From: Succinivibrionaceae bacterium | Lineage (GTDB): Bacteria > Pseudomonadota > Gammaproteobacteria > Enterobacterales > Succinivibrionaceae | Length of the DNA: 34,960 nucleotides | Reading direction: 5' to 3' | NCBI GenBank assembly: GCA_017480795.1 | Contig: JAFURY010000097.1 | Coordinates: 1-34,960, forward strand | Made by a program: the position numbers and the translations under genes | The notes under the pieces: generated by a model | The model's input: the letters and a program-made list of their open reading frames with translations, nothing else | The model's database searches: none | Told to the model about the DNA's origin: nothing | Part shown: in pieces, positions 1-34,960 of the stretch | Layout of the letters: each line of letters starts with the position of its first letter | Numbering within the stretch: position 1 is the stretch's first letter

Positions 1-1
1 C

Positions 2-106
2 TTCAACAACAAGATTAAGACACTGAGAAGAAAGGCTTACGGATATAACGACGATGAATATTTCTTTTTAAAGATTATTGATATTTCATATCGTGGACAT
101 AGTTAA
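2..106 (+). CDS. ISL3-family transposase, C-terminal fragment (5' end outside window)
   Basis: The window opens inside a reading frame of 34 codons ending in TAA. It begins FNNKIKTLRRKAYGY and continues with DDEYFFLKI, which is the typical C-terminal end of ISL3 (IS204/IS1001/IS1096/IS1165) DDE transposases, where an N-K-I-K-x-x-K/R-R-x-A-Y-G-Y segment precedes the stop. The rest of the enzyme, including the catalytic residues, lies before base 1, so completeness cannot be judged. No terminal inverted repeat is recognisable between the stop and the next gene. The AT-rich composition matches the neighbouring exonuclease and differs from the GC-rich genes that follow. Confidence 0.72.
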   Translation, partial: FNNKIKTLRRKAYGYNDDEYFFLKIIDISYRGHS

Positions 107-114
107 TGCAGATA

Positions 115-684
115 TTAGCAATAAATTTTTGCTTTGAGCCAGTTTTTTAGGTTGTCATAAAGTTCCTTCGTTGCGACACAATCAGCAAGTGCTCGATGTT
201 CGCTTTTTGACAGACCCAACTGATCTGTTAAGAAGGGTAATTTGTGTGAGATAAAATCCGGATAAACCTTTCTGGATAAATGAAGAGTATCCATGTACTT
301 GTTTTCTATTATTCTCTTGAAACCTGCATTAAGAAAACGAATATCAAATGATGTATTATGACCTAATAGAACATCATCGCCAATAAATGATAGAGCCTGA
401 TCCTGAATTTCATTGATGCGTGGAGCATTTCTTATCATATCATTGGTTATTCCTGTTAATTGGGTAATAAAAGGATCCAGCAGATTATCGTTGTCAGGAG
501 AGGATATCTGGTTTTCCGGGAATACAAGTTGTGTATACTGATCCACAATCTGATTGTTTCGTACACGCAGTAAGGCTATCTCTATTACTGAGTCAAACTT
601 TGCAGATTTGCCAGTTGTTTCAGTATCAACTACACAATAATCATCAATGAGCTGTCTAGTATAATTCGATTTCGATCTTGACAT
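115..684 (-). CDS. DnaQ-like (DEDDh) 3'-5' exonuclease
   Basis: A 189-residue protein of the DnaQ/RNase T exonuclease superfamily, expected to remove nucleotides from 3' ends using two metal ions. All three Exo motifs are visible. ExoI is VVDTETTG with D20 and E22. ExoII is GHNTSFDIRF with D114. ExoIII is HRALADC with H163 and D168, giving the DEDDh set. It is a stand-alone exonuclease domain with no polymerase, BRCT or helicase module, so it could be an epsilon-like proofreading subunit, an accessory repair nuclease or a mobile-element nuclease. The frame is open up to 807, but the ATG at 684 is preferred because AAAGGTG lies just upstream and homology starts after it. The gene is clearly more AT-rich than amtB and glg and lies beside a transposase remnant, which suggests horizontal acquisition. 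Confidence 0.8.
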   Translation of the reverse strand: MSRSKSNYTRQLIDDYCVVDTETTGKSAKFDSVIEIALLRVRNNQIVDQYTQLVFPENQISSPDNDNLLDPFITQLTGITNDMIRNAPRINEIQDQALSFIGDDVLLGHNTSFDIRFLNAGFKRIIENKYMDTLHLSRKVYPDFISHKLPFLTDQLGLSKSEHRALADCVATKELYDNLKNWLKAKIYC

Positions 685-800
685 AGTAGCACCTTTAACC
701 AATACAATACATTTCAATTTTACCCTCGTAACTGTTGGTAATGTACGTTTTATGTCTAACTTTCGAATTATTGATACATCAAATTTGCGACTTTCGCCAA

Positions 801-835
801 AAAACAAATATAGATACGGCGCCTGCCGGCGCCGT
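801..835 (-). terminator. Rho-independent terminator of amtB-glnK
   Basis: A perfect 8-bp inverted repeat (ACGGCGCC / GGCGCCGT, 816-835) with a 4-nt loop is followed on the minus strand by an AT-rich stretch ending in a run of six T. It lies about 70 nt after the glnK stop and in the correct orientation. Confidence 0.7.
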
Positions 836-906
836 CACTGCAAAATCAAAATACGGGATATACATGGCGCCTGCGGTTCATTGCCTTTGCAGCCGCCACC
901 GGAAGT

Positions 907-1245
<339 letters not shown>

Positions 1246-1352
1246 TTACTGATTCTCCTGTACTGACTATCTTCTTTACGGCAGGCCCGAGACCTGCCTC
1301 AAACCATTTTCATCAGGAGGCGTACATACAGGCCTCCATTGCCGGCGCAAAC

Positions 1353-2669
1353 TCAGTGGTTGTACGCTCTTTCGCCGTGGTAGGAAAGATCCAGACCCTG
1401 ACGTTCCTGATCTCTGGAGACTCTGACTCCGGTGAGAACCTTGGCCAGATAGAACCCGCCGAAGGCCACTAGCGCCGTCCAGATCACGGTCACCACCACC
1501 GAAACAAACTGTCCGAACACCTGCTGCAGGATGGTTTCATTGCCTGCGCCGAAGCCGGTGCCGCCCAGATCCGGGGAGCAGAACACGCCGGTTAGCAGAG
1601 CGCCAAGAATGCCGCCCAGACCGTGAATGCCGAACACGTCAAGGGTGTCGTCCACATGAAGCATTTTCTTCAGTCCGGTTACGCCCCAGAGACATACGGC
1701 GCCGGCCATAAGTCCGATCACCAGGGAACTGGCTGCGCTGACAAAGCCGCAGGCTGGAGTTATGGCCACCAGACCCGCAATGGCGCCGGAGCATGCGCCC
1801 AGCATGGACGGCTGACCTCTGAGGATCCACTCAAGGCTCATCCATGAAAGAGCCGCGGCGGCCGGTGCGATGACGGTATTGACAAAAGCCAGAGCCGACA
1901 CTCCGTCAGGAGCCAGCTCGGAGCCGGCGTTGAAGCCGAACCAGCCGAACCACAGCAGACAGGTTCCAATCATGGTTATGGTCAGACTGTGAGGAGCCAT
2001 GGACTCCCGGCCGTACCCAAGTCTTTTGCCGATGAAATAGGCTCCCACCAGTCCGCAGATGGATGCGTTGATGTGAACCACGGTGCCGCCCGCGAAATCC
2101 AGCACTCCGAAGGAGGAGTCAAGCCATCCGCCGCCCCACACCATATGCCAGGACGGGATGTAGGCCAAGCAGAACCAGAACGCCAGCATGATAAGAAGTC
2201 CCGAGAACTTGATCCTTTCGGCGAATCCGCCCAGGATCAGACAGGCGGTGATGGCGGCGAAAGCTCCCTGGAAGGCGAAATAGCACAGTTCCGAAAGATT
2301 GTGGGGATCCACGGTCTCCGGAGTGATGCCTAGCAGCAGGATCCGGGAGAAATCGCCGAAAAACAGGTGAATGCCGGATGCGTCGCCGGAGCTCATGGCT
2401 AGAGAGTAGCCGAAAATCATCCAGAGAACGTACATCATGCTGAAGGTCACCAGCACCTGCACCAGCACGGAAAGCATATTCTTCGAACGAACCATGCCGC
2501 CGTAGAAAAGGGCTATTCCCGGAATGGACATCAGTATGACCAGAGCGGCGCAGATCATGATGAAACCGTTGGCGGTGGCATCAAGGGCCGGCTCCTCGGC
2601 AGCCTGGACTAGTGCCGGCATAATGCCGGCGACAGCTGCGCACAAAGAACAAAAACGGGTATTTCTCAT
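1353..2669 (-). CDS. amtB: Ammonium channel AmtB
   Basis: A 438-residue Amt/Mep/Rh ammonium transporter of the inner membrane. It starts with a cleavable signal peptide (MRNTRFCSLCAAVAG to VQAAE), as in E. coli AmtB, followed by about 11 hydrophobic helices. The two pore histidines are visible in GGTVVHINAS and in FGIHGLGGILGA, and the external gate Phe region FQGAFAAIT is present. An upstream in-frame ATG at 2693 exists, but the ATG at 2669 has a GGAGG site seven bases upstream and begins directly at the signal peptide. A TTGAAA-17-TATAAT promoter lies about 120 nt upstream. No sigma54-type GG/GC element was seen, which would be atypical if expression is NtrC-dependent. Confidence 0.94.
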   Translation of the reverse strand: MRNTRFCSLCAAVAGIMPALVQAAEEPALDATANGFIMICAALVILMSIPGIALFYGGMVRSKNMLSVLVQVLVTFSMMYVLWMIFGYSLAMSSGDASGIHLFFGDFSRILLLGITPETVDPHNLSELCYFAFQGAFAAITACLILGGFAERIKFSGLLIMLAFWFCLAYIPSWHMVWGGGWLDSSFGVLDFAGGTVVHINASICGLVGAYFIGKRLGYGRESMAPHSLTITMIGTCLLWFGWFGFNAGSELAPDGVSALAFVNTVIAPAAAALSWMSLEWILRGQPSMLGACSGAIAGLVAITPACGFVSAASSLVIGLMAGAVCLWGVTGLKKMLHVDDTLDVFGIHGLGGILGALLTGVFCSPDLGGTGFGAGNETILQQVFGQFVSVVVTVIWTALVAFGGFYLAKVLTGVRVSRDQERQGLDLSYHGERAYNH

Positions 2670-2788
2670 AAAACCTCCAATAAAAATACGCATATGGCGC
2701 CGGCAGGCCCGCAGGCGGGAAACCTCCGGCAGACGCTTAATAAAATAAGGTTTTTAGATCTAATACTTTATTTTGTTAGGTTAAACTC
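2670..2788 (-). other. Leader (5' UTR) of amtB-glnK
   Basis: About 110 nt separate the predicted transcription start from the amtB ATG. The proximal part is AT-rich. The distal part (2695-2735) is GC-rich and contains CCCG-CAGG-CGGG and a GGCGCCGGC segment able to pair locally. No known riboswitch or attenuator peptide was recognised. The remaining sequence up to the glgX terminator (2818-2969) contains no gene that I can support. Confidence 0.4.
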
Positions 2789-2817
2789 ATTATAGATTTA
2801 GATTTTTAGCATTTCAA
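2789..2817 (-). promoter_or_regulatory. sigma70-type promoter for amtB-glnK
   Basis: On the minus strand TTGAAA (2812-2817) and a perfect TATAAT (2789-2794) are separated by 17 bp, in an AT-rich region upstream of amtB. This is a near-consensus housekeeping promoter. Confidence 0.7.
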
Positions 2818-2969
2818 CAAAATTTTTGAAATCACGCACAAATTTTTCAGAGGCGGGACGCGGGTGGCGAAAAAGGAAGCTGAGACGGAACGAAGGCGTC
2901 TTGCCCGCAGTTGCGAGCGGAGCGGGAGGTTAAGACGGGAGGGAGATTCACGGGGCGGCAAAATCGGGA

Positions 2970-3000
2970 TAAAAAAATCCCGCAAAATCGCTTCTGCGGG
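2970..3000 (-). terminator. Rho-independent terminator of the glycogen cluster
   Basis: On the minus strand CCCGCA and TGCGGG (2979-3000) form a 6-bp stem followed immediately by ATTTTTTT. It lies 26 nt after the stop codon of the glgX-gap fusion. An alternative CGGGAT/ATCCCG hairpin overlaps it. Confidence 0.75.
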
Positions 3001-3025
3001 ACATTGGACTGAAAAAGCGGATCTA

Positions 3026-6000
3026 CTAGTTCATGATGAAGGATGAGAGATCCAGCAGACGGCAGGCGTAGCAGGCCTCGTTGTCGTACCATGCCAGCAG
3101 CTTGAACATTCTAGGACCAAGACCCAGACCGGCCTTGGAGTCGAAGCAGCATACCGCGTTTTCATTGATAAGATCTGATGACACCACAGGATCGGCCAGA
3201 TACCTGATGACCCCCTTCATGGAGTTTTCAGCCTCTCGCGCGACTGCGCCGCAGATCTCCTCGTAGGTGGCGTCGGTCTTCAGGTTCACCGTCAGATCCA
3301 TCAGACACACGTCGGCCACCGGTACGCTCATGGAAATGGCTTCGAATCTGAAATCCGCATCCGGCATAACCAGCTGCAGTCCGTGAGCAACGTCCGAAGC
3401 GTAAGGAATGATGTTCTGGGCGGCGCCGCGACCACGTCTCCAATCTTCAGGGAAAGGACCGTCCACTGTCTTCTGAAGCGAGGAATACGGCAGCACGGCG
3501 GTGGCGGAAGCGGATGCCACGCCGAACTTGCGCTCAAGAACGTCAAGCAGCGGAACCACGCAGTTAAGGGAGCTGGAGCCGCTGGACATCACGTCGGCGC
3601 CGGAATACAGCTTTTCATTGATGCCCATGACGTAGACCGGAGTGTCGTCGTCAGGGGTGGCGGTCATGATCACCTTGATGGCGCCGGCCTTGACGTGAGC
3701 GGCAGCCAGCGTGCGGCTGTTGAACTTTCCGGTAGCCTCGATCACCACCTCGGCGCCGATTTCGGTCCAGTTGATCTCCGACGGGAACTGTCTTGCGGTC
3801 ACGCGGAGAGCGCGGCCGTTGATGACCAGATTGTTGCCGTTGATCTCGATGCGGTGATCGGCAAGGCCATGAACGGAGTCATGAACCAGCAGATAGGCAA
3901 GATATTCGATGCCCTCCCGGGTGACATTGCCCTTGCCGTCTCCGGCCATGACGTCGTTGATGCCGCAGATCTCCACGTCGTTGCGAAGCAGAGCCTCCCG
4001 CAGCAGCATTCTTCCAACCCGGCCGAAACCGTTGATGCCGATGCGGATCTTGGTGCCAGGATGATGACGGTACTGTTTGGTCACCTCAGGATTGGTGTTG
4101 ACGATCTGACGCAGCACCTTGATGGAATGGGCCTTGGTAAGACTCATGAGATCCATGTGCTTGGTGGCGCTCTCGTAAGGCTGGCCGTCCGGCTCGGAGG
4201 AGTCAAGCACCGCCTCCCACAGCATGCCGTAGCCTGGCACCGGCAGGTGGAAGCCGATATCGTAGCGGGATGCGTTGAACAGCACCAGCCAGCGCTCGCC
4301 ACGGTTGGAAATGTCGCCGATATCCAGCGTGAACAGACGGGACTGCGGATTGTTCCAGTCGTCGGCCGTAAGCTGATGGCCGTCGGCGTGATACCACAGA
4401 ACCTGATGCTCCGGCATGATCTTGCCGAAGTAGTTGTCGTCAGGGAGTTTGAGGCTGGTGAAGAGACTGGAGCCCAGACGCAGCCGGATTAGCTTGGCGG
4501 TGAATTTCAGCAGATCCTTGTCGTCGTCCGACAGATCCCAGTTGACCCAGCTGATGCGGTTGTCCTGACAGTAGGCGTTGTTGTTGCCCATCTGGGTGCG
4601 CCCCATTTCGTCTCCGGCCACAATGTGGGGAATGCCCTGGGAAAGCATCAGCGTGGTGAGCATGTTGCGCTTCTGCTGCTCGCGCATGCTGTTGATGCGC
4701 ACGTTGGCGGTTGGCCCCTCCTCGCCGTAGTTGTAGGAAAGGTTCTGGCCGTGGCCGTCCTGGTTGTTCTCGCAGTTGGCCTCGTTGTGACGGTTGTTGT
4801 AGCTCACCACGTCGTGGAGCGTGAAGCCGTCATGATAGCAGATGAAGTTCACCGAGGAATGGATGGAACGGAGAGTTTTCGGATAGAGATCCCGTGAACC
4901 CAGAATTCTGGTGGCGAATTCCGCCATTTTGCCGTCGTCGCCTTTCCAGAAGGATCTGATGGTGTCCCGGTAATGGTCGTTGAGCTCCTTCCAGCTGTTT
5001 GGGAATTGTCCCACGCGGTAGCCGTAGCCGCCGATATCCCACGGCTCGGCGATGAGCAGACATTTTGAAAGGATCGGATCGATGGAAATCACCTTGAAGA
5101 ATGCGGCGTTGGAGGTGTAGCCGTTGGCGCTCTCCTCGCGGGCCAGAGCCGTTGCCAGGTCGAAACGGAAGCCGTCCACCTGCATGGTCTGAGCCCAGTA
5201 ATGAAGCGAGTCGATAACCAGCTTCAGGGTTATCGGATAGTCCACGTTGACGGTGTTGCCGCAGCCTGAGCAGTTGGTGTAGGCGTTGTACATCCGATGC
5301 CCGTTGGCGTTCTTCTCGTACATGTAGAAGTTTTTGTTGTCAAGGCCCCGGAAACTGATGATCGGTCCGCCGAAGCCGCCCTCCGCGGTATGGTTGTACA
5401 CCACGTCCATGATCACGGCGATGCCGGCCTCATGGAGAGTTTTCACCATCTGCTTGAACTCGTTCACGGCGTTGAGAGGATCCGAGGCGTAGGACGGCTC
5501 GGGAGCGAAGAAGTTGATGGTGTTGTAGCCCCAGTAGTTGCACAGCTTCATGTCCACCAGGCGGGATTCGTCCATGTGGGCGTGAACCGGCATAAGCTGC
5601 ACGGCGGTGACGCCCAGACTCTTGAGATGGTCGATCACGGCCGGATGGCACATGCCCAGATAGGTGCCCCGGAGATGCTCGGGGATCTTTTTGTTGAGCT
5701 TGGTGTAGCCCTTCACGTGAAGTTCGTAAATCACGGCGTTGCTTTCGCTGACAGCCGGCTTCTCTACGCCCTCCCAATCGAATTCGTCGTCAATGACCAC
5801 GCTCTTGCTGATGAACTTCTCGTTGTCATTGCAGTAGCGCTCGTAGCTCCATGCCTGGGTCTTGCTGAGCTTGCGGGCGTATGGATCGATTAAAAGCTTG
5901 GTTACGTCAAAGGAGTTTCCCGATGAAGGATTGTTGCTGCCGTTGGTGCGGTAGCCGTAAAACTGCCCCGCCTTGACTCCCTTAACATAGCAGCACCAGT

Positions 6001-6184
6001 ACGGACCGTTGCGTTCGAGAATCCTGAAACGGCAGATTTCGTTCTCCTTATGATCAAAAAGACAGAGATAAACCTCTGTCGCCTCAGGAGAACATACAAT
6101 AAAATTACAACCCTCGCTGTCAAGAGAGGCACCTTGCGGTGCCCCTTTCTTGCTAGGGAGTAACTCAAATTTTTCGTTACTCAC
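3026..6184 (-). CDS. glgX: Glycogen debranching enzyme GlgX fused to a catalytically degenerate GAPDH
   Basis: A single 1052-codon frame. Residues 1-710 are a complete GlgX/isoamylase-type GH13 enzyme, which hydrolyses alpha-1,6 branches of limit dextrin. It has an N-terminal CBM48-like segment, region I DVVYNHT (His265), nucleophile Asp342 in GFRFDLA, acid/base Glu380 in LIAEPWD and Asp452 in CYHDGF, plus the C-terminal beta domain (WLVLFNASRYD), so this part should be active. Residues 712-1052 are a full GAPDH fold starting with the NAD-binding RIGINGFGRVGR and ending WYDNEACYACR. Its catalytic cysteine is Ser871 (SSGSSSLNC against SNASCTTNC) and its catalytic histidine is Leu898, exactly 27 residues apart as in real GAPDH. 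The start is GTG with GGAG upstream. The gene follows glgB by 28 nt and is probably co-transcribed. No frame break is seen, so the domains should be translated together. Confidence 0.93.
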   Translation of the reverse strand: MSNEKFELLPSKKGAPQGASLDSEGCNFIVCSPEATEVYLCLFDHKENEICRFRILERNGPYWCCYVKGVKAGQFYGYRTNGSNNPSSGNSFDVTKLLIDPYARKLSKTQAWSYERYCNDNEKFISKSVVIDDEFDWEGVEKPAVSESNAVIYELHVKGYTKLNKKIPEHLRGTYLGMCHPAVIDHLKSLGVTAVQLMPVHAHMDESRLVDMKLCNYWGYNTINFFAPEPSYASDPLNAVNEFKQMVKTLHEAGIAVIMDVVYNHTAEGGFGGPIISFRGLDNKNFYMYEKNANGHRMYNAYTNCSGCGNTVNVDYPITLKLVIDSLHYWAQTMQVDGFRFDLATALAREESANGYTSNAAFFKVISIDPILSKCLLIAEPWDIGGYGYRVGQFPNSWKELNDHYRDTIRSFWKGDDGKMAEFATRILGSRDLYPKTLRSIHSSVNFICYHDGFTLHDVVSYNNRHNEANCENNQDGHGQNLSYNYGEEGPTANVRINSMREQQKRNMLTTLMLSQGIPHIVAGDEMGRTQMGNNNAYCQDNRISWVNWDLSDDDKDLLKFTAKLIRLRLGSSLFTSLKLPDDNYFGKIMPEHQVLWYHADGHQLTADDWNNPQSRLFTLDIGDISNRGERWLVLFNASRYDIGFHLPVPGYGMLWEAVLDSSEPDGQPYESATKHMDLMSLTKAHSIKVLRQIVNTNPEVTKQYRHHPGTKIRIGINGFGRVGRMLLREALLRNDVEICGINDVMAGDGKGNVTREGIEYLAYLLVHDSVHGLADHRIEINGNNLVINGRALRVTARQFPSEINWTEIGAEVVIEATGKFNSRTLAAAHVKAGAIKVIMTATPDDDTPVYVMGINEKLYSGADVMSSGSSSLNCVVPLLDVLERKFGVASASATAVLPYSSLQKTVDGPFPEDWRRGRGAAQNIIPYASDVAHGLQLVMPDADFRFEAISMSVPVADVCLMDLTVNLKTDATYEEICGAVAREAENSMKGVIRYLADPVVSSDLINENAVCCFDSKAGLGLGPRMFKLLAWYDNEACYACRLLDLSSFIMN
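3029..4051 (-). other. Pseudo-GAPDH module of the GlgX fusion (residues 712-1052)
   Basis: Compared with the intact GapA at 11592-12635, this module keeps the Rossmann glycine motif (GINGFGRVGR), the ATGKF segment, [18 protein letters not shown] and the WYDNE asparagine that contacts nicotinamide. It loses the active-site Cys (Ser871) and His (Leu898). The TGAAKA phosphate loop reads SDVAHG, and the Arg of ISIRVPT is Ser (ISMSVPV). Length (341 versus 347 residues) and shared insertions show a whole domain, not a fragment. NAD(H) binding without dehydrogenase activity is the inference; assembly as a GAPDH-like tetramer, or mixed with GapA, is possible. Confidence 0.85.
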
Positions 6185-6212
6185 GTGTGTTTAATCTCCA
6201 AAACAAAGAAGT

Positions 6213-8396
6213 TTAGTCTTCAACCTTCTTCAGATAAACAGTGCAAAGAGGAGGAAGATTGAAGCAGATGGACTGTGGCTTGCCCTGAGACTCGATGTTC
6301 TCGCTGACAATCACGTCAGGTCCGGTGCCGTAATCGCTTCCCCAGTAGAACTGACTGTCGGTGTTGAAGAAAATATGGTATTTGCCAGGCTCGTGAACGC
6401 CGATGCGATAGCCCTCGCGAGGGGTCGGAGTCATGTTGCTGACGGAGATGACCATGTTGCTGCGCTTCTTGTCGAAACGGACAAGGGCGAAAATGCTTCG
6501 CTGGTAGTCGCCGTAGTCAAGCCACTCGAATCCCTGCTTGTCGTAGTCAGCCTCGTACAGAGCCGGCTCGGACTTGTAGATCTTGTTCAGATCCTGAACA
6601 AGCTTCTTCACGCCCTTGTGCTTGTCGAACTGCTCCAGCCACCACTGCAGCTGTCCGTCATGGTTCCATTCCGCGGTCTGAGCGAACTCGGTGCCCATGA
6701 AGTTCAGTTTCTTGCCAGGATGCGCGTACATGTAGGCGAGATAGGCTCTGAGGTTGGCGGCCTGCTGCCACTCGTCGCCCGGCATCTTGTAAAGCAGGGA
6801 GTGCTTGCCGTGAACCACCTCGTCATGGGAGATGGAGAGGATGAAGTTCTCGTCATAGGCGTAAATCATGGAGAACGTCATCTCGCTGTGATGATACTGG
6901 CGGTAGATCGGATCAAGGCTCATGTACTCCAGAGTGTCGTGCATCCAGCCCATGTTCCACTTGAAGCCGAAGCCCAGGCCGCCCATGAAGGTCGGACGGG
7001 AGACGCCGGCGAAGGCGGTGGACTCCTCGGCGATGGTCATGGCGTGAGGATATCTCTTGTACACCTCCTCGTTGAACCAGCGCAGAAGGCTGATGGCCTC
7101 GTAGTTGTGGTTGCCGCCGTTGATGTTCGGAATCCACTCGCCGTCCTTGCGGGAGTAGTCCCAGTACAGCATTGAGGCCACGGCGTCCACTCTCAGTCCG
7201 TCGATGTGGTAGTAGTCCATCCAGATCAGAGCGCTGGCCACCAGGAACTGTCTTACGGTCTCCCGGCCGAAGTCGTAGATGTAGGAGTTCCAGTCGGGAT
7301 GCCAGCCGCGACGCGGATCCTCGTACTCGTAAAGCGGAGTGCCGTCGAAGCGGGCAAGACCGTGGGAATCGGTCGGGAAGTGGGCAGGCACCCAGTCAAG
7401 GATGATGCCGATACCGGCCTGGTGCAGTTTGTCCACGAAATACTTGAAGTCGTCGGCGGAGCCGAAGCGGCTGGTAGGAGAGAACAGACCCACCGGCTGA
7501 TAGCCCCAGGAGCCGGAGAAAGGATGCTCCATGATCGGCATAAGCTCGACATGGGTGTAGCCCATTTCCTTCACGTACGGAATGAGAAGGTCGGCCATTT
7601 CGCGGTAGCTTGGAGAGTAGCCGTCATTGTTGCGCTTCCAGGAGGCGAAGTGCATTTCATAGATGGAAATCGGCTGCTCCAGCTTGTTGTTCATCTGGCT
7701 CTTGATCCACTCCTCGTCGTTCCACTTGTACTTGGTCTGATCGTAGACCACGGAAGCGAAGGAAGGATACTGCTCTGCGTAGAAGCCTACCGGGTCGGCC
7801 TTGTGAGGCAGACGGTTGCCCAGCGGGTCCTTCAGCTCGTACTTGTAGCGCTCGCCGGCTTTCAGGCCAGGAACGAACAGAACCCAGTGTCCGTCAAGGC
7901 TGCGCTGCATCGGATGACGTCTGCCGTCCCAGAAGTTGAAGTCGCCGATAAGGCTGACGGAGGTGGCCGACGGCGCGTAGACCGCGAACTTTACGCCGGT
8001 AACCTTGGTGCCGTCCACATCCACGGTGACGATGTGGGCGCCGAGAGTCCGATAGAGATTGGCGGCATCCAGCTTCATTTCGGCAAGACCCGCAAAAGCC
8101 TCGTCGTGGAACTGGTAAGGATCCACCACATTGACCACCGCATCCGGATAGGTAACGTCAAGGGAATAATGGAAAGGCTCCTTCAGATCAGGGAATTCGG
8201 CCTCGTAGAGACCCTCCTTGTCGATGCACTCCATCACCTTGATTTCTTTCTGGTTGGCGATGTCCTTGATCGTGACCTTGGATGAATAAGGAAGCCAGGC
8301 GCGCAGAGTGTAGCCGCCCTTTTCATTGTTCTTCACAAGTCCCAGTTCGTCAAAAGGGTTGTTCAGACGCGCCCCCATCAGGCTCTCAATTAACAT
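6213..8396 (-). CDS. glgB: 1,4-alpha-glucan branching enzyme GlgB
   Basis: A 727-residue GH13 branching enzyme (E. coli GlgB has 728), which introduces alpha-1,6 branches into glycogen. It contains two N-terminal CBM48-like beta modules; the second includes VKFAVYAPSATSVSL. The catalytic barrel has nucleophile Asp404 (GLRVDAVAS), acid/base Glu457 (TIAEEST) and SHDEVVHGK, and a C-terminal beta domain follows. The frame opens at a TTG at 8414, but the ATG at 8396 is chosen because AAGGAG lies five bases upstream and the protein then matches family length. It lies between malQ and glgX on the same strand. Synthesis (glgB) and breakdown (glgX, malQ) genes are thus grouped; glgA, glgC and glgP are not in the window. 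Confidence 0.96.
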   Translation of the reverse strand: MLIESLMGARLNNPFDELGLVKNNEKGGYTLRAWLPYSSKVTIKDIANQKEIKVMECIDKEGLYEAEFPDLKEPFHYSLDVTYPDAVVNVVDPYQFHDEAFAGLAEMKLDAANLYRTLGAHIVTVDVDGTKVTGVKFAVYAPSATSVSLIGDFNFWDGRRHPMQRSLDGHWVLFVPGLKAGERYKYELKDPLGNRLPHKADPVGFYAEQYPSFASVVYDQTKYKWNDEEWIKSQMNNKLEQPISIYEMHFASWKRNNDGYSPSYREMADLLIPYVKEMGYTHVELMPIMEHPFSGSWGYQPVGLFSPTSRFGSADDFKYFVDKLHQAGIGIILDWVPAHFPTDSHGLARFDGTPLYEYEDPRRGWHPDWNSYIYDFGRETVRQFLVASALIWMDYYHIDGLRVDAVASMLYWDYSRKDGEWIPNINGGNHNYEAISLLRWFNEEVYKRYPHAMTIAEESTAFAGVSRPTFMGGLGFGFKWNMGWMHDTLEYMSLDPIYRQYHHSEMTFSMIYAYDENFILSISHDEVVHGKHSLLYKMPGDEWQQAANLRAYLAYMYAHPGKKLNFMGTEFAQTAEWNHDGQLQWWLEQFDKHKGVKKLVQDLNKIYKSEPALYEADYDKQGFEWLDYGDYQRSIFALVRFDKKRSNMVISVSNMTPTPREGYRIGVHEPGKYHIFFNTDSQFYWGSDYGTGPDVIVSENIESQGKPQSICFNLPPLCTVYLKKVED

Positions 8397-8470
8397 ATGT
8401 ACTCCTTGTAACAATTCCCCTACCCTGCGGAAGGCAGAATCCCTTGTTTTATTATTGTCAAATCAGTCCG

Positions 8471-8486
8471 GGCCGGCAATCCGGCC
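8471..8486. other. GGCCGG-CAAT-CCGGCC hairpin upstream of glgB
   Basis: A perfect 6-bp GC stem with a 4-nt loop in the 255-nt malQ-glgB spacer. No T-run follows on either strand, so it is not a typical intrinsic terminator; it may be an mRNA processing or stabilising structure. No clear promoter was identified in this spacer. Confidence 0.4.
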
Positions 8487-8651
8487 ATTATTTCTGAAGC
8501 AGGATAAAAGCACCTGTTTCAGATCATAAACAACTAAAAAATTAATTCAAATCAAAAAAGGCGGATTTCAACGTCACGTCGGAATTTTTCGGACAGACGC
8601 CGGCGGCATAGCAACCGGCGCAGCAGAAACTCCAGGCACGAGGAGTCCGTC

Positions 8652-10880
8652 TTACTTCTGCCTCATCCTTTCGGCGGCCGCGTTTCTGGCCTCGGTCATC
8701 CTGGTGGCAAGACTGTGAAGTTTCTCGTCGCCGAAGATTTCGCTGATGTTCTTGCTCAGCTTTCTTCTCCAGTTTGGATACTCGCTGCTGGTGCCAGGAA
8801 TGTTCACCGGCTTCTCCATCTCGATCCAGTCCTCCAGCTGGGTGCTGAACAGCGCGCAGGAGCCGTTGCACATGTGCAGCTGCATGGCGTGATTCAGATC
8901 GGTGGTCATGCCGCAGTAAAGGGCGTTGCGGTTGACCGAATCCGGAAGAATGTTGTGACCGCCGAGGCTGTCGAGGATCTTCTGCTTGCTCTTGAGCCGG
9001 TCGTCCATGAGGTTGTTCATGATCTCGTCGGTCTTGTAGACTCCGATCTTCCGGCCAAGTTTGAGATCGTCGCAGTGCCAGAAGCCCTTGAGGGTGGCCA
9101 TGTCGTGAGTGGTCAGAGCGCTCATGGCCTGAACCGGATAATCCTTGGTGGAAATGTAGCCGCCGTCCTTCTTCGAGGTTTCGAAGAAGAAGATCTTGTA
9201 GGAGTAGATGCCGCTTTCAGGCAGAAGCTTCTTCATGATTTCAGGAACGGTGCCCAGATCCTCGCCGATGATCATGCACTTGTTGCGGTGGGATTCCAGG
9301 GCGAGAATGCCGATCATGTCCTCCACGCGGTAAAGCAGATAGGCTCCCTTGGCCGCATCGGAGTTGCCGTTCTTGTTAGGCACCCACCACAGGCGGTAAA
9401 GGCTCATGGCGTGGTCGATACGCAGAGATCCGCAGGATTTCATGTTGGAGCGGAACAGATCAATGATCGGCTGATACTGTTGCTTGAACAGCTTGTTCGG
9501 ATCCATTGGTGGCAGCCCCCAGTTCTGACCGTTAGGTCCCAGTGGATCAGGAGGACAGCCGATAGAGGCGCCCGGACAGTAGATTTCGGAATTCGCCCAG
9601 ATTTCGGCCGAGCCCGAGGACACGCCCACAGCCAGGTCGCGATATATGCCCACCGCCATGTCCGCGGCCTTGGCAGCCTGGTTGGCGGCCTCCATCTGCT
9701 CGTCGGCCAGGAACTGCAGATACTTGTAGAAGTACACATCGTCCTCGTGATCCTTGGCCCACTGAGCCACTTCAGGATTCTGGTACTTTCTGTACTTCTC
9801 CTCCCAGTCTTCGGCCGGCCAGCCCCAGGCGTTCTTGCCCTGGGCGTAATAGGAGGCCTGGAGAGCGTCATAGACCGCAATCTGGTTCAGACTGTCCCCG
9901 CCGGCCTCGCAGAAGGCGCGGAAGGCCTTGCCCCGTGCGCTCTTGGTATCCTTGTGCAGTCTGGCGTTCTCATAGATCTTCTTGAGAACCTCAAGCTTGG
10001 CCTGCATCACGCCGGTATAGTTCACATACTCGGTGGCCCTGAGATCCGCAAGCCGCTTCTGGAATTCCGGCGAATCCACCAGCTGCTTCGCCTCCTGGCA
10101 CGCCTCGTACTCCGGAGTCTGTTCCACGTTGATGTAGACCACATTGATCCATCTTCTGGTGGAAGGCGAATAAGGACTAGCCGATTCCGGATTGGCCGGG
10201 AACAGCTCGTGAATAGGATTGAGTCCGACAAAGCCAGCGCCCCAGGATCCGAGCCGTATGATGAGATCCTTCAGATCGCCGAAATCGCCCACGCCCCAGT
10301 TTCTTTCGCTTCTGAGAGTGTAAAGCTGCACGCTAGGGCCCCAGACCTTGCCGCCCTGAGCGATCTTCTCAGGCTTGTAGCACTGCTTCGGAACCACGAT
10401 AAGACGGAGGGTGTTGGACTTCTTGCCGTCAACCTCCAGGGTGACGCGGTGATAGCCCATCGGGATGTCAGGAACGCGAAGAATGAGATTCTTCAGAACA
10501 TAATTGGTTTTGCCGATTTTCTTTTCGTCGGACTTGCTGAAACCGGCGGCGCTGATGGTTCCTTCCTTCACCACCGAATTCTCAAGGGCGACAGTGTAGG
10601 AGAGTTTGCTTTCGGCGGATTTTTCCGGAAGTCTGGCTTTGAGGACGATGTCGTTGTTCTCCTTGACCACCAGCACCGGATCCAGCACCGACTGCCAGTA
10701 CTCCTTGTCCTCTTCCTCGATCTGAGCGGCCAGTTTCTTTTCGTCGTCAACCGCGTAACCCATAGCTTCCAGCACGGCAGCCTTATTCTCGGCCGAAATG
10801 ATCTGCTTCTTTCCTTCCGCATCAATGTAGTCACTGGAAATCTGCTTTCTTTCAGCCAACTGTTCAACAAGTGAAGTCAT
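8652..10880 (-). CDS. malQ: 4-alpha-glucanotransferase (amylomaltase) MalQ
   Basis: A 742-residue GH77 enzyme that transfers maltodextrin chains and releases glucose, in the cytoplasm. The nucleophile Asp489 lies in SLRIDHAMSLYRLWW, the acid/base Glu540 in IIGEDLGTVPE, and the transition-state Asp in ALTTHDMATLKGFW. A long N-terminal domain of about 150 residues before the barrel resembles E. coli MalQ (694 residues). The enlarged frame begins with TTG at 10892; the ATG at 10880 (MTSLVEQLAE) is preferred, although its ribosome-binding site (GGTACG) is weak. It is the first gene of the minus-strand cluster malQ, glgB, glgX-gap. GlgX releases short branches that MalQ can rearrange, so the grouping is functionally coherent. 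Confidence 0.94.
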   Translation of the reverse strand: MTSLVEQLAERKQISSDYIDAEGKKQIISAENKAAVLEAMGYAVDDEKKLAAQIEEEDKEYWQSVLDPVLVVKENNDIVLKARLPEKSAESKLSYTVALENSVVKEGTISAAGFSKSDEKKIGKTNYVLKNLILRVPDIPMGYHRVTLEVDGKKSNTLRLIVVPKQCYKPEKIAQGGKVWGPSVQLYTLRSERNWGVGDFGDLKDLIIRLGSWGAGFVGLNPIHELFPANPESASPYSPSTRRWINVVYINVEQTPEYEACQEAKQLVDSPEFQKRLADLRATEYVNYTGVMQAKLEVLKKIYENARLHKDTKSARGKAFRAFCEAGGDSLNQIAVYDALQASYYAQGKNAWGWPAEDWEEKYRKYQNPEVAQWAKDHEDDVYFYKYLQFLADEQMEAANQAAKAADMAVGIYRDLAVGVSSGSAEIWANSEIYCPGASIGCPPDPLGPNGQNWGLPPMDPNKLFKQQYQPIIDLFRSNMKSCGSLRIDHAMSLYRLWWVPNKNGNSDAAKGAYLLYRVEDMIGILALESHRNKCMIIGEDLGTVPEIMKKLLPESGIYSYKIFFFETSKKDGGYISTKDYPVQAMSALTTHDMATLKGFWHCDDLKLGRKIGVYKTDEIMNNLMDDRLKSKQKILDSLGGHNILPDSVNRNALYCGMTTDLNHAMQLHMCNGSCALFSTQLEDWIEMEKPVNIPGTSSEYPNWRRKLSKNISEIFGDEKLHSLATRMTEARNAAAERMRQK

Positions 10881-10944
10881 AATTCGTACCAAACAAAAAA
10901 AACATCAATACTGCTCAATTGTCGCAAATCGCCACGGTCAAATG

Positions 10945-10960
10945 TGTGATGTTACTGACA
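10945..10960. promoter_or_regulatory. Possible CRP-like operator upstream of malQ
   Basis: TGTGA-N6-TGACA, one mismatch from the TGTGA-N6-TCACA CRP consensus, about 65 bp upstream of the malQ ATG. Maltodextrin genes are commonly CRP-activated in gammaproteobacteria. A single half-degenerate site could easily be chance. Confidence 0.3.
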
Positions 10961-11465
10961 ATCAAGACGCAAGATCCTAAAATAAACTTGACGCAAAACA
11001 AACTTTGAACAAAAAGTTGTGTCATTCCGCGGACAAACCACAAAATGCAGTATCGGCAGCAGCGGCCAGGAACGGCGCTTCCGTCTCGGATCGCATGTCA
11101 GAGGGGGTGAGAAACGGAAGAGCCGGCGTCACGCTATCGTGTTCAACCCCGCGCCGGCGCATTTTGACACAAAAGACCATCTGAAATCGCCACTTTCTCC
11201 CAGTCGGCCTTGCGACTGCGGATTTTGTGAGCAGAGCCAGCGTCATGCCCGGGACGGAGATTTTCCGGGGCATGAAAGTTCCGGAAGGGACGGCATTATG
11301 GCGGGTAACGGCCATCTGGTTTTCCGGGGCATAGGCGGTCCTGTCGGGAAAATCGGAATCCCGGAGCACATCCGTCAGAAAACTTCCGTCCGAAACGCGA
11401 AAACTGAAGATAATGGCCCGATTGCGGGTGGCAGACACAAGATGTAGCATTTTTTGATCTGCTTG

Positions 11466-11494
11466 TTGAGAAAGCGGGGAAGATTTTATATAAT
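11466..11494 (+). promoter_or_regulatory. sigma70 promoter of gapA, with leader hairpin
   Basis: TTGAGA (11466-11471) and a perfect TATAAT (11489-11494) with 17-bp spacing precede gapA. Right after the expected start site, GCAGTT-TTG-AACTGC (11499-11513) forms a 6-bp hairpin at the mRNA 5' end, which may stabilise the transcript. Confidence 0.72.
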
Positions 11495-11570
11495 CAGTGC
11501 AGTTTTGAACTGCCTAACGGTTCGTAGCCGCACAGTCAAAAAATACAGGGTCCGCAAGGAATTTGTTTAA

Positions 11571-12635
<1,065 letters not shown>

Positions 12636-12676
12636 TCGTTGTCAGACTGAGAGTAATTTCTCATTGTTTTATCCGT

Positions 12677-12701
12677 AAAAGCCTGCGCAAGCAGGCTTTT
12701 T
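12677..12701 (+). terminator. Rho-independent terminator of gapA
   Basis: AAAAGCCTGC-GCAA-GCAGGCTTTTT: a perfect stem with a GCAA tetraloop and a T-run, 42 nt after the gapA stop. The flanking A-run would let it work on the other strand too. Confidence 0.9.
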
Positions 12702-12773
12702 GCATACAGCGGCGACTGAAGCGAAGCAATAGCGTCCCGCCAGAACGCGCCACGGCCATCAGACGGAACTCAT

Positions 12774-15272
12774 ATGGAAACGAATCAAAGCGACGTGAGG
12801 ATCCCGGACGCCATCAGCATCAGAGGCGCACGGGTTCACAATCTGAAAAATGTGGATGTGGAAATTCCTCTGCACCGGATTGTAGGCATTGCCGGAGTGT
12901 CAGGCTCAGGTAAATCATCCCTGGCGCTGGGCACTGTCTACGCCGAGGGCTCCCGAAGATATCTGGAATCCCTGTCGGCGTACACCAGACGGAGGATGAC
13001 GCAGGCGCGGAAAGCGGCAGTGGACGAGATCCTCCACGTGCCGGCCGCCATAGCTCTTCACCAGCGGCCTGCAAGCGGCGGCATCAGGAGCACCTTCGGC
13101 ACCGGCACCGAACTGCTCAACAGTCTCAGACTCATGTTCTCCCGTCTTGCAAGCCACCGCTGTCCCCGGAATCACCTGGTTCCGCCATCCATCGCCACCG
13201 CGGCTGAACAGCAGATTGTCTGTCCCGAATGCTCCGCCAGGTTCTACGGACCGTCGGCCGAGGAGCTGTCCTTCAACAGCCAGGGAGCATGTACCCGCTG
13301 CCAGGGGACGGGAACCGTGAGAACCGTGGACGAATCAACCCTGGTGCCGGACGAAAGCCTGTCCATCGACCAGGGCGCAGTGCTGCCCTGGCAGACCCTG
13401 ATGTGGTCTCTGATGAAGGACATCGCCCGTGCCATGGGAGTAAGAACCGATGTGCCGTTCTGCCAGCTTACGGCTCGGGAGCGGGAGATCGTCTTTCACG
13501 GTCCTGCGGTAAAAAAGAACATCATCTACCAGAACAAAACAAGCGGCGCCGCCGGAGACATGGATTTCACCTATTTCAATGCCGTCTACACCGTTGAAAA
13601 CGCCCTGTCCAAGGTCAAGGACGAGAAGGGCATGAAACGGGTGGAAAAATTCCTGCGGCAGGAGGTGTGCCCAGAATGCGGCGGCACCCGACTTTCCGCC
13701 CGGGCCAGAGGGCCGATGATCCTGGGCATTGGACTTGATGCGGCCTGCAGGATGACCCTGTCGGAGCTGGATCGGTGGGTGCGGAAGATCCCCGAGTCCA
13801 TGCCACAAGAAATGCGGAAAATGGCCCGGAGCATCGTGGATTCCTTTCTCCCGGCCGCATCAAGACTTCAGGAGCTGGGACTGGGCTATCTGACCCTGGA
13901 CCGCAGCGCTTCCACTCTTTCCACCGGAGAAAGACAGAGGATGCAGCTGGCGCGGGTGGTAAGAAACCGGACCACCGGCGCGCTGTATGTCCTTGACGAG
14001 CCATCAATCGGGCTTCACCCGGCCAATCTTGAGGGTCTTGCGAGAGTAATGGACGATCTGGTATCCGACGGCAACTCGGTGCTGCTGGTGGATCACGACG
14101 TGAATATCCTGAAGCATGCCAGCCATCTGGTGGAACTGGGCCCCGAGGCAGGAGCAAAGGGAGGTCGCCTCATCGCCCAGGGCTCCGTTTCGGATCTCGC
14201 CTCCAATCAGGCTTCTGTTATCGGACCATACCTGAACCGAACCTCCTGCGACTATTCAGAAATCAGCGACGATCCCTTCGAACAGGGCCGAATCGCCCTC
14301 TCAATCCGGCAGATCCATACGGTAAAACCCCTGACGGCAGAATTTCCCAAAGGCAGACTAACCTGCGTCACCGGCGTCTCGGGCTCGGGCAAGACGACTC
14401 TGATCCTGGAATGCCTGGTTCCAGCCCTTGAGGCCGCGCTCAAAGGCTATGATCTCCCGCAGCATGTAACTTCCGTATCGGCGGATGGCATCCGGGAGGT
14501 GAAACTGATAGACGCCTCCCCTATCGGGATCAACGTCAGATCAACCGTGGCCACCTATGCCGATATTCATGACGAGCTCAGGAAGATCTTCGCCAGATCT
14601 CCCGATGCGAAAAAACTCAAGCTGAAGGCAGGCGACTTCTCCTACAATACCGGCAGCCTCAGATGCCGGCAGTGCGACGGTACCGGAAGCATAACTCTGG
14701 ATGTCCAGTTTCTCCCAGACGTCAGCATTCCCTGCCCCGGCTGCAAAGGCCAACGCTATGATCGTCTGGCGCTTGAGATCAGACGAAAGGCCCTGGAACA
14801 GGAAAGGACAATCTCGCTGCCTGAGCTGATGAATCTAAGCATTGACGAGGCGATGGATTTCTGCCGGGACATGCCGGCGGTGTGCAAAAAACTCGAAACT
14901 CTCAGCCAGCTGGGTCTGGGCTATCTGACTCTTGGGGAAGACACGCCGAATCTGTCGGGAGGTGAAGCCCAGCGGCTGAAGCTTGCCGGAGAAATGGATC
15001 GGAGGCAGGAAAGCACCCTGTTCGTGTTCGACGAGCCATCCATCGGCCTTCATCCCAAGGATGTGGAAACTCTGCTGAAAGTATTCAGAAAACTTACGGA
15101 CAATGGCGCCACCGTCGTTGTCATCGAGCATGATCTTGACATTATCCGCCAAGCCGATCACATTATCGACATGGGCCCGCTGGGCGGAGATGAAGGAGGC
15201 AGGATCGTGGCGACAGGAAATGCTACGCAGATCAGGACAAATCCCGACAGCATAACCGGCAGATACCTCTGA
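12774..15272 (+). CDS. UvrA2-like excinuclease-family ABC ATPase lacking the UvrB-binding domain
   Basis: An 832-residue twin-ABC protein of the UvrA family. Both ATPase halves are complete: Walker A GVSGSGKSS (41-49) and GVSGSGKTT, signatures LSTGERQR and LSGGEAQR, and Walker B segments with DEPSIGLHP in each half. Zinc-binding Cys pairs are present (CPEC, CTRC, CPECGG, CRQC, CPGC). Canonical UvrA is about 940 residues; the segment that binds UvrB, normally between Walker A and the first zinc module, is missing around residues 135-150. That is the hallmark of class II UvrA (UvrA2/DrrC-type) proteins linked to damage tolerance or resistance to DNA-intercalating compounds. It is probably not the housekeeping UvrA of this genome. 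It lies between the gapA terminator and a convergent small gene. The start ATG has only a weak GGA site. Confidence 0.88.
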   Translation: METNQSDVRIPDAISIRGARVHNLKNVDVEIPLHRIVGIAGVSGSGKSSLALGTVYAEGSRRYLESLSAYTRRRMTQARKAAVDEILHVPAAIALHQRPASGGIRSTFGTGTELLNSLRLMFSRLASHRCPRNHLVPPSIATAAEQQIVCPECSARFYGPSAEELSFNSQGACTRCQGTGTVRTVDESTLVPDESLSIDQGAVLPWQTLMWSLMKDIARAMGVRTDVPFCQLTAREREIVFHGPAVKKNIIYQNKTSGAAGDMDFTYFNAVYTVENALSKVKDEKGMKRVEKFLRQEVCPECGGTRLSARARGPMILGIGLDAACRMTLSELDRWVRKIPESMPQEMRKMARSIVDSFLPAASRLQELGLGYLTLDRSASTLSTGERQRMQLARVVRNRTTGALYVLDEPSIGLHPANLEGLARVMDDLVSDGNSVLLVDHDVNILKHASHLVELGPEAGAKGGRLIAQGSVSDLASNQASVIGPYLNRTSCDYSEISDDPFEQGRIALSIRQIHTVKPLTAEFPKGRLTCVTGVSGSGKTTLILECLVPALEAALKGYDLPQHVTSVSADGIREVKLIDASPIGINVRSTVATYADIHDELRKIFARSPDAKKLKLKAGDFSYNTGSLRCRQCDGTGSITLDVQFLPDVSIPCPGCKGQRYDRLALEIRRKALEQERTISLPELMNLSIDEAMDFCRDMPAVCKKLETLSQLGLGYLTLGEDTPNLSGGEAQRLKLAGEMDRRQESTLFVFDEPSIGLHPKDVETLLKVFRKLTDNGATVVVIEHDLDIIRQADHIIDMGPLGGDEGGRIVATGNATQIRTNPDSITGRYL

Positions 15273-15321
15273 AAGGAATAAGCGACGAGAAAGGTTCATC
15301 CGGCGTGAATTCTGCCGGCAG

Positions 15322-15355
15322 AAAAAGCGGCCGGCGATAAATACGGAACCGGCCG
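15322..15355 (-). terminator. Rho-independent terminator of the Arg/Ser-rich small protein
   Basis: CGGCCGG and CCGGCCG (15328-15334 and 15349-15355) form a perfect 7-bp stem, followed on the minus strand by CTTTTTC. It lies 45 nt after the small gene's stop codon, in the convergent gap with the UvrA2-like gene. Confidence 0.65.
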
Positions 15356-15399
15356 ATTACAGACGGCAAGCGGCAGCGGAGTCTGCCGCCAAGCCGGCA

Positions 15400-15618
15400 T
15401 CAATCCTCACGTCCCTCCTGCTCCTCGGTCAGGGATCGGCGGTTCGATCCCGCCGATGTGCGACCACGGGACGAGGTATTGCTACGGGATCTAGACGAGG
15501 ATCGGCCGCGGGTTCCGGAAGGTTTTCCTCCCGCGGATTTGATGATCTCGTTGGCCACCTTTCTCGTCAGCAGCCTGATAATGTAATTCTTGATCTGAGT
15601 GACAATGCTGGTTGCCAT
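15400..15618 (-). CDS. 72-residue basic protein with Arg/Ser-rich tail, unknown function
   Basis: Not a family I recognise. Residues 1-27 can form an amphipathic helix (TQIKNYIIRLLTRKVANEII). Residues 28-62 are a low-complexity stretch of G, S, T and R (SSSRSRSN, SSRGRTS), and the end is acidic (EEQEGRED). This suggests a disordered nucleic-acid-binding or surface-binding tail. Its reality is supported by signals around it: the ATG at 15618 has AGGAG seven bases upstream, a TTGTTA-16-TATCAT promoter with an extended -10 lies just before it, and a stem-loop terminator lies just after. The frame is open to 15672, but that longer start would place coding sequence over the promoter. It is monocistronic, between ompA and the UvrA2-like gene. 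Confidence 0.65.
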   Translation of the reverse strand: MATSIVTQIKNYIIRLLTRKVANEIIKSAGGKPSGTRGRSSSRSRSNTSSRGRTSAGSNRRSLTEEQEGRED

Positions 15619-15649
15619 AACTGAACTCCTGGTTGTTGGTCTCCTTCGC

Positions 15650-15677
15650 ATGATACCACAGGACGACGGCATAACAA
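15650..15677 (-). promoter_or_regulatory. Promoter of the Arg/Ser-rich small protein gene
   Basis: TTGTTA (15672-15677), a 16-bp spacer and TATCAT (15650-15655) preceded by TGG, an extended -10 element, on the minus strand about 32 nt upstream of the ATG. Confidence 0.55.
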
Positions 15678-15715
15678 ACCGCCGGTGAAAACTCCTCCGG
15701 AGGGAAATGAAGGCG

Positions 15716-15740
15716 ATAAAAAACCCGGCATAGCCGGGTT
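15716..15740 (-). terminator. Rho-independent terminator of ompA
   Basis: AACCCGGC-TAT-GCCGGGTT, an 8-bp perfect stem with a 3-nt loop, followed by TTTTAT on the minus strand, 32 nt after the ompA stop. Confidence 0.85.
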
Positions 15741-15771
15741 TGTAATCAATCTTTACAAGAGCTGAAAATTA

Positions 15772-16836
15772 TTATTCTTCAACAACTTCAGTGATAACGC
15801 CCTGAACATTTACGTCTACGCGACGGTCACGGGCATAGCACTGAATGAGCTTGGAGCGGGAAAGACCGTCGCACTCCGAACCGGTTACAGGCTCGGTCTT
15901 GCCGCGACCCTCGACAACGTCAGGAGTTACGCCCTTGGAGGACATGTAACTTGCAACGGTGTTGGCGCGCTTCTCGGAAAGCTTCTGGTTGTAAGCGGCG
16001 CTGCCGATACGGTCAGTGTGACCAATAACGGCGATCTTGCGATCCTCGATGTTCTGGCTGTTGATTTCGTCAACCAGATTGTCGATGGTGTTCTGGCCTT
16101 CAGCAGTAAGGTTGGACTTGTTGAAACCGAAGAGAACATCGGAGCCGAGAGTTCTGGTCTCGTTGATCACCCTCTTCTGAGGAGCTGGAGCTACTACAGG
16201 CGCAACAACGTTGCGGGAACCGAAGCTGTAGCCGAGGCCAAGGGTAACCACATGCGCATCAGGTCTGATGCCGATGGCTGCGGAGGTGGATCCGATTGGG
16301 TGAAACCACTGATACTCAACTCTGGTGAACAGATTGTCGGTGAGGTAGTACTGAAGACCGCCGCCCAGGAGCATACCGACGTGAGCGGTATGGGTTGAGT
16401 AGTTGGAGTTGAAATAGTTGTAGGAAGCGCCGACCTTGCCGAACACCTCGAAGTCATCGGTGATCGGGATCATGCCGCGGGCGGACAGAGCGAAGCTGTT
16501 CGACCATGCCTTGTAGTCAAGACCGTGGTGCTTGAACTTCAAAGGTCCAAGGTAATCATATTCGAACTCAACGCCAACCCAGTCGTTGAAATTGTAACCT
16601 GCAAAGAGACCGCCAACCGCGCTTACGCGATCAAGGCTGTTGGTGAAAGCCTGGTTGGTATTGTATCTTCTGTTGTCGTGGGTGCGACCGAAGTTGCTCT
16701 TGTAATCGTTCTCGGTGCTCATTGACCAGATATCCATACCGGCCTTGAGACCAACGTACAATCCTTCGGTGCCGGCAAATGCTGAGCTAGAACCGGCAGC
16801 TGCAACCACTGCGAGAGCAAGTAAAGTTTTCTTCAT
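15772..16836 (-). CDS. ompA: OmpA-family outer membrane protein
   Basis: A 354-residue porin-like structural protein. A 21-residue signal peptide (MKKTLLALAVVAAAG to AFA) precedes an eight-stranded OmpA beta-barrel with alternating aromatic strands (VGVEFEYDYLG, NLFTRVEYQWF, VVTLGLGYSFG). A short Pro/Ala hinge (APVVAPAPQ) leads to a C-terminal OmpA-like peptidoglycan-binding domain with GHTDRIGSAAYN and LSEKRANTVASYM. A Cys pair in SECDGLSRSKLIQC is as in E. coli OmpA. The longer frame starting at 16893 is rejected: the ATG at 16836 begins the signal peptide and has AAGGAG upstream. It has a strong promoter and its own terminator, as expected for an abundant monocistronic protein. Confidence 0.95.
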   Translation of the reverse strand: MKKTLLALAVVAAAGSSSAFAGTEGLYVGLKAGMDIWSMSTENDYKSNFGRTHDNRRYNTNQAFTNSLDRVSAVGGLFAGYNFNDWVGVEFEYDYLGPLKFKHHGLDYKAWSNSFALSARGMIPITDDFEVFGKVGASYNYFNSNYSTHTAHVGMLLGGGLQYYLTDNLFTRVEYQWFHPIGSTSAAIGIRPDAHVVTLGLGYSFGSRNVVAPVVAPAPQKRVINETRTLGSDVLFGFNKSNLTAEGQNTIDNLVDEINSQNIEDRKIAVIGHTDRIGSAAYNQKLSEKRANTVASYMSSKGVTPDVVEGRGKTEPVTGSECDGLSRSKLIQCYARDRRVDVNVQGVITEVVEE

Positions 16837-16905
16837 ATTTTCTTTTTCTCCTTCAACTCGGCTACTTATGCAACCGAAATAAAAAAGTTCCATCTGATAG
16901 CCGTA

Positions 16906-16933
16906 ATTATATTACTTTTGCTATGCGCATCAA
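16906..16933 (-). promoter_or_regulatory. sigma70 promoter of ompA
   Basis: TTGATG (16928-16933), a 16-bp spacer and a perfect TATAAT (16906-16911) on the minus strand, leaving a leader of about 60 nt before the ATG. Confidence 0.7.
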
Positions 16934-17006
16934 GTATTTTTATGATCTTTAAGAAATTTCTTCGAATCTTCCGCCAAAACTCAGCAGCGGTTTCCCCGAA
17001 TCGTCG

Positions 17007-18065
17007 CTAGAAAAATCTGCCGGACGCCAGGCGATCAGAAAAATCCAGCAGGCGATCAAGAGACTTCAGAGCGCCTTCCCTTACCGCATCGTCCACCTGC
17101 ACCTCGAAGCCTGAGGCATCGTCTGCGGTCAGCGCCTTGAGAATTTCGTGAATGCCGTTCATGGCCATCCACGGACAGTGGGCGCAGCTCTTGCAGGTGG
17201 CGCCCTCCCCGAAGGTGGGAGCTATGATCAGTTCGCGATCGGGACAGGCCTGTCTGAGACGGTAGAAGATGCCGGAATCGGTGGCCACGATGAAGATCTT
17301 CTGCTGAAGTTTCGCGGCGGCCTTGATAAGTTGCGATGTGGAGCCCACCACGGTGGCCTTTGCAACCACGTCGGCCGGGGACTCGGGATGCACCAGCACC
17401 GCCGCATCGGGATACTGCTTCATGAGATCCTCCAGGGCCTGAGACTTGAATTCGTCATGAACCACGCAGTGGGCCTGCCACCTGAGCATGTCTGCGCCGG
17501 TCTTGCGCTGGATGTAGGATCCCAGATGACGATCAGGAGCCCAGATAATCTTTTCCCCCTTTGAATGGAGATATTCGATGAGTTCCACCGCGATGGAGGA
17601 GGTAACCACCCAGTCGGCCCGGGCCTTCACCGCTGCCGAGGTGTTGGCGTACACCACCACGGTGCGATCCGGATGCTCGTCGCAGAACTGGCTGAACTCT
17701 CCGATCGGGCAGCCCAGATCCAGCGAGCACTCCGCCCTGAGATCCGGCATCAGAATCCTCTTTTCCGGACTCAGAATTTTTGCGGTTTCTCCCATGAACC
17801 TAACGCCGCAGACAATCAGCTCGTCAAATTCCGATCTGCGGCCCCACTTGGCCATTTCAAGAGAATCGCCGATAAAGCCGCCGGTTCTTTCGGCCAGCTC
17901 CTGAACCTCGCTGTTGCAGTAATAATGAGCGATGACCGCAGCGTTACGCTTTTTCAGGAGAGACGAGATCTCTTCAAAAAGGGCATCCTTTTCTCCGGCC
18001 GACACCGGGGCGGCGGCGCCGGGATAAACAAACTCCGTAGGAACAATCCTGGAAAAATCGATCAT
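17007..18065 (-). CDS. nadA: Quinolinate synthase NadA
   Basis: A 352-residue [4Fe-4S] enzyme condensing iminoaspartate with dihydroxyacetone phosphate to quinolinate in NAD synthesis. The three cluster cysteines fall at the E. coli positions: Cys113 ([10 protein letters not shown]), Cys200 ([10 protein letters not shown]) and Cys297 in the C-K-S-C-A-H-C motif at 291-297. The N-terminal [11 protein letters not shown] and [11 protein letters not shown] segments are also typical. The ATG at 18065 has AAGGAG six bases upstream, so the longer frame to 18104 is not used. In E. coli nadA follows cpoB and a Lys/Val tRNA cluster; the same order occurs here with one extra gene on each side of the tRNAs. 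Confidence 0.96.
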
Positions 18066-18140
18066 CGCGCACTCCTTACGCACTCTCCGGCCTCTTGATC
18101 CCAAGCCGGTTCACAAACCTAAAAACGACCCTAGAGACGA

Positions 18141-18896
18141 TCAATTCCAGTAGGCAAGGGCAGCCTGTCTTTCGGAGCTGCCGGACACCGGACGGTTGAG
18201 ATACGCTTCCTGGCCTGACGAAAAACCTCTGTTGTAACCGTCGTTGTCCTCGTAATCCCACTCTCTGGTTGAAATGCTGCCCAGATTCTTGAAATTCTTT
18301 TCCTTGTAGATTTTCATGCTTTGCTGTTCCTGAGGAGTGAGTTCGTTGAATTCGGTAACCATTTCGGTAATGCCTTGAACCCATCCGCTGCAGAAGTTTT
18401 CGGCGATGGCGTTCTTCAGGGATCTTTCCATAAACCTCCAGCGCCAGTCATATTCGGCGCGCTGGGATTCAATAAACTTTTTTCGGGCGTAATTCAGCTG
18501 TCTTGCCAGAACCTCGAAGGAAAAGGCTGCGATTTCCACCCGGTCGCTCAAGCCGTAAAACTTGTAGCATTTCTTTCCATCTTCATAACTGTAAATCATG
18601 TCCACACCGAAGGCCCTGCAGATGAGATCGACGAAGTCGGACTCGAACTGAGGAAGCCGATTGAAAGCCCTGGACAGCGTCGTCTTGACCAGTATGGTCT
18701 TGATCTCCATCACTCCCAGATCCTCGAAAGAGATCTTCATCTCCTGCATCATTCTGACCGCCATGGCCAGGGCGTTGGCCGCCTCATGCGGATTCGAGGA
18801 TTTGCTGAGCCTGAGCATCTTGCGGACGCGTTCAAGCCGGCTCGCATATTTTTTGTCGTCCGGGTTGACCTTCTGATCCTGAGACAAGGAAACCAC
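18141..18896 (-). CDS. DUF2786 domain protein
   Basis: About 251 residues. The N-terminal part, with LERVRKMLRLSKSSNPHEAANALAMA split over residues 21-47, matches the DUF2786 helix pair: an R/K-x-L-L-x-L-A-x-S-x-N-x-x-E-A pattern found in phage, plasmid and chromosomal proteins of unknown function. The middle is alpha-helical and rich in Lys and Arg, and the C-terminal part (YNRGFSSGQEAYLNRP) ends in a short tail. No enzyme motif or membrane segment is visible. The frame starts with GTG at 18896, but AGAGGTGG is better placed for the TTG at 18887 (MSQDQKV), which may be the true start. It lies between nadA and the tRNA cluster, where E. coli has no gene. I cannot assign a function. Confidence 0.75.
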   Translation of the reverse strand: MVSLSQDQKVNPDDKKYASRLERVRKMLRLSKSSNPHEAANALAMAVRMMQEMKISFEDLGVMEIKTILVKTTLSRAFNRLPQFESDFVDLICRAFGVDMIYSYEDGKKCYKFYGLSDRVEIAAFSFEVLARQLNYARKKFIESQRAEYDWRWRFMERSLKNAIAENFCSGWVQGITEMVTEFNELTPQEQQSMKIYKEKNFKNLGSISTREWDYEDNDGYNRGFSSGQEAYLNRPVSGSSERQAALAYWN

Positions 18897-18975
18897 CTCT
18901 AGTTAAGCATTGCACTGAAAATCGATTTTGCGCACTATACCATATTTTAAGTTGCGCATGAAAAAAATTGTCGGG

Positions 18976-18993
18976 CAAAAAAGCGTCAGACGC
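18976..18993 (-). terminator. Possible terminator of the tRNA operon
   Basis: On the minus strand GCGT-CTG-ACGC is followed by TTTTTT. The stem is only 4 bp, but several further T-rich runs lie between the last tRNA and this site. Confidence 0.4.
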
Positions 18994-19105
18994 GGAACAA
19001 AAGGCCTCAGGCGCAGAACAGAGAGCGGCGAGCAACAGGGAAAAAGCGCAAAAGAAAGACGAAACAGAAAAAAAGATAAAAAGGGGAAACCAGGAAAAGG
19101 AAAGG

Positions 19106-19181
<76 letters not shown>

Positions 19182-19184
19182 GTA

Positions 19185-19260
19185 TGGTGGTCGCTATAGG
19201 GCTCGAACCTATGACCCCCTCCTTGTAAGGGAGATGCTCTTCCAACTGAGCTAAGCGACC
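19185..19260 (-). tRNA. tRNA-Val (TAC), copy 2
   Basis: A 76-nt cloverleaf with encoded CCA, acceptor GGTCGCT/AGCGACC and anticodon loop CTTACAA (anticodon TAC, reads GTA and GTG). It is identical to the tRNA at 19344-19419. This anticodon family is the usual substrate of the CmoA/CmoB U34 modification, whose genes lie at 31.6-33.3 kb. Confidence 0.96.
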
Positions 19261-19265
19261 GAAAG

Positions 19266-19341
<76 letters not shown>

Positions 19342-19343
19342 AA

Positions 19344-19419
19344 TGGTGGTCGCTATAGGGCTCGAACCTATGACCCCCTCCTTGTAAGGGAGATGCTCTT
19401 CCAACTGAGCTAAGCGACC
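19344..19419 (-). tRNA. tRNA-Val (TAC), copy 1
   Basis: A 76-nt cloverleaf with encoded CCA and anticodon loop CTTACAA (anticodon TAC). It is identical to the copy at 19185-19260. Confidence 0.96.
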
Positions 19420-19430
19420 ATCTTTGTCGA

Positions 19431-19506
19431 TGGTGGGTCGTGAGGGATTCGAACCCTCGACCAACGGATTAAAAGTCCGCTGCTCTACCGACTGAGCTAA
19501 CCACCC
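19431..19506 (-). tRNA. tRNA-Lys (TTT), first in transcript
   Basis: A 76-nt cloverleaf with encoded CCA and an anticodon loop containing TTT (GGACTTTTAATCC). The T arm is GAGGGTTCGAATCCCTC. The acceptor strands are GGGTGGT and ACGACCC, which leaves a G-G mismatch at position 5-68; the usual sequence would have C at position 5. The D and anticodon arms are otherwise normal. Confidence 0.93.
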
Positions 19507-19524
19507 GCCGTGTCAACGGTGCAT

Positions 19525-19552
19525 ATATTAAATGATTTAAAATTTTTTGCAA
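19525..19552 (-). promoter_or_regulatory. Promoter of the tRNA operon
   Basis: TTGCAA (19547-19552), a 16-bp spacer and TAATAT (19525-19530) on the minus strand, 18 nt upstream of the first tRNA. The remainder of the 305-nt gap to 19811 holds only unconvincing overlapping frames. Confidence 0.6.
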
Positions 19553-19811
19553 CACTTATTTGAGAAAACCGTCACAGTTGCTCAGATTTCAAGCCGTCAG
19601 GTTTCTGGCAGCAACAGGTTGGAGCCGCCCTCAAACGGCGACGGATTGTCGGACGGTCTTCCGTCAGGCGAAGGAGGCGGGCGACGGATGTTCCAGCGCA
19701 AAAAGCAGGCGACAGCCGCTCCGGATGCGAAGAAGCGGCAGGTCCGAACCGGTTTGAAGAGCTCCGTCAAAACGGTTAAGATCCCCAAAGGCATATTTTG
19801 CAGGAAAAACC

Positions 19812-21149
19812 GTGATCTACTATTTTGACGAAACTCTTAGCCGACTGACCGACCGTCCGCCGGAAGGTTCTCCCTTCGGCCCGGAAACGGACGCCGACGC
19901 GGATCGGATCTCTCAGCAGAATACCGGCCCCGGGCATATTGCGCCGGAGAGTTCTTGCGATCCGCCCGACTGCGGCGGGCCGGACCGAAACGCGCCGGAA
20001 GAAGGAACGCCGATGGCTGATGAGACGCTGAAAGAGGATACGTCGGGCCTATCAGCCTCCGCCCCGCAATCCCTGCAGGGCCCACCGGGCTTTGCGCAAG
20101 AATCCTGCGTCAATGCGCCGGAGACGATGTCGGAGGCCGACTTCTGCGATCTGTTCCTGCTGGAAATGTACGTTCAGAATTTTTTGCGTCCATCGGATCA
20201 TCCCGAATTTCTCCTTGAGGACAAGCTTGGTTTTGCGAAGGTCGGAGAAACCGACGGTTGCGCGCTGTACCGGTACGAATTTGTCGGCGCGCCACGGCGC
20301 ATCGACCTGCGCCTGTCCAGGATCGGTGCATCGCCCATGAACGGCATCTTGGCCATGACTCTGGCGGACGAGCGGAATCGGAACGAAATCAGGCTTCCCC
20401 TTACCGAAAAAGGCGCGCGCTACATGCTGCTGCGGCTGTACGCCGATGCCAGTGGCATCAGCGAAGACTCCATGGTTCGGCTTGAGGACAGCATCGGCCT
20501 GGACGGAAGGCGGCAGAATGCGGACTCCGTCAAAGCCGGCGCGGGGGATCTGCCGCCAGTCAGTCTGACTCGGCGTGAAAAACTGGCATATCTGCCTCCG
20601 GAGGCCGAAACCGCGGCCATTCTTTCCGGCACCCCGTTCCAGAGCCGGAAGAAAACCAAAACCGGTCTGCTGAAAATTCTGCTGGCGGGAACCACCGTCA
20701 CGGCGGCCACAAGCATCATCGTGACCGTTGCGCTGGCCTTTACGGTGTTCAGACCATTGGTAACCGGCGAAAAGGTTCAGCTGGCCAAGCCTGCGCTTCG
20801 CAGCCAGGCCAGCCAGCTGTTCTGGGCCTCGGGATATCCCAAGCAGCAGGTGGATTTATGCATTGTTCATTCAGGCTGGGAAAATATAGATCAATGCTCC
20901 ACAGGCAACATCGGAAAAGACGGCGACAGGGTTCTGTGGGATCTGAGCACGCCGTCGGAGACTTATCGCGACGCCTACCCGCTGGTGGAATCGGTTACGG
21001 TGAAGGCGGGAAAGATCACTGTCACCGCCAGAAGTGACAGCGATCTTGAAGGGATAAATTTTATTCTGACGCCGGAAAGAAACAACTTCAATCACGTCAG
21101 GTGGATCATCGATCCGGCTTCCACCTGCCGCCAGAAGGAACTGTGCTGA
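19812..21149 (+). CDS. Membrane protein with a type IV pilin-like C-terminal domain
   Basis: A 445-residue protein of no named family. Residues 1-105 are Pro/Glu/Ser-rich and probably disordered. Residues 105-250 form an unknown cytoplasmic domain (LFLLEMYVQNFL, IDLRLSRIG, ARYMLLRLYADA). One hydrophobic helix spans about 289-313, followed by residues 314-445 outside. That last part reads like a type IV pilin: an amphipathic ALRSQASQLFWASG helix, a Cys350/Cys362 loop, YPLVESVTVKAGKITVT, INFILTP, then a W and a C-terminal Cys439/Cys445 pair. There is no GFTLIE prepilin cleavage site, so the domain would stay anchored. The start GTG has AGGA upstream; the ATG at 20013 (MADETLK) with AAGGA is an equal alternative that would remove most of the disordered part. 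It converges on cpoB. Confidence 0.7.
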   Translation: MIYYFDETLSRLTDRPPEGSPFGPETDADADRISQQNTGPGHIAPESSCDPPDCGGPDRNAPEEGTPMADETLKEDTSGLSASAPQSLQGPPGFAQESCVNAPETMSEADFCDLFLLEMYVQNFLRPSDHPEFLLEDKLGFAKVGETDGCALYRYEFVGAPRRIDLRLSRIGASPMNGILAMTLADERNRNEIRLPLTEKGARYMLLRLYADASGISEDSMVRLEDSIGLDGRRQNADSVKAGAGDLPPVSLTRREKLAYLPPEAETAAILSGTPFQSRKKTKTGLLKILLAGTTVTAATSIIVTVALAFTVFRPLVTGEKVQLAKPALRSQASQLFWASGYPKQQVDLCIVHSGWENIDQCSTGNIGKDGDRVLWDLSTPSETYRDAYPLVESVTVKAGKITVTARSDSDLEGINFILTPERNNFNHVRWIIDPASTCRQKELC

Positions 21150-21157
21150 ACTGTTGA

Positions 21158-21880
21158 TCAGTTGGAAATCTTGGACAGTTCGTTCTGGGCCAGCTTTGCG
21201 GTGGTGGTGCCAGGGTAGTCCTGGATCACCAGCGCGAAAAATTTTTTTGCCAGATCATTGTTCTTCTGACTGACGGAGATGAGCCCCAGCTTGTAAAGGG
21301 ATTCGGAACGTTTGTTGGAGTCCCGATCCTTGATCACCACCATGAAGCTCTGCCTGGCCTCGTCGTTTTTGCCCTGCTTCATGTTGGCCTCTCCCTGCCA
21401 GAAATACGCGTTGCCGAGGTAGGTGGAGTCGGGATATTTGGAGATGAAATCCTTGAACGCCTTGACGGCCTGGGCGTAGTTCTTGTCCAGCATAATGAGA
21501 TTGACCGCCTTCTGATATGCCTCCCGGTCGCCGCCGGATGCGGAGGCGTTTGCGCCGGATGAAGCGCCGGAATGGGATGAGGTTTTGACTGCGGCCGGCG
21601 CCGGTTTGCCTGAGTTCTGCAGGTTTTTCAGAGAATCGATCTGGCGGTAGAGATCCTGCTGATTCTTCTGCAGCTCGCGGATTGCGTTGTTGGCCTCCTC
21701 CAGCCTTCCGTTGGCGACGTTAAGCTCGCGATCCATATCCTCAAGCCTCTGCTGCATGGCGATGCGCGCCTGTTCGGCGGCTCTTACCTGACGTTCCAGA
21801 TCTGCGACGCTGGCGGCGACGGCATTGCCTGAAAGGGCAACGAAGCAGATGGCGGCAAGGAAATTAATCTTCAGCGGCAT
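21158..21880 (-). CDS. cpoB: Cell division coordinator CpoB (YbgF)
   Basis: A 240-residue periplasmic protein of the Tol-Pal system that coordinates outer-membrane constriction with septal peptidoglycan synthesis. It has a signal peptide (MPLKINFLAAICF to AVAA), an N-terminal trimerising coiled coil (VADLERQVRAAEQ to IDSLKNLQ, about residues 24-95), a Ser/Ala/Gly linker, and C-terminal TPR repeats (YQKAVNLIMLDKNYAQAV, YLGNAYFWQGEANMKQG, and a third). The ATG at 21880 has GAGG six bases upstream; the ATG at 21892 has none. It lies downstream of pal but behind a terminator-like hairpin and with its own extended -10 candidate, so it may be expressed partly independently. Confidence 0.93.
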   Translation of the reverse strand: MPLKINFLAAICFVALSGNAVAASVADLERQVRAAEQARIAMQQRLEDMDRELNVANGRLEEANNAIRELQKNQQDLYRQIDSLKNLQNSGKPAPAAVKTSSHSGASSGANASASGGDREAYQKAVNLIMLDKNYAQAVKAFKDFISKYPDSTYLGNAYFWQGEANMKQGKNDEARQSFMVVIKDRDSNKRSESLYKLGLISVSQKNNDLAKKFFALVIQDYPGTTTAKLAQNELSKISN

Positions 21881-21954
21881 ATTGAACCTCATCAGCTAAA
21901 AAAACAGTGTGGAAACAGCTCCCGCGGGATCTCAAACCCCTCAAGTCCCATCGG

Positions 21955-21963
21955 ATAATACCA
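21955..21963 (-). promoter_or_regulatory. Candidate extended -10 promoter of cpoB
   Basis: TGG followed by TATTAT on the minus strand, 74 nt upstream of the cpoB ATG. No convincing -35 is seen, as is common for extended -10 promoters. Confidence 0.4.
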
Positions 21964-22025
21964 CAATCCGCAATGCTTTGCTCATATCGCGCAACAAACC
22001 TCCGGCCGTAAAGATCAGGTTGCCA

Positions 22026-22061
22026 GGCCAGAAAAACAAAAATCCGGACCAGGCCGGATTT
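22026..22061 (-). terminator. Intrinsic terminator after pal
   Basis: AAATCCGG and CCGGATTT (22040-22047 and 22054-22061) form an 8-bp stem followed on the minus strand by TTTTGTTTTTC, about 60 nt beyond the pal stop. It would separate pal from cpoB. Confidence 0.75.
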
Positions 22062-22119
22062 AGGCAGTCTGACGGGCGCGTCCCGCCGGCTGGAAGGGCA
22101 TGTTCAACAGAAAACGGTA

Positions 22120-22650
22120 TCAGTAGGAGAACACCGCTCTTCGGTTGCGGGCGAAGGCCTCTTCGGAGCTGCCGTACTGGGCCGGCTTCTCCTCGCCGTA
22201 GCTTACGATTGACATCTGATGCCCGTCGACACCCAGATTCTGAAGGTACAGCGCCACCGATCTGGCTCTTCTTTCCCCAAGAGCCACGTTGTATTCCGGA
22301 GTGCCTCTCTCGTCGGTATGTCCCTCGATGATCACGCTGATCTCGGGATGATCCCGCAGGAACGAAGCGTGAGACTGAACCAGAGGCACGTACTGCGAAT
22401 CAATGCGATCGCTGTCAAAAGGAAAGTAGATGACGTTGTCCTGCTTGAGAGCCTCGAACTTTCTTCTCTCCTCGGGGGTAAGATTGTAGTTGTCCGAACT
22501 CTCCACTCCCACGGTGAGAGTGGACTCGTCAATGAGAGAAGAATCCAGACCCGATGCGCTGCCATCCTCAATCTTTGCCGAGTTGCTGCTGGAACAGGCC
22601 GTAAGAGAAACAGAAACCAGAACGGCTGCCAAAAGTGGTAAATATTTCAT
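22120..22650 (-). CDS. pal: Peptidoglycan-associated lipoprotein Pal
   Basis: A 176-residue outer-membrane lipoprotein that binds peptidoglycan and TolB. It has a lipobox LTAC with lipidated Cys19 after MKYLPLLAAVLVSVS, a Ser/Asp-rich linker, and an OmpA-like domain with IYFPFDSDRI, IEGHTDERGTPEYN, GERRARSVALYL and the C-terminal YGEEKPAQYG / NRRAVFSY. The length matches E. coli Pal (173). AAGGA lies five bases before the ATG. The 122-nt gap from tolB contains no strong terminator, so read-through from tolB is likely. Confidence 0.96.
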   Translation of the reverse strand: MKYLPLLAAVLVSVSLTACSSSNSAKIEDGSASGLDSSLIDESTLTVGVESSDNYNLTPEERRKFEALKQDNVIYFPFDSDRIDSQYVPLVQSHASFLRDHPEISVIIEGHTDERGTPEYNVALGERRARSVALYLQNLGVDGHQMSIVSYGEEKPAQYGSSEEAFARNRRAVFSY

Positions 22651-22772
22651 GATGATCCTTATTAATATCGCTGCTGGCCCGCCGCCAGGCTGCTGTTGGT
22701 TCAGATGCCTGCTGCAGCCATGTCCGCGGGCATAAAAAAATCACGCCAGAGACAGATTCTGAAGCGAGCCTG

Positions 22773-24059
22773 CTAATTCAAAAACGGAGACCACGCCGGA
22801 GCACTCACAAAGCCCGTATTCGACGGCAGATTGGCCTGAAAACGTCCGTCGGAGGAAACAAGGGCCAGGCTTTTCTTGCCTCTCACTACCGTGCTGTATA
22901 TTATCATACTGCCGTTAGGCGCAAAAGACGGACTTTCGTCATAACGGTTGCGGCTAAGAACGGTGATGAATCTGGTGTCCATATCCTGCTTGGCCACATG
23001 GTAGCCCGAATCGTCCCTGGTTATCAGGGCAAGGAACTTGCCGTCAGGAGACACGGACGGATTGAGATTCATGGAGTTCTCCCAGGTCACTCTGGCCACA
23101 TCCTCGGGATTGGCGACCGCAACCCGGTAGATCTGAGGCTTGCCGCCCCGCTCGGAACTGAAATACACGTAGTTTCCGTCCGGACTCCATGCAGGCTCGG
23201 TGTCAATCACCCGGTTGCTGGTGAGTCGCTTCAGAGATTTGGTGTTCAGATCGGCCACATAGATTTCAGGGTTGCCGTCCTTGGACAGCACCATGGCGAC
23301 CTTGTCGCCCCGGGGCGAAAAGGCCGGGCTGCCGTTGATGCCGCTGAATTTGGACAGCACCACGCGGCTGCGGTTGCGGATGTCATGGATGAAAATGGCG
23401 GGATGCTTCGATTCGAAACTGACGTAGGCAAGTTTGGCTCCGGTAGGATCCCAGGACGGAGACATCACCGGCTCCCTGGAACGGAGGATCACCTTCTCGT
23501 TGTAGCCGTCATAATCGGATATCACCAGCTGATACGGAAAATCCAGTTTCGGATTGACGCTGACGTAAGCCAGTTTGGTAAGAAAAGCCCCACGCTCATG
23601 CATAAGAGCCTCGTAAATCTGGTTCGACACCAGATGGGAAGCCTCTCTGATCTGATGGGCGCCGAAACTGATATTCTTGTTGAGAATATTTTTTCCGGTG
23701 GTGAGATCGTGAAGCTGGTAGGTAAGAACCACCTTGCCTCCGGCGACAGCCACGGTGCCTGCCACCACCGCGTTCATATCATGCCACAGAGACGGAGTGA
23801 TCTCCTCGGCGGCGCCCGGATTCTGAGGCATGGCGGAGAGCTTCAGCGGAGAAAACTTTCCGCTGAACTGCAGGTCGTTGCGGATAATCTGCGACATCTG
23901 GCTTCCGATGCGCTTTTCGGTTTTGTCCGGAAAGTCGGAAATGGCGATAGGATAGCCGGTATCCACGCCTCCGGTTATTTCAAGCTCAAGCACCGCCAGA
24001 ACGCGCTGCGGAAGCAGGCAGCATGCCATCGCAAACATAGCAAACAAAATTTTTTTCAC
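22773..24059 (-). CDS. tolB: Tol-Pal system beta-propeller protein TolB
   Basis: A 428-residue periplasmic protein (E. coli TolB has 430) that links Pal to the TolQRA motor. It has a signal peptide (residues 2-22, KKILFAMFAMACC to RVLA), an N-terminal alpha/beta domain (VDTGYPIAISDFP) and a six-bladed propeller with repeated PSWDPTGAKLAYVS, PAFSPRGDKVAMV, PAWSPDGNYVYFSS, PSVSPDGKFLALI and PSFAPNGSMIIYS. The frame extends to 24140, but the GTG at 24059 is preferred because GAGG lies six bases upstream and the signal peptide begins there. It is 81 nt after tolA in the same transcript. Confidence 0.95.
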   Translation of the reverse strand: MKKILFAMFAMACCLLPQRVLAVLELEITGGVDTGYPIAISDFPDKTEKRIGSQMSQIIRNDLQFSGKFSPLKLSAMPQNPGAAEEITPSLWHDMNAVVAGTVAVAGGKVVLTYQLHDLTTGKNILNKNISFGAHQIREASHLVSNQIYEALMHERGAFLTKLAYVSVNPKLDFPYQLVISDYDGYNEKVILRSREPVMSPSWDPTGAKLAYVSFESKHPAIFIHDIRNRSRVVLSKFSGINGSPAFSPRGDKVAMVLSKDGNPEIYVADLNTKSLKRLTSNRVIDTEPAWSPDGNYVYFSSERGGKPQIYRVAVANPEDVARVTWENSMNLNPSVSPDGKFLALITRDDSGYHVAKQDMDTRFITVLSRNRYDESPSFAPNGSMIIYSTVVRGKKSLALVSSDGRFQANLPSNTGFVSAPAWSPFLN

Positions 24060-24140
24060 TAGACACCTCAAACAAAAACCTGCGGACGGCGCATGATCTG
24101 GCATAGTGGCGTCGTCCGTCAAAATCATACGCGACCTCAA

Positions 24141-25592
24141 CTACCTTGAGCTGAAGGTATAACTCAGACTGATGCCGTCCTCCTGATATATGCTGGCGGG
24201 GATCGGCGGTATTCTGTTGTTGCAGGTTTTGGTGATCGCCCGCTGCAATGCGGTGCACACGTCGGCATCGCCCTTGCAGCCGATGATCTGATAAACCAGA
24301 CCGTTGCGGTTGGCCTTGAAGGTCAGAACCACCGTCTTGCCGTTCATGGACGGATTGCCGGTTATTTTTCCGGCCAGATATCCCTGAAGCTTTGACTGAT
24401 AGGACAGTCTGTCGCCGCTGCTGGCGCTTGAGCCGGAGGAGGACTGGCCTTTTCCGCCCCCCTTGCCCGAGGAGGAATCTCCGCCGCCAAGTTGAGAATT
24501 TAGGTAATCCTCAAGCTCCTGATCGGTCTTTTTTCTGGCCTCTTCCGCCTTGCGTCGCGCCTCCGCCTCAGCCTTCTTTTTGGCTTCCGCCTCGGCTTTC
24601 TTCTTCGCCTCGGCCTCGGCCTTCTTCCGAGCTTCCTCTTCCGCCTTCTTCTTCGCTTCCGCCTCGGCCTTCTTCCTGGCTTCTTCTTCGGCTTTCTTCT
24701 TCGCCTCGGCCTCGGCCTTCTTCCGAGCTTCCTCTTCCGCCTTCTTCTTCGCTTCCGCCTCGGCCTTCTTCCTGGCTTCCTCTTCCGCCTTCTTCTTCGC
24801 TTCCGCCTCGGCCTTCTTCCGGGCTTCCTCTTCCGCCTTCTTCTTCGCTTCCGCCTCGGCTTTCTTCCGGGCTTCCTCTTCCGCCTTCTTCTTCGCTTCC
24901 GCCTCGGCCTTCTTCCTGGCTTCCTCTTCCGCCTTCAGTCTGGCCTCCTGCTCGGCCTTTAGTCTTATAGCCGCTTCTTCAGCCTTTCTTCGCGCCTCTT
25001 CCTGAGCTCTCTTTTGAGCCTCCTCTTCAGCCTTGCGACGGGCTTCCTCTTCGGCTTTCCTGCGGGCCTCTTCCTCGGCCTTCTTCCTGGCCTCCTCTTC
25101 AGCCTTTATTCTGGCTTCCTCGGCAACCTTCTGACGGGCTTCCTCCTCAGCCTTTATTCTGGCTTCCTCGGCAGCCTTCTGACGGGCTTCCTCCTCAGCC
25201 TTCAGCCTCGCTTCCTCCTGGACTTTTTTCCTGGCCTCCTCGGCGGCCTTCTGACGGGCTTCCTCCTCCTGCCTTGCGATTCTCAGCTTTTCCTCGGCCT
25301 GTTTCTTCTGAATTTCCGCTTCCTCGCGGGCCTTTCTGATTTTTTCCTCGCTCATGCTCTGCTGAGAGTCGCGTCTGGTTTCGGATGGCTTCTTCTGATC
25401 GGTCGCTCCCCCGCCGGCTATGGAATCCAAATCAATCATCTGGGCGTTGATGATTTCGCCCCCGGATGAACCCGGTTTCTTCAGCCGCGACCAGTCCAGC
25501 CCCGCAATGATGATGCACAAAAGCAGCAGCACATGCAGCAGAGAGGCAAGAATAAAGGCAAAGGTATAGCTGCCGGAGGATATCCGTTTCAA
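24141..25592 (-). CDS. tolA: Tol-Pal system protein TolA
   Basis: A 483-residue inner-membrane protein spanning the periplasm to contact Pal/TolB. One N-terminal transmembrane helix (residues 10-33, FAFILASLLHVLLLLCII) contains the Ser-His face typical of TolA. Domain II (about 75-360) is a long Ala/Glu/Lys/Arg helix with 8- and 16-residue repeats. A Gly/Ser linker leads to globular domain III (about 395-483), with LQGYLAGKITG, VLTFKANRNGLV and two Cys in CKGDADVC. At 483 residues it is longer than E. coli TolA (421), mainly in domain II. The start is TTG, placed immediately after the tolR stop (TAATTG), with AAGGGA upstream, so it is probably translationally coupled. Confidence 0.94.
   Translation of the reverse strand: MKRISSGSYTFAFILASLLHVLLLLCIIIAGLDWSRLKKPGSSGGEIINAQMIDLDSIAGGGATDQKKPSETRRDSQQSMSEEKIRKAREEAEIQKKQAEEKLRIARQEEEARQKAAEEARKKVQEEARLKAEEEARQKAAEEARIKAEEEARQKVAEEARIKAEEEARKKAEEEARRKAEEEARRKAEEEAQKRAQEEARRKAEEAAIRLKAEQEARLKAEEEARKKAEAEAKKKAEEEARKKAEAEAKKKAEEEARKKAEAEAKKKAEEEARKKAEAEAKKKAEEEARKKAEAEAKKKAEEEARKKAEAEAKKKAEEEARKKAEAEAKKKAEAEAKKKAEAEARRKAEEARKKTDQELEDYLNSQLGGGDSSSGKGGGKGQSSSGSSASSGDRLSYQSKLQGYLAGKITGNPSMNGKTVVLTFKANRNGLVYQIIGCKGDADVCTALQRAITKTCNNRIPPIPASIYQEDGISLSYTFSSR
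24568..24930 (-). repeat. 48-nt tandem repeats encoding the TolA helical domain
   Basis: About seven near-identical 48-nt units (two 24-nt halves), coding for alternating KKKAEEEA and RKKAEAEA. Neighbouring units differ mostly at third positions. The array is a likely site of copy-number change without frameshift. Confidence 0.85.
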
Positions 25593-26033
25593 TTACTTCT
25601 TTCCCTTAGGACGGGTATCCAGAGGTTCGGTCACCAGACCGACGCTCTTTTCGCCGGCGTTTTTAAGCGCCACCATCACCTGCACCACCGAATCGTAGCT
25701 GGCGGCACGATCTCCGCTGACCACCACCGGAGAATCCGGATGATTGGCCCGGAAGCTCCGGATGAAATCCGTCAGCTCCTGCAGATCGTTTACCGGAGTG
25801 GATCCGGAGCCCACCTGCACCGAATAGCGACCCTGCCGATCCACATAAACAATGGCCGGATCGGAAAGATTCTGATCCATGGTTTTGGATTCGGCCTGAG
25901 GGAGATCGACCTGAACACCCTGCATGATAACCGGAGCGGTGGCGATGAATATCACCAGGAGCACCAGCATTACGTCTATGTACGGGACCACGTTGATCTC
26001 GGCCACCGCTCTTCGTCTTGATCTTGCGGACAT
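25593..26033 (-). CDS. tolR: Tol-Pal system protein TolR
   Basis: A 146-residue ExbD/TolR protein of the proton-driven TolQR motor. The single transmembrane helix carries the essential proton-pathway aspartate at Asp20 in INVVPYIDVMLVLLVIF. The periplasmic part has VDLPQAES, a variable linker and a C-terminal domain (VVVSGDRAASYDSVVQVM, KSVGLVTEP). The ATG at 26033 follows the tolQ stop by 12 nt with GAGG ten bases upstream. Confidence 0.96.
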   Translation of the reverse strand: MSARSRRRAVAEINVVPYIDVMLVLLVIFIATAPVIMQGVQVDLPQAESKTMDQNLSDPAIVYVDRQGRYSVQVGSGSTPVNDLQELTDFIRSFRANHPDSPVVVSGDRAASYDSVVQVMVALKNAGEKSVGLVTEPLDTRPKGKK

Positions 26034-26045
26034 CCGGCTTTAACC

Positions 26046-26774
26046 TCAGATGATCTTGCGGTTGAGAATTGTTGAAAGTTCGTCCATGAAATTCATGTAG
26101 GCGTTTTCCAGCTTTTCCACTCTGGTGTTGAACCTGTTGTAGGCCACCACGGCGGGAATCGCGGCGAAAAGGCCCATGGCGGTGGCGATGAGAGCCTCGG
26201 CGATGGGAGGCGCCACCATGGCAAGGGTGGCGTTCTTCACCGCCGCCAGCGCCACAAACGCATGCATGATGCCCCATACCGTGCCGAAAAGCCCCACATA
26301 CGGGCTTACCGATCCCACGGTGGCCAGAAACGGCAGATGCGTCTCCAGCTCCTCCACCTCTCTGGAAAGAGCCACCTTCATGGAACGGTAGGTGACACCC
26401 ATGACCATTTCCTTGGCGTCCGCGCTGCCCTTGGATTTCTCGTAGAGCTTCACGAACTCTCTGAATCCGGAGAGAAAAATTATTTCGCTGCCGATGAGAT
26501 TTTCCCGGTTGCGGTTGAGTTCCTCGTAAAGGGAGCCCATGTCGTTGCCCCCGCGCCAGAATTTGTCCTCGAAATTGTCGGAGGCGATTCTGGCGTTCTT
26601 CAGCTGGCGATGCTTGAGAAAAATCACGGTCCAGGAGGCCACGGAAACCATCAGCAGAATGAACATGATGATCTGGACCAGGGGACTTGCATTGAACACC
26701 AGCTGGGTGAAGGAAAGCTCGCCGGCAGGCTGAGCCGCCGCGCTGGCGGCTTCCAGAGAAACATTAGGATCCAC
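26046..26774 (-). CDS. tolQ: Tol-Pal system protein TolQ
   Basis: A 242-residue MotA/TolQ/ExbB channel subunit with three transmembrane helices: about 29-50 (LVQIIMFILLMVSVASWTVI), and two C-terminal helices around FLATVGSVSPYVGLFGTVWGIM and PPIAEALIATAMGLFAAIPAV. The Thr and Pro residues of the ion pathway (GTVWG, SPYVG) are present. The start is GTG at 26774, preceded by AGAGG, and overlaps the end of ybgC by 11 nt, indicating translational coupling. Confidence 0.95.
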   Translation of the reverse strand: MDPNVSLEAASAAAQPAGELSFTQLVFNASPLVQIIMFILLMVSVASWTVIFLKHRQLKNARIASDNFEDKFWRGGNDMGSLYEELNRNRENLIGSEIIFLSGFREFVKLYEKSKGSADAKEMVMGVTYRSMKVALSREVEELETHLPFLATVGSVSPYVGLFGTVWGIMHAFVALAAVKNATLAMVAPPIAEALIATAMGLFAAIPAVVAYNRFNTRVEKLENAYMNFMDELSTILNRKII

Positions 26775-27168
26775 GCTTGAACACCTCTTTCACAGTATCA
26801 GGAATAATCATCGGCTTCATTTCGGCAAGATTCACGCAGGCGATTTTCGCCTCGGCCGTCACCAGGATCCGGCCGTCCTCCGCCTCGATCCGCTGGCTGA
26901 AGACAATGGACGCGGCCCCCAGTTTCGCCGGCTCGCAGAACACATGTATCATGTCGTTGAACCTTGCCGGGGACTTGAAATCAAGATCCAGATGCTTGAC
27001 CACAAAGGCGATGCCTTCCTCAAGCAGCCGATCCTGCTGAATGCCGAAAGAGCGCAGCCATTCGGTGCGGGCGCGCTCGAAAAACTTCACGTAATTGGCG
27101 TTGTACACAATCCCGCCGGCGTCGGTATCCTCGTAATAGATGCGCACGGGAATGGAAAATTCTGTCAT
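26764..27168 (-). CDS. ybgC: Acyl-CoA thioesterase YbgC (hotdog fold)
   Basis: A 134-residue 4HBT-type hotdog thioesterase, first gene of the tol-pal operon in most gammaproteobacteria. The signature YYEDTDAGGIVYNANY contains catalytic Asp16. The position usually occupied by His in the VYHxxY motif is Asn23 here, as in some other subfamilies; the effect on activity is unknown. It may act with acyl carrier protein and phospholipid synthesis at the inner membrane. The ATG at 27168 has GGGAG seven bases upstream. It follows ruvB by 44 nt, preserving the ruvB-ybgC-tol order common in gammaproteobacteria. Confidence 0.93.
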   Translation of the reverse strand: MTEFSIPVRIYYEDTDAGGIVYNANYVKFFERARTEWLRSFGIQQDRLLEEGIAFVVKHLDLDFKSPARFNDMIHVFCEPAKLGAASIVFSQRIEAEDGRILVTAEAKIACVNLAEMKPMIIPDTVKEVFKRGS

Positions 27169-27185
27169 GGCGTTGCTCCCAAGTC

Positions 27186-27194
27186 ATTATAGCA
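27186..27194 (-). promoter_or_regulatory. Candidate extended -10 promoter of ybgC-tolQRAB-pal
   Basis: TGC followed by perfect TATAAT on the minus strand in the 44-nt ruvB-ybgC gap. A GGCGCA-TCA-TGCGCC hairpin (27198-27212) lies directly upstream. The leader would be very short (about 10 nt), so the call is tentative. Confidence 0.4.
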
Positions 27195-27212
27195 GACGGC
27201 GCATCATGCGCC

Positions 27213-28238
27213 CTAGCCTGGGGTCAGTTCGAATTCCTCGGGCTTGAGTCCCAGATGCTCCCTGGCCCGCGAAGTGGCGATGCGGCCTCTTGGCGTGCGC
27301 TGGACGTATCCCTGCTGAATGAGATACGGTTCGATCATGTCCTCGATGGTCTCCGACTCCTCGCTGATGGCGGCGGCCAGATTGTCAAGACCCACCGGCC
27401 CGCCGTCGAAACGCTCGATGATAGTCTGCAGAAGACGGCGGTCGTTCTTGTCAAGACCGGAAAGATCCACCTCCAGCATGGTCAGGGCGGCGGCGGCCAC
27501 CTCTTTTGTAACCACGCCCTTTCTGACCTTGACCGCCTCGTAGTCTCTGACTCTTCTCAGAAGACGGTTGGCGATGCGGGGCGTTCCCCTGGATCGGGAG
27601 GCGATTTCCATGGCGCCGGCCTCGTCGATGGCAATGTCAAGGCAGCCGGCGCTTCTTAGCACCACCTGCTTCAGCTCCTCGTGGCTGTAGTATTCCAGAC
27701 TTTCGGTAATGCCGAAACGGGCCAGCAGAGGGTTGGCCAGACCTCCGGCCTTGGTGGTGGCGCCCACCAGGGTGAACCGGGGCAGATCAAGGCGCACCGA
27801 CTGGGCGCCGGGGCCCTCGCCGATGACGATGTCGAACTTGAAATCCTCCATGGCCGAATACAGCGTTTCCGAAAGCTTGTTGTTCAGCCGGTGGATCTCG
27901 TCGATGAACAGGACGCTGCCCGGCTCCAGCTTGGTCAGAAGCGCGGCGATGTCGCCGGTCTTTTCCAGAACCGGAGCCGAAGTCACGGTGATGGAGGTGT
28001 CCATCTCCTTGGCGATGATATGCGCCAAAGTGGTTTTGCCCAGTCCCGGAGGGCCGAACAGCAGAACGTGATCAAGGCTTTCGCCGCGCTGCTTTGCGGC
28101 CTGGATGAAAATGGAAAGCTGCTCCCGCACCTTGGCCTGTCCGATATACTCGCCGAGAGTGAGGGGACGGATGCTTTTTTCCGCAGCCGCCTCTTCCGGA
28201 GTCTCGGCGGTGGAGACAATGCGATCTGATTCAATCAT
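27213..28238 (-). CDS. ruvB: Holliday junction DNA helicase RuvB
   Basis: A 341-residue AAA+ motor that drives branch migration with RuvA. Walker A is GPPGLGKTT (62-70) and Walker B is [11 protein letters not shown] with Asp113-Glu114. Sensor 1 (GATTKAGGL), the Arg finger region (LLARFGI) and the C-terminal winged helix ([14 protein letters not shown]) are all present. The start ATG overlaps the ruvA stop (ATGA), so ruvA and ruvB are translationally coupled. Confidence 0.97.
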
Positions 28239-28879
28239 TTCCTTTTACCGCCAAGGGTCATCTGCAGAGCGTCCTTGATGAGCTGCTCCACGGTTTTTTC
28301 TTCGGAATAGGCCGCCGCCACATAGTCCTCCGCCTGCTTCTGGTTGTAGCCCAGCTGAAGCATGGCGGCCACGGCGGTGCGGCGGACGGATGAGTTCTCC
28401 GCCTGCGCCGGTTTGGCTCCGCCCTCCCCGGACGTCTGCCGAACCAGCGACGCGTTGTCGGGATCTGCGGCCCATTTTTCCAGCCGGTCCCGCAGCTCCA
28501 CAATCAGACGCTCGGCGGATTTTTTGCCGATGGTGGGAAGTTTGGCCAGAGAGGCGGCGTCGCCGGCGGAAACGATGGCCACCAGTTCCTGGGGAGTCAG
28601 ATTCGACATCACCACCAAGGCGGTTTTCGGACCTACCGAATTGACCTTAAGAATCTCGCGAAACAGAGAGCGCTCGGAGGCGGACATGAAGCCGTAGAGA
28701 AGAAAGGCATCCTCCCGGATGATCTCGTGAATGTACAGTGTGACATCCTTCGAGGCAACCTCGGGAAGACTGTAGAAGGAGTTCATGGGCATTTCCACCT
28801 CGTAACCAACTCCCCCGGCGTCAATCACCGCAAAGGGCGGCCTCTTCTCAAGCACCGCCCCGCGAAGCATGCTGATCAT
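28235..28879 (-). CDS. ruvA: Holliday junction-binding protein RuvA
   Basis: A 214-residue junction-binding subunit of RuvAB (E. coli has 203). The N-terminal OB fold starts [16 protein letters not shown]. The tandem helix-hairpin-helix part contains [16 protein letters not shown]-like and [19 protein letters not shown] segments. The flexible linker (Gly/Ala/Gln-rich) is a little longer than usual, followed by the domain III helix bundle ([19 protein letters not shown]) that contacts RuvB. GGAG lies six bases before the ATG. Upstream, where ruvC would normally be, divergent azlCD intervenes. Confidence 0.96.
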
Positions 28880-29045
28880 AAAATTCTCCGTTTGCTGACT
28901 CTTCGTTCCTCATGACCGGCGACGGTCGCCGGCCGCGATCCTTCGGGACATGCGGCTTTTTTCTAATCCGCCCTGCGGCAAAGCGACGGCCTGACGCCAG
29001 ATGCCGGATCTGTCACAAAGGTTAAGATGCCTCACGAATGCATCA

Positions 29046-29073
29046 TTGAAAAAATCGCCCGCCGCAATATAAT
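29046..29073 (+). promoter_or_regulatory. sigma70 promoter of azlCD
   Basis: TTGAAA (29046-29051), a 16-bp spacer and perfect TATAAT (29068-29073). Its position inside a possible longer azlC frame argues that translation starts at the ATG at 29123, not at 29027. Confidence 0.68.
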
Positions 29074-29122
29074 TTCCAATCAAAATATTTTACAGATCAC
29101 AAAATTAAAAAACAATTATTCA

Positions 29123-29824
29123 ATGATTATCAAAGCTCTGCGGGCGGCGTTCCCGGTGACGCTGCCGATTTTCGCCGGCTACTGGTTTCTGGGGCTGAGT
29201 TACGGACTGTGCATGCATGCGGCGGGCTTTGACTGGATTTATCCCATGCTTATGAGCATGGTCATATTCGGCGGCTCACTGGAATTTGTGGCGGTCCAGA
29301 TGCTTCTGAGCCCATACGCCCCGGCGCAGGTTCTCGTCATGTCCCTGCTGATCCAGGCGCGGCACATTTTCTACGGCGTTTCCATGCTGGAGATCTACCG
29401 CGGCACGGGATGGAAGAAGTTTTATCTCATCTTCGGCATGACCGACGAAACCTTCGCCATCAACTACTCCGCGAAAGTCCCTGCGGGAGTCGACAAAGGT
29501 TGGTTCATGTTCTTCATCACCCTGCTCAACCACTTTTACTGGGTGTCGGCCGCCACCGCGGGCTGTCTTGCCGGAAATCTGCTGCCTGAAAACATCCGGG
29601 GCATCGGTTTCGTCATGACCGCGCTGTTCGTGGTGATCTTCATCGAGCAGTGGCTGAAGGAGAAACGACATGTTTCGGCCTTCATCGGCTTTTTCTGCGC
29701 CCTGGGAGCGCTTGCGATCTTCGGTCCCGAATCCTTCATGCTTCCGGCCATGGCCGCCATCGCTCTGCTTCTTGCCCTGCTGCAGAAGCCTATCAGAAAG
29801 GCGGAGGCCACCAGTGACCACTGA
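29123..29824 (+). CDS. azlC: Branched-chain amino-acid exporter large subunit AzlC
   Basis: A 233-residue inner-membrane protein of the AzlC family, which with AzlD exports branched-chain amino acids or analogues (YgaZ/YgaH in E. coli). Family features are ALRAAFPVTLPIFAGYWFLGLSYG split over residues 4-27, the GGSLEFVAVQMLL segment, the RHIFYG motif and TDETFA. About seven hydrophobic helices are visible. The ATG at 29123 gives normal family length and begins about 45 nt after the promoter; an upstream ATG at 29027 has a better ribosome-binding site but precedes the promoter. It overlaps azlD by 11 nt. The pair lies on the strand opposite ruvC and ruvAB and splits them. Confidence 0.92.
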   Translation: MIIKALRAAFPVTLPIFAGYWFLGLSYGLCMHAAGFDWIYPMLMSMVIFGGSLEFVAVQMLLSPYAPAQVLVMSLLIQARHIFYGVSMLEIYRGTGWKKFYLIFGMTDETFAINYSAKVPAGVDKGWFMFFITLLNHFYWVSAATAGCLAGNLLPENIRGIGFVMTALFVVIFIEQWLKEKRHVSAFIGFFCALGALAIFGPESFMLPAMAAIALLLALLQKPIRKAEATSDH

Positions 29825-30146
29825 GGAGGAAATCATCACCGTGGCGCTGTGCGCCGCCGGCTCCCTCATCACCCGCTTTCTGCCTTTCGCGGTATTTTCC
29901 GAAAAACGGCCCACCCCGTCCTTCATCCGCTATGCCGGCAAATATCTGCCGTCGGCGGTGTTCGCGCTTCTGGTGGTGTACTGCCTGCGCAACACCGACG
30001 CGCTCCACGGCATGCACGGACTGCCGGAATTTCTGTCCGTGGCGGCGACCGCCGCGCTTCACCTCTGGAAAAGCAAGATGTTTCTCTCCATGGCAGGCGG
30101 CACCGCCTGCTACATGATCATCATCAGGCTGACAGAAAATCTTTAG
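29814..30146 (+). CDS. azlD: Branched-chain amino-acid exporter small subunit AzlD
   Basis: A 110-residue membrane protein of the AzlD family with about four hydrophobic helices and the family features ITRFLPFAVF, FIRYAGKYLPSAVFALLVVYCL and a C-terminal KMFLSMAGGTACYMIII. The start is GTG with GGAGG six bases upstream, overlapping the end of azlC, so the two are translationally coupled. The longer open frame beginning at 29670 overlaps azlC heavily and is not used. No clear terminator follows; a CCGGCGATCGCCGG palindrome (30157-30170) lies in the convergent gap with ruvC. Confidence 0.9.
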   Translation: MTTEEEIITVALCAAGSLITRFLPFAVFSEKRPTPSFIRYAGKYLPSAVFALLVVYCLRNTDALHGMHGLPEFLSVAATAALHLWKSKMFLSMAGGTACYMIIIRLTENL

Positions 30147-30259
30147 CCATATCGGACCGGCGATCGCCGGATCGGAAAAACGGATCGCGGGGGCGCGCTG
30201 AAGCAAGGAGGCGGATTCCCAAAAACAGCGGCGTCTGCCCATGCCAGATCGAACGATCC

Positions 30260-30766
30260 TCAGGCGTAGCCCACCATCTGCTTCCGTCCGGTAAGTCCCT
30301 TCAGAGTGTTGCCGTGACAGATGGCGATGGCCAGGGCATCGGCGGCGTCCGACTGGGGACAGCTGCTGAGGGAAAGGGTTTTCACCACCATGCTCTGCAC
30401 CTGCTCCTTGGTGGCGTTGCCGTAGCCGGCCACGGTCTGCTTCACCAGACGGGGGCTGTACTCGCCGATGTATAGACCGGCGTTGAGCCCGGCCAGCATG
30501 GCCGAAGCCCTGGCGTGACAGAGCTTGAAGGCGCTCTGGGCGTTCTTGTCCATAAATGGGGTTTCGATGGCGAACTGAGTGGGATTGAACTGAACCACCA
30601 GTTCGGAGACTCCGTCGTAAATCTGCTTCAGACGGTTTGGAAACAGCGCCTCGGTGTCGGTTCTGATGCAGCCTGATCCCATGTAATAAAGCCGGTTGGC
30701 CTCAAGGCGCACCACGCCGTAGCCGGTGACCCGGGAGCCGGGATCGATGCCAAGTATCACGCTCAT
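30260..30766 (-). CDS. ruvC: Holliday junction resolvase RuvC
   Basis: A 168-residue endonuclease that cleaves Holliday junctions as a dimer. The four acidic catalytic residues are Asp8 (LGIDPGS), Glu68 (AIETPFM), Asp140 and Asp143 (SDAADALA). Other family segments are [20 protein letters not shown] and [22 protein letters not shown] split over 103-123. GAGG lies eight bases before the ATG. A promoter candidate is directly upstream. It is separated from ruvAB by the convergent azlCD pair, so it is not in one transcript with them. Confidence 0.96.
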
Positions 30767-30793
30767 TGGAAAATCCTCATTTCAGATGCGGGT

Positions 30794-30823
30794 ATTATCC
30801 GACAGTTGATCGCATCACGTCAA
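30794..30823 (-). promoter_or_regulatory. Promoter of ruvC
   Basis: TTGACG (30818-30823), an 18-bp spacer and GATAAT (30794-30799) on the minus strand, 28 nt upstream of the ruvC ATG. Confidence 0.5.
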
Positions 30824-31063
30824 AGTCTGGTCCGTCGCGGCTGCGTAAGTCTGGGCCGATGTGAGCGAACCGAAAAACAGCGCCTTCCGTCCCGTTCCGC
30901 GCCGTTGCGTTTTGCGCCATCTCGGTCCGTCCGTTATGTCTGATCCGCTCCGTCCGTCTCAGCCCGGGTTTCAGCCTCGCCTCAACCTCGGTTTCAATCC
31001 GAATCTTAAACCCTGTCAAAACCTCAGGCAGTTCTCCGCCGAAGGAACAGCAGGCGGCCGGCA
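30824..31063. other. Non-coding spacer between ruvC and the 67-residue gene
   Basis: With its flanking signals the gap is about 360 nt. It is rich in short CCGTC/CCGTT motifs (about 30880-30965) followed by CT-rich low-complexity sequence. Overlapping open frames on both strands resemble nothing and are judged chance. No promoter or RNA structure beyond the flanking ones was recognised. Confidence 0.4.
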
Positions 31064-31092
31064 AGAAAAACCGGGCAAAAAAAACGGCCCGG
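31064..31092 (-). terminator. Rho-independent terminator of the 67-residue gene
   Basis: CCGGGC and GCCCGG (31071-31076, 31087-31092) form a 6-bp stem with a T-rich 10-nt loop, followed on the minus strand by TTTTTC. It lies 38 nt after the gene's stop. Confidence 0.7.
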
Positions 31093-31129
31093 AGATCCAG
31101 ACCGAATTTTATCTTGCGCTAGCGGACGC

Positions 31130-31333
31130 CTACCGCTGCATTACTTCTTGAGTCTTCTGCCCGTCGGAAATTCTTGTCTTCCCGGTCTCCAGAACAAAGC
31201 CTTCCCGGTCCGCCTTTCTTGCTGCGCTGTCGGCGTATCCAAGACACTTTTTCAGCAGACGCAGCTGAAGCTTCTGCTCCTCTGCCGGAAGCTTGCTGAT
31301 AAAGAACTCCACGTTTGACCCAATCTTGTACAT
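31130..31333 (-). CDS. 67-residue protein of unknown function
   Basis: The frame is open to 31564, but the ATG at 31333 has a very good TTGGAGG site five bases upstream and gives a compact 67-residue product (MYKIGSNVEFFISKLP...). Residues 15-35 look like a charged helix (PAEEQKLQLRLLKKCLG), followed by a polar, basic-acidic tail (ARKADREGF, SDGQKTQEVMQR). No membrane segment, Cys motif or known domain is visible. A terminator follows at the right distance. It is divergent to cmoA. I cannot assign a function; the flanking signals are the main reason to call it real. Confidence 0.6.
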   Translation of the reverse strand: MYKIGSNVEFFISKLPAEEQKLQLRLLKKCLGYADSAARKADREGFVLETGKTRISDGQKTQEVMQR

Positions 31334-31497
31334 TAAATCCTCCAAGGATACAGATAATGCATTAAAAAGAACGGAGGAACATCCGACCCGTAGCCGGGCG
31401 GCACGATCCCACGGACAGTAGTTATCGTCAGGAACAAGGCAAACGCAACCATAAATCAAGAAAAATCGTCTATTTTTTAAGCGGTCGATCAAGTTTG

Positions 31498-31525
31498 TTT
31501 CAAAAATTTCTATCTTTGCTAAAAT
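31498..31525 (+). promoter_or_regulatory. Candidate promoter of cmoA-cmoB
   Basis: TTTCAA (31498-31503), a 16-bp spacer and TAAAAT (31520-31525), about 56 nt upstream of the cmoA ATG in an AT-rich patch. A GCCGGCGCCGCCGGC GC-rich inverted repeat (31535-31549) lies in the leader. Confidence 0.45.
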
Positions 31526-31581
31526 AAAGCCCGTGCCGGCGCCGCCGGCGGGTTTTCTCCCCACCTGAAACAGATTTTTTC

Positions 31582-32319
31582 ATGAAAGATTCTCTTTTTG
31601 CAGCGCCCCGCGAGACGAATACGCCCTTCGTCTTCGACGAGAACGTCGCCGAGGTTTTCCCCGATATGGCCAGAAGATCCATCCCGGGTTACGAAACCAT
31701 TATCGAAACCATAGGACGGCTTGCCGCGGCCTATGCCAGAGAAGGCACCAGAATCTACGATCTGGGATGTTCGCTGGGGGAGGCCTCGGTGGCGGCGCGG
31801 CGATGCGTGCGGAGCCCGAATGTCGCGCTGGTGGCTGTGGACAACTCCGAGGCCATGGTCAGACGCTGCCGATCGGTGCTTTCCTCGTACCGCTCGGAGG
31901 TTCCGGCCGAGGTGGTGCTGGGAGACATCGCATCCGTGCCGGTGGAAAACGCATCCGTGGTCATTCTGAATTTCGTGCTGCAGTTCATCGCAAGAGATCG
32001 TCGACTTGGGGTGCTGAAAAAAATCCATGACGGCCTCTGCCCCGGAGGCATTCTGATCCTCAGCGAAAAAATGTGCAATGCGGATCCCCTCATGGAAGAT
32101 CTTCTGACGGGACAGTACTTCGATTTCAAGCGCAAAAACGGCTACAGCGAACTGGAGATCAGCCAGAAGCGCTCGGCCCTTGAAGACGTGCTGGTGCCGG
32201 ACACCTGGGAGGAGATCAGGGATCGCCTGCGCCAGGCAGGATTCGTCCATGCCGACCGCTGGTTCCAGACCTACAACTTCTGCTCCATTGTGGCGATAAA
32301 GGAAGGACGTCAGCAATGA
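31582..32319 (+). CDS. cmoA: Carboxy-SAM synthase CmoA
   Basis: A 245-residue SAM-dependent enzyme (E. coli CmoA has 247) that makes carboxy-S-adenosylmethionine from SAM and prephenate for wobble-uridine modification. The N-terminal FDENVAEVFPDMARRSIPGY is diagnostic. The methyltransferase fold has YDLGCSLGEAS (SAM loop), VDNSEAMV, and VVILNFVLQFI. The ATG at 31582 has only a weak upstream site. It overlaps cmoB by four bases (ATGA). Val-TAC tRNAs at 19.2-19.4 kb are among its expected final targets. Confidence 0.96.
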   Translation: MKDSLFAAPRETNTPFVFDENVAEVFPDMARRSIPGYETIIETIGRLAAAYAREGTRIYDLGCSLGEASVAARRCVRSPNVALVAVDNSEAMVRRCRSVLSSYRSEVPAEVVLGDIASVPVENASVVILNFVLQFIARDRRLGVLKKIHDGLCPGGILILSEKMCNADPLMEDLLTGQYFDFKRKNGYSELEISQKRSALEDVLVPDTWEEIRDRLRQAGFVHADRWFQTYNFCSIVAIKEGRQQ

Positions 32320-33320
32320 AAGGCGATACGCAGATCATAAACGACATCTTCGCCGCCGACGAGGCGGAAATTCTGGCTGATGCCAGACTCAGACCATGGT
32401 TGGAGTCTCTTCTGCCCTACCTCGGCAGCTGGACCAGAGACAACCGGCATGGCGACTTCAGACGCTGGTGCGGCCAGCTTGAGAAAATATCGGATCTCAG
32501 AAGCGACTGCTGTCGTTTCGGAAGCAGCATTGAAATCGGCTCCGCCGACGAAATCCCCTCTGGCCGGCAGAAGGAGCTGAGAAACGCTCTTATGCAGTTT
32601 CAGCCCTGGCGCAAGGGTCCCTACAGACTGTTCGGCATCGACATCGACACCGAGTGGCGTTCCGATCTCAAATGGGACCGGCTCTGCGGCGAAATCGCGG
32701 ATCTGAATGGCCGTTACGCGCTGGATGTGGGCTGCAGCAACGGCTACCACATGTGGCGCATGCGGGATGCCGGCGCAAGGCAGGTCTTTGGCATCGATCC
32801 GTGCCTGCACTATCTGTTTCAGTTCCTGGCCATCCGATCTCTGGCCGGCGGTCCGGCCGGAATTCATCTGTTTCCCATGGTGCTGGAGCAGCTGCCCCAT
32901 GATCTGCCAGCCTTCGACACGGCATTCTCCATGGGAGTCATCTATCATCAGAAATCGCCGTTTGTCCATCTTGAGCATCTGCGTCAGCTGCTGACCCCGG
33001 GGGGACAGCTGGTGCTTGAGACTCTTGTGGTGTCGGGAGACGAAAAAACCGTGCTGACGCCGGAGGATCGCTATGCCTGCATGGGCAACGTCTGGTGCAT
33101 TCCTTCGGTAAAGGCGGCCCTGCTGTGGCTGAGAAAAACCGGCTTCAGCAATCCACGCCTCATAAACGTGTCGGTGACGGGCGAAGAGGAGCAGCACCGC
33201 AGCGTATGGGGCTGCACCGAGTCTCTCGCCGACTTTCTTGATCGGCAGAATCCGGAACTGACGGCGGAAGGCTACGAGGCACCGAGAAGAGCGATATTCC
33301 TGGCGGAAAAGGCCGGGTGA
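32316..33320 (+). CDS. cmoB: tRNA U34 carboxymethyltransferase CmoB
   Basis: A 334-residue enzyme that transfers the carboxymethyl group from carboxy-SAM to 5-hydroxyuridine 34, giving cmo5U in tRNAs. Family segments are FQPWRKGPYRLFGIDIDTEW split over 92-111, LDVGCSNGYHMWRM (SAM-fold loop), FDTAFSMGVIYHQKSP, GGQLVLETLVV and the C-terminal GYEAPRRAIFLAEK. The Lys, Tyr and Arg known to hold carboxy-SAM in E. coli have clear counterparts in PWRKGP, IYHQKS and APRRA. It is translationally coupled to cmoA. Confidence 0.96.
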   Translation: MKGDTQIINDIFAADEAEILADARLRPWLESLLPYLGSWTRDNRHGDFRRWCGQLEKISDLRSDCCRFGSSIEIGSADEIPSGRQKELRNALMQFQPWRKGPYRLFGIDIDTEWRSDLKWDRLCGEIADLNGRYALDVGCSNGYHMWRMRDAGARQVFGIDPCLHYLFQFLAIRSLAGGPAGIHLFPMVLEQLPHDLPAFDTAFSMGVIYHQKSPFVHLEHLRQLLTPGGQLVLETLVVSGDEKTVLTPEDRYACMGNVWCIPSVKAALLWLRKTGFSNPRLINVSVTGEEEQHRSVWGCTESLADFLDRQNPELTAEGYEAPRRAIFLAEKAG

Positions 33321-33432
33321 CCGCGCTTTTTGCGCAGGAGAAACCGCAGGCGGGTTCTGCGCGGACATCGCGGCCAAAAACAAACCGTATCTCCCTTGAC
33401 CGTGTGTGATCGCGTATTTTCTGGTGTGCGGT

Positions 33433-34127
33433 TCATCTTTCGTTGTCGGATGCCTCTCTCTCCATCATGATATTTTCCAGAAGCGGAGCGAAATCGACAT
33501 TTTTGATTGCCCCATATCGGCTGACAAAATAGTTGTTCATATAATCCTCGCCCTTTCTGATTCCGTCTGCTGTCCTGAAATCAGAAAGCGCGTAGTGTTC
33601 GCTGTTGCCGGTTTCTTCATTCCTCTCCACGAATTTTATCTCATCCCTGCGAAGAAGCGATGCGTCCAGAAAAATCGGATTATGCGTATTAAAGACCAGT
33701 TGGGCTCCGTTTCTGTTGATTTCGTCGTTGTGAAAAATGTTGACGATGTTCATCAGCGCCATAGGATGGATGCGTCAAACTCGTCCATGATCAGCGTGCC
33801 ACCATTAAGCAGGGCATAGATGACCAGGGGAAATTCGTTGATGAAGCGAATCGTCCCATAGGATTCGAACACCTCCGCCGGGAGCAGTTTATCGGGAAAA
33901 ACTGAATACAGAACAACATCTTCGCCTTCCGCTTTTTTGTTCGCCTTGTAACCCAGCGCGTTTGCCGTTATTCCGAATTCTCTGGCAGCCTCTGTCAGCG
34001 TTTTCTCCACGTAAACCGTATCGGCTTTTGGAGCGGCAAGCCTCTGCGCCACTCTGAGATCTTCAGAATGGCAGATGACAATAAACCTGTTGCTGAACCA
34101 AAAGCCCCGACAGCGGCGGTCAGCCAT
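33433..34127 (-). pseudogene. AAA15/AbiEii-like defence ATPase, C-terminal remnant with frameshift
   Basis: Two overlapping frames (34127-33753, then 33762-33433) together give the C-terminal half of an AAA-family ATP-binding protein of the abortive-infection/RloC-like type. Upstream part: YVEKTLTEAAREFGITANALGYK split over the frame, FESYGTIRFINEFPLVI and Walker B LIMDEFDAS. Downstream part: MALMNIVNIFHNDEIN, QLVFNTHNPIFLD and RRDEIKFVERNEE. The break falls exactly where DASIHPMALMNI is expected. Two GGAT copies (33764-33771) are present; a third would restore the frame. The N-terminal Walker A half is absent upstream, although scraps of related sequence continue to about 34196 in other frames. 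It is therefore judged dead. Confidence 0.8.
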
Positions 34128-34235
34128 ACATGAACGCGAAGAAAAAAAAGTAATTCCGGCGCGGAAATCCTCAGCCAGTTCTACGTTTTCCCCGCCAGAA
34201 AAGAGATATGAAAGGGACTACGGGTGTCGGAGTTT

Positions 34236-34847
34236 TCATATCGCTCCTACCGGAATCAGTTTGTTTTTGGAATCAATGGGGATCACCATCGGCGACATGC
34301 AGAGCACCGCTCCTTCTCCTGTCTCCTCCGCAAGGGATGAGAGAACCGAAAAATTCCTGATGGCGTCTTTTCCCGGATAGGAACTCTTCCTGACTTCAAT
34401 TGGATGAACAACTCCGTTCTCGATTATCAGCAGATCTATTTCATTGCCGTTGTTGTCTCTGTAGTATGCAAGACGGCTTCGAAAATCAATTCCTCTGTTG
34501 GCATAGCTTTTGACAATCTCGGAAACGACATAATTCTCGAACATGGCGCCGCCCATGGCGGAGATTTCTAGCGCTCTTGAATTGTTCCACATGCTCAGGT
34601 AGCAGGCCAGCCCGGTATCCATGAAATACAGTTTCGGTCTTTTGACAATTCTCTTGATAGTATTGCGGGAGTAAGGTCTGAGTAGAATGACAAGTCCAGA
34701 CGTAACCAGTAGCGAAAGCCAGCTGTCTGCCGTTTTTCGGTCGATCTCCACGTCCTTTGCTATATCCGCAAGATTTACCTCCTGACTGGTTCTTGCCGCA
34801 ACGCAGGAGAGGAATTTTACATGCCCCCGATCTCTATTTTGTGACAA
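34236..34847 (-). pseudogene. AAA_14/DUF4143 ATPase, C-terminal remnant
   Basis: 203 codons matching the C-terminal two thirds of AAA_14-DUF4143 proteins: a winged helix (NLADIAKDVEIDRKTADSWLSLL split over residues 25-47), then RPKLYFMDTGLACYL, FENYVVSEIVKS, and the nuclease-like NEIDLLIIENGVVHPIEVRKS. The usual EIKKS Lys is Arg here. The N-terminal AAA ATPase domain is missing: homology begins abruptly at RDRGHVKFLSC and AT-rich unrelated DNA follows, with only a TTG available as start. Whether the truncated protein is made is unknown. It ends where the decayed AAA15 gene region begins (ATATGA overlap). Confidence 0.75.
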
Positions 34848-34960
34848 ACTTCAAATCAATTTTGTGATCAGACCTATATAAATTCATGTAAGTTTGTGCA
34901 TAGTGGTAAATTTGCGTATTTGTTGAGCAATTATTTAGATTGATCAAAACTATTAATATC

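Follow-up and report, generated by a model that had tools for sequence, protein, structure and literature searches.

GlgX, the glycogen debranching enzyme, is known from several solved structures (7u39, 2wsk, 2vnc), and its known members end near residue 700. Proteins in which GAPDH or GlgX is joined to a further enzyme have been described: in stramenopiles, cercozoans and an apusozoan, an intact TPI is followed by an entire GAPDH (PMC3527533), and NCBIfam has a model for fusions of GlgX with MalQ. We found no description of a GlgX-GAPDH combination in a limited search of the literature that covered few subscription journals, in agreement with a preliminary description of the present DNA, which knew of none either; the literature searched likewise held nothing relevant on bacterial GAPDH pseudoenzymes. 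Here we analyze such a combination in a stretch of 34,960 nucleotides (the window), which is contig C79 of the draft genome of a Succinivibrionaceae bacterium. Unlike the known GlgX members, the window protein continues past residue 700 with a GAPDH module.

A single open frame joins GlgX to a GAPDH-derived module

The fusion gene lies in a glycogen cluster next to a stand-alone gapA gene. The features of the region are as follows.

3026-6184, minus strand: glgX-GAPDH fusion, a single open frame of 1052 amino acids with a GTG start
4058-6184, minus strand: GlgX part (GH13, glycogen debranching), residues 1 to about 700 plus linker, with CBM48 and the catalytic barrel
4030-4120, minus strand: fusion junction and linker QIVNTNPEVTKQYRHHPGTKIRIGINGFGR, in frame and conserved in sister genomes
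3026-4057, minus strand: GAPDH module of the fusion, residues about 710-1052
6213-8414, minus strand: glgB, branching enzyme, 28 bp upstream of the fusion gene
8652-10892, minus strand: malQ, 4-alpha-glucanotransferase, first gene of the glycogen cluster and divergent from gapA
11592-12635, plus strand: gapA, stand-alone and canonical, with NASCTTN and TVHSYT intact; parental paralog of the fused module

Four Pfam domains were found along the frame: CBM_48 (residues 18-103), Alpha-amylase (184-558), Gp_dh_N (713-823) and Gp_dh_C (877-1033), the last two being the GAPDH domains PF00044 (93.7 bits) and PF02800 (140.5 bits). The NCBIfam GlgX model TIGR02100 matched residues 14-675 with 818.7 bits against a cut-off of 640.9, and the GH13 catalytic residues Asp342, Glu380 and Asp452 are present, within the motifs GFRFDL, AEPWD and YHDGF. 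The first half of the protein is an ordinary GlgX and a predicted debranching enzyme. The GAPDH-I model TIGR01534 matched the GAPDH part over its full length, with 269.0 bits against a cut-off of 367.2, as expected of a diverged copy. The GAPDH catalytic pair has been replaced, Cys149 by Ser871 and His176 by Leu898, and the phosphate sites have changed as well (Arg231 to Ser, Thr208-Gly209 to Ser-Asp, Thr179 to Ser), while the Rossmann GxGxxG motif, Asn31-Asp32 and Asn313 are retained. Judged by its sequence, the second half lacks what defines a phosphorylating GAPDH and is, in the window species, a GAPDH-derived pseudoenzyme domain. A GAPDH fold was predicted for the module (mean pLDDT 80, from an alignment of n=5 GAPDH-family sequences), with Z of about 40 against GAPDH structures; the S-loop is poorly ordered and of low confidence in the predicted monomer.

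The preliminary description had read this locus as one frame encoding a complete GlgX, with its three catalytic residues, followed by a full-length GAPDH. The frame, Pfam and NCBIfam bear this out, and Ser871 and Leu898 lie exactly where it had placed them, at the positions of Cys149 and His176 with 27-residue spacing. It did not see the gapA paralog (11592-12635), nor that another species (G001, see below) has a fused module with its catalytic residues intact.

The glgB and fusion genes probably form one operon. On the other side of gapA, the window encodes a UvrA-like protein of 832 amino acids (12774-15272, plus strand), which scored 725 bits against the UvrA cut-off of 729.8. Its NCBIfam match starts at residue 146, corresponding to profile position 251, suggesting that about 100 residues are missing near the UvrB-binding region, as in UvrA2-type proteins.

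Distribution of the fusion

All five genomes of the genus of the window species (g1) have the fusion, four of them as an intact frame; in the fifth, a break between contigs divides it at the junction. G001, G003 and G004 carry it uninterrupted, with lengths of 1053-1080 residues. The divided gene is that of G002, where the ends of two contigs meet at residue 690 and the frame continues from one part into the other. G003 and G004 share the in-frame junction of the window protein (QIV..NPEVTKQYRHHPGTKIRIGINGFGR), and G001 has a homologous one. A stop hidden between residues 690 and 715, a danger that the preliminary description had pointed out, is excluded by the occurrence of the same junction in independent genomes; its other concern, that the fusion might be absent from every related genome, is answered by its presence throughout g1 and in a sister genus, g10. 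Among the 57 genomes and 14 genera of our family survey, the g10 genome G013 was the sole further one with the fusion, a protein of 1057 residues that is more decayed. The matching glgX was not found in the assembly of a second g10 genome, which is 77% complete.

In the other family genera examined, GlgX ends in short, unrelated C-terminal tails. Those in g5, g6, g8 and g11 (L011-L018, L030) are unrelated stretches of about 50-100 residues, often rich in Lys/Arg. We also searched 395 genomes of the order and 398 of the phylum, a set with about 700 genomes from outside the family, scoring the best-ranked candidates per genome, and among the matches listed no GlgX ran into GAPDH outside g1 and g10. 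A scan of genome contigs for the module returned only ordinary distant GAPDHs, from a set that may not include its near relatives.

Origin of the fused module

A tree was built from 37 GAPDHs, leaving out the G013 module with its extremely long branch. The fused modules formed one clade (100/96) that was sister to the gapA of g1 (96/87), and the pair was joined within the family (98/92). The fused module and the g1 gapA have in common an 11-residue insert after the IND motif; among the genera aligned, no other gapA carries it. The GlgX halves of all six fusions also formed one clade (100/99), in which G013 branched first, followed by G001, G004, the window genome (G000) and then G002 with G003. 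The module tree gave this order within g1 too, and the gapA tree, in which one node is weak, agrees. Taken together, the matching trees and the common insert make one fusion event the best explanation, in which a local gapA duplicate became attached to glgX before the divergence of g1 and g10; the fusion is apparently of single origin. The G013 module is without the insert. This may be a later loss, which is possible in a module so strongly reshaped, and it leaves some doubt about the place of the G013 module. A horizontal origin from a distant GAPDH was also considered and was rejected because the module groups with the g1 gapA and carries its insert.

A canonical gapA is also present as a gene of its own in every g1 genome. 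Across the family genomes examined, gapA adjoins malQ-glgB-glgX, suggesting that gapA and glgX were neighbors from the start, and the association of gapA with the glycogen genes is older than the fusion. The two are also adjacent in one neighboring family (G046), where gapA is convergent to glgX. In G001 (L055 7580-10822; L096) the fusion gene is on a contig other than that of gapA-malQ-glgB and a different gene comes after glgB; in this species the fusion gene has apparently moved out of the glycogen cluster.

Catalytic residues were lost at least twice, and the dead module is under selection

We scored retention over 154 columns that are invariant in 32 canonical GapAs. The lists of NAD, catalytic, anion-binding and S-loop sites follow what we take to be the established GAPDH numbering. 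The G001 module keeps 10 of 10 catalytic and anion-binding residues, including Cys149, His176, Thr208, Gly209 and Arg231, with Thr179 kept too, and 93 of the 110 other invariant columns. At the positions of Cys149 and His176, the window, G002 and G003 modules have Ser and Leu and the G004 module has Ser and Gln. These four genomes make up what we call the dead clade, all with Ser-Asp at Thr208-Gly209 and with Ser or Thr at Arg231. The G013 module has lost all 10 catalytic and anion-binding residues, keeps 6 of the 14 NAD-site columns and has its S-loop replaced by an Ala/Glu/Lys-rich stretch. Because G001 lies inside g1 and is intact, and G013 lies outside g1 and is dead, catalysis was lost at least two times after the fusion. 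The whole active site of G001 also means that the module is not intrinsically dead, and that the fusion originally combined GlgX with a GAPDH that looks active. The earlier claim of a pseudoenzyme thus holds for the window species, where catalytic residues are lost and the module is under selection, but not as a general statement.

Both g10 genomes (G013, loci L053 and L075; G023, locus L074), which are incomplete, are without the canonical gapA of the rest of the family and have instead a distant GAPDH with Cys and His intact. This distant enzyme is about 30% identical to the fused module.

In pairwise comparisons within the dead clade, pN was 0.10-0.18 and pS was 0.61-0.83, with silent sites near or past saturation. 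Where dN/dS could be computed, it was 0.07-0.17 for the dead module, 0.03-0.09 for the GlgX half (G002 left out) and 0.01-0.04 for gapA of the same genomes, values that are rough at such dS. No stop or frameshift was found in any copy of the fused module. That amino-acid change is far below silent change shows that the dead module is under purifying selection, looser than that on gapA. The GAPDH tree also shows a much higher rate of evolution for the fused module than for GapA, and the stem branch to the dead clade is about 2 changes per site.

The S-loop packs against the neighboring subunit in GAPDH tetramers. Residues kept in all four dead modules amounted to 11 of 14 at the NAD site, 3 of 10 at catalytic and anion-binding sites, 13 of 20 in the S-loop and 54 of 110 elsewhere. 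The excess at the NAD site is marginal (p = 0.035 against catalytic sites, p = 0.048 against the rest), and retention in the S-loop was not significantly higher than in the rest (p = 0.23).

Possible roles of the module

In the explanation that we favor, and as the trees support, a gapA copy was fused onto the 3' end of glgX, in frame, in the ancestor of the two sister genera, inside a glycogen cluster that already held gapA. The module began as a catalytically intact GAPDH, as the residues of G001 still show, and the window's clade and, separately, the sister genus lost the catalytic and phosphate-binding residues with the frame kept. Through the dead module, the debranching enzyme would assemble into homo-oligomers or into hetero-tetramers with GapA, and debranching would thereby be tied to the glycolytic enzyme or to the NAD(H) state.

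For the dead clade, we put at about 0.45 the probability that the module is a non-catalytic, NAD(H)-binding oligomerization or regulatory module, a function that we infer from purifying selection together with the kept Rossmann NAD pocket, Asn313 and most of the S-loop. Solved structures of a GAPDH Cys149Ala mutant with NAD+ (1npt) and of an E. coli/rat GAPDH heterotetramer (2vyn) make NAD(H) binding and oligomerization reasonable by analogy. The preliminary description had proposed an NAD(H) sensor, a scaffold or a partner of GapA, and in the window's clade each of these would be plausible. For the lineage as a whole an NAD(H) sensor is doubtful, given the few NAD-site residues left in the sister genus; with S-loop and NAD site largely gone in g10, neither NAD binding nor assembly appears to be conserved across all fusions. 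More specifically, and in our view rather improbably, the pseudo-GAPDH might form an assembly with the cell's GapA and NAD(H) through which GapA is physically linked to debranching or sets it allosterically. In that case g1 would hold an active, ancestor-like state and a pseudoenzyme state of one fusion. The collapse of NAD site and S-loop in g10, where canonical GapA is gone, is what a GapA partnership would predict, in a single case and with incomplete genomes.

It is possible, though we think it somewhat unlikely, that the module is a passive structural appendage that stabilizes, solubilizes or spaces GlgX or contacts glycogen, and has no nucleotide or GapA role. Selection would then keep the fold because misfolding would harm the debranching half, which fits fast divergence combined with low dN/dS. 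The unrelated GlgX tails of g5, g6, g8 and g11 suggest that appendages are tolerated there, and in the sister genus the frame is kept, with an EA-rich stretch in place of the module's middle part. However, the Rossmann motif, Asn31-Asp32 and Asn313 are kept in four of four dead modules while catalytic residues go, which speaks against a passive appendage.

A bifunctional origin, in which an active GAPDH was placed at a glycogen enzyme and is now slowly decaying without present function, agrees with the full active site of G001 and with the graded decay from G001 through G004, G002, G003 and G000 to G013. It strikes us as distinctly unlikely, since pN is far below pS in the dead clade at saturated dS and neither stop nor frameshift has appeared; moreover, the GapA and GlgX steps are not adjacent, so that substrate channeling is not obvious. 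That an assembly or sequencing artefact joined two genes might be suspected of a draft genome that is 75% complete and in 176 contigs, but this has virtually no chance of being right and was rejected, since six genomes carry the fusion, its junction recurs in frame in independent genomes of other species, and the GlgX and module trees match.

Comparison with known systems

The fusions form a natural series: an apparently active bifunctional enzyme in G001, a pseudoenzyme maintained by selection in the window's clade, and a heavily reshaped remnant in g10. With an active paralog next door as a built-in control, why a dead enzyme domain is kept becomes directly testable, and the series allows us to ask whether a pseudo-GAPDH can wire glycogen breakdown to glycolysis.

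The likeness to GlgX (TIGR02100) lies in the complete N-terminal 700 residues, the catalytic triad and the malQ-glgB-glgX neighborhood. With type I GapA (TIGR01534; E. coli 1gad/1s7c) the module shares the fold of the N- and C-domains, NAD-site residues and a largely kept S-loop; it differs, in the window's clade, in being without Cys149, His176, Thr179, Thr208, Gly209 and Arg231 and in being fused to GlgX. The bifunctional GlgX-MalQ protein (PRK14510) is similar in that GlgX carries an extra C-terminal enzyme of glycogen metabolism, but there the partner is a glucanotransferase, whereas in the window fusion it is a GAPDH. The TPI-GAPDH fusion (PMC3527533) likewise has GAPDH in frame at the C-terminus of another enzyme of sugar metabolism; unlike the fusion described here, it is eukaryotic and mitochondrial, and its partner is the preceding glycolytic step.
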